From: Phosphitispora fastidiosa
Lineage (GTDB): Bacteria > Bacillota > Thermincolia > Thermincolales > UBA2595
Assembly: GCF_019008365.1 (NCBI RefSeq)
Contig: NZ_JAHHUL010000009.1
Span: forward strand, 1-64,000
Length of the DNA: 64,000 nucleotides
Direction: 5' to 3'
The notes below the pieces were generated by a model. It worked only from the letters and a program-made list of their open reading frames with translations. It made no database searches and was not told where the DNA came from. The translations under genes were made by a program, and so were the position numbers. This document shows, piece after piece, positions 1-64,000 of this stretch. Numbering within the stretch: position 1 is the stretch's first letter; the number at the start of each line of letters is the position of its first letter.

Positions 1-162
1 TGGGAGAGAAAACACTATGTTGGTATCGGCACAACTGACGGGAGATACTCTGTGGTTGTGCACATAGACAGTGTTGGCAAAACGGGGCTGAAAATCTGCA
101 AGGAGGATTATGTTACTATTCACGGAGATATGTATGATGATATCTATTCTTCTCCGGATTAA
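1..162 (+). CDS. C-terminal end of an unidentified protein (partial)
   Basis: Frame 1 is open from the window edge to a TAA at 160-162 and encodes 53 residues that begin WERKHYVGIG and end DDIYSSPD. The composition is that of an ordinary soluble protein. I do not recognise the family, and the start lies outside the window. The gene converges on the minus-strand Fe-S protein, with a hairpin between them. Confidence 0.5.
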   Translation, partial: WERKHYVGIGTTDGRYSVVVHIDSVGKTGLKICKEDYVTIHGDMYDDIYSSPD

Positions 163-182
163 CCCTTATGTAATCATAAAAG

Positions 183-207
183 AGCCCGTGGACTTGCTCC
201 ACGGGCT
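183..207 (-). terminator. Rho-independent terminator
   Basis: Perfect 10-bp stem (183-192 with 198-207) and a 5-nt loop. Read on the minus strand it is followed by CTTTTATG, so it fits the end of the QueG-like gene. It may also stop the convergent partial gene. Confidence 0.75.
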
Positions 208-217
208 TAGTGTCTTC

Positions 218-898
218 TTAAAAATTGTTAACACAGGCCTTGCGGCATTCCCAGCAGGTATAGTAATGCCAGCCGCGTGAATGGTAATATATCGCATGAC
301 TGCGGCAGGTTTTTTGGTCCACCCGGCCATCCTTAATGGCACTAACAGGACATGCTTTAATGCAGGCGTCACAAGAAGAAGGACATTGTGGCATAATGTC
401 CTTTATGGTAATATCCGTTTCTAAAGCAATATCTGTAATGATAGAAATAAGGTGCACACGATTGCCATACTGAGGAGTCATTAATAGAGTATTCCGACCG
501 ATGGCCCCTAAGCCGGCGGCTTCAGCCACATGTTTATGAGAGAGGTCGGGACGTCCGAACATTTCATCAGGGTCCCAGTTTTCATAAGGGATATCAGCGG
601 GAATAGGGACCGCCCTGCCTCCGGTCTGGGCTTCAATATACAGCGCCAGGTTGACTGCTATTGCTTCGAGACGAATATATTCCTGCTTCATAAAGTGGAA
701 ATAAGCAGCAGCTCTCTTTACATCTATAAGTCCCTTTGGATATTGTCTGGCAAGAGAAATAACGGATTTTGCCCCTGGGAGGGAATCCTCCGGATGAGAC
801 CCTTCCGGTGCCCCTGCCAGCCTATCTGTGGAAGTAATTCCTGCCAAATCGGCTCCTTTATATAGCGCCCAGCGCTTTATTTTTTGCTCTACTGGCAT
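218..898 (-). CDS. QueG-like 4Fe-4S double-cluster protein
   Basis: 226 residues from ATG at 898; a GTG at 919 in the same frame is possible but its ribosome site is poorer. The middle carries the conserved stretch AAGLGAIGRNTLL seen in epoxyqueuosine-reductase-like and reductive-dehalogenase-related proteins. The C-terminal half has a ferredoxin-like motif CPSSCDACIKACP followed by further cysteines (TCR, CWECRKAC), enough for two 4Fe-4S clusters. It is much shorter than true QueG (about 350-380 residues) and lacks its C-terminal HEAT-like part, so queuosine synthesis should not be assumed. A corrinoid or other redox role is equally possible. It stands alone, with a terminator directly behind it. 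Confidence 0.7.
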   Translation of the reverse strand: MPVEQKIKRWALYKGADLAGITSTDRLAGAPEGSHPEDSLPGAKSVISLARQYPKGLIDVKRAAAYFHFMKQEYIRLEAIAVNLALYIEAQTGGRAVPIPADIPYENWDPDEMFGRPDLSHKHVAEAAGLGAIGRNTLLMTPQYGNRVHLISIITDIALETDITIKDIMPQCPSSCDACIKACPVSAIKDGRVDQKTCRSHAIYYHSRGWHYYTCWECRKACVNNF

Positions 899-1167
899 CA
901 GATTAATCACCCGCTTCACAAGTTTGAAATCATGTCCTTTAAGATTTCGTTTGTATTATACTAACAGATAATTATAAAGTGTGTATAAACATTCATTAAA
1001 GATATTCGAAAGTTTTCTAAAATACAGTGAAGCGAGGTTTAGGACGTAAAAAGAATCGAGGCTAAGGGAAAAAATAATTGGGAAAATAGCCACTATTTGA
1101 GAGGATTGTATCAATATGTGTTGAATTACATTAAATAGTTTTTGTTACAAAATAAGGGGGGTTAATA

Positions 1168-2745
1168 GTGAGAAAAAGGATTAGGCTAAACTTTGCAATT
1201 TTATTGGCAATATGTAGTTTAATGTTCATCTCTGCGGAGACTGCATTTGCCGAACAGATTGCCGGCAGTTATACTGCACCCGACGGCTTGCAAATAATAA
1301 GTTACAGCCCGTCTTGGAGTGATGTTGAAAAATTAAACGACTTATATAATGAACTTCTTCTTAACGGTCACGGTGAAGAAATAAAGTTACTTAGTAAAAT
1401 AGCCATCTACCCTGAAGAAAATCCCGATAACGGTGATTTTGTCGGAACATGGTATGGTGAAACTGACACGGTGAACGGTAAAGTTTATTTAAAAAACGGC
1501 TGTACTATAGAACTTTTTAATGGAGATACAAATACTACCGTTGAGAGCTTTGCTCTTAGTTTGGCTCATGAATATGGGCACCATTTTACGTATTATTATT
1601 ATCTTAAGAATGAAAACAAACTTTGGGAAGATTGGCGTTCCAGTAAATTTGCGGAAGCACGTGGACTAAAAGATCATCCTTTGGTGAATGACCAGGGTGA
1701 ACAACATATGTGGCTTATCCAGGAAATTGCCGCTGAAGATTATGTGCAATTATATGGATCGCCGACCGTTAAACAAAGTAATTATTATTATGATATTGCT
1801 GAAAACCTGGAGAAAAATGCCTATTTCCTTGATTATTATTTTGATGAAAGTTCTTATTATAAAACTTACAATGTACAGCCTCAGGAAAATTTCATTTTAC
1901 CACTTGCCGGCAACAATAGAGATATCTATGATTATTGGACAAAGGCATCAAATGTAGTTAATACCAACAACGACCCAGATCTTACGTTTCCTCCTGAGTT
2001 TGTTGATCTTAGAATTGCGGAAGTAAATCAGACAAAAGGACTGAAACCATTGCAGTATATTTTTACATGGAGTTATGCTAACACATCGATTAAACACGAA
2101 TACACCCTGGTTAAATATGAAATAGAGCAGGGTAGTGTTGTCAATGTATTTCCTGTTAAGACTACAAGAGCAAAAGAAAAGCAGCGGGCTGTTTACGGCT
2201 CGGCAGCAAATAGAAAATGGTATTATTGGCAGCCCGTTCCTCAGGCTGTAGGATATTTCGTTATATATGCAAAAGCTTCAGACAACAGAATATCTTCCTC
2301 AAAATTATTAGCCGTAGATTTTACTAACATCTATAAGCCTGATACCATTCTAATTAGTGATGACGATATGTTGAAGGGTAATTTAATCATTCCCAGAGTA
2401 AAAGTAGATGGTGAACAGATGGAGTTTTCTGTACAACCTATTGTCAAAGATGGCCGGACATTGGTTCCTATGCGTGCTATCTTTAATAAACTGGGAGCCA
2501 CCGTTAATTGGGAAGAGGCCACGCAAACAGTTACAGCACATACTTATTACGCAGACGTAACTCTTCAAATTGGCAGCAAGACTGCACAAGTAAACGGAAG
2601 AGATGTTACATTAGACATTGCCCCACAGATAGTTGATGGTTCCACCCTAGTTCCTCTGCGATTCATCAGTGAGTCTCTCGGTGCTACCGTTAGGTGGAAT
2701 CCTAACTTAATGCTTGCAATCATAGAAAACAAAAAAGTCCAGTAA
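1168..2745 (+). CDS. secreted zinc-metallopeptidase-like protein with copper amine oxidase-N repeats
   Basis: 525 residues, non-ATG start behind a G-rich ribosome site. Residues 1-28 form a signal peptide (basic start, hydrophobic core, AFA cleavage region). Around residue 135 lies HEYGHH, the HExxH type of a zinc peptidase active site, followed by an EIAAEDYVQLYG segment that could give the third ligand. The last 130 residues hold two copper-amine-oxidase-N 'stalk' units with the hallmarks DGRTLVPMRAI and GSTLVPLRFISESLGA, which are common in Clostridia surface proteins. Likely function: exported or cell-wall-attached protease; the substrate is unknown. The gene is single and more AT-rich than its surroundings. 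Confidence 0.7.
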   Translation: MRKRIRLNFAILLAICSLMFISAETAFAEQIAGSYTAPDGLQIISYSPSWSDVEKLNDLYNELLLNGHGEEIKLLSKIAIYPEENPDNGDFVGTWYGETDTVNGKVYLKNGCTIELFNGDTNTTVESFALSLAHEYGHHFTYYYYLKNENKLWEDWRSSKFAEARGLKDHPLVNDQGEQHMWLIQEIAAEDYVQLYGSPTVKQSNYYYDIAENLEKNAYFLDYYFDESSYYKTYNVQPQENFILPLAGNNRDIYDYWTKASNVVNTNNDPDLTFPPEFVDLRIAEVNQTKGLKPLQYIFTWSYANTSIKHEYTLVKYEIEQGSVVNVFPVKTTRAKEKQRAVYGSAANRKWYYWQPVPQAVGYFVIYAKASDNRISSSKLLAVDFTNIYKPDTILISDDDMLKGNLIIPRVKVDGEQMEFSVQPIVKDGRTLVPMRAIFNKLGATVNWEEATQTVTAHTYYADVTLQIGSKTAQVNGRDVTLDIAPQIVDGSTLVPLRFISESLGATVRWNPNLMLAIIENKKVQ

Positions 2746-2754
2746 GAATGAGGT

Positions 2755-3043
2755 TCATCGCACCCGTTTCCGCCTTTTGCGGACCTTTTGATCCGGGTAC
2801 GTCTCTCGCTGGTTTCTCGAATCTCGCCAGGGGACTTCCGGGAATCTCTTTTCTTCAATATACCGGCCGTCAAGCAATGAATCAACCATGGATATTAGCT
2901 GCAGCATTTCTGGTGACCAGTACTTTTAATGTAAACCCAGTATAAAGCCAGACAGCCTTACCGAGCTTCTTGATTTCTCTGACAAGGGTTAAGAGTTCCT
3001 TGGCCGGAAGAATAGGGTCGCCACCAAACAGGTATGAGGAATA
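2755..3043 (-). pseudogene. nrdG remnant (anaerobic ribonucleotide reductase activase), truncated and frameshifted
   Basis: Read on the minus strand, one frame gives LFGGDPILPAKEL followed by VWLYTGFTL, typical of the radical-SAM activase NrdG. After a frame change near 2930 the reading continues as SPEMLQLISMVDSLLDG, then YIEEKRF and PWRDSRNQR, matching the NrdG C-terminus, with a stop at 2755-2757. The N-terminal third with the CxxxCxxC cluster motif is missing. There is no nrdD in the window. The strain carries a class II reductase (nrdJ at 57314), so this looks like decay of a redundant class III system. Confidence 0.7.
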
Positions 3044-3154
3044 AGTGGCCGAGGAGGTATTTGTCTGAGAAACTAATCCCGGCCTAAGTATAGCATATAT
3101 GCCCTTAACGTATGTTGGCCGGGTCTTATGCTCCCAATTTGCACTGAAAGCACC

Positions 3155-3183
3155 AAAAAAGCCTGTGGATTTTTTCCACAGGC
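3155..3183 (-). terminator. terminator of tRNA-Leu(CAG)
   Basis: Stem GCCTGTGG/CCACAGGC (3161-3168 with 3176-3183). On the minus strand it is followed by six T. It lies about 20 bp behind the tRNA. Confidence 0.8.
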
Positions 3184-3201
3184 TTAGTGTTTCTAAGAGT
3201 T

Positions 3202-3288
3202 TGGTGCGGTCGAGAGGACTTGAACCTCCACACCCCAATGGGCACTAGAACCTGAATCTAGCGCGTCTGCCAATTCCGCCACGACCGC
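3202..3288 (-). tRNA. tRNA-Leu (CAG)
   Basis: Cloverleaf of the long-variable-arm class. Acceptor GCGGTCG pairs with CGACCGC (3282-3288 with 3206-3212). The anticodon loop TTCAGGT gives anticodon CAG. CCA is encoded (3202-3204). Confidence 0.93.
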
Positions 3289-3471
3289 ATCTTGTATTGA
3301 GTACATTAACGATAATAGCATAAACGATAGCAAAAGTCAACTGAAAACGTTGCTTACAGACCTCATCATTTGACTGCAATTTGTGGTAATATTGGAACGT
3401 ATTTTTTACCTGGGATGTGGAAAACTAAACTGCGACAAATTCAGTTTTCATTCAAATAAAGGGGGGATTGT

Positions 3472-3639
3472 ATGGTCCGCAAGGTAGTAGGAAGAATCAG
3501 CCGTGAAATGAACCGTGAAATGGTTAACTACAGTGGTCCCAAAACTGCAAGTGGCGCCAAAAACCGCAAGTCAAGAAGGGTATCTGCACCGAGACATGAA
3601 GAACTGGGCGTTGTTTACCGGGATGATGAAGATATTTAA
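3472..3639 (+). CDS. small basic protein, 55 residues
   Basis: ATG at 3472 follows a strong G-rich ribosome site (ggggggatt). The product begins MVRKVVGRIS, is very rich in Arg/Lys up to residue 45 (NRKSRR) and ends acidic (YRDDEDI). No membrane segment. I do not recognise a family. The good ribosome site, the isolated position and the hairpin about 50 bp behind it support a real gene. A nucleic-acid- or ribosome-binding role is only a guess from composition. Confidence 0.55.
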   Translation: MVRKVVGRISREMNREMVNYSGPKTASGAKNRKSRRVSAPRHEELGVVYRDDEDI

Positions 3640-3686
3640 GAGGTAACAGTGGTATCTGAATAAAAGGTCAGCTTTAATCCCCAGGA

Positions 3687-3737
3687 AAGGGGCAGGCGAT
3701 GTTCTCCGGTTATCATCTGGAAAACGACCTGCCCCTT
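3687..3737. repeat. inverted repeat, possible bidirectional terminator
   Basis: Arms AAGGGGCAGG (3687-3696) and CCTGCCCCTT (3728-3737) are perfectly complementary with a 31-nt loop. The element lies between two convergent small genes. There is no strong T run, so function as a terminator is uncertain. Confidence 0.5.
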
Positions 3738-3751
3738 CATTGCAGAATGAC

Positions 3752-3835
3752 TTATAAAATCAAATAGATCAAAATTCCCCAAAACGCAAAACAAAACAGA
3801 ACTGCCCCAATTAAACTGTAATTAAGTTTTAGCAT
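3752..3835 (-). CDS. 27-residue single-span membrane peptide (candidate)
   Basis: On the minus strand, ATG at 3835 is preceded by GAGGTGAG at good spacing. The product starts MLKLNYSLIG and has one hydrophobic helix (AVLFCFAFWGILIYLIL) running to the end, with Lys at the N side. It resembles in size and plan the small membrane subunits or regulators such as CydX/CcoQ-type peptides, but no homology can be claimed. The neighbouring region (3640-3950) holds nothing else. Confidence 0.4.
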   Translation of the reverse strand: MLKLNYSLIGAVLFCFAFWGILIYLIL

Positions 3836-3944
3836 ACAGTTTCTCACCTCAGTAACAGTATTACTCAGAATTTACCAAACAATACCTGTCACTTCATTAG
3901 CAAAAATAAGATAAATTTTAAGGGCTGCTTGTGTATAAATGCAA

Positions 3945-3968
3945 TAAAAAAAACGGCCTGATGCCGTT
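3945..3968 (-). terminator. terminator of the Asp-Tyr-Gln tRNA operon
   Basis: Stem AACGGC/GCCGTT (3952-3957 with 3963-3968). Read on the minus strand it runs into eight T. It lies just behind tRNA-Gln. Confidence 0.75.
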
Positions 3969-3981
3969 GTGTTCACTTTTA

Positions 3982-4057
3982 TGGCTGGGGCGGCAGGACT
4001 CGAACCTACGAATGGCGGAGTCAAAGTCCGCTGCCTTACCAGCTTGGCTACGCCCCA
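3982..4057 (-). tRNA. tRNA-Gln (TTG)
   Basis: Acceptor TGGGGCG pairs with CGCCCCA. Anticodon stem GCGGA/TCCGC with loop CTTTGAC gives TTG. CCA is encoded at 3982-3984. Last gene of a three-tRNA minus-strand operon. Confidence 0.93.
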
Positions 4058-4094
4058 TTATTCAATTGACAATTGTCAATTCCAAATTGTAATA

Positions 4095-4179
4095 TGGTGG
4101 AGGGGGCAGGATTTGAACCTGCGAAGGCTGAGCCGGCAGATTTACAGTCTGCTCCCTTTGACCGCTCGGGAACCCCTCC
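4095..4179 (-). tRNA. tRNA-Tyr (GTA)
   Basis: Acceptor GGAGGGG pairs with CCCCTCC. Long variable arm. Anticodon loop CTGTAAA gives GTA. CCA is encoded at 4095-4097. Confidence 0.93.
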
Positions 4180-4183
4180 ATTA

Positions 4184-4261
4184 TGGCGGAGCAGACGGGA
4201 ATCGAACCCGCGACCTCCGGCGTGACAGGCCGGCATCCTAGACCAGCTAGACCACTGCTCC
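4184..4261 (-). tRNA. tRNA-Asp (GTC), copy 1
   Basis: Acceptor GGAGCAG pairs with CTGCTCC. Anticodon loop CTGTCAC gives GTC. CCA is encoded. The mature sequence appears identical to the plus-strand tRNA-Asp at 56689. Confidence 0.93.
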
Positions 4262-4355
4262 TGACTTTTGGTGACACCGTTTTTGGCGAAGTCACAAAAC
4301 ATATTATAGCGAATTATATTATAGCCGTCAAGAGCAAAATCCAAGGAAACAATTA

Positions 4356-4384
4356 AAAAAAAAGAGTCCAGTGTTTCCACTGGA
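4356..4384 (-). terminator. orphan minus-strand terminator
   Basis: GTCCAGTG-TTTC-CACTGGAC hairpin that on the minus strand is followed by about nine T. No coding gene lies upstream on that strand: the next gene, blaI, is divergent and starts at 4562. It may end a short RNA or belong to the tRNA operon leader. The rest of 4262-4497 shows nothing recognisable. Confidence 0.6.
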
Positions 4385-4497
4385 CGGGGAGAGATAGAAC
4401 TCACCAAAGCGGAGTATTAGTATTATGAGCATACCTGGTAAAAAATATACGCCTGTTTTAAAAATATTTGTGATTCGTTAAGTTTTTCACTAACTTC

Positions 4498-4526
4498 TTG
4501 ATGTCACTACGATAGTAGTATATAAT
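4498..4526 (+). promoter_or_regulatory. sigma-A promoter of blaI with BlaI-type operator in the spacer
   Basis: -35 TTGATG (4498-4503), 17-bp spacer, -10 TATAAT (4521-4526). The spacer contains the dyad ACTAC-GATA-GTAGT (4506-4519), close to the TACTAC-N4-GTAGTA type of operator known for BlaI repressors. A bound repressor would cover the promoter. Confidence 0.75.
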
Positions 4527-4561
4527 AAATAATAATGACTAAAAAATTTGGGGGGATTGGG

Positions 4562-4942
4562 ATGTCGCCGGAAAATACATTAGGTCCTTTGGAAGCCGAT
4601 ATTATGCAGGTTGTCTGGAAACGTCAGATGGCAACAGTGCAGGATGTTTTTGAAACACTTTCGGCGGAAAGGTCAATTGCTTATAACACTGTGATGACGG
4701 TTATGTCGAGGCTTGCCCAAAAAGGGATTCTTCACAGGCAGAAACAGGGGCGGGCTTATGTATATTCACCAACCACCACTAAGGCTGAAGTTGCCAAAAG
4801 CATGCTTCAGTACGTGGTCGATAAAATTTTCGGAGGCTCCCGGGCACCCGTGTTTTCTCACTTGCTGGAGGACAAGAGCCTTAGTGACGATGAACTGGCT
4901 TACCTGAAATCAATTATAGAAGAGAAAAAGAGGGAGGATTAA
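4562..4942 (+). CDS. blaI: BlaI/MecI-family transcriptional repressor
   Basis: 126 residues. The start is ATG 4562 because the ribosome site ggggggatt lies just before it; an upstream in-frame start at 4535 would place that site inside the gene. The N-terminal winged helix has the family pattern LGPLEADIMQVVW, then AYNTVMTVMSRLAQKGIL (recognition helix) and the wing GRAYVYSP. The C-terminal half forms the dimer region that the cognate M56 protease cuts in the Bla/Mec systems. The adjoining gene encodes such a protease. Promoter and operator lie immediately upstream, so it is probably self-repressing. The inducing signal and targets are unknown, and no beta-lactamase is nearby. Confidence 0.85.
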   Translation: MSPENTLGPLEADIMQVVWKRQMATVQDVFETLSAERSIAYNTVMTVMSRLAQKGILHRQKQGRAYVYSPTTTKAEVAKSMLQYVVDKIFGGSRAPVFSHLLEDKSLSDDELAYLKSIIEEKKRED

Positions 4943-4948
4943 AACCCC

Positions 4949-5890
4949 ATGGATGTGGCAGCATCACTGATTTACAATAATATATTGCCCAGTATCATCT
5001 CCGGGGCAGCAGCTCTGGTTGTGGTCCTCCTGGTAATGTTTATTATTGATATCAGGGGCAGTTCCCTCAGTGCCAATCTCAGGTTTAAACTCCTGGAGCT
5101 TCCATTAATAAAGGCTTTTCTCGTTTTGTTGGGATTGAATCTTGCGGGATTGCGTGTTTCCTGGTATACAGTAGCTTTTGTTTATGGCTGGGGAGTGGCC
5201 TGTTTTGTTTATCGTTGGATAACCTATGAGAAGTTTAAGACAGAGGTTTTTCACAGCGAAAAGCTCAATGACGGGAGAACCAGGAAAATTGAGCACATGA
5301 TTGAAAATATTGCCGCAAAAGTCGGTACTAAACCTCCGAAACTGGTCCTGGTAACAAATTATTACCCGTCACCTTTTGTCCTGGGGTTTCTTAATCCCAT
5401 GCTTGTCCTGCCCCAGCACCTTGCCGACAACCTGAATGATGACGAGATGGAAGCATTACTGGCACATGAGGTTGCCCATATGGCTCGCTGGGATAACCTT
5501 TATATATGGCAGGCTGTTCTATTCAGGGATATCATGTTTTTCAATCCGGTAGTCCAGCTGGTTTATACTTACCTTTTAAAAGAAAAAGAAAAGAACTGTG
5601 ATGATATGGCTATCAGTATCACCGGAAAACCGGTCCAGTTTGCCGAAATGCTGCTTAAGGTCCACAACTTGATGAAAGAACGGACAGCCGCTGAAACCAT
5701 ATTGACAAATACCATTATGCAGAGTCTGGTTGGTTCCAAATCTCTTTTCAGTGAACGTGTCGAAAGAGTCGTTCAGCTTCCCCAAGACTACTTTGAGGTG
5801 TCTCCGGGACGCCAGATGATATATTATGTTAAAATAGCGATTGTGTTTTGCGTTACAGTTGCCCTTTTCAGTGTAAATATATTTGGCTGA
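4949..5890 (+). CDS. M56-family (BlaR1/MecR1-like) membrane metallopeptidase
   Basis: 313 residues, starting 6 bp after blaI. Two hydrophobic segments at the N-terminus (about 15-35 and 55-90), then a cytosolic zinc peptidase domain with HEVAH (about residue 172) and the downstream ligand region EKNCDDMAI. A last membrane helix lies at 292-312. Unlike BlaR1 it has no penicillin-binding sensor domain after the last helix, so it is a short M56 protease. By analogy it cleaves the BlaI partner on an unknown signal. A terminator follows directly. Confidence 0.8.
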   Translation: MDVAASLIYNNILPSIISGAAALVVVLLVMFIIDIRGSSLSANLRFKLLELPLIKAFLVLLGLNLAGLRVSWYTVAFVYGWGVACFVYRWITYEKFKTEVFHSEKLNDGRTRKIEHMIENIAAKVGTKPPKLVLVTNYYPSPFVLGFLNPMLVLPQHLADNLNDDEMEALLAHEVAHMARWDNLYIWQAVLFRDIMFFNPVVQLVYTYLLKEKEKNCDDMAISITGKPVQFAEMLLKVHNLMKERTAAETILTNTIMQSLVGSKSLFSERVERVVQLPQDYFEVSPGRQMIYYVKIAIVFCVTVALFSVNIFG

Positions 5891-5906
5891 AAACTATAGT
5901 TGGCCT

Positions 5907-5932
5907 AAATTTGGCGGAAGCCAAATTTTTTT
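5907..5932 (+). terminator. terminator behind the M56 gene
   Basis: AAATTTGGC-GGAA-GCCAAATTT hairpin (5907-5928) followed by more T. It ends the blaI operon before the second operator. Confidence 0.75.
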
Positions 5933-5937
5933 GAGGA

Positions 5938-5961
5938 TAATTACTACAAAAGTAGTAATTA
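5938..5961 (+). promoter_or_regulatory. second BlaI-type operator
   Basis: Perfect palindrome of 10-bp arms with AAAA centre (5938-5947 and 5952-5961). Its core TACTAC-N4-GTAGTA matches the dyad in the blaI promoter. It lies about 20 bp before the next gene, so that gene is probably in the same regulon. Confidence 0.7.
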
Positions 5962-5981
5962 TATTTCCGGAGGTGAGCAGG

Positions 5982-6611
5982 GTGCATTATATATTGGATA
6001 ACAAATCAATTTTGCTCGGGACCATTGTTATTATTGTTTTCGGAGTATTTATTCCTATGAGTCAGGCTCCTTACTGGTTTAAAGAGACTCCGCTGATTAC
6101 TTTTCAATTGATTCTGATGCCTCTGATAATTTCCTATTTATATATATTCTCCGGCTCTCATGGGTCGGACTGCACTTCGAGAAGTGAGAGTCCCTATGAT
6201 TTTTTTGGCAAAGTTTTTGCAGGGTTTTTGGTGTGCTATCTTCCTTATATTTTTATCTGCTATACCGGCCTGTTGACTTTGAACTATGTGCTTTACATGA
6301 ATGCCGAGTGGCATGGGATATATATGTATTCCCCGCCGGCCTTATTTGCTTTTTTCTTTTGCGGAGCAGCAGCCGTGCTGTTTGGTCTTGGGAGCGGGTA
6401 CTTTTTCACTTCGTGGGCTGCCGGCCTTAAACAGGCTTGGCTGTTGGGGGCATTCATTTTCATGTTTTCGGGTCTTTTCCTGCTATTTGGGATTTTAGAA
6501 ATTTCATTTACCTGGTATTTTGTACTATATATGTTCCTGGGTTTGCTTGCAGCAGATATGATCTTACTTAAGCTCACCCTGAAAAAGCTTAAATTGCCGG
6601 TTGGCGCGTAA
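5982..6611 (+). CDS. polytopic membrane protein under BlaI-type operator
   Basis: 209 residues from GTG 5982, chosen because CCGGAGGTGAG stands just before it; the frame is open further upstream, but there it runs through the terminator and operator. About six hydrophobic segments (near residues 8-28, 38-58, 75-95, 115-140, 150-172, 178-198) with short loops. No enzymatic motif seen. I do not recognise the family. Context suggests it is the effector or sensor partner of the BlaI/M56 pair, possibly an envelope-stress component. Confidence 0.6.
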   Translation: MHYILDNKSILLGTIVIIVFGVFIPMSQAPYWFKETPLITFQLILMPLIISYLYIFSGSHGSDCTSRSESPYDFFGKVFAGFLVCYLPYIFICYTGLLTLNYVLYMNAEWHGIYMYSPPALFAFFFCGAAAVLFGLGSGYFFTSWAAGLKQAWLLGAFIFMFSGLFLLFGILEISFTWYFVLYMFLGLLAADMILLKLTLKKLKLPVGA

Positions 6612-6686
6612 GGCTTCACGGAAGTGGGCAAATATATTCTCTCTTTATTGCCTATACTATATTAATAATATTGAGGGAGGTATATC

Positions 6687-7040
6687 GTGAAAAACCTGAT
6701 AAAAAGACCCATTCTTATGGGTATGGGGGCTGTTTCCATTACCAGAGAGAGGGCGGAGAAGTTTGCCCGGGAACTGGAGGAAAAGGGTGAAGTCACATCC
6801 GAAGAGGCCAGGCAGTTTGCTGATGAGCTGGTACAAAAGGGAGAACAGGAACGCGCCAATTTTAAAGACACAGTTAAAAGAGAAGTAGACAGCCTGCTTC
6901 GTACCGCCGGACTGGTTACTAAAAAGGAATTTGATCAATTGGAGAGCAGGGTTAGACAGTTGGAACTGCAGGAAATTAAGGGAGAAAAAGAAAATGGAGC
7001 TGCCGGAAGGGTGGAAAAGGATATTCACCAACAGGTATAG
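6687..7040 (+). CDS. phasin-like / polyhydroxyalkanoate granule-associated coiled-coil protein
   Basis: 117 residues, ribosome site gagggagg. The first 20 residues are mildly hydrophobic (RPILMGMGAVSITRERAEKFARELEEKGE). The rest is charged and helical with heptad character, ending in FDQLESRVRQLELQE, a pattern of PhaF/PhaI-like and related small proteins that precede UbiB kinases in Clostridia. Its 3' end overlaps the kinase gene by 47 bp, so the two are translationally linked. Granule binding is not proven; no PHA synthase is in the window. Confidence 0.6.
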   Translation: MKNLIKRPILMGMGAVSITRERAEKFARELEEKGEVTSEEARQFADELVQKGEQERANFKDTVKREVDSLLRTAGLVTKKEFDQLESRVRQLELQEIKGEKENGAAGRVEKDIHQQV

Positions 7041-8679
7041 GCACATCGCCCGTTACCGGGAGATAGTGAACATCCTGAGTAAGCACGGTCTCGGACATTT
7101 AGTGGAAGCAGTCGGTCTCAGTAAGAGATTAAATTTTATTAACAAAAATCAGAGTGTTGACGAAATACACCTGAATACTGCCCAGCGCCTGAGGGTGGTA
7201 TTCGAAGAGCTGGGACCAACTTTCATAAAGCTTGGTCAGATCCTGAGCACCAGACCGGACCTGCTGCCGCCAGATTACATAGCAGAACTGGAAATGCTTC
7301 AGGATAGGGTTCCAGCCGTGGGTTTTCTCGAAATCATAAATACCATTGAGGCAGAAACGGGATTCCCGGCAGCAGAGGTTTTTGCTTATTTAAATGAAGA
7401 ACCCCTGGCTGTGGCTTCAATAGGTCAGGTGCATGAGGCCTGTCTTCATACAGGTGAGCACGCTGTAGTCAAGGTGCAGAAGTCGGGAATATACCGGGAA
7501 ATAGAAACAGACCTGGAGATACTGCATGACATGGCCCGGGTTTTGGAAGCACGTACCAAATGGGGCCGCTTTTATAAGGTTGTGGATTTGGTTGATGAGT
7601 TTGCTGCCACGATAAAGGAAGAACTCGATTATAGTATTGAGGCCAGGAACGCAGAAAGACTAGCCGCTAATTGTAAGGATGACCCGGGGATTTATGTGCC
7701 CGGAGTTTACTGGGACTATTCTTCGCAACGTGTTCTGGTACTCGAGTATGTTGACGGGATTAAAATAAACTGTGAAGAAAAGCTGGCTGCAGCGGGAATT
7801 GACAGGAAGGCACTGGCCCTCAGTGTTGCCAATTCGATATTTAAGCAGCTGCTGGTGGACGGTTTTTTCCATGCTGATCCACATCCCGGAAACCTGGTTG
7901 TGGGGACTGACGGCAGGGTGATTTTTCTGGACTTTGGGATGGTCGGAAGGCTTGACGAGTGGCTGAAGGACCGCCTGGGAATGATGCTGTTAAACATTGT
8001 CAGAAAAGATGTCGGCGGTGTTGTCAGGGTTCTGTTGGAAATAGGATATGCACAGGAGAAAATTGACAAAAAGAAATTGAGACGCGATATTTACCGGCTC
8101 TTTGAAAAGTATTACAACAGGCCGCTGGGTGAGGTTAGAATAGGGGATGCCCTCCGTGAACTATTGGGGATGTCATTTGTTTACCGGATCAGGGTTCCTG
8201 TGGAACTGGTATTAATGGTCAGATCACTGGTGCTTCTGGAAGGGATTGTTGAGCGGCTGGACCCGGAGGTCAGTATTATTAACCTTGCCGAACCATTCGG
8301 AAGAAAGCTGGTGAAGGAGAAATTTTCACCGGAACACTTATCCAGAGCTGGACTTGAATACTTCCTGGAGATCTCCGGGATTTCTCTTAATCTGCCCCGG
8401 CAGGTTAGTGAACTTGTGGAGACAGCGGGGCAAGGTGACCTCAAAATTACCCTGGAACACCGGGATTTTAATAATTTCATTAAAAGACTGGTCCTGGTTG
8501 GTAACCGGATTTCCTTCAGTCTGGTGGTGGCTGCCATTATTATCGGTTCTTCCCTGATAGCCCAAAGAAGTCCCAAAACACTGTTATGGCAGATTCCTAT
8601 TGCTGAGGCTGGTTTTGTTCTAGCCCTCTTTATGGGAATGTGGCTGCTAGTCTCCATCATTCGGTCAGGGAGAATCTGA
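6994..8679 (+). CDS. ABC1/UbiB/ADCK-family atypical kinase
   Basis: 561 residues from ATG 6994, a start inside the previous gene; the frame is open to 6931, but homology starts only near the ELPEGW segment. Family signatures: KLGQILSTRPD (KxGQ motif), the Ala-rich-loop region VASIGQVHEA, the catalytic Lys in AVVKVQ, HADPHPGN in the catalytic loop and FLDFG for Mg binding. Two C-terminal membrane helices (about 505-555). In respiratory bacteria UbiB serves ubiquinone synthesis; in anaerobic Clostridia the role is unknown, possibly isoprenoid-lipid extraction or ATPase activity. Usual length for the family. Confidence 0.88.
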   Translation: MELPEGWKRIFTNRYRHIARYREIVNILSKHGLGHLVEAVGLSKRLNFINKNQSVDEIHLNTAQRLRVVFEELGPTFIKLGQILSTRPDLLPPDYIAELEMLQDRVPAVGFLEIINTIEAETGFPAAEVFAYLNEEPLAVASIGQVHEACLHTGEHAVVKVQKSGIYREIETDLEILHDMARVLEARTKWGRFYKVVDLVDEFAATIKEELDYSIEARNAERLAANCKDDPGIYVPGVYWDYSSQRVLVLEYVDGIKINCEEKLAAAGIDRKALALSVANSIFKQLLVDGFFHADPHPGNLVVGTDGRVIFLDFGMVGRLDEWLKDRLGMMLLNIVRKDVGGVVRVLLEIGYAQEKIDKKKLRRDIYRLFEKYYNRPLGEVRIGDALRELLGMSFVYRIRVPVELVLMVRSLVLLEGIVERLDPEVSIINLAEPFGRKLVKEKFSPEHLSRAGLEYFLEISGISLNLPRQVSELVETAGQGDLKITLEHRDFNNFIKRLVLVGNRISFSLVVAAIIIGSSLIAQRSPKTLLWQIPIAEAGFVLALFMGMWLLVSIIRSGRI

Positions 8680-8734
8680 CGAATATTCAAGAGGCCCGCT
8701 ATCGTAATATTTTTTCGGAAAATAGCATAAACAG

Positions 8735-8784
8735 GTGTTGTCCCAAATATATTATATTGACATGCTCTGGAGAGGGGGCAACAC
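8735..8784 (+). promoter_or_regulatory. inverted repeat that can cover the ribosome site of the next gene
   Basis: GTGTTGTCCC (8735-8744) can pair with GGGGCAACAC (8775-8784) with one G-U pair. The second arm is the end of the ribosome-binding stretch ggagaggggg before ATG 8791. A TTGACA hexamer (8757-8762) lies in the loop. Possible translational control; not tested. Confidence 0.35.
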
Positions 8785-8790
8785 TTTATA

Positions 8791-9996
8791 ATGAAGCTGC
8801 TTAAACGGGTTTTTTTGCTGGTGGTCTTTATCGGCCTGGTTTTCTGTCCTGTTGCTCAGGCTGAAACAGAGGCTGAATCAGACAGGGAAGATGAGGGGCA
8901 GCCCGGGGAGAAAACAGTTGAACATGTCATCTTTATTTCTGCGGGCGGGCTCAGCGAGGAAAGGATTAAGTCTGCCTATACACCCAGCCTGAACGGGATG
9001 GCGGCCGGAGGCTTGAAGGCTGCGGCAGTAGGAGTTTTGCCCACAAATCAGGCAGTTCTCAGAGCATCACTGTTGACTGGCGCCGCTCCTGATATTCATG
9101 GCTTCAACGAAAATAACCGGCAGATAAAAACCGGTTTATTTCCGGAAACAGTAGTCAGGTATGGCAGGAGTTCAGTATATGTCTGCCCGGGGGAATCAGT
9201 TTTCCGGGGCCTGTTCACCGGCGGTGGGGGTGTTAAGACTTATACTGTTAAGGGCGGCGGCAATAAAGATGTAATTACCCGGGCTGTTAGCGTATTTCAG
9301 AAAGAAAAACCGTATTTTATTGGTATTGAACTTCCCGGTATTGACTCTGACCTGGAAGGTCAGGGAGACAGTAAAAAAACCGCAGCCATAGTTAATGATA
9401 TTGATGCGCAGTTGGGGCGACTGTTGGCAAATCTGCGGTCAATGGGAGAATTTGAAAGCAGCCTGATTATATTTACCGGAGATTATGGAGTGGATGCCGG
9501 CACTGAAGACAGCCTGACGACAAAAGAGCTGACTGTTCCGTTAGTCATGGCGGGTCCCGGGCTGCGGGCAGGGATGGAACTGCCTCCGGTAAAGATTACC
9601 GATATTGTACCGACTGTGTCCCTGCTGACAGGAATACAGGTTTCTCACGAGTGTGACGGAAATGTCATCTGGAACGCTATTGCGCCTGGAAGCAGCTTTA
9701 GTGAGCAAAATCTGATGTCAAAGAGAATTCGTGACCTGAGTGACGAAAACCTTGAAATAACAGGGATGATCTACAGACTGTCGGAAGAAAAAAGGCTTGT
9801 AAAAACTGAAAAAGAAAAGGTTAACAGGGAAAAAGCCCAAATACAGGAAACGATTGCAGCAAGGGACCGGGAAATCAAATCACTTAAATGGAAAAACATG
9901 ATGCTTCGGTTAGTGGAAGGAGTAACAGTGCTGGTGATGGGTGCAGGTTATGTGGCTGAATATTATTATCTTAAGAAACGATTTCTGATGTTTTGA
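8791..9996 (+). CDS. exported, membrane-anchored alkaline-phosphatase-superfamily protein, catalytic residues changed
   Basis: 401 residues. Signal peptide 1-25 (PVAQAET cleavage region), an acidic linker, then a type I phosphodiesterase/sulfatase-like fold with LTGAAPDIHGF and LTVPLVMAGPG typical of the superfamily. The usual first metal ligand (Asp in V-x-DG) is replaced in FISAGGL. The nucleophile Thr/Ser region reads PTNQAVLRAS, and the usual DH is DY in TGDYGVD. It therefore may not be an active hydrolase. Residues 315-365 form a charged coiled coil followed by a C-terminal membrane helix. Isolated gene with its own terminator. Confidence 0.65.
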   Translation: MKLLKRVFLLVVFIGLVFCPVAQAETEAESDREDEGQPGEKTVEHVIFISAGGLSEERIKSAYTPSLNGMAAGGLKAAAVGVLPTNQAVLRASLLTGAAPDIHGFNENNRQIKTGLFPETVVRYGRSSVYVCPGESVFRGLFTGGGGVKTYTVKGGGNKDVITRAVSVFQKEKPYFIGIELPGIDSDLEGQGDSKKTAAIVNDIDAQLGRLLANLRSMGEFESSLIIFTGDYGVDAGTEDSLTTKELTVPLVMAGPGLRAGMELPPVKITDIVPTVSLLTGIQVSHECDGNVIWNAIAPGSSFSEQNLMSKRIRDLSDENLEITGMIYRLSEEKRLVKTEKEKVNREKAQIQETIAARDREIKSLKWKNMMLRLVEGVTVLVMGAGYVAEYYYLKKRFLMF

Positions 9997-10036
9997 TGAT
10001 TGATTTGTGGATGTTAAGCTCCGATAGTTCCAAATA

Positions 10037-10058
10037 ACCCCAGAGGGGTCTTTATTTT
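10037..10058 (+). terminator. terminator
   Basis: ACCCC-AGA-GGGGT stem followed by CTTTATTTTT. From here to 10320 the sequence is AT-rich and I see no gene; it holds the leader of cooC. Confidence 0.65.
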
Positions 10059-10342
10059 TGATTAAATGAGGTATAAAAATATTATAGTTGATTTGTGATA
10101 TTATTCACTTCAATAATTTTTTTAAACACAGAAGGAATTTAGAATTTTCTGTCGAAACCCTTTTATATTCACGAATCGTAAAGAATTGTCAGTATTTAAA
10201 ATTAAATGTATCCAGAAGGATTTGCATAATTTATGTAGAAAGTTTAAAAAAGTGAGAATCTTTTGAATACCCAAACAATAGGTGATTATGCAGCAAATGT
10301 ACTTTATGCGCAGCAAATTATTTTAAGGATGGGGTGAAGTTA

Positions 10343-11110
10343 TTGATAAAAATCGCAGTATCAGGAAAAGGCGGAGTAGGTAAAACAACAGTCGCATCTA
10401 CACTGGCAAAGCTTCTCGCCGAGTCCCACAGAAAGGTTTATGCCGTTGATGCGGATCCTGATGCATGTCTGGCTGCCGCTGTAGGCATACCGGATGAACA
10501 GGTCCGTACCCTTAAGCCTCTTGTGGAGATGAAGGAATTAATCGATCAGAAGAGCAGTGGAGGAGGGGCCTTTTTTACATTAAATCCGGATGTTGACGAT
10601 ATTTTGAACGAATACAGCATCCCCATGGGTAATATTAATTTTCTCCGGATGGGTGGCATCAAGCAGGGCGGAACTGCCTGTTACTGCCGTGAGAACTCTT
10701 TTCTGCATGCCCTGATGTCCGGACTTTTATTTGACAAAGAATGTGCCGTTATCCTCGATATGGGCGCCGGGATAGAACACCTTACCAGAGGCACGGCAAG
10801 AAGTGTGGACATTATGCTGGTGGTGGTTGAACCCAGCAGAAACAGTGTTAATACCGCCCTGTTAGTTGAAAAACTGGCTGATGAGCTGGGAATCCGAAAA
10901 GTTAAATTTATCGGCAACAAGGTCAGGAATGAAAAAGAAAAGGAATTCATCCGGAAACATCTGGGAGATGACAAGATTCTTGGATTTATTCCTTTTGATG
11001 ATTATATATGGGAAAGCTCCATGGAAAGCGGCCCGGCCGCAGAGTTGGGAGGAGTCCTGCTCGGGAGCATGAAAGAAATTCATGAAAAACTACTACGGGA
11101 GGTGGATTGA
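10343..11110 (+). CDS. cooC: CooC/AcsF-type nickel-insertion ATPase for CO dehydrogenase/acetyl-CoA synthase
   Basis: 255 residues from TTG 10343. A GTG at 10334 is in frame but sits only 3 nt after the AAGGAT. The layout TTTTAAGGA..AAGTTATTG closely mirrors the leader of acsA, which supports the TTG. P-loop KGGVGKTT at residues 8-15, the switch region DADPDACLAAAVG, and CYC in GTACYCREN (the CxC metal-binding motif of CooC proteins), then DMGAGIEH. MinD-family ATPase that matures the Ni-Fe-S clusters of CODH and ACS. First gene of the Wood-Ljungdahl cluster, 130 bp before acsA. Confidence 0.88.
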   Translation: MIKIAVSGKGGVGKTTVASTLAKLLAESHRKVYAVDADPDACLAAAVGIPDEQVRTLKPLVEMKELIDQKSSGGGAFFTLNPDVDDILNEYSIPMGNINFLRMGGIKQGGTACYCRENSFLHALMSGLLFDKECAVILDMGAGIEHLTRGTARSVDIMLVVVEPSRNSVNTALLVEKLADELGIRKVKFIGNKVRNEKEKEFIRKHLGDDKILGFIPFDDYIWESSMESGPAAELGGVLLGSMKEIHEKLLREVD

Positions 11111-11240
11111 TAGAGGGAAGTTTTAGCAGCATATGTTATTAATTGTTTCTTTCCTTTCCTTATAGACCGGGCAAGACTAGAGATAATCCGGCAGAGGGAA
11201 GAAAGAGGGGCACAAAATCATTTTAAGGAGGTTAAAGTTA

Positions 11241-13253
11241 ATGCCAAGATTTAAAGACGCAAACCATACCTGCAAACCGTCAGATGCACCCAGGGTATTT
11301 GAACCCAAGAACGTTAAGCGTACTTCTGACCCGGCTGCTCTCGAGATGCTTGACAGGGCACAGGAACAAGGTATCATTACTGCCTTTGACCGTGCCGTTG
11401 CGCAACAGCCTCAGTGCCAGTTCGGATATAAAGGGACCTGCTGCAGGTTCTGTATGATGGGACCTTGCCGTGTAACTGCTGATACCGGACCTAAGAGCAA
11501 GGGGATTTGTGGTGCTGATGCATGGACAATCGCTGCCAGGAGTACCGGTACCATGCTTTTGACCGGCGCTGCTGCTCACTGTGAGCATGCCCGCCATATG
11601 GCCCATACAGTGCTTGAAATGGCTGAAGGCAAAGCTTCGGATTATAAGATTACAGATTCCAAGAAGCTTTATAAGGTTGCCAAGAGAGTCGGTGTGGCTA
11701 CCGAAGGCAAATCTGATAATGATATTGCCAAAGAAGTTGCTAAAATGGCTCTTAATGATTTCCAAATCCTCACTGATATGGGTGAGTGTGTCTGGTGTAC
11801 TTCTACTATTACTGAAGGCCGTAAGCAGAAGCTTGATGACTGCAGCATTACTCCTAACGGCATCCAGTCAGCGCTGGCAGACCTGCTTGCACAGGCACAT
11901 GTCGGTCAGGACAATGACCCTGTTAACATCACCTTCAGCGCTTTAAGGGCTGCTATGGCTGACTATACAGGAATGCATATCGGTACCGACTTCTCAGATA
12001 TACTCTTTGGTACTCCGGAACCGGTTGTTTCTGAAGCTAACCTTGGTGTAATTGACAAGGACAAAATCAATATCATTCTGCACGGTCATAACCCTCTGCT
12101 GAGTGAAATGATTGTTGCCGCTGCCCGTGAGCTCGAAGGTGAAGCCAAAGAGGCCGGAGCTGCCGGAATCCAGTTATCAGGTATCTGCTGTACAGGTAAC
12201 GAAGTACTCATGCGCCAGGGTGTTCCCATAGCAACCTCCTTTAGTTCTCAGGAACTTGCTATTACCACAGGCGCTATTGACCTTATGGTAGTAGATGTCC
12301 AGTGCATCATGCCCGGACTGACTACAGCAGCCAAGTGTTTCCATACCAAGATTGTTACTACCCAGCCAATTGCTAAGCTTCCCGGGACCATGCATGTAGC
12401 GTTCAGCGTGGAATCAGCCATGGAAGATGCCAAAGAGATTGTCAGGGTAGCTATTGCATCATATAAAGAACGTGACGCTTCAAGAGTTTATGTGCCAGAG
12501 CTGAAGAACAAGGTTGTTGCAGGATTCAGCTTGGAAGCCCTTTACGACATATTTGGAACCGTTAATGCTGATAATCCTGTAAAGGTTCTTACCGATGCCA
12601 TTCAGTCCGGCCAGATTAAAGGGGTTGCCCTGTTTGCAGGCTGCAATAACCTCAAGGGTGTTCAGGACGAAAATCATATCGGGATAGTTAAAGAAATGCT
12701 GAAAAATGATGTCTTTGTAGTTGCTACCGGTTGTGCCGCTCAGGCTTATGCTAAGTTGGGCATTCTTGACCCTGCCAACAGGGATTCTCTCTGTGGTGAT
12801 GGTCTGAAGGCGTTCCTGTCACAGTTTGACGGTAAAGCCAAAGAAAATCTGCCATCAGTATTCCACATGGGATCCTGTGTTGACAATACCCGTGCCTCCG
12901 ACCTGTTGATGGATATGGCAAATGAATTGGGAGTAGATACTCCGAAGGTTCCATGGGTTGCTTCAGCTCCGGAAGCTATGTCCGGTAAAGCCGTTGCTAT
13001 CGGCTGCTGGTGTGTAACCCTTGGGATGCCGGTTCATGTCGGTGTTCTGCCTCCGGTTGAGGGCAGTGACCTCTTCTACAGCATCTGTACCCAGATTGCC
13101 AGTGATGTTTATGGCGGTTACTTCATATTTGAAGTTGACTACAAGGTTGCTGCAGAGAAGCTGCTGAGTGCGCTTGAATACCGCACATGGAAACTCGGTG
13201 TACACAAGAATACTGCCGAGAAATTCGAAACCGATTTATGCCAGAACTACTAA
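11241..13253 (+). CDS. acsA: anaerobic CO dehydrogenase catalytic subunit of the CODH/ACS complex
   Basis: 670 residues, ribosome site taaggagg. Reversibly reduces CO2 to CO at the Ni-Fe-S C-cluster. The N-terminal cysteine series GTCCRFCMMGPCR supplies the B- and D-cluster ligands. HCEHARH (about residue 114), GICCTGNE, FAGCNNLKG, ATGCAAQAY and HMGSCVDNTRA are the conserved C-cluster and channel regions. Full family length (about 630-675). Directly followed by acsB, so it is the CODH partner of ACS rather than a stand-alone CooS. Confidence 0.95.
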   Translation: MPRFKDANHTCKPSDAPRVFEPKNVKRTSDPAALEMLDRAQEQGIITAFDRAVAQQPQCQFGYKGTCCRFCMMGPCRVTADTGPKSKGICGADAWTIAARSTGTMLLTGAAAHCEHARHMAHTVLEMAEGKASDYKITDSKKLYKVAKRVGVATEGKSDNDIAKEVAKMALNDFQILTDMGECVWCTSTITEGRKQKLDDCSITPNGIQSALADLLAQAHVGQDNDPVNITFSALRAAMADYTGMHIGTDFSDILFGTPEPVVSEANLGVIDKDKINIILHGHNPLLSEMIVAAARELEGEAKEAGAAGIQLSGICCTGNEVLMRQGVPIATSFSSQELAITTGAIDLMVVDVQCIMPGLTTAAKCFHTKIVTTQPIAKLPGTMHVAFSVESAMEDAKEIVRVAIASYKERDASRVYVPELKNKVVAGFSLEALYDIFGTVNADNPVKVLTDAIQSGQIKGVALFAGCNNLKGVQDENHIGIVKEMLKNDVFVVATGCAAQAYAKLGILDPANRDSLCGDGLKAFLSQFDGKAKENLPSVFHMGSCVDNTRASDLLMDMANELGVDTPKVPWVASAPEAMSGKAVAIGCWCVTLGMPVHVGVLPPVEGSDLFYSICTQIASDVYGGYFIFEVDYKVAAEKLLSALEYRTWKLGVHKNTAEKFETDLCQNY

Positions 13254-13286
13254 TTCGTATTCCGAAATTCGAAAGGAGGAACAAGA

Positions 13287-15491
13287 ATGTCAGAAGAACT
13301 CAACTTTGATCAGATATATGCAGATGCGGATAAAGCGATGGAAGGCAAAGAGCCTGTTAAAATGTTCAGGAGAGCTTACAAAGGCGCTATTACCGCAGTC
13401 AGTTATGCTGAAATTCTTTTAACCCGGGCTATCCAGAAACATGGTAAGAATAAAGCCGTAGGGTATCCCGATACCGCTTACTTCGTTCCTGTTATCCGCT
13501 GCATGAGCGGTGAAGAAGTAAGGACACTCGGGGACATGGTTCCAGTCCTGAACAGGATGCGCAACCAGATCACCGAGAATCTTACCTTCGAGCAGTACAG
13601 GTTAAACGGCGAATCAACCTGGTATGCTGCGGATATTATTGAGGTTATCAGATATATCGACTATAGTCCCGAGCAACCGCTCCATGTTGCCCCCTGGACC
13701 GGTTTCCTCACAGACCCGGTAGTCCGTTCCTATGGTATCAAGATGGTTGACTGGACCATTCCCGGTGAGGCCGTTATTGTGGGCCGTGCTAAGGACAGCA
13801 AGGCAGCAGCTAAAATTGTTGCTGATATGATGGGTAAAGGCTTGATGCTCTTCCTCTGTGATGAAATAATTGAGCAACTGCTGGAAGAAAACGTTAAGCT
13901 GGGTATTGATTATATTGCTTTCCCGCTGGGTAACTTTACTCAGGTTGTGCACGCTGCCAACTATGCTCTCCGGGCCGGGATGATGTTCGGTGGGATTAAG
14001 GCCGGACTCAGGGATGCTCAGAGAGATTACCAGCGTCGTCGTGTTCTCGCCTTCATTCTCTATCTGGGTGAGCATGACTTTGTTAAGGATGCTGCCTGTG
14101 CAGGCGCCATCTGGACCGGTTTCCCGGTTATTACTGACCAGCCCATGGCTGAAGATGAGCAGATTCCTGACTGGTTTATTTCCGAACCAGATTATGAAAA
14201 GATTGTTCAGGTTGCTCTCGAAGTACGTGGTATCAAGCTTACCAACATTGATATTGACATCCCCATCAACCATGGTCCTGCCTTTGAGGGTGAGACTGTC
14301 CGTAAGGGAGACATGTACTGCGAGTTTGGCGGTGGTCGTACTCCTGGTTTCGAATTGGTTGAAATGGTTGGAGACGATATCGAAGACGGTAAGATTACAC
14401 TTATTGGTCCTGATATTGACACACTGGGTGAAGATGGCGGTAGACTGCCTCTCGGAATCCATGTCAGAATTTATGGACGCAAGATGCAGTCAGACTTTGA
14501 GCCTGTTCTGGAGCGCCGGATTCACTATTTCACCAACTATGGTGAGGGTATCTGGCACGTTGCTCAACGGGATTTGAACTGGCTGCGGTTTACCAAGGAT
14601 GCATTTGGCAAGGGCTTCCGCATGGAGCACCTGGGAACCCTGCTTTATGCCAAGTTTAAGGCTGAATTCCCGGCAATCGTTGACCGGGTACAAATAGATC
14701 TGATTACAGATGAAGCAGAAGTAATCAAGCGCCGTGAGTTTGCCCGTGAGAAGTACAATGCGCGTGATGCCCGTCTCCGCGAGTTGACTGATGAGGGTGT
14801 TGAAGAATTCTATTCCTGCACTCTTTGCCAGTCATTTGCCCCGACTCACGTATGTGTGGTTGCTCCTGAGCGGGTAGGTCTGTGTGGCGCTGTATCCTGG
14901 CTTGATGCCAAGGCAGCATATGAGATTAACCCGCACGGCGCTAACGTACCCATACTCAAGGGTGAATGTATCGACGAGGTTAATGGTCAGTGGAAAGCCT
15001 TCAATGAGTTTATTTACCAGAACTCCCAGAGAACCGTTGAGGCGGTTAACTTCTACACCATTATGGATAACCCGATGACTTCCTGCGGATGCTTTGAGGT
15101 TATCATGACAATGGTTCCGGAAGCTAATGGTTTCATGGTGGTTAACCGGGAACACTCCGGGATGACCCCTTGTGGGATGAACTTCTCCACCCTGGCCGGT
15201 ACCTGCGGCGGTGGCGCTCAGATGCCAGGATTCATGGGAATTGGTAAAGCATACTTTGGTTCCCGGAAATTCATCAAGGCAGACGGTGGTTTAGGCCGCC
15301 TGGTATGGATGCCGAAAGCCCTCAAGGAAGCGCTCCGTGACATTCTCACAGAGAGAGCAGAAGAGGACGGACTCGGCAGTGACTTCGTAGATAAGATTGC
15401 AGATGAGAGTGTCGGTGTATCCGGTGAAGAGATTCTTCCATTCCTGGAAGAAAAGGGACACCCTGCACTGGCAATGGATCCATTGATGTAA
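13287..15491 (+). CDS. acsB: acetyl-CoA synthase, CODH/ACS beta/alpha subunit
   Basis: 734 residues, ribosome site gaaaggagg. Joins CO, the methyl group from the corrinoid protein and CoA to acetyl-CoA at the A-cluster. The A-cluster ligands are visible: CTLCQSFAPTHVC, then GLCG, and the CGC motif in MTSCGCFEV, which binds the two nickel atoms' bridge. Near-standard length for bacterial ACS (about 730), including the N-terminal CODH-docking domain that archaeal forms lack. 33 bp behind acsA. Confidence 0.95.
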   Translation: MSEELNFDQIYADADKAMEGKEPVKMFRRAYKGAITAVSYAEILLTRAIQKHGKNKAVGYPDTAYFVPVIRCMSGEEVRTLGDMVPVLNRMRNQITENLTFEQYRLNGESTWYAADIIEVIRYIDYSPEQPLHVAPWTGFLTDPVVRSYGIKMVDWTIPGEAVIVGRAKDSKAAAKIVADMMGKGLMLFLCDEIIEQLLEENVKLGIDYIAFPLGNFTQVVHAANYALRAGMMFGGIKAGLRDAQRDYQRRRVLAFILYLGEHDFVKDAACAGAIWTGFPVITDQPMAEDEQIPDWFISEPDYEKIVQVALEVRGIKLTNIDIDIPINHGPAFEGETVRKGDMYCEFGGGRTPGFELVEMVGDDIEDGKITLIGPDIDTLGEDGGRLPLGIHVRIYGRKMQSDFEPVLERRIHYFTNYGEGIWHVAQRDLNWLRFTKDAFGKGFRMEHLGTLLYAKFKAEFPAIVDRVQIDLITDEAEVIKRREFAREKYNARDARLRELTDEGVEEFYSCTLCQSFAPTHVCVVAPERVGLCGAVSWLDAKAAYEINPHGANVPILKGECIDEVNGQWKAFNEFIYQNSQRTVEAVNFYTIMDNPMTSCGCFEVIMTMVPEANGFMVVNREHSGMTPCGMNFSTLAGTCGGGAQMPGFMGIGKAYFGSRKFIKADGGLGRLVWMPKALKEALRDILTERAEEDGLGSDFVDKIADESVGVSGEEILPFLEEKGHPALAMDPLM

Positions 15492-15521
15492 TTGGTTGCA
15501 GCTTATACGCAGTATTAAGAT

Positions 15522-15559
15522 TGGTTGATACAGCCGCAAAAAAGCGGTTGTATCAACCA
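15522..15559 (+). promoter_or_regulatory. long intercistronic hairpin between acsB and acsC
   Basis: 16-bp stem (15522-15537 with 15544-15559), one G-U pair, loop of six A. No T tract behind it, so it is not a classical terminator. Probably protects the upstream mRNA end or serves as a processing site, setting acsAB against acsCDE levels. Confidence 0.6.
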
Positions 15560-15605
15560 CATATATAAAAATACAACCAATACAGTAGGGAAAGGAGATT
15601 GGAGA

Positions 15606-16943
15606 ATGGGTTTAACAGGATTAGAGATTTTTAAACAACTGCCCAAGAAGAACTGTAAAGAATGTGGTCAGCCGACTTGTCTGGCATTTGCCATGCAGCT
15701 GGCTGCCGGTAAGGCGGGTCTGGATGCTTGTCCTTACGTAAGTGATGCTGCTCGTGAGGCACTTGATTCGGCTTCTGCACCTCCAGTAGCGTTGGTTAAA
15801 ATTGGCGTGGGCGAAAAGGCTTTCGAGCTTGGTAATGAAACCGTTATGTTCCGCCATGACAAGAGGTTTGAGCACCCCACAGGTATCGCCATCCAGGTTA
15901 GTGACAACATGAGCGCTGATGAGGTGAAAGCGAAAGTCGATAAGGTCAACAAACTGGTATTTGACCGTGTAGGTCAGGTTCATGAGGTTAACATGGTTGC
16001 TGTGGCCAATGATTCCGGTGATGCTGCCAAGTTTGCCGATACAGTTAAACTTGTCCAGGATAACACAGCATATCCGCTGTTACTTACCTCCGGTGATGCT
16101 GCAGCTATGGAAAAAGCCCTTGAAATTGCCGGCGTCAACAAGCCGGTAGTGAATGCCGCTGATGCCGGGAACTATGAGGCTATGGTGGCCTTGGCTAAAA
16201 AATATGAAGCTCCTCTCGTAGTTAAAGGTTCTGATTTGAATAGTCTTGCTGAAACCGTGGAAAAAATTGCTGCACTTGGTTACAAGAATCTTATTCTTGA
16301 TTCCGGGGCTCGCGAGCTTTCCAAGGTTATTGCAGACCAGACTCAAATCAGGAGGCAGGCTCTTAAACTGTTCCGTCCGTTTGGGTATCCTACAATAGCT
16401 TTTGCCAACAATGATGATGCGGTTATGGAATCACTGTATGCTAGTACATATGTAGCTAAGTACGCCGGTATCGTTGTTGTTAACAGCGCTGAACCCGAGC
16501 ATATCCTTCCGGTTATTACTCTGCGTCTGAACATCTACACCGACCCGCAGAAACCGATTGCCGTTGAGTCCAAGATTTACGAAATTCTTGATCCGGGTAA
16601 GGATGCACCTGTGCTTATTACCACAAACTTCTCACTCAGTTATTTCTGTATTGCCGGTGATACTGAAGCGGCACGTATGCCTGCTTACATTGTTCCGGTT
16701 GATACTGACGGTATTTCTGTACTTACAGCATGGGCAGCAGGTAAATTCTCACCTGAGAGCATTGCTGATACTATCAAGAAGCTTGGTATCATGGACAAAG
16801 TTAACCACAACAAGGTTATTATCCCCGGTGGTGTAGCAGTTCTGAGCGGACAAACAGCAGAGCTTACCGGTTGCGAAGTTCTCGTAGGACCTCGTGAGTC
16901 TGCCGGTATTAATAGCTTTTTCAAGCAGCAATGGAATCAGTAA
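15606..16943 (+). CDS. acsC: corrinoid/iron-sulfur protein large subunit
   Basis: 445 residues from ATG 15606 (ribosome site aaaggagattgg); the open frame reaches into the hairpin upstream but has no homology there. The N-terminal 4Fe-4S domain has CKECGQPTCLAFA and a fourth Cys in DACPY. Then a TIM barrel, and the C-terminal B12-binding domain around ITTNFSLSYFCIAG and LGIMDKVNHNKVIIPG. Carries the methyl group from AcsE to the ACS A-cluster and depends on the cobalamin pathway at 31-41 kb. Confidence 0.94.
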   Translation: MGLTGLEIFKQLPKKNCKECGQPTCLAFAMQLAAGKAGLDACPYVSDAAREALDSASAPPVALVKIGVGEKAFELGNETVMFRHDKRFEHPTGIAIQVSDNMSADEVKAKVDKVNKLVFDRVGQVHEVNMVAVANDSGDAAKFADTVKLVQDNTAYPLLLTSGDAAAMEKALEIAGVNKPVVNAADAGNYEAMVALAKKYEAPLVVKGSDLNSLAETVEKIAALGYKNLILDSGARELSKVIADQTQIRRQALKLFRPFGYPTIAFANNDDAVMESLYASTYVAKYAGIVVVNSAEPEHILPVITLRLNIYTDPQKPIAVESKIYEILDPGKDAPVLITTNFSLSYFCIAGDTEAARMPAYIVPVDTDGISVLTAWAAGKFSPESIADTIKKLGIMDKVNHNKVIIPGGVAVLSGQTAELTGCEVLVGPRESAGINSFFKQQWNQ

Positions 16944-17022
16944 TTTAGTGCTTGCAGCATAATACTGATTGATATCACTGCTGGAAAAAGGAAATTACGA
17001 GATCATGAAAGGAGCGTAAGAA

Positions 17023-17961
17023 ATGGCTGTTACTATAGCAAAAGAAAGATGGACCAGTAAAGTTGCCGAAGAGGCATATGGTTCTCAAGGTATAAAAGTT
17101 GGTGGAGAAACTACACTGCCCTTCCTGCAGTTCGAAGGTGAAATTCCAAATCGCCCTGTTACTGCTTTGGAAGTTTTTGATACAGAGCCAAAGGATTACC
17201 CTGACATGTTAAGGGAAGCCTTTGCCGATGTAATTACTGACCCTGTGGCATGGGCTAAGAAGGTTGTTGAATATGGGGCCGACATGGTTGCTTTAAGGCT
17301 GATGAGCGCTCATCCGGACTGGAACAATGCCAGCGCTCAGGATGTAGCCAAAACTGCCAAGGCAGTTGCTGATGCAATCGATGTCCCTCTGATTGTAATC
17401 GGCTGCGGCGTTGAGGAGAAGGATGGAGAAATCCTGCCTGTAGTCGCCGAGGCTCTTGAAGGTAAAAAAGCGCTTATTGGCTGTGTTACTGCCAATAACT
17501 ACAAATCTATTACTGCTGCTGCTAATGGCTATGGACATTATGTAATTGCATCTTCACCGCTGGATATCAACCTTTGCAAGCAGTTGAACATCTTAATTAA
17601 TGAAATGGGTCTTCCTCTTGACCGGATTGCCTTTGACCCACTGGTTGGTGCACTCGGTTACGGTATTGAGTACGCATATTCCATTATGGAACGTGCCCGT
17701 ATGGGAGCCCTTACCGGTGACAAGACACTGGCTACTCCGATAGTTGCCTTCATCGGTCAGGAAGCTTGGAAGGCAAAAGAAGCTAAAGATGCAGACGCAC
17801 CCGAATGGGGTCCGCAGGGTGACCGGGCTATTCTGTGGGAAGTAACCACTGCTACCACATTTGCAATAGCCGGAGCAAACATCTTTATCATGCGCCATCC
17901 AGAATCTATTAAGAAATTTAATGCATTCGTGGATGAAGCTATGAAATCCAATGCTTACTAA
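17023..17961 (+). CDS. acsD: corrinoid/iron-sulfur protein small subunit
   Basis: 312 residues, ribosome site gaaaggagcg. TIM-barrel protein that forms the heterodimer with AcsC. Conserved pieces: EGEIPNRPVTALEVFD, DPLVGALGYGIEYAYS and the C-terminal FIMRHPESIKKF. Family length. Lies 80 bp after acsC in the same operon. Confidence 0.93.
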   Translation: MAVTIAKERWTSKVAEEAYGSQGIKVGGETTLPFLQFEGEIPNRPVTALEVFDTEPKDYPDMLREAFADVITDPVAWAKKVVEYGADMVALRLMSAHPDWNNASAQDVAKTAKAVADAIDVPLIVIGCGVEEKDGEILPVVAEALEGKKALIGCVTANNYKSITAAANGYGHYVIASSPLDINLCKQLNILINEMGLPLDRIAFDPLVGALGYGIEYAYSIMERARMGALTGDKTLATPIVAFIGQEAWKAKEAKDADAPEWGPQGDRAILWEVTTATTFAIAGANIFIMRHPESIKKFNAFVDEAMKSNAY

Positions 17962-18000
17962 TTAGTAAGGCAAAAACCAAATAAAGGAGGTTAGTTAGTG

Positions 18001-18798
18001 ATGTTTGAGATTATAGGTGAAAGAATTAACGGATTATTTTACGATATCCGTGATGCAATTGCTAACAAGGACCCCAAGCCTGTCCGTGACTGGGCTGTTA
18101 AGCAGGCCGAAGCCGGTGCATTTTGGCTGGATATAAATACCGGACCTGTTGCCAAGAAATCTGAACAGGCAGAAATTATGGCTTGGCTGGTAAAAACAGC
18201 TCAGGAGGCTGTTGACCTTCCCTGCTGTATTGATACAACCAACTGGGATGCAATTGAGGAAGGCCTTAAGGTTCATAAAGGCAAGGCCCTGATCAACTCG
18301 ACAACTGCTGAACAGGCTAAAATGGACGCCCTTTTCCCGATGGCTGCCAATTATAACGCCGCCATTGTCGGTTTGGCAATGAATGAAAAGGGAGTTCCCA
18401 AGAGCGCCGAAGACCGTACCGCACTGGCAATGGAACTTGTTGCCAATGCTGATGCTTACGGTATTTCTCCAGTGGATCTCTATATTGACCCATTGGTTCT
18501 GCCGGTCAATGTTGCTCAGGAGCACGGTCCGGAGTGCCTGGAAGCTCTTCGCCAGGTTAAACTTCTGTCCAATCCGTCTCCCAAGACAACTGTTGGGTTG
18601 AGTAATATTTCTCAGAAAGCCCCCAACCGTCCGCTGATTAATAAGACATTCTTGGCTATGGCTATGGTGTGCGGCCTGGATTCAGCTGTTATGGATGCAT
18701 GTGATGACGATCTGGTAGATACTGCTGCTACAGCAACTATCATCCTTAACCAGTCCATCTACTGTGACTCCTACCTGAAGATTTTCAGGCAAAAGTAA
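18001..18798 (+). CDS. acsE: methyltetrahydrofolate:corrinoid/iron-sulfur protein methyltransferase
   Basis: 265 residues. ATG 18001 is preceded by an in-frame GTG at 17998; either may serve after AAAGGAGGTTAG. Pterin-binding TIM barrel with IIGERINGLF at the start, WLDINTGP (pterin contact), CIDTTNWDAIE and KTTVGLSNISQKAP. Moves the methyl group of methyl-THF to the Co(I) of AcsCD. Last gene of the acs block; a 49-bp gap with a hairpin follows before the hdr/met block. Confidence 0.94.
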   Translation: MFEIIGERINGLFYDIRDAIANKDPKPVRDWAVKQAEAGAFWLDINTGPVAKKSEQAEIMAWLVKTAQEAVDLPCCIDTTNWDAIEEGLKVHKGKALINSTTAEQAKMDALFPMAANYNAAIVGLAMNEKGVPKSAEDRTALAMELVANADAYGISPVDLYIDPLVLPVNVAQEHGPECLEALRQVKLLSNPSPKTTVGLSNISQKAPNRPLINKTFLAMAMVCGLDSAVMDACDDDLVDTAATATIILNQSIYCDSYLKIFRQK

Positions 18799-18849
18799 CA
18801 GCATTCACAAAAAGGTCTTTACACAAAACAGTTCTTGGTGTATTCTGGT

Positions 18850-18873
18850 GGAGAGCTTCATTTGAGGCTCTCC
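18850..18873 (+). promoter_or_regulatory. intercistronic hairpin after acsE
   Basis: GGAGAGC (18850-18856) pairs with GCTCTCC (18867-18873). Only CCAATT follows, so termination would be weak. May attenuate or protect the mRNA between the acs and hdr/met blocks. Confidence 0.5.
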
Positions 18874-18904
18874 CCAATTAACTTCTCTATGTAGGAGGAG
18901 ACTC

Positions 18905-20587
18905 ATGGAAAATAATACTCGAATTGGCGTCTTTTTCTGTAGTTGTAATGGTAAAATTACAGAAAAGATAGACTACGGACAGATCACCTCCGAAATCAAG
19001 AAACTCCCACAGGTAGAGTATGTCAGAGACAGTCAGAACCTATGTGCTCATCTTGAAGGAGAGCTAATCTGTAAGGAAATTACCAAGAACCAGCTCAACC
19101 GGGTTGTGGTGATTGGTTGTGCCAGGGCAAAGGAAGAAGGGTTTTTTAAAGAGGTCCTGCAAAAAGCAGGGGTTAACCCCCACCTGTTGTCTATGGTCAA
19201 TCTCCTTGAAGAGTGCTCCAGTGTTCATGGCAAATCTGCCCAGTCAGCGGCTAAAGCCTTAGAATTAGCTAAAATGGGCATAGCCAGGGCAGGTAAACTT
19301 GAAGAGATATCCTGTGGAGATTACTCAGTTAACCGGACTGTGCTGGTACTGGGTGGAGGGCTGGCCGGAATGGAAACGGCGCTGCAGGCAGCAGCAAGGG
19401 GACATAAAGTAATCCTTGCTGAAAAAGAAGACAAGTTAGGCGGTAGATTGGCCAGAGTTAATTCAATCATTGGTGTTGACCGCAACCCTGCCGAACTCTT
19501 GGATGAAAAAGTGAAAGCAGTAACTTCCAATCCATCCATTGAAGTGAGGACAGGAACCAGGCTCGGTGACCTTGATGGAAACATCGGGGGCTATACGGCC
19601 TGGCTGGTTAAGGGGGATTCGGAAACACCGGTTGAAGTTGGCGCAATCGTGGTTGCCACCGGGGTCCAGACAATCTACTGTCCGGTGAAATATGGTCTCA
19701 GCATTGCTGACAATGTTATCGGACAGATGAAACTGGAGCGGCTGCTTGCAGATGGAAAAGATTTTACCGGGAAAAACATTTCTCTGGTTATCGGCAAGAC
19801 CACAGAGGAGTATAACCTTTCCTTTGTGATAGCAATCAAAAATGCGCTGCTTCTGCGCAAGAAATTTAATGCCACAGTAAACGTGTTCTACACAAACATC
19901 AAGGTTGGCGGCGATAACTGGGAGAAGATGTACACCGAAGCCAGAGACGTAGGGGTAAATTTCTTTAAGTTTGATGAAGGTATTGAGATAACCGCAAATA
20001 ATGGTGAAATAATAATTAATTATGAGGATCCCTTCATTAGAGGTAAGATACCCGGACCGTTTACTATCACATCAGATTACATTATACTCCCCGAAGAACT
20101 GGTACCTGCTGACGGAACAGAAGACCTCGCAAAAGTCCTTCGCATTGATTTAGGACCCAAATCATTTTTCAGTATTGATAATGCTCATATTCTTCCTGAG
20201 ATGACATCCAGAGACGGTATATACCTGGTAGGCAGTTGTCAGACCCCCGGTTTTGTCATTGATATTCAAATATCAGCCAGGGCAGTAGCCGAGGAAATCT
20301 TCCGTAAACTTTATGCTGATAAGGTTTCAGTTGAACTTACCCAGCCGTATGTTGATGCTTCTAAATGTGTTGTCTGCCTCACCTGTTATCGCTGTTGTCC
20401 ACATGGGGCGATCACCATTGAGCATGGCGAGCAGTTTGATAACCTGTATAAATCAGCAGCTCAAATGAATCCAATGGTTTGCAGGAGATGCGGTATCTGT
20501 GCCGCTGAGTGCCCCGGCAAAGCCATCCAGCTGCCTGATTACACGGATGACCAGGTTCTTGCCCAGCTCGAAGCAATGGAGGTGTAG
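18905..20587 (+). CDS. HdrA-like FAD/iron-sulfur subunit
   Basis: 560 residues, ribosome site gtaggagga. The N-terminal 140 residues start GVFFCSCNG and contain NLLEECSSVHG, as in HdrA. An FAD Rossmann motif VLGGGLAGMETA follows near 150. The C-terminus has two ferredoxin motifs (CVVCLTCYRCCP and CRRCGICAAECP). Heterodisulfide-reductase A proteins bifurcate electrons at FAD. It is shorter than archaeal HdrA (about 650). Next to mvhD-, metV- and metF-type genes it likely belongs to a complex that delivers electrons to or from methylene-THF reductase. Confidence 0.85.
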   Translation: MENNTRIGVFFCSCNGKITEKIDYGQITSEIKKLPQVEYVRDSQNLCAHLEGELICKEITKNQLNRVVVIGCARAKEEGFFKEVLQKAGVNPHLLSMVNLLEECSSVHGKSAQSAAKALELAKMGIARAGKLEEISCGDYSVNRTVLVLGGGLAGMETALQAAARGHKVILAEKEDKLGGRLARVNSIIGVDRNPAELLDEKVKAVTSNPSIEVRTGTRLGDLDGNIGGYTAWLVKGDSETPVEVGAIVVATGVQTIYCPVKYGLSIADNVIGQMKLERLLADGKDFTGKNISLVIGKTTEEYNLSFVIAIKNALLLRKKFNATVNVFYTNIKVGGDNWEKMYTEARDVGVNFFKFDEGIEITANNGEIIINYEDPFIRGKIPGPFTITSDYIILPEELVPADGTEDLAKVLRIDLGPKSFFSIDNAHILPEMTSRDGIYLVGSCQTPGFVIDIQISARAVAEEIFRKLYADKVSVELTQPYVDASKCVVCLTCYRCCPHGAITIEHGEQFDNLYKSAAQMNPMVCRRCGICAAECPGKAIQLPDYTDDQVLAQLEAMEV

Positions 20588-20589
20588 CC

Positions 20590-21012
20590 GTGAGTGCCAA
20601 TGCAAACTTTCAACCAAAGATTATCGTATTTGCCTGTGAAAATTCAGGCTGGCTGGCTTCTGAACATGCGTCAGAACTGGCTTTAGGCTATCCCGAAAAA
20701 GTTGAGCTGATCAAAATTCCCTGTTCCGGGAAAATCGATGTCCTGTTTTTTATGAAGGCTCTGGAAAAGGCAGATGGTACAATTGTAATGGCCTGCCAGA
20801 AGGAGAATTGTAAGTTTATAAAAGGCAACATCAGGGCAGCTCAGAGGGTAAAGCAGACAGAGAATCTTCTAAAAGAAATCGGTGTTGAGCCGGAGCGGGT
20901 AGGTATTCATTATTTGGCGGCAAACATGGGCCACAAGTTCGTTGAAATCGTTCAGAACTTTTACGATAAAATCAGAGAGTTAGGACCAAATCCTGGGAAG
21001 GTGATAAAATGA
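20590..21012 (+). CDS. MvhD-like electron-transfer subunit (hydrogenase iron-sulfur delta family)
   Basis: 140 residues from GTG 20590, 2 bp behind the hdrA-like gene. Family features: IIVFACENSGW, KIPCSGKIDVLFFMKALEKADG and CQKENCKFIKGN. In classical MvhD the first motif holds several cysteines (CCNWC-type) and here only one remains. PCSG and the CxxxxC pair are kept, so the 2Fe-2S site may differ. It is expected to pass electrons between HdrA and its partner. Confidence 0.82.
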   Translation: MSANANFQPKIIVFACENSGWLASEHASELALGYPEKVELIKIPCSGKIDVLFFMKALEKADGTIVMACQKENCKFIKGNIRAAQRVKQTENLLKEIGVEPERVGIHYLAANMGHKFVEIVQNFYDKIRELGPNPGKVIK

Positions 21013-21689
21013 TTATTGCGGAGAGAAAACCCATTGAAGAAATTTTAGGACTCCTAAGCAAGCATCAGAAAGTGCTTGTCCTCGGATGTGGCGGTTGTGT
21101 TACCGTATGCCTGGCCGGGGGAGAAAAAGAGGTAGGGCTCCTGAGTTCCCAGTTAGCTATGGCTCGCAGTAAAGAAGAAAGACCTCTGGAGGTAGTTCAG
21201 CAGACTGTTGAGCGCCAGTGTGACTTCGAATATCTTGAAGGGATTCGCCACATTGTCAAGGATGTTGATGCAATACTGTCACTTGCTTGTGGTATTGGTA
21301 TCCAGACCTGTGCCGAAGCGTTTCCCGATAAGATTGTTTGGCCCGGTGTTAACACCAAGTTCCTTGGGGTTAACCTGAATGTTGGCGAATGGGCTGAAAG
21401 ATGCCAAGCCTGCGGACAATGTGTTCTGGATAAGACAGGCGGCATTTGTCCGGTTGCCAGGTGTTCAAAGAGTATTTTCAACGGTCCCTGCGGCGGTTCC
21501 CAGGACGGCAAGTGCGAGGTTTCCCCGGACACCGATTGTGCATGGGCCCTTATCCATGACCGCTTAACCCGTTTGGGTGAGGTCGATTCCCTGCGTGAGA
21601 TTATGCCTGTTAAAGACTGGTCATTCAGCAGGGATGGCGGTCCTAGAAAACTGGTAAGGGAGGACTTGGAACTTGAAAGCGGGAAGTAA
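21009..21689 (+). CDS. metV: MetV, zinc/iron-sulfur partner of methylene-THF reductase
   Basis: 226 residues, overlapping mvhD by 4 bp (ATGA). Methylene-THF-reductase C-terminal-type domain: LGCGGCVTVCLAGGEKE, SLACGIGIQTCAE, then a cysteine-rich stretch CQACGQCVLDKTGGICP and CSKSIFNGPCGG. In acetogens MetV forms the MetFV core. Order hdrA-mvhD-metV-metF supports that role. Confidence 0.88.
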   Translation: MIIAERKPIEEILGLLSKHQKVLVLGCGGCVTVCLAGGEKEVGLLSSQLAMARSKEERPLEVVQQTVERQCDFEYLEGIRHIVKDVDAILSLACGIGIQTCAEAFPDKIVWPGVNTKFLGVNLNVGEWAERCQACGQCVLDKTGGICPVARCSKSIFNGPCGGSQDGKCEVSPDTDCAWALIHDRLTRLGEVDSLREIMPVKDWSFSRDGGPRKLVREDLELESGK

Positions 21690-22590
21690 ACTTGAAAGAA
21701 TGTTAGAAAGTGGCAATTTTACCGTTACCGGTGAAATTGGACCGCCAAAAAGCTGTAATGGCGAGATAGTGCGTCATCATGCCAGAATGCTCAAAGGGTA
21801 CTGTGAATCGTACAACCTGACAGATAACCAGACAGCTATTGTACGCCTTTCCAGTATTGGAGCAGGTAAGATTCTTCTTGAAGAGGATTGTGAGCCAAAC
21901 ATTCAGATTGTCTGCCGGGATCGGAACAGGATTGCTATCCAGAGTGACGTGCTGGGCGCCTCCGCTCTGGGAATGAAGAATATTCTGTGTCTCTCCGGTG
22001 ACCACCAGAAATTTGGTAACCATCCGACATCAAAGAATGTTTATGATGTTGACTCCATTCAGTTGATTAAAATTCTTGACGGGATGCGCAATGGCTATTT
22101 CGCCAATGGGGAACAAATGAAGGATGAGCCGCCGAAGATTTTTATCGGATGTGCTGCCAACCCGTTTGCTGATCCTTTTGAATTTCGTGTCACCAGGCTG
22201 GAGAAAAAAGCCGATGCTGGAGCTGACTTTACTCAAACCCAGTGTGTTCTCGACATGGAGCGTTTTGACCGCTGGATGGAGCTTGTCAGGGCTCGGGGAC
22301 TTCATAAGAGAATCAAGATTCTGGCAGGTATTACACCAATGAAATCTGTTAAGGCTGCAAAGTATATGAACAAGTATGTTGCCGGAATGATGGTATCCCA
22401 GGAATATATCGACAGGCTGGATAAAGCTGAAGATGTTAAAGCCGAAGGTGTTAATATTGCTTGTGAACAAATTGAGCACCTCAAGAAAATGGAAGGTATT
22501 GCCGGTGTTCATATTATGGCAATTGCTTGGGAAGAAATTGTTCCTGAGATTTGTAAACGGACCGGTTTGGATCCGAGACCGGAGGTATAA
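21673..22590 (+). CDS. metF: methylenetetrahydrofolate reductase
   Basis: 305 residues from TTG 21673, overlapping metV by 17 bp. FMN TIM-barrel protein: TGEIGPPK at the start, LCLSGDHQKFGNHP (FMN/folate contacts), DAGADFTQTQCVLD and KILAGITPMKS. Reduces methylene-THF to methyl-THF, the substrate of AcsE. This closes the methyl branch end inside the same gene block. Confidence 0.92.
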   Translation: MKAGSKLERMLESGNFTVTGEIGPPKSCNGEIVRHHARMLKGYCESYNLTDNQTAIVRLSSIGAGKILLEEDCEPNIQIVCRDRNRIAIQSDVLGASALGMKNILCLSGDHQKFGNHPTSKNVYDVDSIQLIKILDGMRNGYFANGEQMKDEPPKIFIGCAANPFADPFEFRVTRLEKKADAGADFTQTQCVLDMERFDRWMELVRARGLHKRIKILAGITPMKSVKAAKYMNKYVAGMMVSQEYIDRLDKAEDVKAEGVNIACEQIEHLKKMEGIAGVHIMAIAWEEIVPEICKRTGLDPRPEV

Positions 22591-22596
22591 ACCGAC

Positions 22597-23658
22597 ATGC
22601 CTTTAGTGGAGGGGAACAAATTGCAAAAACAGAAAGTTCTCGTGATAGGTGGCGGGGTTGCTGGAATGACCAGCGCCCTGGAAGCGGCGGCCAAAGGAAT
22701 TGAAGTATATTTGGTCGAGAAAGCTGCCGATATCGGAGGGTGGGCATACACATACTGTTGTAAGGCAACCGAAAATTGTGCCAAGTGTTCCGCATGTCTC
22801 GTACCTCAGGCCAAAATGCATGTTGAGAAAAATCCCCTGATTACCGTTTTCTGTGGTAGTGAAGTTGTTGGGATTTCAGGTAAGTCCGGTGATTATAGCG
22901 TAAAGGTGAAAACAGGTCAGGATAAGGCAGTTGACCTGGAGGCAGGGGCAATTATCATAGCTACTGGCTTCAAACCCTTTGATGCGGCCCGCAAAGGTGA
23001 ATTTGGTTATGACAGGGAAAAGAATGTGATAACCGCCCTGGAATTGGAACAGGCAATGCGTGAAAAGGGTTCGCTGGTTTCAGCATATGGCAAGGCCAAG
23101 CGTATTGGCTTTATACAATGTGTTGGCAGCAGGGATTTGGCTTTGGGCAATAACTACTGTTCAAAGGTTTGCTGTATGTATGCCTCAAAGCTGGCCAGGT
23201 TGATCCGTTCCGAACTGGCTGATGCCGAGCTGACTATTTTCTATATGGACTTCCAGACCTTTGGCCTGGGCTTTGATGAGTTTTTCCGTTCTGCAAAAGA
23301 TGATGATAAGATTCAGTTTGTCAGGGGCATACCTGCAAAGATATTTGGGTTTCCCTATGACAGGTTGACAGTCAGGTATGCCAACTCTATGACCGGTGAG
23401 GCCATAGAGGATAAGTTTGACCTGATTGTGCTGTCAACTGCTATAACCCCCAGTGAGGATACTGAAGCGCTGGCACTTTTACTGAACGTGGAAACAGATG
23501 AACATGGCTTCTTTAAGAACACTGTTCTTGATCCTGTGGGAACCAAACAGACCGGTGTGTTTATTGCCGGTACCTGCCAGTCACCAAAAGATATTCCCCA
23601 GAGTATGGAACAGGCCAAGGCTGCTGCCGGAGCCGCAGTCAAGTTTCTTGCTGAATAA
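22597..23658 (+). CDS. second HdrA-like FAD protein (short)
   Basis: 353 residues from ATG 22597. TTG 22621 has the better ribosome site (GGAGGGG six bases before it) and may be the true start. FAD motif VIGGGVAGMTSALEAA and the HdrA hallmark CAKCSACLVP in the loop after the FAD motif, then GFIQCVGSRD and CSKVCCMYASK. It ends after the FAD domain and lacks the C-terminal ferredoxin motifs. Probably works with the first HdrA-like protein or with MetFV. Confidence 0.82.
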   Translation: MPLVEGNKLQKQKVLVIGGGVAGMTSALEAAAKGIEVYLVEKAADIGGWAYTYCCKATENCAKCSACLVPQAKMHVEKNPLITVFCGSEVVGISGKSGDYSVKVKTGQDKAVDLEAGAIIIATGFKPFDAARKGEFGYDREKNVITALELEQAMREKGSLVSAYGKAKRIGFIQCVGSRDLALGNNYCSKVCCMYASKLARLIRSELADAELTIFYMDFQTFGLGFDEFFRSAKDDDKIQFVRGIPAKIFGFPYDRLTVRYANSMTGEAIEDKFDLIVLSTAITPSEDTEALALLLNVETDEHGFFKNTVLDPVGTKQTGVFIAGTCQSPKDIPQSMEQAKAAAGAAVKFLAE

Positions 23659-23682
23659 TAAGTAGTGATCATCCGCGGATAG

Positions 23683-23716
23683 ACGCGGATTAAACACCGG
23701 ATGCGTTAATCCGCGT
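23683..23716. repeat. intergenic dyad ACGCGGATTAA
   Basis: Perfect 11-bp arms (23683-23693 and 23706-23716) with a 12-bp loop, flanked by related CCGCGGAT and CGTAATTCGTGG pieces. Resembles short dispersed intergenic repeats based on CGCGGATTAA. No second copy in this window. Confidence 0.5.
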
Positions 23717-23738
23717 AATTCGTGGTTGGTCCTCGTAA

Positions 23739-23775
23739 CCAATAAATCAGTGTTCATCACTGGTTTATTTTTTTA
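23739..23775. terminator. bidirectional terminator between hdrA-2 and the LysM gene
   Basis: AATAAATCAGTG-TTCAT-CACTGGTTTATT hairpin with T on the plus side and A on the other. The last codons and stop of the minus-strand LysM gene lie in its right edge. Confidence 0.7.
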
Positions 23776-23959
23776 GGGGCACACAGACCTTGCTTCCTAC
23801 GAGCAGGTTGTAGGGATCAACACCTGGATTGGCTTTCAGGATATCCTCAAGAGGGATATTCATTATTCGGGAAATTTTCCAGAAGGTATCTCCCGGTTCT
23901 ATTATCCAGTATACCTGGCCCGGACATTCCTGCTTGATGGACTGCCTTTTTTTTCTCAT
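23765..23959 (-). CDS. single LysM-domain protein
   Basis: 64 residues, ribosome site gggaggat before ATG 23959. After a basic N-terminus (MRKKRQSIKQ) it is one LysM module: YWIIEPGDTFWKISRIM, then LLVGSKVCVPLKK. No signal peptide is obvious. LysM binds peptidoglycan; such tiny cytosolic-looking LysM proteins are common in spore formers and their place of action is unclear. Confidence 0.75.
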   Translation of the reverse strand: MRKKRQSIKQECPGQVYWIIEPGDTFWKISRIMNIPLEDILKANPGVDPYNLLVGSKVCVPLKK

Positions 23960-24074
23960 AATTATCCTCCCGGTACATCTTATTCATTTGTTTATTTTAT
24001 GGCAAAAAGAAGTAAATTGTCCGTGTGTGTTTTAATAATACCTTGACTTTATTTAGTGACAGGAGAGACTGCAG

Positions 24075-24518
24075 ATGCCGCCAGTGTTGATTACAATGCC
24101 ACTGACCCTATTGGTGTCAATTCCTGGGTGGATGTATTTTTCTGCATTTGTTCATGAACTGTCCCATTTGGTAACTTCACGGGTTATGGGGTTTAAAATA
24201 AAGGAATACCGTTTGTGGTCGGCGCCCTGGGGGGTAAGGGGTTTTGTCGATGTGGTGATTCCGGGGGGTACCAGCCGGTATTTTCTGAAAAGAGGGCTGA
24301 TGCACCTGGCGGGGCCTGTCTCTCACCTCGTAATTATAGTAGTGGCAGCTGTCTGCCTGATATACTCTCAGGGTGTCATCCTGAAAACTTTTTGGTGTGC
24401 AGGGATAGTGGTAAACTGCTATCTTATGATTATGAACATTGTTCCGGCTTATTCTGACGGAAGACAGTTCCTGAACATGCTGAAAAGAAAAAAGGGTATA
24501 GAGAAATTTCGAAAATAA
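24075..24518 (+). CDS. M50/site-2-protease-like membrane protein
   Basis: 147 residues. HELSH in FVHELSHLVTS is the HExxH zinc site, and NIVPAYSDGRQFL matches the N-x-x-P-x-x-x-x-DGR second motif of intramembrane proteases. Four hydrophobic segments. Much shorter than SpoIVFB-like enzymes, so it is a minimal or divergent S2P. The HAD gene follows at 24 bp. Confidence 0.65.
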   Translation: MPPVLITMPLTLLVSIPGWMYFSAFVHELSHLVTSRVMGFKIKEYRLWSAPWGVRGFVDVVIPGGTSRYFLKRGLMHLAGPVSHLVIIVVAAVCLIYSQGVILKTFWCAGIVVNCYLMIMNIVPAYSDGRQFLNMLKRKKGIEKFRK

Positions 24519-24541
24519 TTATTTTGCAGGAGCAGCATGCC

Positions 24542-25249
24542 ATGAAACAAAAAGCTTGGGGAGCTATTATCGATTTTGATGATACCCTGGTGGAGACAAC
24601 CATATATTATGATCAGGCCAAAGAGCAGTTTGCCGCCAAAATGTCGGAACTTGGCTTTCCTGCCGGGGAATGCCTGGAGGTCCTGAACCGGTTTGACATC
24701 AACAATGTTCTTAAGTGCGGCGGTTTTCACAAACAGTGTTTTCCCAATGCTCTTGTGGAAACTTATGAATATTATACAAAGCTGTTTAATGTGAAGTTCT
24801 GCCGCAAGACCCGAAAATGGATGGAAGACCTCGGCTGGTGGGTATTTGAGCAGCCTGTCGAATTAATTACCGGAGCCCGGGAAACCCTGGAGAAGCTCAG
24901 CCTCGAGATCCCTCTGTTCCTGGCCACAAAGGGGGATGAGGAGATACAGACCAAACGGTTGGAAGAAAGCGGCCTGAGGGATTACTTCAGGGCTGTGTAT
25001 ATAGTGCCTGACAAAACCCACCAGGAGTACCTGGGGATTGCCGATAAAAACAGCATTGATCCCGGGCAGTCATGGGTAATAGGGAACAGCATGAAGGGAG
25101 ATATCAATCCCGGCATTAAAAGCGGCTTTAACTGTATTCATGTATTTCACCACAATACCTGGGATTTTGAGGAGGAAGAGCCGGAAGGGGAGTTTTTCTC
25201 TGTAAACTCTATCAGAGATGTGGCAGGAATTATCTTTAAAGGATTATAA
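24542..25249 (+). CDS. HAD-superfamily hydrolase
   Basis: 235 residues from ATG 24542 (caggagcag upstream; TTG 24524 is in frame). Motif I IDFDDTLVE, motif II LFLATKGD, Lys motif near PDKTHQEY, motif IV WVIGNSMKGDINPG. Cap domain of C1 type between. Substrate unknown; probably a small phosphate ester. Confidence 0.78.
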   Translation: MKQKAWGAIIDFDDTLVETTIYYDQAKEQFAAKMSELGFPAGECLEVLNRFDINNVLKCGGFHKQCFPNALVETYEYYTKLFNVKFCRKTRKWMEDLGWWVFEQPVELITGARETLEKLSLEIPLFLATKGDEEIQTKRLEESGLRDYFRAVYIVPDKTHQEYLGIADKNSIDPGQSWVIGNSMKGDINPGIKSGFNCIHVFHHNTWDFEEEEPEGEFFSVNSIRDVAGIIFKGL

Positions 25250-25339
25250 TGATTAGAAACAATCTATCAATATGAGAAGGATAAGATGCGCCTGTGTCGA
25301 AGTAAGTAGGGAAATGGCCTGATATGGAGAGGTGTTCAT

Positions 25340-25708
25340 ATGAAGGTAATCTGCAGCCCCGATTCGGAGCGTCTGCTGGACATTCTTACAAGCGCCTTTT
25401 GGCATTACCGCCGGCATACGGATGAAGTTATTAATTCCGGGCGTTGGGCTAATATTGACGCTTTTTTGGAAGAACGGAAGCTGATTGATAAGGTTGTTCA
25501 GATAGCAGTTGATAACCCGGTCCCGGGGAGCAATTTTGCGGTCAGTTGTCGCGACGGGCAGGAGTTTTTGCTGGTACGAAAGGTTCTGGAGCATTATCTG
25601 TCAGAATCAAAAGCTGTTGTGAACAGCATAAATGAGCCCGGGATAGCAGGTAAATGCCGGGAAGATGTCGAGATAATCCGAAGCCATATTATGCAGGCAG
25701 TCCATTAG
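25340..25708 (+). CDS. hypothetical protein, 122 residues
   Basis: ATG behind gagaggtg. Soluble, mixed charge, starts MKVICSPDSERLLD and has HYRRHTDEVIN. Two cysteines. No family recognised. Ends in front of a strong terminator. Confidence 0.55.
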   Translation: MKVICSPDSERLLDILTSAFWHYRRHTDEVINSGRWANIDAFLEERKLIDKVVQIAVDNPVPGSNFAVSCRDGQEFLLVRKVLEHYLSESKAVVNSINEPGIAGKCREDVEIIRSHIMQAVH

Positions 25709-25762
25709 ACAGTCCGGAAAAGCAGCGGTTAAGTATTTCACCGGACTGCTTTTTATTTTTTT
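25709..25762 (+). terminator. terminator
   Basis: CAGTCCGG and CCGGACTG arms followed by CTTTTTATTTTTTT. Separates the hypothetical gene from the repeat element. Confidence 0.7.
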
Positions 25763-25771
25763 CTCACAGTT

Positions 25772-26086
25772 GGCTCCGGAAATGACCGGGTATGAAATAT
25801 GGTGAGCTATTGTACCGGTTTTCCGCAGTGCCGCCTATGAGTCTAAGCTGCCACCCACCGGCAACAAGGCAGCGTCCCCGAACTTGATGGCTCATTGGGA
25901 TGTTTTCACTGGATGACCGCCTCTCGTTTTGGCGAGCCAAAACTTCCCGGCGGCCTTCGCCATCTTCGGACATGCGGGGACTCCCTGACTTGTTGCCGGT
26001 GCTTTGCAGCAAGACTCATAACGGCGGCACTGCAAGGAAAATCTTGTACAACACCTCACCATATTTCACCGTCATTTCCGAGAGCC
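25772..26086 (-). repeat. palindromic repeat element, copy 1 (about 315 bp)
   Basis: Begins GGCTCCGGAAATGACC and ends GGTCATTTCCGAGAGCC in outline (right end GTCATTTCCGAGAGCC), so the ends are inverted repeats. Inner inverted pairs (CACCGGCAACAAGGCAG with TTGTTGCCGGTG; GTTTTGGC with GCCAAAAC) let the whole unit fold as one long hairpin. Same family as 45700-46012 and 46981-47294, but in opposite orientation. Open frames inside are by-products of the repeat. It looks like a non-autonomous MITE-type element. Confidence 0.8.
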
Positions 26087-26091
26087 TAAAT

Positions 26092-26211
26092 GTGGAGAAA
26101 AAAAGTAAATACCCAAATTTTTCATATGAAGAGGAGAATCTGGAATTGAGTCGTATTTCACCTCCCGGAATGGTTGGCTCGCCTTGTATTTGTAAGGATT
26201 GTGAGGTTTAA
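26092..26211 (+). CDS. 39-residue protein with CxCxxC (candidate)
   Basis: GTG at 26092 follows the repeat by 5 bp. Product begins VEKKSKYPNFSYEEE and ends PPGMVGSPCICKDCEV. The cysteine cluster at the C-terminus could bind metal. The start region is inside the repeat border and has no clear ribosome site, so the gene may have lost its 5' part. Confidence 0.3.
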   Translation: MEKKSKYPNFSYEEENLELSRISPPGMVGSPCICKDCEV

Positions 26212-26296
26212 TTACAGATTTCTCTGAAGGAATTATCCAATACCGTAACGAAATGATTTGACTGACAAGAGATACGCATCTGAAGGAGAGACTTTG

Positions 26297-27034
26297 ATGA
26301 AACTCAGGATAATCGTATTATCCAAAAGAATTATTATACTTGCAGTTATTTTTATGCTGCTTGCCGGACTGCTGCAGGCATCGGATTCGTATGCCAAATT
26401 CCAGTGGAAAAAGGAAATATTTTTACCGGGGCTGCAGGGGAAAACTGTTATTATTGACCCAGGCCATGGGGGGGCCGACCCGGGCGCGGTTTCCGGCAGG
26501 TATCGGGAGTCAGACCTGAACATGGAAACGGCCCTGGCCCTGAAAAGTCAGTTAGAGGATAATGGGATTAAAGTCAAGCTGACCCGCAATGGCAGTGAGG
26601 GTATTGTACCTAAAGAAAACATGACATATGCTGAACAGTGGGCGAACCTGCGCAAGAGAAAAGAATTTGCCGCTGAGCAGAGGGGGCATCTGCTGTTAAG
26701 TATTCATACCAACAGTCATCAGGATTCACGTGTTTCAGGGGCTATTGTTTTTTATACTGATGAAGTTTCCGCAGATCTGGCCGCCGAAATTCAGGCCCGG
26801 CTGAATACCCTTGGAACTAAGAAAAGATCGGCAGAACAGAAGAACTTTGCGGTTATCAAGGGCAATCCAATGCCCGCTGTGCTCATTGAAACAGGGTTTA
26901 TTACAAATGAACATGACCGGGAAATGCTGGTTTCCTCTAAGGGTACTGTGGCCAAACTTATTTATGAAGCCCTGGACAGGTATTACCAAGAACCGGCCTT
27001 ACCTCAAACGGAAACGGCTGCAAAAGGAGGTTGA
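26297..27034 (+). CDS. N-acetylmuramoyl-L-alanine amidase
   Basis: 245 residues from ATG 26297 (gaaggagag upstream; longer in-frame starts lack one). N-terminal membrane/signal helix, then an Amidase_3 domain: IDPGHGGADPG (zinc His), RESDLNMETALAL (zinc Glu), SIHTNSH (zinc His) and VLIETGFITN (catalytic Glu). Cuts the amide bond between muramic acid and the peptide in the cell wall or spore cortex, like CwlD/AmiC. Followed by a PHP-domain gene after 6 bp. Confidence 0.88.
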   Translation: MKLRIIVLSKRIIILAVIFMLLAGLLQASDSYAKFQWKKEIFLPGLQGKTVIIDPGHGGADPGAVSGRYRESDLNMETALALKSQLEDNGIKVKLTRNGSEGIVPKENMTYAEQWANLRKRKEFAAEQRGHLLLSIHTNSHQDSRVSGAIVFYTDEVSADLAAEIQARLNTLGTKKRSAEQKNFAVIKGNPMPAVLIETGFITNEHDREMLVSSKGTVAKLIYEALDRYYQEPALPQTETAAKGG

Positions 27035-27040
27035 CGATGG

Positions 27041-27898
27041 TTGACGATGATTGACTATCATATCCACCCTGATTATTCCATTGATGCCGAGCCATATTCT
27101 ATGGAGGAATACTGTATCAAGGCACTGGAATTGGGATTTCGGGAAATCTGTTTCACCACTCACTGTGAGTTTGACCCTCTTAGGAAAAACCTTGACTGGT
27201 TTGTCAGGTGTTGTGGCACAGTTGTGCCCATGCATCCGGTAACCTGGCTGGACCGGTACTTTAAAGATATTGCCAGGTGTGCGGGGATGTTTCTGAAGGA
27301 CGGGCTTATTGTTAAAGCCGGGCTTGAGGCAGGTTTTGACCATGGCTTGGAAAGAGATATCGATGATGTTCTTTCCCAGTATCCCTTTGATTTTGTTATC
27401 GGTTCGGTACACTGCCTGGACCATATTGCTATTTCCTCAGCCGCAGAGGGCCCTGGCTACTTCAGGGGCAGGAGCCTTCAGGAGGCTGCCGATGCTTACT
27501 ATGGGACACTTGCCGGAGCGATTGCCTCAGGGCTGTTTGATGTAATCGGCCACCTGGATATCTACCGGAGGCATGGCACATCATTTTATGGTGAAAAGAC
27601 AGCATTGGTATTTCAAAGTTATATAGACGAAATTTTGGAGCTGATGGTGAAAAAGGGCACTGGTCTTGAAATCAACACTTCTGCGTCAAGGTACAACCAG
27701 GGCTTGTTTTATCCTGCGGAGCAGTTTTTAATAAAGGCGGTGGCAAAGGGGGTCAACAAATTTACGATTGGTTCTGATTGTCACCGGATAAGTGAACTTG
27801 GCAGAAACCTTTATCCTGCCATGGAGTCAGCAAAAAAAATTGGAATAAGATTTTCTGTCTATGAAAGGCGAAAATCAAGGCTTGCCGATGAAATATAG
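27041..27898 (+). CDS. PHP-domain phosphoesterase, histidinol-phosphatase type
   Basis: 285 residues. TTG 27041 or ATG 27047 follows aaaggagg. PHP motifs: DYHIHPDYS, TTHCEFD, IVKAGLEAGF, VIGSVHCLD, VIGHLDIYR and IGSDCHRISELG. Similar to HisJ (HisK-type), but no his gene is near, so it may act on another phosphate ester. Confidence 0.75.
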   Translation: MTMIDYHIHPDYSIDAEPYSMEEYCIKALELGFREICFTTHCEFDPLRKNLDWFVRCCGTVVPMHPVTWLDRYFKDIARCAGMFLKDGLIVKAGLEAGFDHGLERDIDDVLSQYPFDFVIGSVHCLDHIAISSAAEGPGYFRGRSLQEAADAYYGTLAGAIASGLFDVIGHLDIYRRHGTSFYGEKTALVFQSYIDEILELMVKKGTGLEINTSASRYNQGLFYPAEQFLIKAVAKGVNKFTIGSDCHRISELGRNLYPAMESAKKIGIRFSVYERRKSRLADEI

Positions 27899-28021
27899 AG
27901 TTTTTCCACAAAGATTCGCAAAATTGAATCTTTAATATGCAGGAGGATTTTTGGTATTTTTTGTAGAACTACCTCAGAAATAACTTGTTTTTGAAAAGTT
28001 GTGACTCAAAGGGGGGCCGGT

Positions 28022-29080
28022 ATGAAACAACTTATTCCAGATAACTTGGAACCCGGAATGGTTCTCGCAGACACGGTGTTTGCGGCAAACGGAAGAGTAC
28101 TTCTTGCTGAAGGGACAAAACTTACCCGGGACTTAATCGAACGTTTGAAGGAAATGCAGATACTGACGGTTTTTATAAATGACGAAAACACAATAAGTGT
28201 TGACCCGGATGATGTTCTGATAAACCGTGTCCATTCAGAAGCCCTTCAGGTATTAGGGCATTTTTTGCCGGCTGATATTTTTGGTGAGCGCCTGGGAAGT
28301 GTTAAGGACCGTTATGATTCGCTCACGGGCATTCTGGACGAGGTTGTCAAAGACGAAAAGGTGGCTAATCTTTACCTTGACCTGAGAACAATCGATGATG
28401 ATACCCTGGATCATTCCATTAATGTCTGTGTCCTTTCTCTGATTATGGGTGATGTTTTCAAGCTGAACAGGGAAAAGCTGCTTCAGCTGGGCAAGGCGGC
28501 CATGGTCCATGACATAGGCAAAAAAGCTGTTCCCCAGGATATAATTGCCAAAAGAGAAGACCGTACCCCTGAAGAAGCTAAGATATTTGAAGATCATACC
28601 AAACACGGATACCAAATCCTGCGGGAAAGTGAATTTGATGTCGGTATCGCCCGGGTAGCCCTTTACCATCATGAGAGATGGGATGGCAGCGGGTATATTA
28701 ACAAAGTTGCCGGTGAGAATATTGACCTGTTCTCACGCATTGTCGCTGTTGCAGATGTGTATGATGATGTTACCAGAGGTATTTCATACAAACAAAAGTA
28801 CCTGCCCCATGAAGCCATGGAATTCCTCTATGGAGCGGGGAATATCTATTTTGATGCCAGAGTGGTTAAGGCTTTTACGGGAAGCATTTTTGCCTATCCC
28901 CTGGGGAGCATAGTTAAGCTGAGTACAGGGGAAATCGGTATTGTCATAAATGTGCAAAAAACAATGGCGCCAAGGCCAATCGTCAAAGTATTCTATGACA
29001 AGGCTAATAACCGCCTGGATTACCCCAGGCAGGTGGATCTCAGTGAACAAAAAACCTTATTTATAACGAAAATATTATAG
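28022..29080 (+). CDS. HD-GYP domain protein
   Basis: 352 residues from ATG 28022 behind aaaggggggcc. N-terminal segment of about 110 residues without known domain, then HDIGK (AMVHDIGKKAVPQ), HTKHGYQIL, HHERWDGSGY and DVYDDVTRG. The GYP signature reads SGY-INKVAG here. Family members hydrolyse cyclic di-GMP or related dinucleotides; activity of this variant is not proven. Confidence 0.82.
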   Translation: MKQLIPDNLEPGMVLADTVFAANGRVLLAEGTKLTRDLIERLKEMQILTVFINDENTISVDPDDVLINRVHSEALQVLGHFLPADIFGERLGSVKDRYDSLTGILDEVVKDEKVANLYLDLRTIDDDTLDHSINVCVLSLIMGDVFKLNREKLLQLGKAAMVHDIGKKAVPQDIIAKREDRTPEEAKIFEDHTKHGYQILRESEFDVGIARVALYHHERWDGSGYINKVAGENIDLFSRIVAVADVYDDVTRGISYKQKYLPHEAMEFLYGAGNIYFDARVVKAFTGSIFAYPLGSIVKLSTGEIGIVINVQKTMAPRPIVKVFYDKANNRLDYPRQVDLSEQKTLFITKIL

Positions 29081-29116
29081 GATTTTGGTCAGTTGACCGA
29101 ACGGAGGAGTAAGCCA

Positions 29117-29911
29117 ATGAGCAAGACCAGGGACAGAAAAGGCAACATAACTGCAGCATTTGGTTCTGATTTGACACTGGAAGGAATGACAGGAGTCCCT
29201 AACCTTTTGTTAAAACACTATCAGAAAATTGGAATTACTGACAGTGAAATGATGCTGATAATCCAGCTAATGCATCTTCAGACAGCATCAAACCAGCATT
29301 TTCCCTCAGCTGATGTGTTGGAATCCTATATGTCTGGAGATAGGGCTCAGATTCAGGCTGACCTTACAAATTTAAAAGATAAGGGTATTATCAGCATTAA
29401 AAACTTTTATGATGACGAAACTGATGAAGTAATGCCATTTTACTGCTATGAACCTCTGTTTGAAAAGATATCCGAGTTTTGGGCCTGTGAAAAGGTACAT
29501 ACATACCAGCAGATGAAGAAGAACTTGGCCGAACAAAAGCACAAGACCGGGGCAGTCAGAAGAGAGAGAGCGGGTTCATTTGCCAAGGTCTGCAAGGGTT
29601 TTGAAAAGGAATTTGGCCGCATGCTGTCACCAATGGAAATTGAACAGGTGGACCTTTGGCTCAATGATTATAATGAACATACTGAATTGATTTTTGAAGC
29701 CCTGAGGCGAGCTATTTTGCTGGGCAAGCATAATTTCAAATACATAGACAGTATTCTGCTGGAATGGACGAAAAATAATTTAAAGACAATTGATGATGTC
29801 CTGAACTATGAGTCTAATTTCCGTCAGCGGCAGTCCAAGAAACCAATCCGCAAAAAAATAGAAAGTCCTGATAAGAGGAAAGATAAGTTCAGGCTTTTGT
29901 ACCTCAGCTAA
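29117..29911 (+). CDS. DnaD-domain replication protein
   Basis: 264 residues from ATG 29117 (acggaggag upstream). N-terminal winged helix (LLKHYQKIGITDSEMMLIIQL..) and a C-terminal DnaD/DnaB_2 domain with FEKEFGRMLSPMEIEQVDLWLNDY and FKYIDSILLEWTKNN. Primosome protein that works with the next gene, a DnaI-like loader, 15 bp downstream. Confidence 0.85.
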   Translation: MSKTRDRKGNITAAFGSDLTLEGMTGVPNLLLKHYQKIGITDSEMMLIIQLMHLQTASNQHFPSADVLESYMSGDRAQIQADLTNLKDKGIISIKNFYDDETDEVMPFYCYEPLFEKISEFWACEKVHTYQQMKKNLAEQKHKTGAVRRERAGSFAKVCKGFEKEFGRMLSPMEIEQVDLWLNDYNEHTELIFEALRRAILLGKHNFKYIDSILLEWTKNNLKTIDDVLNYESNFRQRQSKKPIRKKIESPDKRKDKFRLLYLS

Positions 29912-29926
29912 TTAGGGGGAAGATCA

Positions 29927-30676
29927 TTGAAAAAAGACCAGGATAATTGTTCCCTCTGTCAAGGCAGGGGGATTGTTATTATAGACAGTGAAACGGCCAG
30001 GCCTTGTAAGTGCATGCTGCACCGGAGCATAAGACTTAAGTTCAGGAATTCCAGGATGAGTAAGGAAATGCGGGACTACAATTTCAGCCGGTTCAGTTCA
30101 AGGTATTATTCTAAAAACCATCGGGATTCCATTAATGGGAGAACCTATTACGATAATGCTGCTGCTGCTTTTGCGGCCGCTCAGAAGTTTACCCGGGATA
30201 TTAAGGAAAACATTGTTCCCGACGGTATTCTGCTGACCGGACCGGTGGGCGGCGGCAAAACATTTCTGGCCTGTGCCATAGCCAATGCCCTTCTGGACTG
30301 TGGTAAAGAGGTGTTGTTTGTGGTTGTTCCTGACCTCTTGGATCAGATCAGGGCTACCTTTGACCGCTCCTATGAGTACACTGAGCAGGATTTGATGGAT
30401 ACTGCCAGAAAAGTTGAGGTCCTGGTACTGGATGATATGGGGGCACATAATTATACTGACTGGACCGCCAACAAGATTTACTCGATTCTCAATTACCGGA
30501 TGAATAACAGGCTGCCAACCGTCATGACTACAAACCTGGATCTGGCTGAGCTGGAGGAACACCTCGGTGAGAGGACCACTTCAAGAATAATACAAATGTG
30601 CAAGGTCTACCGGTTGTTGGTAGAGACAGATATACGCATTGTCAGGAGACATGAGAAAGAAGGAAATGCAAAGTAA
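29927..30676 (+). CDS. DnaI/DnaC-like helicase loader ATPase
   Basis: 249 residues from TTG 29927 behind tagggggaag. N-terminal CxxC..CxC zinc site (CSLCQGRG, PCKCMLH), Walker A GPVGGGKTF, Walker B VLVLDDMG, sensor TTNLDLAEL and the arginine finger region ERTTSRI. Loads the replicative helicase. Operon with the DnaD-like gene. Confidence 0.88.
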   Translation: MKKDQDNCSLCQGRGIVIIDSETARPCKCMLHRSIRLKFRNSRMSKEMRDYNFSRFSSRYYSKNHRDSINGRTYYDNAAAAFAAAQKFTRDIKENIVPDGILLTGPVGGGKTFLACAIANALLDCGKEVLFVVVPDLLDQIRATFDRSYEYTEQDLMDTARKVEVLVLDDMGAHNYTDWTANKIYSILNYRMNNRLPTVMTTNLDLAELEEHLGERTTSRIIQMCKVYRLLVETDIRIVRRHEKEGNAK

Positions 30677-30699
30677 TTTACGAAATATTTGAACAACCC

Positions 30700-30728
30700 T
30701 TGAAGGAATAATTTGAAGGTGTTATAAT
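30700..30728 (+). promoter_or_regulatory. sigma-A promoter of the cobalamin operon
   Basis: -35 TTGAAG (30700-30705), 17-bp spacer, -10 TATAAT (30723-30728). The riboswitch begins about 30 bp further. Confidence 0.8.
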
Positions 30729-30759
30729 AAGATAAAATTAGATATGATTAAATTTAACA

Positions 30760-30914
30760 GATAGGTGACCCGTAACAGGGTTGAAAAGGGAAGCTGGTGC
30801 AAATCCAGCACGGTCCCGCCACTGTAACAGGGAGAAACCCGCAATATATGCCACTGGGCTCATGCCCGGGAAGGCGCGGGGGACGATGAACTGGAGTCAG
30901 GAGACCTGCCTATC
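30760..30914 (+). ncRNA. cobalamin riboswitch
   Basis: P1 GATAGG (30760-30765) pairs with CCTATC (30909-30914). Conserved core: GGTGCAAATCC, CGGTCCCGCCACTGT (B12 box), GCCACTGG, GGGAAGGCG and GAGTCAGGAGACCTGCC. Senses adenosylcobalamin or a related form and controls the cbi operon downstream. Confidence 0.96.
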
Positions 30915-30987
30915 TTAGGTACACCGTTATACCTTCGATTGAAAGGCAGGTGGACATTGAAACAGTACTTTAGTTAACAGTACTTTT

Positions 30988-31022
30988 CCCAGTCTACCCA
31001 GACTGGGATTTTTAATTTTTAC
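30988..31022 (+). terminator. riboswitch expression-platform terminator
   Basis: CCCAGTCT-ACCC-AGACTGGG (30988-31007) followed by ATTTTTAATTTTT, standing between the riboswitch and cbiM. An AAGGCAGGT stretch at 30943 is complementary to the 3' P1 region (ACCTGCC) and could take part in an antitermination switch. Two AACAGTACTTT repeats lie between. Confidence 0.75.
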
Positions 31023-31093
31023 GGATGTATTTGTGTATATTAAGTTAGGTAAAGCCGGTTCTAACAATTTAATGAAAAAATGGAGATGAAATA

Positions 31094-31801
31094 ATGCATA
31101 TACAGGATGGATTTCTGGTCGGAAAATGGGCAGTCGCCTGGTACGGGGCAGCATCAGTCTTTGTTGCCAAAGGGGTTTATGACATAACCTGGCGTACTCA
31201 AAGGGTAATGGCATATAAGCCACTGCTGGGACTGGTCAGTGCAGCCGTGTTCTTTATATCGCTGCTGCCAATTCCGGTACCTGTTACCGGCACTTCATCC
31301 CATCCGGCTGGGACACCGGTGGCTGCTATTCTGGTCGGTCCTTTTGTCAGCATGGTCCTGGCAGTGGTGGCCCTTCTCCTGCAGGCGCTGTTTTTTGCCC
31401 ATGGCGGGTTATCCACACTTGGCGCCAATGTCTTTTCCATGGGGGTTGTCGGATCCCTGACCGGCTTCGGAGTATTCTGGCTGGGCAGGAAAGCCGGGCT
31501 GTCTCTGGGAATCGCGGCATTTTTGGCCGGTGTTTTCGGAGACCTGGCAGTTTATTCAACCACTTCATTCCAATTAGCTCTGGGAATGCCGGGAATTAAT
31601 GACCAGTCAATGCTTAAGGCCTTCCTGACATTTCTGGGCCTGTTTATGCCGACCCAACTTCCCTTAGCGCTGCTGGAAGGAGTGGTTACCGGAGGCATGG
31701 TCACATACATAGCCAAAGTCAGACCTGACATTCTCAAAAAACTGGGTGTGCTTCAGGAGACAGGTGAGGGGGAAAGCCAAAATGCAGAGAATCAGAGATG
31801 A
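31094..31801 (+). CDS. cbiM: ECF cobalt transporter S component
   Basis: 235 residues. The N-terminus MHIQDG gives the Met/His metal ligands that enter the channel of CbiM/NikM. Six to seven membrane helices, with SHPAGTPVAAILVGP and FFAHGGLSTLGANVFSMG as conserved loops. Brings Co(II) into the cell. First gene after the cobalamin riboswitch. Confidence 0.93.
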   Translation: MHIQDGFLVGKWAVAWYGAASVFVAKGVYDITWRTQRVMAYKPLLGLVSAAVFFISLLPIPVPVTGTSSHPAGTPVAAILVGPFVSMVLAVVALLLQALFFAHGGLSTLGANVFSMGVVGSLTGFGVFWLGRKAGLSLGIAAFLAGVFGDLAVYSTTSFQLALGMPGINDQSMLKAFLTFLGLFMPTQLPLALLEGVVTGGMVTYIAKVRPDILKKLGVLQETGEGESQNAENQR

Positions 31802-32075
31802 AATACGGCGGAATTTGATTCCTGTCCTGACAATAATGTTTCTCCTGTTATTCCCACTATCAGTATCAGCCGGAGAAAAGTGGCAGGGGACAGATGACCT
31901 TGTTGATAGTAAAATGGAGGAGGTAACCGGTGTGTCCGCAAAGGAACCACTGGTAAACATAGAAGGCAACCTGGGGCTGTTTTTATTTGCAGTCGGAGGG
32001 TTTGCCGCCGGAGCAGTGGTGGGATACCAGTGGCACAAAATATTTGTTACAAAGGCGGGGAAGAACGATGGTTAA
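31782..32075 (+). CDS. cbiN: CbiN-like small ECF cobalt transporter component
   Basis: 97 residues from ATG 31782 (gtgaggggga upstream), overlapping cbiM by 20 bp. Two hydrophobic helices (about 12-30 and 64-84) enclose an acidic exterior loop, the plan of CbiN. The sequence is divergent, so the name rests largely on size, topology and position between cbiM and cbiQ. Confidence 0.7.
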   Translation: MQRIRDEIRRNLIPVLTIMFLLLFPLSVSAGEKWQGTDDLVDSKMEEVTGVSAKEPLVNIEGNLGLFLFAVGGFAAGAVVGYQWHKIFVTKAGKNDG

Positions 32076-32793
32076 GGAATCTTACTTGATGGTTGATGCT
32101 TTTGCCCAGAGAGATAACACCTTTACCAGAATGGATGCCAGAGTAAAGGTACTGGTGTCAGTTTTAGCCCTTGCCGCAGTTGTCGGTCTACCGGGCTTTA
32201 AACTGCCGCTCTTCATATTTGCATTGACAGCAGCATTGATGTTGGTTATCAGAGTACCGTTTAAAATTATCGTGGGCAGGATGCTGCCACCTGTTATCCT
32301 GGGAATTGTGGTTTTCATTTTTATGGCGTTATTTCATCAGGGCAGTCAGGTCTTTAGTCTGGAGATACAGGGCTGGGAAATAAAAATTTACGGGGAAGGC
32401 CTGATTCTGGGGACTACGGTTTTGCTGAGAATTATCAGCAGTGTTTCCATCCTGTTATGTTTGAGCCTGACTACCCCTGTACATGAATTGGGATATGCCC
32501 TGATATGGTTCCGCATTCCAAGGGTAATCGTTGAGATTCTGCTGCTTACCTACCGGTATCTCTTTGTTTTATGGGATGAAGGGATGCGGATCAGGCAGGC
32601 ACAGGCCATGAGGCTGGGTTATCCTGACTGGAGGAACCCGGCAGGGTGGAAGAAGGCTGTGAATTCAACCAGCACACTTATGGCAATGGTATTTATCCGG
32701 GCCTATGACCGGGCTGAAAATACCTTTTCAGCCATGCAGATAAGGGGATATAACGGAGATATCGCCGGACAGAGATACAAAAAGACTGCCTGA
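32068..32793 (+). CDS. cbiQ: ECF cobalt transporter T component
   Basis: 241 residues from ATG 32068 (ggggaag upstream), overlapping the previous gene by 8 bp. Membrane protein with the two family coupling motifs near the C-terminus: EGMRIRQAQAMRLGY and the AENTFSAMQIRGY segment (A-R-G type motif). Joins CbiM to the ATPase CbiO. Confidence 0.9.
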   Translation: MVKESYLMVDAFAQRDNTFTRMDARVKVLVSVLALAAVVGLPGFKLPLFIFALTAALMLVIRVPFKIIVGRMLPPVILGIVVFIFMALFHQGSQVFSLEIQGWEIKIYGEGLILGTTVLLRIISSVSILLCLSLTTPVHELGYALIWFRIPRVIVEILLLTYRYLFVLWDEGMRIRQAQAMRLGYPDWRNPAGWKKAVNSTSTLMAMVFIRAYDRAENTFSAMQIRGYNGDIAGQRYKKTA

Positions 32794-32817
32794 CTGTCAA
32801 TTTAGGGGGAAGCATTA

Positions 32818-33669
32818 ATGATTATTGATGTACACCAGGTGCAGTACACATACAGTGATGGCACTAAGGCTCTGGAGGGAGTGGAGATGGAAATTCCCAG
32901 GGGGCAGTTTACCATACTCCTGGGACCCAACGGGTCGGGGAAAACTACTTTTTTTAAGGTTATCACCGGATTGCTGAAACCTGAACTCGGTGAAATTAAA
33001 ATTGAAGGCAGGCCCTTCCGGGAATTTTCCAGAGAAGAATTATACAAAAGGATAGGTTTTGTGTTTCAAGACCCTAATGACCAGCTATTTGCGCCAACTG
33101 TCGGGGATGATGTGGCTTTTGGTCCGATTAACCTGAAAATGACTTCCGATGAAGTCGGTCAAAGGGTCAGGGAATCTCTGGAGATGGTAGGAATACCGCA
33201 TCTGATAAATAAACCTGTGCACTACCTGAGTTACGGTCAGAAAAAAAGGGCTGCAATAGCGGGAGTCCTGGCGATGAAGCCTGATATTATTATTCTTGAT
33301 GAGCCTACTGCAGGACTTGATCCGGCAGGGGTCAGGGAAATAATGGAGTTACTGGTAAAACTCAATAAAAAAGAGGGAATTACAATTTTAATGGCGACAC
33401 ATGATGTTGATTTGGTACCCCTGTATGCTGATAGAATTTTTATCCTTCATATGGGGCATATCCTGCTGGCAGGGACACCCGCAGAGGTTTTCAGCCGGAA
33501 GGAAACTGTCAGAAGCGCCCAGCTGCGGCTTCCCAGAGTTGCCCACCTGGCAGAGATTCTGGCTAAACGGGACCATATGGCTGTTGGCGAACTGCCTCTG
33601 ACTATCGGGGAGGCCAGGAAAATGATTCTTGCTAATGTAAACGGGGATGTGAATGCCTATGGGAGATGA
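32818..33669 (+). CDS. cbiO: ECF cobalt transporter ATPase
   Basis: 283 residues, ribosome site tagggggaag. Walker A GPNGSGKTT, Q-loop FVFQDPNDQLFAPTV (the DPxDQ style of ECF ATPases), signature LSYGQKKR, Walker B IIILDEPTAGLDP and switch His in MATHD. Powers cobalt uptake. Overlaps cbiD by 17 bp. Confidence 0.93.
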   Translation: MIIDVHQVQYTYSDGTKALEGVEMEIPRGQFTILLGPNGSGKTTFFKVITGLLKPELGEIKIEGRPFREFSREELYKRIGFVFQDPNDQLFAPTVGDDVAFGPINLKMTSDEVGQRVRESLEMVGIPHLINKPVHYLSYGQKKRAAIAGVLAMKPDIIILDEPTAGLDPAGVREIMELLVKLNKKEGITILMATHDVDLVPLYADRIFILHMGHILLAGTPAEVFSRKETVRSAQLRLPRVAHLAEILAKRDHMAVGELPLTIGEARKMILANVNGDVNAYGR

Positions 33670-34765
33670 CAGAGAACTCCGCCCGGGGATTACCACCGGT
33701 GCGAGTGCGGCTGCGGCTGCCCAGGCTGCGGTGATAATGCTGTACCGGCACGAGGTAATCGAGACCGCCCAAATAATTAATCCACAGGGCAGGGTAATTA
33801 CCGTACCCATTGAAAACGTTTTTCCGGAAAAAGAATATATAACTGCTGAAGTAATCAAGGACGCCGGTGATGACCCTGATGTGACCAATGGACTCAAAAT
33901 ACTGGTTAAGGCCGGTAAGAGCGCAACATCGGGAGTTTCTGTCACCGGGGGCCCCGGAGTAGGGATAGTTACCAAGCCCGGCCTTCAGATACCTGTGGGA
34001 GAAGCGGCTATTAATCCTGTACCGCGGCAGATGATTACAGAAGCGGTAAGTAAATTCATCCCCGCTGGTGCAGGGGTGATTATTGAAGTCAGTGTTCCCG
34101 GCGGCGCCGCGGCAGCCAGGAAAACCCTTAATCCCAAGCTGGGGATAGAAGGCGGCATTTCGATACTGGGCACAACTGGAATAGTTGAGCCGATGTCTGA
34201 AGATGCCTTCAAAAAATCACTGGTGCCCCAGATAAGCCAGGCCATGGCTTACGGGTATACAACCATCTGCCTGACACCTGGCAGGCTTGGCGAAAAGTGG
34301 GCTGCCGGAAAGCTGGGGATCCCGGCAGAGGCAGTTGTTCAAATGAGTAATTTTGTGGGATATATGTTAAAAGAGTCTGTCAGACTGGGAATCAAAAATG
34401 TTATCCTGATCGGGCATCACAGTAAGCTTGCCAAGGTTGCGGCAGGGTGTTTTCATACTCATAATAAGGTGTCTGATGCCAGGCTGGAAACCCTGGCCGC
34501 ATATGCAGGCTTACAGGGAGCAGGCCCCCGGATTATCGGAAGTGTGCTGGAAGCCAATACCTCGGAAGAGGCCCTGGAGATACTCCGGAACAATGGCTTA
34601 ATGCAGGTAATGGATATGGTTGCCGCCAGAGCGGCTGCCCGGGCTATGGAGCATGTATTCGGGGAACTCCGGGTAGGTGTGGTTCTTTTCACCATGGCAG
34701 GTGAGGTCCTGGCGGCTGATGCAAACGCCTTGGAGATTGGGAGGGAAATGAAGTGGCCAATTTAA
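33653..34765 (+). CDS. cbiD: cobalt-precorrin-5B C1-methyltransferase
   Basis: 370 residues, ATG 33653 or 33659. Starts with LRPGITTGASAAAAAQAA, then TGGPGVGIVTKPGLQIPVGEAAINPVPR and GTTGIVEPMSE, all typical CbiD blocks. Adds the C1 methyl group of the corrin ring in the anaerobic route. Confidence 0.93.
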   Translation: MPMGDDRELRPGITTGASAAAAAQAAVIMLYRHEVIETAQIINPQGRVITVPIENVFPEKEYITAEVIKDAGDDPDVTNGLKILVKAGKSATSGVSVTGGPGVGIVTKPGLQIPVGEAAINPVPRQMITEAVSKFIPAGAGVIIEVSVPGGAAAARKTLNPKLGIEGGISILGTTGIVEPMSEDAFKKSLVPQISQAMAYGYTTICLTPGRLGEKWAAGKLGIPAEAVVQMSNFVGYMLKESVRLGIKNVILIGHHSKLAKVAAGCFHTHNKVSDARLETLAAYAGLQGAGPRIIGSVLEANTSEEALEILRNNGLMQVMDMVAARAAARAMEHVFGELRVGVVLFTMAGEVLAADANALEIGREMKWPI

Positions 34766-35379
34766 TACAGGTAATTGGGGTTGGCCCCGGCCACCCGGAC
34801 TACATAACTCCCGAAGCCTCCCGACTGATAAATGAAGCTGATATCCTGGTAGGCGGAGAGCGCCTGCTGGAATTATATAAAGATACCGGCAAGGAGCTAT
34901 ATCCGGTAAAAAACAATTTACAGGAAATGGCCGGATATATCAGGGAGCGTTACCGACACCGCAGCATTGCTGTCCTGGCATCGGGAGACCCGGCTTTTTA
35001 CGGTATTTTGGAGCACCTGAAAAGAAACTTTGCAGCATCTGAATTGAAGGTTTCACCAGGTATCAGTTCGGCCCAGCTGGCCTGTGCCAGACTGGGGATA
35101 TCCTGGCATGACGCTGCTTTTCACAGTGTCCATGGGCGTGGGGCAGATGGGCTTGCAGACCTGGTCCGGGTACATCCCAAGGTAATTGTCCTCACCGACC
35201 CTTCAAGGACCCCCGCAGTTATTGCCGGGATGCTGGCAGCAGAAGGGATTAAAGGGAAAAAAATTTATGTGTGTGAAAATCTCTCCTATGCTGATGAGCA
35301 TATCGGAGAGTTTACCATAGAAAATGTCCCCGGAGATGTGGGAACCTCCGGTTGTGTTGTGGTGATATGTGATGAATGA
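34753..35379 (+). CDS. cbiE: cobalt-precorrin-7 C5-methyltransferase
   Basis: 208 residues from GTG 34753, overlapping cbiD by 13 bp. Tetrapyrrole methylase fold: IGVGPGHPDYIT, VLASGDPAFYG, VSPGISSAQLACARLG, SVHGRG. Works with CbiT, here a separate gene that overlaps it. Confidence 0.92.
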   Translation: MANLIQVIGVGPGHPDYITPEASRLINEADILVGGERLLELYKDTGKELYPVKNNLQEMAGYIRERYRHRSIAVLASGDPAFYGILEHLKRNFAASELKVSPGISSAQLACARLGISWHDAAFHSVHGRGADGLADLVRVHPKVIVLTDPSRTPAVIAGMLAAEGIKGKKIYVCENLSYADEHIGEFTIENVPGDVGTSGCVVVICDE

Positions 35380-35968
35380 CAGGAGATGGAAATATAAAAC
35401 CGGCGGGATACCTGATGAACTGTTTCTCAGGGGGAAGGTCCCGATGACCAAGGCCGAAATAAGATGTGTCACCATTGCCAAAGCCAGGCTTAGTGACAGC
35501 CACCTGATTTGGGATATCGGGGCGGGCACAGGTTCAATTTCTATAGAGGCAGCCCTGACATCGGAAAAGGGAACTGTATATGCAGTTGAAAAAGAAGCCG
35601 AAGCTGTGTCACTTATCAGGAAAAACAGTGAATTGTTTGGAACGGGCAATGTTGCTGTAATCCAGGGAACGGCCCCGGAAGCCATCAGCGGGCTGCCGGC
35701 GCCTGACCGGGTTTTCATCGGTGGGAGCGGAGGAAACCTGCGGGAAATAATGGAGCAGGTTTTTGAGAAGCTGTCCCGGGGCGGGCGTGTGGTCATAAAT
35801 GCGGTAGTTCTGGAAACCTTTATTGAGGCTGTTAAGATAATGCAGGACTATGGCTTTACCGGTGTTGATATCACCCAGGTCAGTGTTGCTAAAGCCGCTG
35901 ACCTCGGCAGGATACATATGTTTAAGAGCCATAATCCGGTATTTATAATCAGTGGGGAAAAACCTTAG
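35369..35968 (+). CDS. cbiT: cobalt-precorrin-6B C15-methyltransferase (decarboxylating)
   Basis: 199 residues, GTG 35369 or ATG 35372. Class I methyltransferase with GGIPDELF, MTKAEIR, WDIGAGTGSISIEAA (SAM loop) and VFIGGSGGNLREI. Methylates C15 and removes the acetate carboxyl at C12. Confidence 0.92.
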   Translation: MMNDRRWKYKTGGIPDELFLRGKVPMTKAEIRCVTIAKARLSDSHLIWDIGAGTGSISIEAALTSEKGTVYAVEKEAEAVSLIRKNSELFGTGNVAVIQGTAPEAISGLPAPDRVFIGGSGGNLREIMEQVFEKLSRGGRVVINAVVLETFIEAVKIMQDYGFTGVDITQVSVAKAADLGRIHMFKSHNPVFIISGEKP

Positions 35969-36012
35969 TCTGACTTTGGATCAAGAACCTTAGTCTGAAT
36001 TTAGACCAAAAT
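35962..36012 (+). repeat. small tandem duplication between cbiT and cbiL
   Basis: AACCTTAGTCTGACTTTGGA is followed at once by a second similar unit (AACCTTAGTCTGAATTTAGA), period about 25 bp. The first unit contains the cbiT stop. Imperfect. Confidence 0.6.
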
Positions 36013-36033
36013 CAAGTGCAAAGGAGTCATAAC

Positions 36034-36753
36034 ATGAGTGGCAAAATCTATGGCATCGGAGTTGGCCCCGGCGACCCGGAACTGCTCACTTTAAAGGCTT
36101 ACCGGGTTTTGAAGGAGGTTGATACCCTCTGTATTCCCAAATCCAGGACCGAAAAGGACAGCCTGGCTCTGTCAATTGTCAAAAGCATAGTTGAGCGGGA
36201 TTTTGAAGTTGTCGAGCTCCTGTTTCCGATGACCCATGACAAGGAAGTCCTCAGGCAGCATTGGGACCTGGCTGCTTCCCAGATGGCTGAGAAGGCGCGG
36301 GAAGGCAAAAAGGCGGCCTTCATAACTATTGGCGATCCGATGTTTTACAGTACCTATGCCTATCTTCTGGAACGGTTTAAACGGAACTATCAGGATATCG
36401 AGATTGAGACGATACCGGGGATTACGGCTTTTGCCGCATGTTCATCAATAATCAATGAACCCCTCACAGAGGCTCATGAAAAGCTGGCAGTTATTCCGGC
36501 TGCTTATGGTATTGAGTCTATCAGAAAAGCCCTGGAAGACTATGATAATGTTGTCCTGATGAAAATTAACCGCCTGTATGATGAGGTTACCGGTCTGCTG
36601 AAAGAGACGGGTCTGTTGGGTAAGGCGGTATATATCAGCCGGGCCGGATATGCAGACCAGTTTTATACCACAGATATCGAAAGTATGATGGGTAAGGAAA
36701 AAGATTATATGTCAATAATGATTATCAGGAAGGCGGGGTGGAAAGGCCTGTGA
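36034..36753 (+). CDS. cbiL: cobalt-factor II C20-methyltransferase
   Basis: 239 residues from ATG 36034 (caaaggagt upstream). IYGIGVGPGDPELLTLKAYR, TIGDPMFYSTYAY and IPGITAFAA are tetrapyrrole-methylase motifs in the CbiL arrangement. Confidence 0.92.
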   Translation: MSGKIYGIGVGPGDPELLTLKAYRVLKEVDTLCIPKSRTEKDSLALSIVKSIVERDFEVVELLFPMTHDKEVLRQHWDLAASQMAEKAREGKKAAFITIGDPMFYSTYAYLLERFKRNYQDIEIETIPGITAFAACSSIINEPLTEAHEKLAVIPAAYGIESIRKALEDYDNVVLMKINRLYDEVTGLLKETGLLGKAVYISRAGYADQFYTTDIESMMGKEKDYMSIMIIRKAGWKGL

Positions 36754-37508
36754 CACAAGTATATTTTATCGGAGCCGGGGCGGGGGACCCGGAACTGATT
36801 ACATTAAAAGGAATTAAGGCCATTGAAAAAGCTGATATCGTAATATATGCCGGTTCTCTGGTAAATCCCGAGATACTCAAGTATGCCAGGGAAGGAGCTG
36901 AAGTACATAACAGCGCCTCCATGGATCTGGAAGAGGTACTTGAGGTGATGCAGCAGGGGGTTTCCCAGGGTAAACTGATTGCCCGGGTGCATACCGGTGA
37001 CCCGGCCATTTATGGGGCTATCCAGGAACAGATGGATGCCTTGACTGGGATGGGTATATCCTTCGAAGTTATCCCGGGAGTCAGTTCTTTTCTGGCTGCC
37101 GCGGCTGCGCTCCGGCAGGAGTACACCCTGCCGGATGTGACCCAGACCGTGATTTTAACCCGTATGGAAGGACGCACCCCGGTGCCTGAAAAGGAAAAAC
37201 TGGCCCAACTGGCCCGGCATGGCGCTACAATGTGTATATTCCTCAGTGTTCATGCAATTAGTGATGTGGTGGCCCAGCTTCGGGAGGGCTATGCGGAGGA
37301 TACCCCCATTGCCGTAGTCCAGAAGGCTTCATGGCCGGATGAAAAAGTTGTCCGGGGGACTCTTGCCGATATCGCGGAAAAGGTCAGGGAAGCGGGGATT
37401 TCCAAGACCGCGATGATAGTAGTCAGTAATGTTTTTCGCGGCCAGTACGAAAAATCCAAGCTTTACGACCCGGGCTTTTCCCATGGCTACCGGGAGGGAA
37501 AGAGTTGA
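36738..37508 (+). CDS. cbiF: cobalt-precorrin-4 C11-methyltransferase
   Basis: 256 residues, GTG 36738 (GTG 36750 possible), overlapping cbiL by 16 bp. FIGAGAGDPELITLKG, YAGSLVNPEIL, RVHTGDPAIYGAIQEQ, EVIPGVSSFLAAAA and TRMEGRTPVPE are specific for CbiF/CobM. Confidence 0.93.
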   Translation: MERPVTQVYFIGAGAGDPELITLKGIKAIEKADIVIYAGSLVNPEILKYAREGAEVHNSASMDLEEVLEVMQQGVSQGKLIARVHTGDPAIYGAIQEQMDALTGMGISFEVIPGVSSFLAAAAALRQEYTLPDVTQTVILTRMEGRTPVPEKEKLAQLARHGATMCIFLSVHAISDVVAQLREGYAEDTPIAVVQKASWPDEKVVRGTLADIAEKVREAGISKTAMIVVSNVFRGQYEKSKLYDPGFSHGYREGKS

Positions 37509-38596
37509 AAGTTGCAGTAGTTGCGGTAACCAGAGATGGTGCCGAACTGGCCCGGAAAATTGCCGGGCTGCTTGATGAGGCAGGCGAATATGAGACAGTC
37601 CTTTACCTTCCCGGCAGGTTTTCACTGCTGAGAATAACGGGTAAAAGACAGCCTTACCGTAAACCCCTTAAGGAGCTTTTTGGAGAGCTGTTTGGAAGGT
37701 ATGACGGGATACTCTGTATCATGGCTCTGGGAATTGTTGTCCGCCTGTCAGCTCCGCACATCAGGGATAAAAGGTCAGACCCGGCAGTAGTGGTTATGGA
37801 TGAACTGGGTAACAACGTTATCAGTGTCCTTTCCGGCCACCTGGGAGGGGCTAATGCACTAACACTGCAGACAGCACAACTGCTTGGCGCAAATCCCGTA
37901 ATTACAACAGCAACCGATGTTCAGGGACTGCCGGCTATTGAGATGGTGGCGGCGGAGAACGGTCTTGTCGCCGAACCTTTAGACCTGGTTAAGACAATAA
38001 ATGCAGCAATTGTCAATAAACAGCAGATTGTGATTTATACAGAGTTCCCGATAGATATAGCGCCAACCGAAAATATTACGGTAAGGGATTTCGCTGAATA
38101 TTCACCATCACGCAGGGAAGAAAACCGGGTAGTCTTGGTGACTAACCGGGCAGCTGCAAGCTTCCCGGAGGGGACCCTCTTCCTGAGACCCCAGAATGTC
38201 TGCATAGGAATTGGCTGCCGGAAGGGTGTCAGCTCTGCCGAAGTCAGGCAGGCTATCCTGCAGGCTCTTGAGGAGACCGGTCGGGCTCTGACAGCGGTGA
38301 AATTACTTGCCAGTATAGATATTAAAAGTGAGGAACAGGGACTCCTGGAGGCAGCCGGTGAAATGGACCTGCCAACAGAATTTTACGGGAGGCCGGAGCT
38401 TCAGGAGGTTCACCGGGCTCGTGCCAGTGAACTGAGCTTTTCAGAATTTGTAGATCAAAAGATAGGAGTTGGTGGCGTATGCGAACCGGCGGCGATATTG
38501 GGCGCGGGGCAAGCTTCGGTGATACTGATGCCAAAAAAGAAGTTCGGGAAAGTGACCATCGCAATGGCAGAGGGAGATTGGCCGTTGTCGGAATAG
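37505..38596 (+). CDS. cbiG: cobalt-precorrin-5A hydrolase
   Basis: 363 residues from TTG 37505, overlapping cbiF by 4 bp. Blocks LCIMALGIVVRLSAPHI, VVVMDELGNNVISVLSGHLGGAN and GIGCRKGVSSAEV, and at the end CEPAAILGAG, as in CbiG. Opens the delta-lactone and releases C20 as acetaldehyde. Confidence 0.92.
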   Translation: MKVAVVAVTRDGAELARKIAGLLDEAGEYETVLYLPGRFSLLRITGKRQPYRKPLKELFGELFGRYDGILCIMALGIVVRLSAPHIRDKRSDPAVVVMDELGNNVISVLSGHLGGANALTLQTAQLLGANPVITTATDVQGLPAIEMVAAENGLVAEPLDLVKTINAAIVNKQQIVIYTEFPIDIAPTENITVRDFAEYSPSRREENRVVLVTNRAAASFPEGTLFLRPQNVCIGIGCRKGVSSAEVRQAILQALEETGRALTAVKLLASIDIKSEEQGLLEAAGEMDLPTEFYGRPELQEVHRARASELSFSEFVDQKIGVGGVCEPAAILGAGQASVILMPKKKFGKVTIAMAEGDWPLSE

Positions 38597-39306
38597 GACC
38601 CGGAGACAGGGAGCAGATGAGCCTGAGGGCTTACAATGTGATTAAACAGGCAGAGGTCATCATAGGGTATAAGACATATATTGATCTGATTGGTGACCTT
38701 ACAGAAGGAAAGGAAGTCATTTCTTCAGGAATGACCCGTGAAGTTGAGAGATGCCAACTGGCGATAGAAATGGCTGCTGCCGGAAGGTATGTCGTTATGA
38801 TTAGCAGTGGTGATCCCGGCATTTACGGGATGGCAGGGATAACGCTGGAACTGGTGGAAAAACAGGAAATGGCTGACAGGTTTGATGTTGAGATTGTTCC
38901 TGGCATTACCAGCGCCAATGCGGCTGCTGCATCCTTGGGGGCTGCCCTGATGCATGACTTTACGGTTATCAGCTTAAGTGACCTGCTGACCCCGTGGGAA
39001 CTGATTGAGAAAAGGCTGGAAGCAGCGGCTGCTGGTGATTTTGTAACCATTTTGTATAACCCCATGAGTAAAAAAAGGACTGAACAGATAAAGCAGGCCC
39101 GGGAGATATTCCTCAAATTCAGATCGCCGGCCACTCCAGTAGGTATTGTGCGTAATGCCAAGCGTTCCGGCGAAGATGTCACCAGGACCGACCTGGAGCA
39201 CTTCCTGGAAAACCCTATTGATATGTTTACAGTTGTCCTGATAGGAAACAGCCAAACATACCATACCGATAATTTTATGATAACTCCGAGGGGATATGAA
39301 GTATGA
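38479..39306 (+). CDS. cbiH: cobalt-precorrin-3 C17-methyltransferase
   Basis: 275 residues if ATG 38479 is used (GGAG ten bases before). Homology begins only at GRLAVVGIGPGDREQMSLRA near residue 32, where the possible starts are poor. The gene thus overlaps cbiG by up to 118 bp. MISSGDPGIYGMAG, EIVPGITSANAAAASLGA and LYNPMSKKR define CbiH/CobJ, which also contracts the ring. Confidence 0.9.
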   Translation: MRTGGDIGRGASFGDTDAKKEVRESDHRNGRGRLAVVGIGPGDREQMSLRAYNVIKQAEVIIGYKTYIDLIGDLTEGKEVISSGMTREVERCQLAIEMAAAGRYVVMISSGDPGIYGMAGITLELVEKQEMADRFDVEIVPGITSANAAAASLGAALMHDFTVISLSDLLTPWELIEKRLEAAAAGDFVTILYNPMSKKRTEQIKQAREIFLKFRSPATPVGIVRNAKRSGEDVTRTDLEHFLENPIDMFTVVLIGNSQTYHTDNFMITPRGYEV

Positions 39307-39350
39307 TTCTAATCCTGGAGGGATATGAGATATGATTCTGGTTCTGGGCG
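39284..39350 (+). repeat. duplicated cbiJ start region
   Basis: The cbiH end and first start site read GGGATATGAAGTATGATTCT, and about 28 bp later a near copy GGGATATGAGATATGATTCT leads into the real cbiJ. The first ATG (39303) opens a ten-codon reading frame (MILILEGYEI) that stops inside the second copy. Confidence 0.7.
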
Positions 39351-40102
39351 GCACCCTGGAAGGCCGTGGAATCGCCGCAGTTCTGGCAGCTGAAGGATTT
39401 AAGGTTGTGGCTACTGTTGTTTCGGGATATGGCGCTGAGGTAATCCCGCGTGATCTGCCTGTTGAGGTTCTTGTTACGCAGCTTGATGCAGTGGAACTGG
39501 AACGGCTGGTAGCTGAAAAAGGGATAAAACTAATTGTTGATGCGACTCATCCATATGCCCGGGTAATTACAGATACCGCTTGGGAGGTATCCCGAAAAAG
39601 AAACATTCCTTATATAAGGTTTGAGAGGCCGCCTGTTACCGAAGAGATCAGGGGAGATTCTGTTTTCCGGGCAGCCGGCTATGAAGAGGCGGCAGGACTT
39701 GCAGTAAGCAAAGGGAATACCGTTTTCCTGACCATCGGCAGCCGTAACCTGGAACCGTTTATCCGGGCCGGCAGGGCTAGCCGGAAGCGGATTATAGCCA
39801 GGGTTCTCCCAGATGCCGGGGTATTGCAGCAGTGTGCTGCACTGCAGATTCCTGCGAAGGACATTGTCGCCGTACAGGGGCCTTTCAGCCTGGAATTGAA
39901 CCAGGCAATGTTCCGGGAGTACGGTGCAGAAGTCTTGGTAACCAAGGACAGCGGGCGCACCGGGGGAACCGATACAAAAATTGCAGCTGCCCTGGGCCTT
40001 GAAATTCCGGTTATCATTGTGGCTCGTCCCGATTACGGGGAGATTCCGGTAACCGGCAGGGTAGAAACGGTCCTGGAGAACGCCAGGAAATATGTCGGGT
40101 AG
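39332..40102 (+). CDS. cbiJ: cobalt-precorrin-6A reductase
   Basis: 256 residues. ILVLGGTLEGRGIAAVL at the start (nucleotide-binding loop), VDATHPYARVIT, TIGSRNLEPF and VTKDSGRTGGTDTKIAAA are CbiJ/CobK blocks. Reduces one double bond of the ring with NAD(P)H. Confidence 0.92.
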   Translation: MILVLGGTLEGRGIAAVLAAEGFKVVATVVSGYGAEVIPRDLPVEVLVTQLDAVELERLVAEKGIKLIVDATHPYARVITDTAWEVSRKRNIPYIRFERPPVTEEIRGDSVFRAAGYEEAAGLAVSKGNTVFLTIGSRNLEPFIRAGRASRKRIIARVLPDAGVLQQCAALQIPAKDIVAVQGPFSLELNQAMFREYGAEVLVTKDSGRTGGTDTKIAAALGLEIPVIIVARPDYGEIPVTGRVETVLENARKYVG

Positions 40103-40127
40103 TAAATATTTTGTTGGAGGATAGAAA

Positions 40128-40493
40128 ATGAAGACAGGTATCATTATTTTGGGACATGGCAGCAAGGCGCCCCAGGCTCTGGAACTGCTGAAAAAGTACG
40201 GAGAGATGGTTAAGTCTCAATCCACTTATGACATCGTGGAAATTGCCTCACTCCAGTTTAATCAGCCTGATCTGCCTGAGGCAATTAATCAAGCCGCAGG
40301 GGCCGGGGCAGATAAAATCATCGTTGTACCGTTTTTCCTTTATAAAGGCATTCATATGCAGGAAGACATTCCTAAAGTGCTCAGCCGGGAAAAGGAAAAG
40401 TATGACGGGCTGGAGATTGTTCTGGCCAATCACCTGGGAACAGACAACCGGCTTGTGGAAATCGTTATTGACAGAATTGAGGAGGTTTCATAG
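40128..40493 (+). CDS. cbiX: small sirohydrochlorin cobaltochelatase
   Basis: 121 residues, ribosome site tggaggat. ILGHGSKAP (catalytic His), EIASLQFNQPDLPEA and KIIVVPFFLYKGIHMQEDIP. The short CbiX type that works as a homodimer. Inserts cobalt into sirohydrochlorin, the first committed anaerobic step. Confidence 0.92.
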   Translation: MKTGIIILGHGSKAPQALELLKKYGEMVKSQSTYDIVEIASLQFNQPDLPEAINQAAGAGADKIIVVPFFLYKGIHMQEDIPKVLSREKEKYDGLEIVLANHLGTDNRLVEIVIDRIEEVS

Positions 40494-40494
40494 C

Positions 40495-41115
40495 GTGGAA
40501 TTTATTAAAGACCCCAAGGCTATCGAAGATACCAGTATGGACATTATCGAACAAGCTGTGCCTTGGATCAGGGAGCTTTCTCAGGGAGAAAGGCAAATTG
40601 TCAGAAGGATAGTTCATACTACCGGGGACCCGGAAATTGCCGAACTGGTGAAGATACATCCTGATGCTGTTGCCTCAGGACTTCAGGCTATGAGGGAAGG
40701 GAAGACGATCTTTACCGATGTCCAGATGCTGCGTTCCGGTATCAGTCCGGTTAAGCTGGAACAGTTCGGTATTGAAACCATGTGCCTGATTAAGGATCCG
40801 GAAGTTGCTGCTGAAGCCAAACGGACCGGTAAAACCAGGGCTATGATAGCAATGGCCAAGGCTGCTCCGAAGCTTGATGGCGGAATCATTGCCATCGGGA
40901 ATGCACCTACTGCACTCTTTGAGTTATGTGAGATGATCCAGAGGGGTGAACTGAGACCGGCCCTTGTAGTGGGAACTCCGGTGGGCTTTGTCGGCGCCAA
41001 GGAGTCCAAGGAAGTCCTTGTGGAAACCCCCGTTCCCTACATCACTGTCACCGGAACCAGGGGTGGCAGCACTATTGCGGTAGCTGCACTGAATGCGCTG
41101 CTTAAGCTTGCATGA
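40495..41115 (+). CDS. cbiC: cobalt-precorrin-8 methylmutase
   Basis: 206 residues from GTG 40495, one base after cbiX, ribosome site gaggttt. HTTGDPEIAELV, IFTDVQMLRSGI, GNAPTALFEL and GTPVGFVGAKESKE with TRGGSTIAVAALNAL. Moves a methyl from C11 to C12 to give cobyrinate. Last gene of the run; cbiA, cbiP, cbiB and cobUST are not in the window. Confidence 0.93.
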   Translation: MEFIKDPKAIEDTSMDIIEQAVPWIRELSQGERQIVRRIVHTTGDPEIAELVKIHPDAVASGLQAMREGKTIFTDVQMLRSGISPVKLEQFGIETMCLIKDPEVAAEAKRTGKTRAMIAMAKAAPKLDGGIIAIGNAPTALFELCEMIQRGELRPALVVGTPVGFVGAKESKEVLVETPVPYITVTGTRGGSTIAVAALNALLKLA

Positions 41116-41166
41116 TAAAGAAACTAAAGAAACTATAAAGAAAATATAAAGAAACCAAAAAGAAAC
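41116..41166 (+). repeat. short degenerate AAAGAAAC tandem run
   Basis: Five AAAGAAA-type units spaced 8-14 bp apart fill the gap between cbiC and the HAD gene. No hairpin. Confidence 0.4.
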
Positions 41167-41184
41167 CAATAGGATGAGTTGCAG

Positions 41185-41988
41185 ATGTCAAAATATAAAT
41201 TAATAGCAGCAGACCTTGATGGGACACTGCTTGATGAGACCTATCGGATAATGCCGGAGCTTTTGGCAGCAATAGATGCTGCCAGGTCACTGGGAACGGA
41301 ACTGGCTGTGGCTACCGGCAGGCTTTATCCCTCTGCACTGCCCTTTGCCAGGGAGCTGAAGGTTACCCTTCCTGTTATTGCTTCAAATGGGGCTGTGGTC
41401 AGAGACCCGGTCACAGATGAGCTGATATCACAGGTTACCCTTGACCGGGATTTGGCTATTGAGGCATTAAACCTGACTGAAAATGGCACGGCCCAGAGAT
41501 TTGTAAATGTGCATGATGCCTTTTATACCGATGCGGCTGAAAAGGCATCACGTAAATATTCTGAGGCCCTGAAGATAAATTTTGTGAGAAGGGTTCCCCT
41601 GCGGGATGTGATAACAACTGACCCGATTATGGTGGTTATCCGGGACAGTGAGAGTGAAATTTCCCGCTTAACCCGCATCCTGGCCGAGCATTTCGGGGAT
41701 AAGGTCTACATGGCCAATTCCAAGCCATTTTTTATTGACATTAACAATCCTGCGGCTTCCAAGGGCGCGGCCCTCAAAGACCTGTGCCACAGGCTTGACA
41801 TAGCGCCTGAAGAGGTAATTGCTGTCGGTGACGGTTGGAATGACCGGGAAATGTTTCAGGCAGCAGGTCTGGGAGCGGCAGTCTCCAATGCCCCTGAATC
41901 TCTCAGAAAGCATGCGGACTATGTTTGTGAAAATCCTTCATTTCAGGGAGTGATAGAGGTCATCAGACGGTTTGTGTTGGAGGCTTAA
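41185..41988 (+). CDS. Cof-type HAD phosphatase
   Basis: 267 residues from ATG 41185 (TTG 41179 in frame). [30 protein letters not shown] in [34 protein letters not shown] sugar phosphatase family with C2 cap; precise substrate unknown. Convergent with the chemoreceptor gene. Confidence 0.85.
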
Positions 41989-43481
41989 CCGGTTCTGAAT
42001 TTCCCTGCAATGTGGTTCAAATTCACTGCAACTTCAAGCAACTCTTTGGACCGGACTGCGATATCGTTAGTTAATGTATTGATATTTTCGTTAACGGCTG
42101 ATATGGTGTCGGCGATGTGCTGGTTTTCCCGGGAAACCTTGGCTACATCATTGAAAGTGACTGATACCTTATTACTTTCATTTAACATGTATTTTGCGGT
42201 TTCAGTATTATTTTCAGAAGCGGCGACAACCTCATCAACAGCAACTCTGAGCTCCTGATTGCCGGTTACCAACTTTGTAATGGAATCACAAATAGTATCT
42301 ACCGCATCATAGGATTGCTGCACACTTCTTCTGATTTGTTCCAGTGATGAAAAGGCTTTATCAGTTGTAGCAACACCAGATTCCACAGCAGAATAACCCT
42401 TTTCCATAGCAAGATAGGCCCGGTCGATACCACCCTGTATCCCTGAGGTCAATTGACTGATTTCTTTACTGGCTGAAGCGGAACGGTCGGCCAGGTTTTT
42501 TATTTCTGCAGCCACTACGGCAAATCCCTGACCGTATTTTCCAGCGCGGGCGGCCTCAATGGAAGCGTTCAGGGTTAACAGATCTGTCTGGGAGGATATC
42601 TCTTCAATGGTATGACTCATATCAGCTATTACTGAGGAATAACTGCGCAGGTTGTTTATCTCTTCCAGAGTTTTGGTTACCAGCTGTTTTATTTCGGACA
42701 TCTGGCTTTTGGTCTCCAATACAGCTTTGTGACCTTCCTTACCTTTGTATAAGGTTTCCTGAGCAGTATCTGTTAACTGTTGGGCAACTTTTTTTGTTAT
42801 TTTCATTACCATATCAATATTGGCCATCAACTCATTAACCTTATCGGCTGTAACAGCTGTACTGACAATACAGCTATTAATTTTGCCTGTCAGTTCTTCC
42901 AGACTCCCCATGGATTTATCGATATTAAGCACTTGTTCCAGGCTGCCCCGAACTAATGATTCACTGATACCGGATACCTCCTGGGTGCTGGCAGCTGCCT
43001 GTTTTGCGGAATTAGAAAAGTTTTCACAAAGAGATGCAAGTTCATGGCTTCCTTTAACCATCTGAAGAACAGCGTCCTTGGTATTTTTGGCCATATCGGT
43101 TAATCCTTCTCCTAATTGCCCCACAATATCCGCACCATTTATGTCGATTGTTTCCGTCAGGTCTCCTTGCGCTATTTTTCTTGCCTGACTGGACATTACA
43201 GTAATAGGCTTTAACAGGGTCTTAAAAGCAATCAGGTAGTTTACTACCCCGACAATAAGGCCTGCCAGTAAACAGCCTATTATAAAAAATAGTTTACGTT
43301 CCGGTATCCAATTAACAAAGAAGCCTGCGTAAACCGGAAAAATAATCCCCATAACAATCCCTATGCCTACCATTTTCCAGAACATATTAGCCATTGTATT
43401 GGCAAAAAACTTATTTTTCGTCACAACCAAACGCCTCCAGAAGTAATTGGAGATATTCCCATTTTGTACTTCTTTCGACAT
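41985..43481 (-). CDS. methyl-accepting chemotaxis protein
   Basis: 498 residues. Two adjacent membrane helices (about 35-57 and 63-85) with only a few residues between, so there is no periplasmic sensor domain. HAMP region [19 protein letters not shown]. Signalling tip [21 protein letters not shown], as in MCPs. It must sense an internal or membrane signal. Stop overlaps the HAD gene stop by 4 bp on the other strand. Confidence 0.9.
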
Positions 43482-43533
43482 TTATCTTCTTGTTCCTGCA
43501 ATACTAAGCTTTTTGTTATTTGCAGGATTTAGC

Positions 43534-44400
43534 TCAGCGTCTGCGAACCCCCGGCGTCGGAGACATTATTGATTTCTGCACTTCAGGAGAATCGGCGTCT
43601 TCAGGCACGGCTGCAGGCTGCACACTGCCGGCTGCAGGATTAGTGGCGGCACCTTCAGAGGTGTTTCCGGCAGCAGGTACAGGAGCGGCGCTGCCGGTAT
43701 TGACACTTGCAGAGGTATTATCAGTGTTGAGGTCAACTCCTGCCGGGACCAGGTATACCTTTCCGACCTCCTGGTAGAGGACTAGTTTCTGGGCAGCCGG
43801 TATTGAGGTTTCAATAACGGCAACGACCGGTTGCGCCTCTCTGCCCTTGCCATTGGGGGCATTGGTGTCGGCATTTTGAACTTCCCTGATCAGCAGGCCG
43901 GACAAAAGCCCGTCCTGATCTGGGCCGACAACCGTATTTTCAGGCCTGTTGCGGTTGTCTGAAGGGATGAAGACAAGGGCATTGACGATAACACCGGGTT
44001 TAATATTGCTTCCTGCAGACATGGCCTGGTCGGTCTTAACTCCCACCAGGATTTTTTTGTCTTTCAGGGCCAGGGCCTTTCCAAAAGGGTTGCTTTCCGC
44101 GTTGTTTATCCTGGATTTTCTGATAATATCACCCTGGCCTATCCCAAGGCTGCCGGAATACCATTCCTGTTCACCCAGAAAAGCCGGGTCTGTTACGGCA
44201 TCATCGGGAACTGAAGAGATGACTGCCTCGGCGGTCTGGTATTTTCCAATCAGATTGTATGGGGGGATATCTTCAGCGGCAACCACCACATTAACCAGGC
44301 GGGTGTGTTTGTTTATATAGGCGCTGTTTACCAGGAAGGTTACGCCTGCCACAGTTACCCCGGTGAACAAGATGATTAGTACCTTCAGCCATTTTTTCAA
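43534..44400 (-). CDS. cpaB: Flp pilus assembly protein CpaB/RcpC-like
   Basis: 288 residues from TTG 44400, preceded on its strand by AGGAGGTCAGAATC; the frame runs on into the repeat upstream. N-terminal membrane helix, then an SAF-type domain: VVVAAEDIPPYNLIGKY and RKSRINNAESNPFG. The C-terminal 65 residues are low-complexity Ala/Ser/Pro. Last gene of the Tad operon. Confidence 0.75.
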   Translation of the reverse strand: MKKWLKVLIILFTGVTVAGVTFLVNSAYINKHTRLVNVVVAAEDIPPYNLIGKYQTAEAVISSVPDDAVTDPAFLGEQEWYSGSLGIGQGDIIRKSRINNAESNPFGKALALKDKKILVGVKTDQAMSAGSNIKPGVIVNALVFIPSDNRNRPENTVVGPDQDGLLSGLLIREVQNADTNAPNGKGREAQPVVAVIETSIPAAQKLVLYQEVGKVYLVPAGVDLNTDNTSASVNTGSAAPVPAAGNTSEGAATNPAAGSVQPAAVPEDADSPEVQKSIMSPTPGVRRR

Positions 44401-44443
44401 GATTCTGACCTCCTGTATCTTTTTGTGTTTTACTTCATTGGTT

Positions 44444-44542
44444 GTCTCTGGAAATGACCGTGGCAGCTTAGACTCATAGGCGGCAGTGCGGAAAACCGGT
44501 ACAACAACCCACCATATGCCATTCCCGGTCATTTCCAGGGAC
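44444..44542 (-). repeat. palindromic repeat, internally deleted copy (99 bp)
   Basis: Left end GTCTCTGGAAATGACCG is joined directly to the right 85 bp of the full element (GGCAGCTTAGACTCATAGGCGGCAGT region through CGGTCATTTCCAGGGAC; only the ends are quoted). The end touches the stop codon of the next gene. Confidence 0.7.
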
Positions 44543-44982
44543 TACTTATATGTAGAGCGGTGGAACACAGTCTTTTTAACCCTGATGGGAATTCCGCCGG
44601 AATCAAAGAGCTTGGGTGAGATTACGGTTACCCTGGTTGAAACCTGTCCCTCCAGATAAGGTCTTGTCCCGGCATGATGCGGGTCGGTATCCTGGTTGAC
44701 TGAGATTAGGAACTGGGTGTTTTTCAGAATATCATTTTCGAGATTTGTATCAAGGCCAAGGTTGTCACGGAAATAGGCTAAAGCAGTATCACGGGCAGAA
44801 ACGGAATCAATATTAATTCGGCCCAGGTAAGCATCTTCCGGATTTATGCCGGCGGTTATGGCTGCATCCAGGGCCTGTTCAGTCACTTTGGCCAGTTTAT
44901 CATAGGTGATATATACCATTCCCAGGTCCAGGATGATGATGCTGATAAGGAGTGCTCCCAGCATAGCCCATAGTGTTTTCAT
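44542..44982 (-). CDS. TadG/TadE-like pseudopilin
   Basis: 146 residues. Starts MKTLWAMLGALLISIIILDLGMVYIT, a membrane helix without a long leader, followed by an exterior domain. The position between a TadE-like gene and cpaB suggests a minor pilin. Stop TAG lies at the edge of the short repeat. Confidence 0.6.
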   Translation of the reverse strand: MKTLWAMLGALLISIIILDLGMVYITYDKLAKVTEQALDAAITAGINPEDAYLGRINIDSVSARDTALAYFRDNLGLDTNLENDILKNTQFLISVNQDTDPHHAGTRPYLEGQVSTRVTVISPKLFDSGGIPIRVKKTVFHRSTYK

Positions 44983-44993
44983 TCCGACACCTC

Positions 44994-45437
44994 CTACTGG
45001 CGCACATATTCCTGTGCCAGGCCGGTAAGTCTGATTCTGACAGGAACAATAAAGGCATGGTTGAGGGGTCTTAAGGAGCGCACTTCATAAGTTGTGGAGA
45101 TATCCAGAGATACCTGGTCCCCTCTCTGGACCGGAGGTGACTGACTTTTGGGTGTGGCAAAATTCACATTCACCCGATTGGGCGGCAGGCCCAGTTTGTC
45201 CAGCATGTCATGAAAAAATGCCTGTGTGCCGCTATCCCAGCCGTTTTCTATTTTCATCAGGTTAATGGTCTCTGAGGCGGCTGTACGCATTTTCTGGGAA
45301 GTGGCATAGATGCCAAAGAAGTCAACTCCCATATAGAGAACCATGGCGACTATCAGCATGATAACAGGAAGGATCAGTGCCGATTCGCCTTTCTGGCTGC
45401 GAACCAGAGACCTCAGCCTGTTATACAATTGATTCAA
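44994..45437 (-). CDS. TadE-like minor pilin
   Basis: 147 residues from TTG 45437, overlapping the pilin gene by 17 bp. QKGESALILPVIMLIVAMVLYMGVDFFGIY is the prepilin-like G-E-S motif and helix (quoted in part: QKGESALILP), and an exterior domain of 100 residues follows. In TadE proteins the helix is cut by the prepilin peptidase. Confidence 0.68.
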   Translation of the reverse strand: MNQLYNRLRSLVRSQKGESALILPVIMLIVAMVLYMGVDFFGIYATSQKMRTAASETINLMKIENGWDSGTQAFFHDMLDKLGLPPNRVNVNFATPKSQSPPVQRGDQVSLDISTTYEVRSLRPLNHAFIVPVRIRLTGLAQEYVRQ

Positions 45438-45609
45438 TCCTGGCTTGGACTGACGACCAAAATGGTCCGAGCCAGTCGGTAATAGCCCCATGCAGCACCA
45501 CCACAATAGCCACAGTCAGCAGTGTGGCCAGGATCCAGCCAACCATACCCTCACCTTTTTCATTTGTCAAAAAATCCTTCAGGTATTGCCAAAATATCTG
45601 CCGATACAT
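45421..45609 (-). CDS. Flp-type small pilin
   Basis: 62 residues, ribosome site aaaggagga. Short charged leader ending NEKGEG, then a hydrophobic helix MVGWILATLLTVAIVVVL, and a short tail. Size and plan fit the major Flp pilin, though the usual GxxxxEY motif is changed to G-E-G-M. It follows the tadC-like gene with repeat copy 2 between. Confidence 0.65.
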   Translation of the reverse strand: MYRQIFWQYLKDFLTNEKGEGMVGWILATLLTVAIVVVLHGAITDWLGPFWSSVQARIESIV

Positions 45610-45699
45610 ACACTATTCCTCCTTTGAAAATAAAATTTTATTTATTCGCAGGCTAACCCTGCTAATGTTCAGTTCCTTATAGTTCCTATTTCTGGTATA

Positions 45700-46012
45700 G
45701 CTCCGGAAATGACCGCAGCATGTGGTGAGATGTTGTACAAGATTTTCCTTGTACTGCCGCCGTTATGAGTCTGGCTGCAAAGCACCGGCAGCAAGGCAGG
45801 GAGTCCCCGCATGTCCGAAGATGGCGAAGGCCGCCGGGAAGTTTTGGCTCGCCAAAACGAGAGGCGGCCATCAGTGAGAAAAGCTTAATGAGCCATCGAG
45901 TTCGGGGACGCTGCCTTGTTGCCGGGGGCTGGCAGCTTAGACTCATAGGCGGCAGTGCGGAAAATTGGTACAATGCCTCACCATATGCGATTCCCGGTCA
46001 TTTCCCGGAGCC
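45700..46012 (-). repeat. palindromic repeat element, copy 2 (about 313 bp)
   Basis: Nearly identical to the copy at 46981, and reverse in orientation to the copy at 25772. Ends AGCTCCGGAAATGACC and GGTCATTTCCCGGAGCC are inverted. Its right end is 3 bp before the stop codon of the tadC-like gene at 46016, that is, directly 3' of that gene. It sits inside the Tad operon. Confidence 0.85.
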
Positions 46013-46015
46013 CAC

Positions 46016-46927
46016 CTAAATAATCCGGTTAATCTCACTGAACAGTTTCATAGTCGTTAGTCCAAATGCAACCATAGCATGAAAAATCATGATTGCCTTC
46101 AACAGAACTGTCTTTTCCGGTTTGCTTCTGGTAAGTTCCTCCAGGGCCAGTCTTCTTAAGTCTCTGATATCCTGCTCTATATGGATAAAGTAGTTTTCGG
46201 ACTGTTCGTATCCGCTTTCGATACCTACCTTTACCGCAGCCACAAACTTGATCATTACAGGCATGCCAAAGGCAGCGGCAAACTCATCAAGGGCCAGTGC
46301 AGGTTTCATAATCTGCATATCATTGATGAGCTTGTCCAGGATGGCACTCAGGCGGGGACCAGAATTTTCCCGCACTGTTCTGAGGGCGGAGATGTAATCT
46401 TTTCCGCTGGCCAGACTAATGCGCATTTTATCAATAAGTTCGGGAATGTTTCTGACGATTTCATTCTGCCATTGACGGAAACGATGTTTTACTCTCTGGG
46501 CCTGACCTATAATGATAAGCACTACTCCTATGGGATAAAGCAGTATATATCCGGTAAACCCGGTCAACAGGGGAATGACCAGAAGCACGGAAGCAGCTAA
46601 AAGTGCGGTCAGGATGTGGTCTGCATAAACTCTCTCAGGTCTCTTTTTTTCTCCCATTAGAGTGAGCATTTTTTTCAGGTCATAGCCCAGGAGTTTCTCG
46701 ATATCTGTGAACCTTTCTAATCCGGCTAAGAAATCAGTTATCCAGGTAATAATCCTGCCGTCTTTTTTTCTCTGCAGCTCGCGTTCACTCAGTACAATCT
46801 CACCGGCCTTGAGGATAGCCCGCCTGACTGTCCGATCACCGGCGGAGATGCGGGTGAGAAGGCTGGCGGTAAAAATGAACACCAGGACCGGCAGCAGATA
46901 TGACCAGATGATTGCTATAGTTCTCAC
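46016..46927 (-). CDS. TadC-like platform protein (type II secretion F family)
   Basis: 303 residues. N-terminal membrane helix (8-25), two central helices (about 105-140), then a T2SF domain with IPELIDKMRISLASGKDYISALR and FGMPVMIKFVAAVKVG, and a last helix (278-295). Inner-membrane base of the pilus together with the TadB-like protein upstream. Confidence 0.78.
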   Translation of the reverse strand: MRTIAIIWSYLLPVLVFIFTASLLTRISAGDRTVRRAILKAGEIVLSERELQRKKDGRIITWITDFLAGLERFTDIEKLLGYDLKKMLTLMGEKKRPERVYADHILTALLAASVLLVIPLLTGFTGYILLYPIGVVLIIIGQAQRVKHRFRQWQNEIVRNIPELIDKMRISLASGKDYISALRTVRENSGPRLSAILDKLINDMQIMKPALALDEFAAAFGMPVMIKFVAAVKVGIESGYEQSENYFIHIEQDIRDLRRLALEELTRSKPEKTVLLKAIMIFHAMVAFGLTTMKLFSEINRII

Positions 46928-46980
46928 CTTCCTTTTATTTTTTTAAGATAGAATATCCTTTATATTAAAGCCTGCGTGTC

Positions 46981-47294
46981 GGCTCTGGAAATGACCGGAG
47001 CAGATGGTGAGGTGTTGTACAAGATTTTCCTTGCACTGCCGCCGTTATGAGTCTGGCTGCAAAGCACCGGCAGCAAGGCAGGGAGTCCCCGCATGTCCGA
47101 AGATGGCGAAGGCCGCCGGGAAGTTTTGGCTCGCCAAAACGAGAGGCGGCCATCAGTGAGAAAAGCTTAATGAGCCATCGAGTTCGGGGACGCTGCCTTG
47201 TTGCCGGGGGCTGGCAGCTTAGACTCATAGGCGGCAGTGCGGAAAATTGGTACAATGCCTCACTATATGCGATTCCCGGTCATTTCCGAGAGCC
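46981..47294 (-). repeat. palindromic repeat element, copy 3 (about 314 bp)
   Basis: Same orientation as copy 2 and almost the same sequence over the whole unit. Ends GGCTCTGGAAATGACCGG and CGGTCATTTCCGAGAGCC. Located 8 bp behind the stop of the tadB-like gene, before the tadC-like gene. Confidence 0.85.
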
Positions 47295-47302
47295 AGCATT
47301 CC

Positions 47303-48175
47303 CTACAGTTCGTCAAGCCTAAGGCTGAGATATTCTTCCCCTTTGATAAGGACAAACAGGGTAGACACCAGATAGGAAAACATCAGGATTTTACCGGGAA
47401 CAGTATCCAGGTAAACATTAGCGTTTCCGGTATTCATAAAAGAGAGAATTGCCGGAAAGGCCCAGGATGCCAGGACAATATAAATGAGTTCTTTTTTCTT
47501 TTTGGCGCTGGTAATTTCCAGGATTTCTATTGCTTTGATGTCATTTTCAATGGCTTCTACGGCCTTTTCCATAGCCCGGAGGGCTTCAGAGGAATAGCCC
47601 TCATGATGGGCAATCAGAAGGGTTTCCACCACGATGTCAAATTTCCTGAAGGCAACCCGTGCCTTCAGATTTTCCAGCGCCTGCTGTATTCCCATTCCTA
47701 CCCCGGCATCTTTGAGGAAATCGATTGCCAGAGTCTTCATAGGTTCGGAAACATCGTTTTGGAGTACCTCAAAGGCTCTGACAATACTATGGTGGTCCAC
47801 AAGTCTGGCCGTGAGGATACGGCCAAAGTCCGGGATAGCTGTCAGCAGCGCAGTCTGCTGGCGCTTGCGATACCTGCGGATCATAAAACGCGGCAGGTAA
47901 TATCCGGCCAGAATTCCGGCTAAAATTATCAGCGGATTTTTAAAAGCTGCGGAGAGCAGTACTCCGGTGGTAACCGCAAATATTACTATTCCCCAGAATT
48001 CCCGTGATGTAATATTCCAGCCTGCCGTGCCGGCATAAGCGCTGATGTTCTGGTATCCCATCAGGCGGTTCAGCCTGTGCCTGACATTCAATTTGTTGTC
48101 GTTACTTTTCTTTATAAAAAGCCAGTAAACCAGCCCTAGCCAGCATAGCGCCAAAACAGGCGGCAGTAGCAGCAT
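47303..48175 (-). CDS. TadB-like platform protein (type II secretion F family)
   Basis: 290 residues. Start ATG 48175 follows ggaggtgatt. Membrane helices at 3-20, 62-100 and 240-280, T2SF core with IPDFGRILTARLVDHHSIVRAF and GVGMGIQQALENL. Pairs with the TadC-like protein. Confidence 0.78.
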   Translation of the reverse strand: MLLLPPVLALCWLGLVYWLFIKKSNDNKLNVRHRLNRLMGYQNISAYAGTAGWNITSREFWGIVIFAVTTGVLLSAAFKNPLIILAGILAGYYLPRFMIRRYRKRQQTALLTAIPDFGRILTARLVDHHSIVRAFEVLQNDVSEPMKTLAIDFLKDAGVGMGIQQALENLKARVAFRKFDIVVETLLIAHHEGYSSEALRAMEKAVEAIENDIKAIEILEITSAKKKKELIYIVLASWAFPAILSFMNTGNANVYLDTVPGKILMFSYLVSTLFVLIKGEEYLSLRLDEL

Positions 48176-48221
48176 ATAATCACCTCCGAAAGGATTTTCT
48201 CTGCCGAGCTGCTTATCCTCA

Positions 48222-49598
48222 TCAGGTTTGCGGGAGGCTCAGCCATTTAATAATATTACTTTCGGGAATCAGGTTGTTCCGCCATTTTCCGGCCAGGGTT
48301 GCTGAGATTACTCCTGTCCTTTGGTGCACTCCGGTCACCCGACCGCCTTTTTCACCGGTTTTTTGCCACTGGAAGAGCGGGTTGACTAACGGTTTTTTGG
48401 CGCCGTCATACCCGACCAGTTCACAGATCTCGGTAATTATTCTCTGGGTTCTGATTTTTTGCTGGAATATAATCAGGTCCACATTATCTGCCAGCTGAGC
48501 GGCGATAACGTCATCATTGTATCCGTCACCTGCCAGCTGGACAATCCTAATAGCGGCATGACGGGCTGAACTGCAGTGGATGGTCATGAAAAGGGCGTGC
48601 CCTGTGTTCATGGCTTCATGGGCCTGCCTGGCAGCATCGCTGAAGCGGACTTCACCGATGATTATTTTAAAAGGGCGCATGCGCAGGCTAACACCGGTCA
48701 GCTTTGCAATATCATACCTCCTGGAGGGCTTTTCATGGTGTTTGGTTTCCAGGGCCACTATATTCCGGTATTCCCTGTAAGCCCTTTTGTGACGCAGCAT
48801 CATCTCAGGTGAGTCTTCTATGGTAATTATCCGTTCGTGCTGGTCCAGGTAGAGAGGCAGCCTGATCAGGGTAGTTGTTTTCCCGGAATTGGTGGAGCCG
48901 CCGATAATAATGTTACTTCCACCGGGAACGGCATCTCGTAAAAAGCTGATTATTTCCGGGCTCAGGGAACCGCTTTCAATCAAATGCTCATCTGTAAGGA
49001 TGTCGGGGGAGAATTTCCGGATTGAAACGGCAGGTCCGTTGCTGGAAATACCTCCTTTGTCCCTGCCCAGGACGGCACAGATTCGAAAACCCTCAAACTG
49101 TGAGTCAATGTGAGGTTCGTTAGCGGTCAGGCTTTTGCCCATGGGCAGCAGCATTTTGTCAATTACCCGGTAGAGGTGGTCTTCATCCCTGAAGGCGAGG
49201 TCGGGACGGTACACTTCTTCACCGTCCATTTCCAGATAAATATCGAAGGGTCCATTTATTTCAATGTTAGATACTGATGGATCATCAAGGGCAACCTGTA
49301 CCGGTCCGAGATAGACAATTTCATTTTGCAGCGCCTGGACCGTTTTTTCCAGGGGTATGCCCGGAATATGCAGATCGTTATTTTCCCTGATATAGTCTGC
49401 AATAATTAGCATTAATTCCTGACGGCTCTCCCGGGACATCAGTGATTTGGCGAAAAGATGTGAATGGCTTTCCCGGAGGTAGAACCTGACCTGGTCTGCG
49501 GTCTTGAAAAAAGCCTCCGCATAAGGGATATCATGCTCACCGGAGGGTTCCGGAGCGGGCGGCCTGTGTTCATAAGGCTTAAAAGGGACAAGGGTCAT
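48222..49598 (-). CDS. cpaF: Tad secretion ATPase CpaF/TadA
   Basis: 458 residues from ATG 49598, overlapping the tadZ-like gene by 4 bp. Walker A in GGSTNSGKTTTL, Asp box region ITIEDSPEM, Walker B IIIGEVRFSDA, His box TGHALFMTIHCSSA. GspE-type hexameric ATPase that drives pilus assembly. Confidence 0.9.
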   Translation of the reverse strand: MTLVPFKPYEHRPPAPEPSGEHDIPYAEAFFKTADQVRFYLRESHSHLFAKSLMSRESRQELMLIIADYIRENNDLHIPGIPLEKTVQALQNEIVYLGPVQVALDDPSVSNIEINGPFDIYLEMDGEEVYRPDLAFRDEDHLYRVIDKMLLPMGKSLTANEPHIDSQFEGFRICAVLGRDKGGISSNGPAVSIRKFSPDILTDEHLIESGSLSPEIISFLRDAVPGGSNIIIGGSTNSGKTTTLIRLPLYLDQHERIITIEDSPEMMLRHKRAYREYRNIVALETKHHEKPSRRYDIAKLTGVSLRMRPFKIIIGEVRFSDAARQAHEAMNTGHALFMTIHCSSARHAAIRIVQLAGDGYNDDVIAAQLADNVDLIIFQQKIRTQRIITEICELVGYDGAKKPLVNPLFQWQKTGEKGGRVTGVHQRTGVISATLAGKWRNNLIPESNIIKWLSLPQT

Positions 49599-50329
49599 GT
49601 CGCGGCCACCTGCTTCCGATGCAGAACAGGGGAGGTTCCCGGCTTTTCCGATACAACAAGATCGGCTAGTTTGGCAACAGGAAGCACAGGACATTCCAGC
49701 ACCTCGCTGATTTCCGCCAGATACCTGCTGTCTAAGGAAGATGCAACAAAGGTATTTGCAGCAATATCGTAACCTTCGATAAGCCGTTTTTTGTTTAAAA
49801 GTGTCCAGGCAATATCAGAGGGCCGCTCAACAACCAGAATAATTACGTCTGCCAGCCTGAGTGCATAGAAGGTCATTGGTGAGGCCAGTACTCCCTGACA
49901 GTCAAAAATGACAACCTGATACTCGTTTTTGCGGGCTTGGGTGACACAAAATTCGGGAAAATTCTGCAGTGTGTCGGGAGCGCTGATTTTATGCACCACG
50001 GGGTGATCCGGGAGGGCATAGGGATTTGCTCCCAGAAGAGCCAGGTTTTGCCCGGTGTGGATACAAAAATCTATGGGGCTGCTTCCATTCCGTTCATATT
50101 CCAGGAGAGCGGCGTCAACATGCCTGCTCCGGTCCATCAGGCCGGATTCGATAGCAAGATGAGGGATTCCCAGGCAGGGGAGTTCCACCAGAAATGTGCC
50201 TGTAAAGGCAGATATGCTTTTAGCAAGTGAAAGGCTGACGATTGAGGTATTGTTTCCTCCCGGGCTCCAGACAGCCAGGGTTTGTCTCCTGACTTCCGGA
50301 GGGGAAGATGGATGATTGCGGAAAAACAA
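49595..50329 (-). CDS. CpaE/TadZ-like ParA-family protein
   Basis: 244 residues. MinD/ParA fold with AVWSPGGNNTSIVSLSLA where the P-loop KGGxGKT should stand; the conserved lysines are lost, as in many TadZ proteins. VVIFDCQGVLAS replaces the switch II region. Thought to set the place of pilus assembly at the pole. First gene of the Tad operon. Confidence 0.75.
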   Translation of the reverse strand: MFFRNHPSSPPEVRRQTLAVWSPGGNNTSIVSLSLAKSISAFTGTFLVELPCLGIPHLAIESGLMDRSRHVDAALLEYERNGSSPIDFCIHTGQNLALLGANPYALPDHPVVHKISAPDTLQNFPEFCVTQARKNEYQVVIFDCQGVLASPMTFYALRLADVIILVVERPSDIAWTLLNKKRLIEGYDIAANTFVASSLDSRYLAEISEVLECPVLPVAKLADLVVSEKPGTSPVLHRKQVAAT

Positions 50330-50546
50330 GGATAAAACACCTCCAAAGGGTAAAAATATAAAAACAGTACAATAATGGTAAACCAGAAGGTATTTTTAAT
50401 TATATACAATATATGGTAAAAAGCGTGTCGAAAGGTGTCATGGGTGATAAATAATTTTTAAAATTTTTAAAATAATTTTTACTAACAGGTTTTGAGATGC
50501 TAAAATATACTAAGCAGGGGTTTAGTTTGTCAGGAGGGATTTATAA

Positions 50547-51122
50547 GTGCTGTTGGTGATTTTAATTGCCTTTCCATTTGTTTTATTCCTCGGCGGCGCC
50601 TATGTTATGGATTATGCCATGCCGCTGGGGGTGCTTTATGCGCTTAATTTTGCCCTGATTTCGGTGGTATTATGGTCTGTAGCCAACCAAGTGACCAAAG
50701 TACATACCCAGAGGCTTGAAATTTCGGAAAGTAATTTGAAGCTTTCAAGGAAGCAGCTTTACTTCACTTTTCCGGCAATTAGGGTGACAGAATTGGAGAT
50801 TCCTCTGGAGCTTGTAAGAGGAATCAGCCTGCAGTCGACCCGTGCCGGGTATCTGATGACTACGCGTTTTGCACAAGAGGATAAGATTATGGGGGTAGAC
50901 TTTGATATCAATCCGCTAAGGGTGGTAAACCGTGATATTATTAACAGGGTTTTGGAGCTTGTTGAAGGTGTTAAAACAGATGATGTTACGCAAAATACTC
51001 TGCTGGAATATGACCAAAAATTATTGTCATGGAAGAGCAACTATATGTTGTCATTTTTTGTTATCGGTGTAGCCTTGGTTATTTTTTTCTTTATAAGTCT
51101 TTACCTGGGTATTAGCCGGTAA
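50547..51122 (+). CDS. membrane protein of unknown function
   Basis: 191 residues from GTG 50547, ribosome site caggaggga. Two N-terminal helices (2-22, 26-46), a soluble middle of about 110 residues resembling a small beta domain, then a last helix (165-188). No family recognised. Divergent from the Tad operon; the 217-bp gap is AT-rich. Confidence 0.6.
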   Translation: MLLVILIAFPFVLFLGGAYVMDYAMPLGVLYALNFALISVVLWSVANQVTKVHTQRLEISESNLKLSRKQLYFTFPAIRVTELEIPLELVRGISLQSTRAGYLMTTRFAQEDKIMGVDFDINPLRVVNRDIINRVLELVEGVKTDDVTQNTLLEYDQKLLSWKSNYMLSFFVIGVALVIFFFISLYLGISR

Positions 51123-51128
51123 CAGGGC

Positions 51129-51440
51129 ATGGGGTGTTTGCTTGTGATGGTGACCAGGAAGTTAGTTGTTGAACAATTAGAAAAAGTGTTTGCAGGTAAG
51201 GCTTCCAGAGAGGATACCGGATGGTGGGCTTATGATCTGATGCTGGAAGAAGGGCTTGAATATGAACCGGGATATGGACGGCTGCTGGAAGATGTGCTCA
51301 GGTCGCTGCACTATTTTCACGATACCGAACCATATATGGTTCAGTTCTATCCCGAAACGGAAGAACTGCTTTATTATCTGAAATGTCTCCGGGGCGACGA
51401 ATTTTACCAGAGGTCCAGGGTAGTTCACTGGCGGGTTTAG
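51129..51440 (+). CDS. hypothetical protein, 103 residues
   Basis: ATG 51129 or 51147, 6 bp after the membrane protein. Acidic, aromatic-rich and soluble (GWWAYDLMLEEGLEYEPGYGRLLEDVL). No family recognised. Probably cotranscribed with its neighbours. Confidence 0.6.
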   Translation: MGCLLVMVTRKLVVEQLEKVFAGKASREDTGWWAYDLMLEEGLEYEPGYGRLLEDVLRSLHYFHDTEPYMVQFYPETEELLYYLKCLRGDEFYQRSRVVHWRV

Positions 51441-51484
51441 GGGAATTTGGCTGTAAAACATAATTTGTCAGGCGGTGACAGCAA

Positions 51485-53341
51485 ATGAGGGCTTTTGATA
51501 TCGGTCAGGTGATTTTTAAACTGCTTCATGAAACAGGCAGAACTGACGCAATTCAACTAACTCCCGGGCAGGTTATCAGCATTATGGTAAAAGAAGTCAG
51601 GGACGGCATGGCGGTGCTGTCTTATCAGGGCAAGGAGCTAATTGCCCGTCTGGAATCGGAAGTGCCGCCGGGGGTTAATATTAAGTGCCTGGTTGAGGGG
51701 GAGAAAAACGGGCGGATTGTCCTTAAACTGCTGGACAGCAGTCAGGGGAATGCTGAATTTCTAAGTAAGGTTCTTAGGGATTTGGGACTAAAAGTTAATG
51801 AAGCCAATATCCGTCTGGTTACTGAAATGATTAGGCAGGAAATGCCCCTGACCCCGGAAACTGTAAGGAAACTCGCGGCATTCTCAGGCTCGCAGGGTAT
51901 TCCGGAAGGTGACATGAGGGTTCCTGTATTTATGCAGCAAAACGGGATACCGCTGAACCGGGAAATGTACCGGTTTACCAGGGAGCTGCTGACAGATATC
52001 AAGTTCCTGTCAGAGGAACTGCTGCAGATGTCAGTTTACAACCAGAAGCTGGCTGCAGGAACCGGTCCCGGGACCGGTTCGGGAACCCAACTTGCCAGGC
52101 TTGCCGAAGCCTTGCATCAGGTTCTCAGAAGTCTGATGTTAAATGCTGCAGACGGTCCGGAGACCATTGCGGCAAAGCTGGCTGATATATTTTCCCTTCA
52201 GGCCGGTCGTTCCGGAAATTCAGCCGGCAGCCGGCCGGGACCGGCGGAACTGCAGCATCTGCTGCCGCAGAATCAACCGGGCGCCGGTCAAAGCAGCGTT
52301 CAGCAACCGGGGACAGTGCAGTTGGGGACAGTGCAGCCGGGGACAGCACAAACCGGGGCAGCGCAGAGTGGCGCAGCACAGAGTGGAGCGTCACAGTCAG
52401 GCACGCTGCAGCCCGGGACGGCACAAGCTGAAACGGTGCAAAGCGGGACAACACAGTCAGGGACTGTCCACACAGGGGCGATTCCAGCAGGGACGGCACA
52501 GCCTCGGACGGCCCAAAGTGGAATGCCGCAGTCAGCGCCGGCCCAGGCAGAGACAACGCCAACTGGTATGCCGCAAAGTGCGGCACCACAGGGTGAAACG
52601 GCGTCAAGCGGAATAATGCCAAGCGCAACAATGCCAAGCAGTGCGGCGCCTGGCGGAACAACACAGATTGGAAAGGCGCCAAATGAGGCGGCAGGTCAAG
52701 GTGGGGTTCCGGGTGGACTGCCGGATTCAGGCACAGCAACAGAGCGCGTTTATACCCAGATACTGATGGCGCTAAGGGAGGCCGGGAATCAGGGGCAAAA
52801 AGCGCTGATTACATCACTGGCAGAAAAGATATCAGAGCTGTTAAGTGAAAAAGGCGGTCCTGAACATAGCGAATTCCTGCAGCTGACCAAGAGTATTACC
52901 GACAGGCTGGATTTTATCAGGGATTTTAATAGCAGGGTAGAGGTGAACAGGGATAATACCCTGCTGATGTATTCTACCATTAACTTTGAAGATAAACAGG
53001 AACCCCTGAGGCTGCTGGTCAACTACCGTTATGATAAGAAAAACCGGAAGAAGGATTTTACGTCGTGCAGGGTGGAAGTCAAGCTGAATACTCTTAGTAT
53101 GGGGTTGGTCAGGTGTGAAATACAGGTTGCTGAAAGGAGCCTTACCCTTGGTTTTGTGACTCGGGATGAGCAATCCTGTAATACCATCGATAAGTTAAAA
53201 GGCATCCTGGCCAGGCGTTTAGAGGATATGAGCTATGCCGTAAGAATGCTTGACAGTGTGGTTGATAAGCAGGAACCCGACCTGTTTTTGCAGGATGATA
53301 CCGATATGTCAGGGATGTTCCAGGTTAATCTGAGGGTTTGA
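51485..53341 (+). CDS. FliK-like (YlqG-type) protein with long low-complexity linker
   Basis: 618 residues, ATG 51485. N-terminal 230 residues are helical (LTPGQVISIMVKEVRDGMAVLSY at the start resembles other FliK-type proteins). Residues about 270-405 are a run of five-residue units of the GTAQS/PGTVQ kind. The C-terminal domain includes YRYDKKNRKKDFTSCRVEVKLNTLSMG and RSLTLGFVTRD, related to hook-length-control C-domains. The next gene is an FlhB-tail homolog, the same pair as ylqG-ylqH in Bacillus. Confidence 0.72.
   Translation: MRAFDIGQVIFKLLHETGRTDAIQLTPGQVISIMVKEVRDGMAVLSYQGKELIARLESEVPPGVNIKCLVEGEKNGRIVLKLLDSSQGNAEFLSKVLRDLGLKVNEANIRLVTEMIRQEMPLTPETVRKLAAFSGSQGIPEGDMRVPVFMQQNGIPLNREMYRFTRELLTDIKFLSEELLQMSVYNQKLAAGTGPGTGSGTQLARLAEALHQVLRSLMLNAADGPETIAAKLADIFSLQAGRSGNSAGSRPGPAELQHLLPQNQPGAGQSSVQQPGTVQLGTVQPGTAQTGAAQSGAAQSGASQSGTLQPGTAQAETVQSGTTQSGTVHTGAIPAGTAQPRTAQSGMPQSAPAQAETTPTGMPQSAAPQGETASSGIMPSATMPSSAAPGGTTQIGKAPNEAAGQGGVPGGLPDSGTATERVYTQILMALREAGNQGQKALITSLAEKISELLSEKGGPEHSEFLQLTKSITDRLDFIRDFNSRVEVNRDNTLLMYSTINFEDKQEPLRLLVNYRYDKKNRKKDFTSCRVEVKLNTLSMGLVRCEIQVAERSLTLGFVTRDEQSCNTIDKLKGILARRLEDMSYAVRMLDSVVDKQEPDLFLQDDTDMSGMFQVNLRV
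52300..52690 (+). repeat. coding tandem repeat of about 15 bp
   Basis: Degenerate 15-bp units (ggracagyrcagycng type) encode the G-T-A/V-Q-x linker of the FliK-like protein. Likely to vary in length between strains. Confidence 0.7.
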
Positions 53342-53397
53342 AATTGATGGGAAGAGATTAAGCAGATGGCGGTAATCCTGAAAGGGGAAGGGATAAT

Positions 53398-53691
53398 ATG
53401 GAGAGGCCTAAAATGCCTGAAGACAAGGAGAAAAAGGCCATAGCGCTGGGATATGACAGGGAAACCATGAATGCGCCGCGCGTGTTGGCTGCCGGGCAGG
53501 GTTATATTGCCAGGAAAATAATGGAAATGGCGAAGGAGAATAATATCCCGGTGGAGCAGGACCCCGTTTTGGCTGAGGCTTTATCGTATCTGGACCCGGG
53601 TGAGGAGATACCGCCGGAACTATACCAGGTGGTTGCCGAGGTGCTTGCCTTTATAATGGAAGCAGATAAGAGATATAAAAAAGGCTGTTAA
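53398..53691 (+). CDS. FlhB C-terminal-domain homolog (FhlB/YlqH)
   Basis: 97 residues, ribosome site aggggaag. KKAIALGYDRETMNAPRVLAAGQGYIARKIMEMAKENNIPVEQD is the conserved FlhB cytoplasmic pattern (quoted piecewise: AIALGYDRE, PRVLAAGQG, NNIPVEQD). The NPTH autocleavage motif and membrane part are absent. Function of these stand-alone tails is unknown. The stop codon lies within the terminator stem. Confidence 0.82.
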   Translation: MERPKMPEDKEKKAIALGYDRETMNAPRVLAAGQGYIARKIMEMAKENNIPVEQDPVLAEALSYLDPGEEIPPELYQVVAEVLAFIMEADKRYKKGC

Positions 53692-53712
53692 TGCAACAGC
53701 CTTTTTGGTTTC
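53679..53712. terminator. bidirectional terminator
   Basis: AAGGCTGTT (53681-53689) pairs with AACAGCCTT (53695-53703), with A run before and T run after. Serves both the FlhB-like gene and the convergent PRC-barrel gene. Confidence 0.8.
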
Positions 53713-54768
53713 TTAAATATCTTCTTCTTCCAGTATTTTAGACTCAGTCTTGATCGACTCCATTTGTTCCTCAAGGTCTTTTGCTGCTACCGATATCATT
53801 AGTTCCTTCACTTTTCCGGCCTGTTGAGCCTTTTCGATGGTTTCCCGGAAAACCTCCCCGTCTTGTTCTATGATAATGTTTCCGGCATCATCGGTGAGAG
53901 TTTTGGCCGCTCTTAGGCCCAGGATAGAATTTATTTCATCTTCGGACAGAGGATTTTCCGGTTCGTTTTTGATTACCTGCAGCCGGTCCATCCATTTTTC
54001 ATATGAGTTTTTAAGGAAAGCCTTTTTCTCAGACAAAACCTCGCCTGTCTTGGAAATGAGTTCCTTGCCTTTACCGGTGCTATTTGCGGCAGCTCCTTTA
54101 ATATTTTCACCGGCGGTTTTGGAAAGCTCCAGTGATTTACTGCGGGTTTTTTCCCATAATTTCTCAAAATCGTCTTTCCAGTGTTCCAGGTCGCCCTTCC
54201 ACTGGCCGAGGTCGTCTTTCCACTGGTCAATATTATCAGTAAGACCGGGTTCTTCTTTTTGAATTGCTTCCGTGACATTGCTTACGGCAATGATGACATC
54301 TTTTCCAATGCTTTCAATACTGGAAGCGGGAATACTGGCGCGTCCCTTGAAGAGGGTTTTAATGGTTCCACCTGTAAGAATATATTTTTCGACTTTTCCG
54401 GTTGCGGTGTCAAAATAGAAATCATCAATTGTGCCGACTAGCTGGCCTTCTGGAGTGATAATACGCATGTTATACATATCGCACTCTTCGGCCAGTTTTT
54501 TCAGTGCCGGCAGGCTGTCAAGTGTCACTACCTGGCTGCTGCGCTCAATGGTAACGGCATAGTTTCCAAAGGATTTGACTGAGTCAAACTCAAGGACTTT
54601 TTCTCCCTTAAACCAGCCCTTAACACTCATAGAAAGGCCGGCCACAACACCACCGTCAGGGTTTACAATAACCCGCGCGATGCTGCCCAGTTCTTCGCCC
54701 TGCAGGGAGATAACGGGTCTGCCAATTAAATTCTGGGTCTTCATAAGCCCGGATATTTTTTCGCTCAT
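53713..54768 (-). CDS. PRC-barrel domain protein with coiled-coil middle
   Basis: 351 residues. Two PRC-barrel units (about 10-85 and 95-165; GRPVISLQGEELGSIARVIV and TPEGQLVGTIDDFYFD). Then a repeat of WKDDL/WKGDL/WKDDF units near 180-200 and an alanine/lysine helix reminiscent of LEA-like stress proteins. Next to a general-stress-type gene. Probably a stress or surface-associated protein. Confidence 0.72.
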   Translation of the reverse strand: MSEKISGLMKTQNLIGRPVISLQGEELGSIARVIVNPDGGVVAGLSMSVKGWFKGEKVLEFDSVKSFGNYAVTIERSSQVVTLDSLPALKKLAEECDMYNMRIITPEGQLVGTIDDFYFDTATGKVEKYILTGGTIKTLFKGRASIPASSIESIGKDVIIAVSNVTEAIQKEEPGLTDNIDQWKDDLGQWKGDLEHWKDDFEKLWEKTRSKSLELSKTAGENIKGAAANSTGKGKELISKTGEVLSEKKAFLKNSYEKWMDRLQVIKNEPENPLSEDEINSILGLRAAKTLTDDAGNIIIEQDGEVFRETIEKAQQAGKVKELMISVAAKDLEEQMESIKTESKILEEEDI

Positions 54769-54847
54769 AAGCTGACACCCCCTTTTTTCTTTATTTTACC
54801 ATATGTCAAGGTTGTTTTAAACTGCCAATTACCAATGGCGTTTGCTA

Positions 54848-54884
54848 AAAAAAGCATCCCTTCCACATGGGAAGAGATGCTTTT
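54848..54884 (-). terminator. terminator of the 17M-like gene
   Basis: AAAGCATCCCTTCC with GGGAAGAGATGCTTT around ACAT. On the minus strand it ends in seven T. Confidence 0.75.
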
Positions 54885-54904
54885 GCCGGTAAATCAGGAT
54901 ATCG

Positions 54905-55390
54905 TTAGTGGGTCTCCACGTCCTTAGCTCCGTAATTACGCAGAACTCCGGCCGCAGATTCGATCTTGTTGTCATCAGTTTTAACGGCAGCGATAATATT
55001 ACCTTCTTTGACTTTCCCTTCATAATACTTGCCGCGCTCTTCGGGAATTCCCCAGTCGGTCAGGCCGCCGGCGATGCCGCCTGTGGCAGCTCCGGAAAGC
55101 AGTCCTGCAATAGGACCGGCAGCAATGATGGGGCCAAGCCCGGGAATTGCCAGGGCGCCTGCTCCTATGGCCAGACCGGCTATACCGCCAAGAACTCCGC
55201 CGGTTGTGGTCCCGTCTGTGATGGAGTCACCGCCGAACATTTCCGAATTCCTGTCTGTACGGCCTCCACCGCCTTCGTCTTTGGCAACAATTGAGATCTC
55301 GTTTTCAAAACCCTTGTTCCTCAGGTCAGACACAGCTTTTTCAGCCTGATCCCGTGAATTGAACACACCAATAACTGTTTTAGACATCAC
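54905..55390 (-). CDS. general stress protein 17M-like, glycine-zipper protein
   Basis: 161 residues, GTG 55390 or ATG 55387 after aggaggtaac. N-terminal fold VIGVFNSRDQAEKAVSDLRNKGF of the YflT/GSP17M type. Centre very rich in Gly/Ala (GGVLGGIAGLAIGAGAL), a possible membrane-inserting glycine zipper. C-terminal part IIAAVKTDDNKIESAAGVLRNYGA. Stress-related role inferred from family. Confidence 0.75.
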   Translation of the reverse strand: MMSKTVIGVFNSRDQAEKAVSDLRNKGFENEISIVAKDEGGGGRTDRNSEMFGGDSITDGTTTGGVLGGIAGLAIGAGALAIPGLGPIIAAGPIAGLLSGAATGGIAGGLTDWGIPEERGKYYEGKVKEGNIIAAVKTDDNKIESAAGVLRNYGAKDVETH

Positions 55391-55505
55391 GTTACCTCCT
55401 TGAACAGAAATAAACTACTCGTTTATTTTTTCACTTTATGTAATTTAATATGCAGGACCCTGCCGGCCCTGGCAATAAAAAAAATATTTATTTTTTTAGA
55501 AATTT

Positions 55506-55514
55506 TGTTATAAT
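55506..55514 (+). promoter_or_regulatory. extended -10 promoter of speE
   Basis: TGTTATAAT (55506-55514) with TG one base before TATAAT. No good -35 hexamer. The gene starts 82 bp downstream. Confidence 0.45.
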
Positions 55515-55596
55515 ATTCATGTGTTTGTGTTTTGGGCTTCTCTGGGGCTTTTGGTGTCAGCAGCTAAGCCTGTTAATATTAAGGAGGCAAATTTAG

Positions 55597-56427
55597 ATGG
55601 AACTGTGGTATACAGAAAAACAAACCGAAAATGTCGGGATAACCTGTAAGACTGAAAAAACTTTGCATGTTGAGCAGACAGAGTTTCAAAGCATGGCTGT
55701 TATTGATACCATGCAGTTTGGCAGAATGCTGGTTCTTGATGGAATGGTTCAGACAACAATAGAGGATGAGTTTGTATACCATGAAATGATAACACATGTT
55801 CCCCTGAATACTCATCCTAATCCTCAAAATGTCCTGGTAATCGGCGGAGGGGACGGTGGGGCTATAAGGGAAGTTGTCAAACACCCTTCTGTTAAAAAAG
55901 CAGTCCTGGTTGAAATTGACCGCAGGGTTGTTGAAATTTCCCGGGAGTTTTTTCCCGAAATCAGCTGTGGACTGGGTAATCCCAAGGTCTCAGTAATTTA
56001 TGATGACGGGATTAAACATGTGGCTGACCATAAAGATTTCTATGACATCATTATAGTTGATTCAACTGAACCTGTGGGACCTGCTGTAGAGCTGTTTTCT
56101 TCTAGTTTTTATAAGTCAATATCCGAGTCACTCAGGGAGGACGGTCTCTTCGTGGCCCAGACTGAATCACCATTTTTTAATTCTGACCTTATCTCAGGCT
56201 GTTACCGGAAGATATCTGAAGTTTTCCCCATTACCAAGCTTTATTTAGCCAGTATACCCACTTATCCCAGCGGCCTGTGGTCATTTACAATGGGCTCCAA
56301 AAAATATGACCCGGAGGCGGTTGATGTTTTAGCTGTGCCTGATTACCCCACAAGGTATTACACCCCAAAGCTTCATAAGGGTTCTTTTGTGCTCCCGAAA
56401 TTTGTGGAAGGGCTGATTAAGCCTTGA
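55597..56427 (+). CDS. speE: polyamine aminopropyltransferase (spermidine synthase)
   Basis: 276 residues, ribosome site taaggaggc. [15 protein letters not shown] (decarboxylated SAM site), [33 protein letters not shown] and [13 protein letters not shown]. Makes spermidine from putrescine. Family length. No speD or speA/B is adjacent. Confidence 0.93.
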
Positions 56428-56539
56428 CAAAGGGGACAGATTTAAGCTACTATAAAGGAAACTTATTATGTTTCATCTTAGCTTTCAAGTTAAAGTTATA
56501 AAAATTTTTAAACTTTAAATTCTTAGGCAAAAATTTCAT

Positions 56540-56568
56540 TTGACTTCTGGATTAGGATTGTGTATACT
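56540..56568 (+). promoter_or_regulatory. promoter of the Val-Asp-Phe tRNA operon
   Basis: TTGACT (56540-56545), 17-bp spacer, TATACT (56563-56568), 23 bp before tRNA-Val. Confidence 0.8.
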
Positions 56569-56591
56569 TATTTTTGTCGGTGCGAAGAAAT

Positions 56592-56667
<76 letters not shown>

Positions 56668-56688
56668 TTAATTTGTTTCATATTTTGC

Positions 56689-56766
56689 GGAGCAGTGGTC
56701 TAGCTGGTCTAGGATGCCGGCCTGTCACGCCGGAGGTCGCGGGTTCGATTCCCGTCTGCTCCGCCA
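56689..56766 (+). tRNA. tRNA-Asp (GTC), copy 2
   Basis: Appears identical in the mature part to the minus-strand copy at 4184-4261. Anticodon loop CTGTCAC. CCA encoded. Confidence 0.93.
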
Positions 56767-56774
56767 TTTAAATT

Positions 56775-56850
<76 letters not shown>

Positions 56851-56973
56851 TATGTTCAAAATGTTTAATCCTGTGGATTTCCGCAGGATTTATTGTATGA
56901 TTAGAGCGTTATTGTTATTTACACAATGCAGCTTTAACCTGCTCCGGCGGGCAGAAAATACCAGCAAAATCTG

Positions 56974-57002
56974 TTTGACAATGAGGTTTGTTTCTGTTAA
57001 AA
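56974..57002 (+). promoter_or_regulatory. promoter of tRNA-Gly
   Basis: Consensus -35 TTGACA (56974-56979), 17 bp, weak -10 TAAAAA. The 198-bp gap after tRNA-Phe holds no gene. Confidence 0.55.
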
Positions 57003-57048
57003 TTGTCTTTGTCGGCGGCACAAGGAAAAGGAAAAAGATAAATATTAT

Positions 57049-57123
57049 GCGGAAGTAGCTCAGTGGTAGAGCATCGCCTTGCCAAGGCGAGGGTCGCGGG
57101 TTCGAATCCCGTCTTCCGCTCCA
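57049..57123 (+). tRNA. tRNA-Gly (GCC)
   Basis: Acceptor GCGGAAG/CTTCCGC, anticodon loop TTGCCAA, CCA encoded. Confidence 0.93.
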
Positions 57124-57131
57124 TGAGACGT

Positions 57132-57166
57132 TGATGACACCTTTGTTGAAACAGGGGTGTTTTTTG
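57132..57166 (+). terminator. terminator behind tRNA-Gly
   Basis: ACACCTTTG and CAGGGGTGT around TTGAAA, followed by TTTTTTG. A second hairpin (GGCCCGAC..GTTGGGCC, about 57198-57216) lies before nrdJ and has no T run. Confidence 0.65.
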
Positions 57167-57313
57167 TTTTAGGCAATAGCAGGGAACAGGCCCGACTCTT
57201 AATGAAGGGTTGGGCCTATATTATTTGACTAATTAAGTATAATATATAAGTGTACTAACGCCAGATAAAAGTTTGTGCAGGATATTTTCTGAAATGGAGA
57301 CGCTGGAGGCGCT

Positions 57314-59059
57314 ATGGAAATTTTCAGCAGTGATTCCCTTGATGTTTTAGAGAGACGTTATCTCATCAAAGATTCTTCTGGAAAAGTCATTGAGACTCCT
57401 GAAGGGATGCTTAAACGTGCCGCAAAATTTGCTGCACTTCCGGAAGAAAATCAGACATATTGGGAGGAACGTTTTTTTGAATTAATGTCAGGCCTGCGGT
57501 TTTTGCCCAACAGCCCAACTCTGGCTAATGCCGGCAAACCCAATGGGCAGATGGCGGCATGTTTTGTCCTGCCTGTGCCTGATTCTATTGAAGGTATATT
57601 TGAAACCATGAAAAGAGCCGCACTGATTCATAAAACCGGAGGCGGCACGGGCTTTTCTTTTTCCAATATACGTCCCAAAGATGATATTGTTTCTTCCACC
57701 GGTGGGGTGGCATCAGGCCCGGTTCCCTTTATCAGGGCATTTAACTCTGCCACAGATGCGGTCAAACAGGGAGGAATGCGCCGGGGGGCAAACATGGCCG
57801 TACTGGACTACTGGCATCCCGATATCCTGGAATTTATTAATATGAAGGAAGAGGAGGATGTCCTCACCAACTTCAACATTTCTATAGGTGTTGATAACAG
57901 GTTTATGGATCAGGTTGTGAATAGAGGAGATATTGACCAGATAAACCCGCGCACCGGCAAAGTGAACGGCAGAACCATACCGGCAGCCACGGTATTTGAT
58001 GCGATGACTCGCGCTGCCTGGGCTAATGGTGAACCGGGAATACTGTTTTTTGACCATATAAATAAGGCCAATACCGTTCCCGGGTCTGGCCCGATGAAAG
58101 CCACCAATCCGTGTGGCGAACAGCCTCTGTTGAACTATGAAAGCTGCAACCTGGGGAGCCTTAACCTGACAGCCTTCCTTAATGAGGCGGGGGAGGGCTA
58201 CCGAAGGATAAACTGGAGCCGGCTGGCCGAGGATACTGCTGCTGCAGTGCGTTTTCTGGATAATATTATTGATGTCAACAAATATATTTTCACCGAAATT
58301 GAAAGGGTTACCAAAGGTAACCGGAAAATAGGCCTTGGGGTGATGGGTTTTGCTGATTTGCTAATCGAACTCGGGATACCATATGCGTCTATGGAAGCGC
58401 TGGAACTCATAGAAACCCTGATGGGATTTATCAGGAAAAAAGCAATGGAGGCAAGCGCTGCGCTGGGCCGTGAGAAGGGGCCGTTCCCAAATATTGAAAA
58501 AAGTGTATACAAAGGTGAGACGGTTCGGAATGCGACTGTGACTACAATAGCGCCAACAGGGACGCTGTCAATGCTGGCCGGTACGTCCAGTGGAATAGAG
58601 CCCCTGTTCGGCCTCAGCTTTGTTAAGGAAGTTCTTGAAGGCAGGAAATTTTACGTTACCAGCAGAAGCTTTGAGGAGGCGGCCAGGAAGGGTGGTTTCT
58701 GGTCAGAGGACCTGGTTCAGGAGCTGGCCCATACAGGAAGCCTTGAAGGGATAAAGGGTATTCCTGAAGATGTGCGCAGGGTATTTGCCACTGCATTTGA
58801 GATATCTCCCCAATGGCATCTAAAGGTTCAGGCGGCTTTCCAGAAACATGTAGACAACGCGGTTTCCAAGACAATTAACTTCCCTGCTGGGGCAGCTATA
58901 GCAGATATCAGGTCGGCATATCTTATGGCCTGGAAATATGGGCTTAAAGGGCTGACCATATACCGGAACGGTTCCCGGTCAAATCAGGTACTGAAATTTG
59001 CCTCCAAAGACATGGAGAAAGGTACATTGCCTGCAGGGTGTTCTACCTGTCCGGAATAA
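57314..59059 (+). CDS. nrdJ: adenosylcobalamin-dependent (class II) ribonucleotide reductase
   Basis: 581 residues, ribosome site tggaggcg. FLPNSPTLANAGKPNGQMAACFVLPVPDS (quoted in part: LPNSPTLANAG), HKTGGGTGFSFSNIRP, NPCGEQPLL, ESCNLGSLNL and TIAPTGTLSMLAGTSSGIEP are class II signatures. The C-terminal CSTCPE gives the redox cysteine pair. Reduces ribonucleotides with a B12 radical, working with or without oxygen. It depends on the cobalamin pathway in this window. The nrdG remnant near 2.8 kb suggests it is the main reductase. Confidence 0.92.
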   Translation: MEIFSSDSLDVLERRYLIKDSSGKVIETPEGMLKRAAKFAALPEENQTYWEERFFELMSGLRFLPNSPTLANAGKPNGQMAACFVLPVPDSIEGIFETMKRAALIHKTGGGTGFSFSNIRPKDDIVSSTGGVASGPVPFIRAFNSATDAVKQGGMRRGANMAVLDYWHPDILEFINMKEEEDVLTNFNISIGVDNRFMDQVVNRGDIDQINPRTGKVNGRTIPAATVFDAMTRAAWANGEPGILFFDHINKANTVPGSGPMKATNPCGEQPLLNYESCNLGSLNLTAFLNEAGEGYRRINWSRLAEDTAAAVRFLDNIIDVNKYIFTEIERVTKGNRKIGLGVMGFADLLIELGIPYASMEALELIETLMGFIRKKAMEASAALGREKGPFPNIEKSVYKGETVRNATVTTIAPTGTLSMLAGTSSGIEPLFGLSFVKEVLEGRKFYVTSRSFEEAARKGGFWSEDLVQELAHTGSLEGIKGIPEDVRRVFATAFEISPQWHLKVQAAFQKHVDNAVSKTINFPAGAAIADIRSAYLMAWKYGLKGLTIYRNGSRSNQVLKFASKDMEKGTLPAGCSTCPE

Positions 59060-59107
59060 CATGTACTTATTTACCACCGATGCCATTCAATTTCAGTTAT
59101 AACCTAG

Positions 59108-59136
59108 TTGACTTGATATTTTGTTTGTGTTAATAT
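59108..59136 (+). promoter_or_regulatory. promoter of the Cys-Leu tRNA operon
   Basis: TTGACT (59108-59113), 17-bp spacer, TAATAT (59131-59136), about 50 bp before tRNA-Cys. Confidence 0.75.
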
Positions 59137-59186
59137 ATTAGTTGTCACCGGGACAGATAGGACAAAAAAAGGTGATATTTTTACGA

Positions 59187-59261
59187 GGCGGCATGGCCAA
59201 GTGGCTAAGGCAGAGGACTGCAAATCCTTCATCCCCGGTTCGAATCCGGGTGCCGCCTCCA
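59187..59261 (+). tRNA. tRNA-Cys (GCA)
   Basis: Acceptor GGCGGCA/TGCCGCC, anticodon loop CTGCAAA, CCA encoded. Confidence 0.93.
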
Positions 59262-59284
59262 ATTTATATTTAAAAATAAAGCAT

Positions 59285-59373
59285 GCCCGAGTGGCGGAAC
59301 TGGCAGACGCACAGGACTTAAAATCCTGCGGGGCTTAAACCCCGTACCGGTTCGACCCCGGTCTCGGGCACCA
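59285..59373 (+). tRNA. tRNA-Leu (TAA)
   Basis: Acceptor GCCCGAG/CTCGGGC, long variable arm, anticodon loop CTTAAAA, CCA encoded. Its 3' end recurs in degraded form at 63820, so it is a likely integration site. Confidence 0.93.
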
Positions 59374-59374
59374 C
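59360..59374 (+). other. left attachment-like site (tRNA-Leu 3' end)
   Basis: GGTCTCGGGCACCAC matches GGTCTCGGGCATCAC at 63820-63834 with one change. Both copies are followed by a similar AAGCC..GGGGCTTTTTT terminator. Confidence 0.55.
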
Positions 59375-59381
59375 GATTATC

Positions 59382-59403
59382 AAGCCTTGAGGGGCTTTTT
59401 TTT
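59382..59403 (+). terminator. terminator of the Cys-Leu tRNA operon
   Basis: AAGCC-TTGAGG-GGCTT followed by six more T. Between here and 59630 the sequence is AT-rich and no gene is visible. Confidence 0.7.
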
Positions 59404-59633
59404 ACTTTCGGAGGAAAGCCTGAAATAGTGGATTGGTGATAAATTGGTGACAGAAGATGTTCAAATAGTAAATAAAAATTAAATATGCTCATAAAATAGA
59501 TAATAGTGTAAGTGTTTTTTATGATTTTTCTGGCAATAATTTAAAAGAAAACCCAATATTTTCTAAGGATACTCGCCGGTTTGGTAGAATTGCCCACATC
59601 GACAAAATTCGACATACATCCTGCGCCAACTTA

Positions 59634-59642
59634 TGGTATAAT
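59634..59642 (+). promoter_or_regulatory. extended -10 promoter of the Panacea operon
   Basis: TGGTATAAT (59634-59642). A GTAACAGTAAC stretch just behind (about 59650) may be an operator. The untranslated leader to 59773 is about 125 bp. Confidence 0.45.
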
Positions 59643-59772
59643 TTGACTGTAACAGTAACTTTTGCATTGATTTGTCAGTTTTGCCTGGGTGATGTCTTAG
59701 TGAAGGCATTGAAATGGGGTGATGAGTCAGGTGGCAAAAGTTTATCGCTTTAAAGCTAAGGAGGAATTAAAA

Positions 59773-60231
59773 ATGGTTACAGTATTTGATGTAGCCGACT
59801 ACTTTCTTTCCCGTGTTGAACTTGATTCCGGGAGTGTAATGACACATTTGAAACTTCAAAAATTATGCTATTACGTTCAAGCTTGGCATTTAGTTTTTGA
59901 AGATAACCCGATGTTTGAAGAGAAGTTTCAAGCCTGGGCTCACGGACCAGCTTGCCCGGAACTGTTTAGCAAATTCAAGGATTATAGATGGAACCCTATA
60001 CCGCCACCGGATGAATTCGATTCATCTATTTTTAGCGGTACGGAGATTGAAACTATTGAGGCGGTTTGGGAAGCATATGGTCAGTTTGATGGCAAGTACC
60101 TTGAGGATTTAACTCACCAGGAAGATCCTTGGATAATGGCGCGAGGGGACTGCCCGCCGGGAGAGAAATGTGAAAACGTTATCAGTTGGAAATCTATGAA
60201 AGAGTATTATACAAGGCTGCAAAATGCGTAA
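59773..60231 (+). CDS. Panacea-domain (DUF4065/SocA-like) antitoxin
   Basis: 152 residues from ATG 59773 behind aaggaggaattaa; a longer in-frame start at 59719 covers the ribosome site. VFDVADYFLSR, MTHLKLQKLCYYVQAWHL and FQAWAHGPACPELF are the hallmarks of the Panacea domain. PanA proteins neutralise very different toxins encoded next to them. The next gene overlaps by 8 bp. Confidence 0.82.
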   Translation: MVTVFDVADYFLSRVELDSGSVMTHLKLQKLCYYVQAWHLVFEDNPMFEEKFQAWAHGPACPELFSKFKDYRWNPIPPPDEFDSSIFSGTEIETIEAVWEAYGQFDGKYLEDLTHQEDPWIMARGDCPPGEKCENVISWKSMKEYYTRLQNA

Positions 60232-60649
60232 TATAAAAAGGCCTAAGCCTAAACAGAGCAAAATAACTGAAAAGGCTATTATTGCCCACAACATTGATAC
60301 AGGGAATAATAACCCTGTGTTTTCTTTTAGGCATGTTTGTGAGAATCACTGCCTTTTATCTACTTGGCAAGCCGGTGAGTTGACTGAGCTTCTGGGTACA
60401 TTTAAATTGATGGAATCTCTCACGTGGAACCAATTGGTGACAAATCGCCATAAAGGCCTCGATTTTAGGAAAGAGGACAATTATACCAAACCGTTGCCAC
60501 CGGTAGTGTCACCTGATGTGGATGTATGCCGGGTTAAAGTCTGTGAGAAGAAAAGGTTATGGGGGTATAGAGCAGGTCAGGTGTTTAGAATATTGTGGTT
60601 TGACCGTCTTCATGAAGTTGTTCCTTATCATAAACAAAAGAGAAATTAA
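60224..60649 (+). CDS. putative toxin partner of the Panacea antitoxin
   Basis: 141 residues, ATG 60224 inside the end of the antitoxin gene. Basic N-terminus (MRNIKRPKPKQSK), then SFRHVCENHCLLSTWQAGEL and near the end LWGYRAGQVFRILWFDRLHEVVP, a motif seen in small phage- and toxin-linked proteins. I cannot name the activity. The pairing and a terminator right behind it suggest a two-gene PanAT-type toxin-antitoxin operon. Confidence 0.55.
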   Translation: MRNIKRPKPKQSKITEKAIIAHNIDTGNNNPVFSFRHVCENHCLLSTWQAGELTELLGTFKLMESLTWNQLVTNRHKGLDFRKEDNYTKPLPPVVSPDVDVCRVKVCEKKRLWGYRAGQVFRILWFDRLHEVVPYHKQKRN

Positions 60650-60657
60650 AAGGCAAA

Positions 60658-60687
60658 AGACCGGGTTATCCCCGGTCTATTTTTTTA
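60658..60687 (+). terminator. terminator of the Panacea operon
   Basis: AGACCGGG-TTATC-CCCGGTCT followed by ATTTTTTT. Confidence 0.85.
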
Positions 60688-60702
60688 TATAACGAAAACC
60701 AA

Positions 60703-60723
60703 ACCACCCGCTGAGCGGGTGGT
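60703..60723 (+). repeat. left-end hairpin of the IS-like element
   Basis: Nine-base arms with a TGA loop. Resembles the left-end imperfect palindromes recognised by Y1 (HUH) transposases. Confidence 0.5.
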
Positions 60724-60989
60724 CATGATTTGGGCTCCGTGCACCTAATTCAAACCAACTATCTATTCAGGTTATACTTCAACCTCGAAAAGCAGCAACT
60801 TAACCCTGAAAAAGAGGAATTTTGATGGATTTATAAAATTATGTATATATTGGTCAAATTAACCAGACCTATCAATAAATAATAGACTTATTCTACCTTT
60901 AACAATCTATCTTCGATATGGACTAGCCTACGTATATGGGGTGACATTGAATATCTTAAAATGCTGCGTGATGAAGGGGGGCATTAGTA

Positions 60990-61349
60990 ATGAGCTTTGC
61001 CGAATTCATGGAGGAATATCGAAAAAATTTAACAGATGCATCTACTCTTGAGGAACTACTCCAAGAAGCGAAGCAGAACCACAGAGTACAAAAACTATTG
61101 CCGATCTACGTATTGAAAGATAAAGACACCTTTAATAGCATGTTGGAATTAGCAAATAGAGATTCCTTTGCCAGGAAACTTGTTGCACATGCTCGTATGA
61201 CCGTGAAGACTTTAGAAAGAAACAAAAATACGAAATCATTCGGAATGAAAAGGTTACTTGGACATTTGGCCAATGTAGCCAGGATGTCATTGCCAAGTGA
61301 CAATCTGCCAGCCCCGGGAGCTAATACGCTCTGCCCGGGGACGGGCTGA
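60990..61349 (+). CDS. hypothetical protein inside the IS-like element
   Basis: 119 residues, ATG 60990 behind aaggggggcatt, 3 bases after the stop of a short frame ending in EYLKMLRDEGGH. Helical, charged, starts MSFAEFMEEYRKN. The last 20 residues read through the omega-RNA-like region (NLPAPGANTLCPGTG), so the original C-terminus was probably replaced by the element end. No family recognised. Confidence 0.4.
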   Translation: MSFAEFMEEYRKNLTDASTLEELLQEAKQNHRVQKLLPIYVLKDKDTFNSMLELANRDSFARKLVAHARMTVKTLERNKNTKSFGMKRLLGHLANVARMSLPSDNLPAPGANTLCPGTG

Positions 61350-61440
61350 TGGCACAGCCCTAAGCTTGGGGTCATACTCCGATACCAGAAATGGACTTCG
61401 GTTTAATCACCCAAGAATCCCCTGCCTTTAGGCATGGGGA
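61296..61440 (+). ncRNA. omega-RNA-like right end of an IS605/TnpB element (candidate)
   Basis: CCCCGGG/CCCGGGG (61312-61318 with 61334-61340), then GGGCTGATGGCACAGCCC, then AAGCTTGGGGTCATACTCC and a terminal hairpin. This order resembles the guide-RNA scaffolds encoded at the 3' end of TnpB transposons. tnpB itself is absent here. Confidence 0.45.
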
Positions 61441-61443
61441 GTG

Positions 61444-62421
61444 TCAAGTGGGTTCAACATAGATGGGAGGAACTTTTGCCCATCCCTTCATTTTTCCATA
61501 CTTAATCATATCATCTTGTATTTCTAACTCAGCCTTATATAGGTCTAAAAAGATCTTGCGTAAAGCGTCATTTCTCAGAGTATCTATTACAGCCCTAATA
61601 TGAGCATCTATCGAATCATCTATGCCTTTGTAAACCACCTGATACATGAACCTATCCTCTAAGGTCTCAGGGTCTATAGGAACCTGTAGGGATGCAGGAG
61701 GTCTTTCCGGCATCTGGACTTCATACTTTAATGCTTCCTGTTCCATCATTTGGATCTGTTTTTTAAGAACATTTACCCCTTTGGTCAATAATAACTTAAA
61801 ATCTAAATCATGCGCAAAAACCAGGAAGAACGCAGTTAATTGGCTTTGAATATATCTGTCATTTATATTGTGCCAAATATGATACGCTTCACTTGTAGAA
61901 AGAGATTCTTTTACCCCTTGTTTTGAGGTCTTGTAAGCAGGTGCAACTTCTTCCCACCCTTTTATTTTGCCAAATTTATAAAGAGTTTCAAAATCATCAA
62001 CATGGGACAACAAAAACTTTTTAAACAGATTTCTAATGTTATCGTTAGTAAGGGTATTTCGCACTGAACTGTTTAGAGAATTCATTTCTGATACCATATC
62101 TGCGTACATCCTGTGGTAAATAAACTTGTCAGTAATCTCATCTACGCGAGTTGAAGTCTTTATATCACTGGCAGGTCTTGAAGGGACTTTTATCTTAAAC
62201 TTTTTTGCGGCTTTTTCAAGTTGTTCAGTCTGTGTTTGAAAGTCTTTTAACAATACTTCCAAGACTATTCCAAAATCTCTGTCATGCACAAAATTTATCA
62301 GCATTTGGACTGCTTCGATACTGTTATACCTTGCTCTTAGTAAGTTCCATAAATTAAATGCGGTCTGCACATCGATTTGCTCCAAATTGGAAGTAGATTT
62401 CTTGAAAATTGAAATATCCAT
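61444..62421 (-). CDS. DUF3231-type tandem protein (spore-coat/ferritin-like)
   Basis: 325 residues. Two related halves of about 160 residues: the first ends FGKIKGWEEVAPAY, the second YGKMKGWAKVPPIY; both contain AFxLWxxL/AYHIWHNI and HDRDF/HDLDF. Helical throughout, as in the DUF3231 family found in spore-forming Firmicutes. Ribosome site ggagtgaa. The TGA stop (61444-61446) is directly at the edge of the IS-like element; the C-terminus seems intact. Confidence 0.68.
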   Translation of the reverse strand: MDISIFKKSTSNLEQIDVQTAFNLWNLLRARYNSIEAVQMLINFVHDRDFGIVLEVLLKDFQTQTEQLEKAAKKFKIKVPSRPASDIKTSTRVDEITDKFIYHRMYADMVSEMNSLNSSVRNTLTNDNIRNLFKKFLLSHVDDFETLYKFGKIKGWEEVAPAYKTSKQGVKESLSTSEAYHIWHNINDRYIQSQLTAFFLVFAHDLDFKLLLTKGVNVLKKQIQMMEQEALKYEVQMPERPPASLQVPIDPETLEDRFMYQVVYKGIDDSIDAHIRAVIDTLRNDALRKIFLDLYKAELEIQDDMIKYGKMKGWAKVPPIYVEPT

Positions 62422-62528
62422 AATTTCACTCCTTATCTAAGCCCTTATATCTATAATCTCCCTCAATTGCTCTTTTATATTTGTGGTAAAGTATGGATGG
62501 ATTAAAACTATAAAAATATTTATTCGAC

Positions 62529-62623
62529 ATTTGTATTCCTTGCAAACTAGCCTTTTTACCTTTAATATATAATCAAAGGATGTGAATCAATGAAAAAGCC
62601 TGTTGATTTTGAAAAAACGGCGA
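62529..62623 (+). repeat. direct repeat unit A (leader plus first codons)
   Basis: From ATTTGTATTCCTTGC through the start of the next gene. Repeats at 63906-64000 with an offset of 1377 bp and few changes; continues beyond the window at the second place. Confidence 0.85.
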
Positions 62624-62808
62624 CAGAAAACAAGGCTAAGTGTCTTGCAGCTCTGTCTTATCTAGCCGGTTCACGTAAACCCCGACGCAAGCCGCGCAGT
62701 GCTGAAGAGAGCATTGGTATTACCATTGCCACTGCGGAAATAGTTCGGAATGCTTATGAAACAGGACGCCTAGTTAAGAAAACTCCAAAAGGATTTGTTC
62801 TTAAATGA
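62590..62808 (+). CDS. small basic protein, first gene of a nucleotidyltransferase module
   Basis: 72 residues behind aaaggatgtg. Begins MKKPVDFEKTATENK. Very basic middle (SRKPRRKPRSAEE), then a helix IGITIATAEIVRNAYETGRL and KKTPKGFVLK. Overlaps the next gene by 4 bp (ATGA). A paralog begins at 63967. Perhaps the antitoxin or an RNA-binding partner; unproven. Confidence 0.6.
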   Translation: MKKPVDFEKTATENKAKCLAALSYLAGSRKPRRKPRSAEESIGITIATAEIVRNAYETGRLVKKTPKGFVLK

Positions 62809-63383
62809 GTTTAAAAGAAGATATTTTAGCATGTTTGCAAATACAGGACAAAAATAAACGGCAGATTAGTATTGCGGGTATCATAACAAAATCCCTTGAA
62901 CCTTTGGGCATCATTCCGGTTGTTGTAGGCGGAGCCGCAGTTGAATTTTATACTTTAGGGCAGTATGCAACTATGGATATAGATTTTGTTGGGACTATTA
63001 ACAACGAAATGAAAGAAGTAATGGCAAGCTTGGGTTTTGAAAGGGAAGGTCGCTACTGGAGAATACCTGGCACAGACATTATGGTTGAATTTCCCTCAGA
63101 CAAGTTGGTTGGATCAATGGATAAAGTTCAGCCGGTCGAACACAATGGACAGCAAGCTTACTACATAGGAATAGACGATTTAATTCTTAACCGCGTCCAG
63201 GAAGCGAAACACTGGAATGATATGGGCTCAAAGGAATGGGCCAGAACGTTAATGGTGGCTCATTATGATGATATCGATTGGAGTTATTGTCATAAAAATG
63301 CCAGCAAATTTGGTTGTAGAGATAAGCTTGAAGAAATACAGAAAGAAGCAAAGAAAATAAAAAGGCAGATGGATGAAAAATAA
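62805..63383 (+). CDS. DUF6036-like nucleotidyltransferase-fold protein
   Basis: 192 residues. VVVGGAAVEFYTLGQYATMDIDF holds the GG motif and the DxD (D-I-D) of NTase-fold proteins (core GGAAVEFY, MDIDF). Then EFPSDKLVGSMDKV and a C-terminal helical part. Coupled with the small basic gene before it. This pairing resembles toxin-antitoxin or abortive-infection modules of the AbiEii/MNT kind. Confidence 0.68.
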   Translation: MSLKEDILACLQIQDKNKRQISIAGIITKSLEPLGIIPVVVGGAAVEFYTLGQYATMDIDFVGTINNEMKEVMASLGFEREGRYWRIPGTDIMVEFPSDKLVGSMDKVQPVEHNGQQAYYIGIDDLILNRVQEAKHWNDMGSKEWARTLMVAHYDDIDWSYCHKNASKFGCRDKLEEIQKEAKKIKRQMDEK

Positions 63384-63475
63384 TACTTGGTAACACTTAA
63401 CAGCACTACTTTAAACATAGAGAATCAAGAACTCGCGTTTGTTTTAGCAATACGCTATCCGAGGGGGCCAACTTG

Positions 63476-63784
63476 ATGCCTATTTATGATGAGACTATTC
63501 AAAATGTAAAAAGGCAAATAGTTAACAAATTCCATCCCGTAGACGTTATTCTTTTTGGTTCACATGCCAAGGGGTTGGTTAGAAAAAGCAGTGATATAGA
63601 TATTTGTGTAATAAAAGACACTCAAAATAAAAGGGAATTAATTCAGGATATTTTACTGGAGATTGACTCTGATATCGATTTAGATGTGATAGTGTATACC
63701 CCGGCGCAATGGGAAAAGTATAAAGATGATAAAACGATGTTTGCACATGTAATTAATAAGACGGGGGTGAGCATTGTTGGTTGA
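63476..63784 (+). CDS. MNT-type minimal nucleotidyltransferase
   Basis: 102 residues from ATG 63476 (gaggggg upstream; TTG 63473 possible). GSHAKGLVRKSSDIDICV is the GSxxxG-x(n)-DxD active site, and a third acid lies in DLDVIV. MNT proteins act as antitoxins that AMPylate HEPN ribonucleases. The expected HEPN gene overlaps its end but is cut short. Confidence 0.85.
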   Translation: MPIYDETIQNVKRQIVNKFHPVDVILFGSHAKGLVRKSSDIDICVIKDTQNKRELIQDILLEIDSDIDLDVIVYTPAQWEKYKDDKTMFAHVINKTGVSIVG

Positions 63785-63823
63785 TACAAAAAGGTATAAA
63801 GACTGGCGTGACCAATCCAGGTC
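63777..63823 (+). pseudogene. 5' remnant of a HEPN-domain gene
   Basis: From TTG 63777 the reading LVDTKRYKDWRDQS fits the usual N-terminus of HEPN partners. It then runs into the duplicated tRNA-Leu end. The frame stays open to 63923, but only the first 14 residues look genuine. Confidence 0.5.
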
Positions 63824-63863
63824 TCGGGCATCACTTGAAATAAAGCCTTTAGGGGCTTTTTTA
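63820..63863 (+). other. right attachment-like site: degraded tRNA-Leu 3' end plus terminator
   Basis: GGTCTCGGGCATCAC (63820-63834) and AAGCCTTTAGGGGCTTTTTT (63843-63862) copy the 3' end of tRNA-Leu(TAA) and its terminator at 59360-59403. The rest of the tRNA is absent. Confidence 0.6.
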
Positions 63864-63905
63864 TTTTGCGCCATGGATGCAGAAAAAATGAAATTGCATC
63901 CCGTT

Positions 63906-64000
63906 ATTTGTATTCCTTGCTAACAGGCCCTTTTAACAGTAATATATAATCAAAGGATGTGAATCAATGAAAACGCCTGTTGATTTTGAAAAAACGGCGA
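63906..64000 (+). repeat. direct repeat unit A, second copy
   Basis: Matches 62529-62623 closely. Runs to the window edge. Confidence 0.85.
63967..64000 (+). CDS. paralog of the 72-residue basic protein (partial)
   Basis: ATG 63967 behind aaaggatgtg starts MKTPVDFEKTA, differing from the gene at 62590 by one residue so far. Cut by the window end. Confidence 0.7.
   Translation, partial: MKTPVDFEKTA

Follow-up and report, generated by a model that had tools for sequence, protein, structure and literature searches.

A stranded IS605-type right end carrying a predicted omega-RNA scaffold in Phosphitispora fastidiosa

Near the end of a 64,000-nucleotide stretch of the Phosphitispora fastidiosa genome (contig NZ_JAHHUL010000009.1, positions 1 to 64,000; hereafter the window), a GC-rich segment resembles the guide-RNA scaffold of a TnpB transposon, and a hairpin of the IS200 type lies to its left. 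Are these the two ends of one element that has lost its genes, and could the scaffold still guide a nuclease? The original prediction treated 60690-61443 as a single element, an orphan omega-RNA-like scaffold after loss of tnpB. We found that this description holds for 61305-61447 and fails for the rest of the interval. The best explanation, in which taken as a whole we have high confidence, is that 61305-61447 is all that is left of an IS605-type (IS608-like) element: its right end, stranded on its own. As predicted, 60690-61443 contains neither tnpA nor tnpB.

Limits and relatives of the right end

A search of the whole host genome showed that 61295-61447 recurs at C1:194146-194298 (97%), and that the last 48 nt of the right end recur at C11:51851-51898. 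Among related genomes, the right end occurs in nearly identical form in the sibling species G002 (contigs C33 and C35) and in G003 (C2, C36 and C52), and G012 holds many copies at 86-87% identity. The segment shared as a unit is 61305-61447 (143 nt, plus strand), a complete IS605/IS608-like right end containing the omega-RNA scaffold: over 142-143 nt it is 97.9-98.6% identical to host C1:194146-194288 and to the G002 C33 and C35 copies, and it scores 165.9 bits with a covariance model that has the window copy itself among its sequences. Because the family copies all finish in GTGTCAA or a close variant and the sequence that follows differs from copy to copy, we set the border at 61447, not at 61443; a guide following it, as had been proposed, would start at 61448.

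The IS608 code comprises C_L TTAC, G_L AAAG, G_R GAAT and C_R TCAA (PMC5934647), and the window contains its right-hand parts on the plus strand. GAAT at 61415-61418, read directly as the TnpA right guide (G_R of IS608), is unchanged in 19 aligned relatives. An imperfect palindrome follows at 61419-61441, the terminal right-end hairpin CCCCTGCC-TTTA-GGCATGGGG, which was found by folding and is helix 4 of the covariation analysis described below. The right cleavage site TCAA at 61444-61447 is the transposon boundary, where all full-copy matches stop. A left end made of TTAC, AAAG and a palindrome was absent from the window to the left of 61305, where the DNA is host locus. The sister copies on host contigs C1 and C11 do have TTAC/AAAG left ends, starting TTAC/CATAAG...TAAAGCCCC-hairpin.

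The family is intact elsewhere, in the order left end, tnpA (Y1), tnpB, right end. Contig C2 of G012 carries, one after another, tnpA (Y1_Tnp, PF01797, 2.3e-40), tnpB (NF040570, guided_TnpB, 1.3e-58) and this right end, and the nearest solved structures to this TnpB are Cas12f and TnpB proteins. A plasmid of B. carboniphilus carries tnpA and tnpB with the family right end, and in P. acidaminophilum tnpB stops 22 nt before the right-end match. The full-length tnpB elements with the same ends that the original prediction had proposed to look for thus exist in other genomes (G012 and the B. carboniphilus plasmid), whereas in the host genome the further right-end copies are all broken; at host C1, as at G002 C33 and C35, a broken tnpB precedes the right end. 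Similar ends thus do occur elsewhere, contrary to one of the conditions that would have spoken against the original prediction. In intact relatives such an end has two roles. The DNA serves TnpA as right end through the GAAT guide, the hairpin and TCAA, where cleavage occurs; the transcript serves TnpB as guide scaffold, and the flanking sequence provides the guide.

The host locus, its junctions and the left hairpin

How the right end came to lie where it does is seen best in the sibling species. Locus L047 of G002 matches window 57500-61304 at 96.9% (60650-61304 at about 97%) and has neither the right end nor the gene that follows it. Collinearity extends to 61304 and is restored from 62507 on, and the segment 61305-62506, made up of the right end and a DUF3231 gene, replaces 393 bp of the sibling locus. 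Since the sibling carries 60650-61304 but no right end at this locus, 60690-61443 is not a single element, and the element part starts at 61305.

The junction at 61304/61305 joins a host gene to the transposon right end. The sibling reads ...GTGACAAT/GTCGTAATGG at this point, the element ...GCGATAGT/CTGCCAGCC and the window ...GTGACAAT/CTGCCAGCC, an illegitimate recombination with about 1 nt of microhomology. The gene that was cut is intact in G002 as a 155-aa frame (MRFAEFMEEY...NLVGTRR; L047 2825-3292) and has a 154-aa homologue in G003; its first 105 codons remain in the window (60990-61304, plus strand). A 119-residue frame reading into the scaffold had been noticed in the original prediction. 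It is present (60990-61349) but is a chimera of residues 1-105 of the 155-aa gene product and 14 codons of transposon end.

Immediately upstream, IWGDIEYLKMLRDEG (60930-60988, plus strand) is a decayed C-terminus remnant of a DUF6036-type nucleotidyltransferase gene, recognized from a DNA-level match of 60930-61270 to G003 L048 2815-3152. The nucleotidyltransferase is intact in G003 (L048 2372-2875; PF19502, 1.5e-38), upstream of the homologue of the 155-aa gene. This arrangement suggests that the broken gene at 60990 and the DUF6036 nucleotidyltransferase upstream of it are a decayed two-gene, toxin-antitoxin-like unit. Several other features of the window were recorded. Two small nucleotidyltransferase genes lie near the junction at 62805-63383 and 63473-63784 (weak DUF6036; NTP_transf_2/MntA-like). 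A gene pair at 59719-60649 encodes a SocA/Panacea-domain antitoxin (PF13274, 5.1e-23) and a MAG6450-family protein (NF046006), the latter likely the toxin partner. Repeats at 63809-64000, the right edge of the window, are shared with an intergenic stretch of the sibling and with 62529-62620, a local duplicated segment, and a Cobalamin riboswitch lies at 30746-30927 (Rfam RF00174, 127.8 bits).

The left hairpin has a separate origin. The predicted IS200-type hairpin exists (60702-60724 by folding) but belongs to another, tnpA-only IS200: it contains an exact 32-nt copy of an IS200 right end at host C11:81112-81143, which sits 0.2 kb downstream of tnpA in a tnpA-only IS200 at C11:80565-80921. 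It also occurs at the sibling locus L047, which is without the IS605 right end. The bases before it, ATAACGAAAACC, resemble the left tip ATAAACGAAAACC of the host IS200. By this comparison, 60690-60731 is probably a solo IS200 scar, lying outside the IS605-type element, in which the left tip ATAACGAAAACC would be fused to the right end CAAACCACCCGCTGAGCGGGTGGTCATGATT. The left hairpin belongs to an older, unrelated IS200 and is not the partner of the right end at 61447.

On the other side of the right end, the DUF3231 gene (61444-62421, minus strand; 325 aa; PF11553, 5.6e-23) takes its stop codon from the transposon, the TGA at 61444-61446 on the minus strand being supplied by TCAA. Five homologous DUF3231 genes were found, none of which is the donor; the closest, L116 (69% identity), stops at the same residue and fixed the stop position. 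If TTAC is set before 61448, an in-frame stop, ...YVEPT-TAA, arises at the position where L116 ends. At the DNA level the gene is absent from the sibling and from the searched family members and is foreign to the sibling locus. A search for a second DUF3231 site with an empty TTAC gave no full match in the host or in 100 related genomes.

These observations make a history in two steps likely. The element would have inserted 3' of a TTAC within the DUF3231 stop codon (empty site ...CCCACGTAA). In a later illegitimate rearrangement, codon 105 of the resident 155-codon gene would have become fused to the right end and the adjoining DUF3231 gene; the rest of the element (left end, tnpA and tnpB) would have been lost in the process, along with the final 50 codons of the resident gene and the stretch beyond them. 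The junctions are visible in the comparison with the sibling. We infer the order of the two events and, since our search found no closely related strain with the DUF3231 gene, either with or without the element, the insertion at TTAC as well.

The omega-RNA scaffold and its possible function

Does the stranded end still have the structure of a guide RNA? We aligned 15 right ends from six genomes and three plasmids and scored 22 base pairs. In their common fold 96.1% of cells were paired, and both sides of a pair had changed in 62 cells; shuffles gave 20.2 such cells and slid controls 1-17. The strongest covariation was in stem 1 (CCCCGGGAGC...GCTCTGCCCGGGG, 61312-61340, plus strand), where 7 of 10 pairs had compensatory changes, with variants such as CCCCGGG/CCCGGGG, CCTAGAG/CTCTAGG, CCTAAGC/GCTTAGG and CCCATAC/GTATGGG. 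The window copy has its stems intact and folds with z = -3.3 against shuffles. The original likening of this end to a TnpB guide-RNA scaffold is thus borne out by folding and by stems that covary in 15 relatives. In relatives, this conserved, covarying structure lies directly 3' of tnpB and extends up to the transposon border, as an omega-RNA does. Rfam matched no family to the right end, whether searched at the gathering threshold or with E values up to 10.

We conclude that 61305-61447 is a predicted omega-RNA scaffold. The 143 nt in the window could be a complete one, because the ISDra2 omega-RNA stays active when trimmed to a scaffold of about 116 nt (PMC10097598). The window scaffold is nearly identical to its relatives, which we attribute to the youth of the relic; decay of RNA function is not visible from sequence.

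The would-be guide is GTGGGTTCAACATAGATGGG (61448-61467, plus strand), and the TTAC-flanked sequence that corresponds to it is TTACGTGGGTTCAACATAGATG. A search with TTAC and the first 11 guide bases, allowing one mismatch, found no target in the host genome, and viral contigs held no exact target. Promoter searches gave matches at chance level and no strong promoter. The host assembly has no cognate tnpB apart from the fragment on C1, although it is a draft of 239 contigs and may have missed a multi-copy tnpB. A cognate tnpA is likewise absent: the tnpA genes present are two of the IS200 type at 30% identity and a fragment on C18. The contig of the window has no tnpB-family match. As TnpB partners we considered and rejected a contig-edge frame on C10 (36% identity over 125 aa, in the C-terminal half), a broken tnpB of another group on C8, and tnpB-like frames on C16 and C18, which are fragments; the resident IS200-type TnpAs, at just 30% identity, were set aside as well.

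Excision by TnpA in the IS200/IS605 family needs the left end. The window copy has none, so it cannot be excised and is immobile. Nor can it direct cleavage in the absence of a cognate TnpB. With the left end and the cognate TnpB both missing, the right end is most likely inert.

Other readings of the locus have to be weighed against a stranded right end. The original prediction had suggested a non-autonomous element moved in trans; such a mini-element (PATE or MITE) would run from the hairpin at 60700 to the right end at 61447 and be mobilized by a resident TnpA. Hairpins do lie at both edges of 60690-61447, and IS200/IS605 mini-elements exist even within this family (five of about 384 bp in G012, one of 204 bp on host C11). 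The sibling refutes the unit, however, since it has the whole of 60650-61304, left hairpin included, and lacks the right end there. Moreover, that hairpin is itself a right end, belonging to an unrelated IS200; a TTAC/AAAG left end is missing; everything left of 61305 is host DNA that predates the insertion; and neither the host nor the relatives yielded the 754-bp unit a second time. We regard this reading as highly improbable. A chance GC-rich structure that is no transposon end at all has the absence of an Rfam match in its favor and nothing else; it is refuted by dispersed copies that are about 98% identical and lie in different flanks, by the covariation and by the position next to tnpB in intact relatives, and we give it practically no credence.

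It is also very unlikely that the scaffold is a retained or domesticated guide RNA, another suggestion of the original prediction. Read-through from the truncated gene would then still produce an omega-RNA, whose guide from 61448 would be used by a TnpB loaded in trans, encoded by a sister element that either enters the cell or is missing from the assembly, and directed to uninterrupted DUF3231 copies or other TTAC sites. The scaffold is structurally complete with its stems intact, and by the ISDra2 precedent 143 nt would suffice (PMC10097598), but a young relic would look intact anyway. Against this reading are the lack of a cognate tnpA and of a cognate TnpB beyond the C1 fragment, the other tnpB-like frames being distant or broken; the lack of a TTAC target within one mismatch in the host and of an exact viral one; promoters at chance level; and the absence of a counterpart at this locus in the sibling. 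A stranded and most likely inert right end remains the preferred reading.

Known systems and the wider family

The window right end is like those of IS608-like IS200/IS605 elements in its GAAT, hairpin and TCAA, with TTAC and AAAG in its sister copies, but it retains just the right 143 nt, without left end, tnpA or tnpB. It shares with ISDra2-type omega-RNA (reRNA) a structured segment that in the family lies directly after tnpB, reaches the transposon border and takes the flank as guide; its scaffold sequence, in contrast, forms a family of its own, without an Rfam match, and the predicted RNA of the window has no tnpB. Like PATEs and MITEs of IS200/IS605 it is short, geneless and keeps the right-end palindrome, although these need both ends and 60690-61447 has no dispersed copies. 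Unlike TldR-like domesticated TnpB/omega-RNA systems, it has no tnpB-derived gene beside the guide, and the guide has no TTAC-flanked host target within one mismatch and no exact target in viral contigs. IS200 with tnpA only explains the hairpin at 60690-60731; to the right end at 61447 it is unrelated. Element family, omega-RNA and decay are all of known kinds, and the window relic is ordinary.

Other reduced forms were seen in the family. G012 has five near-identical mini-elements of about 384 bp (L053 2748-3130, L054 2834-3217, L141 136-519, L142 2305-2688 and L143 1691-2074), each combining a 54-nt left tip with the omega-RNA right end at its full 143 nt. They lack tnpA and tnpB, and their flanks, hence their guides, differ; a full copy with tnpA and tnpB is in the same genome. 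These five are genuine omega-RNA-bearing mini-transposons and are less common than a relic like that in the window. The B. methanolicus plasmids pBM20 and pBM19 (L107 2340-2599; L109) carry the family right end, and of tnpB a C-terminal stub is all that remains there; these natural-plasmid right ends are another orphan omega-RNA scaffold. In the host, C11:51851-52054 (L013 3852-4055) is a 204-bp TTAC...TCAA PATE that has the left end and terminal hairpin, with scaffold and genes deleted.

The relic shows that the scaffold of an omega-RNA can persist after the nuclease gene is gone, and that a neighbouring hairpin without a partner can pass for the opposite end of a transposon. Should orphan scaffolds turn out to load TnpB in trans, they would act as free guide RNAs, a step from TnpB to CRISPR-like systems, and the covarying scaffold alignment of 15 sequences makes the trans-loading idea testable.
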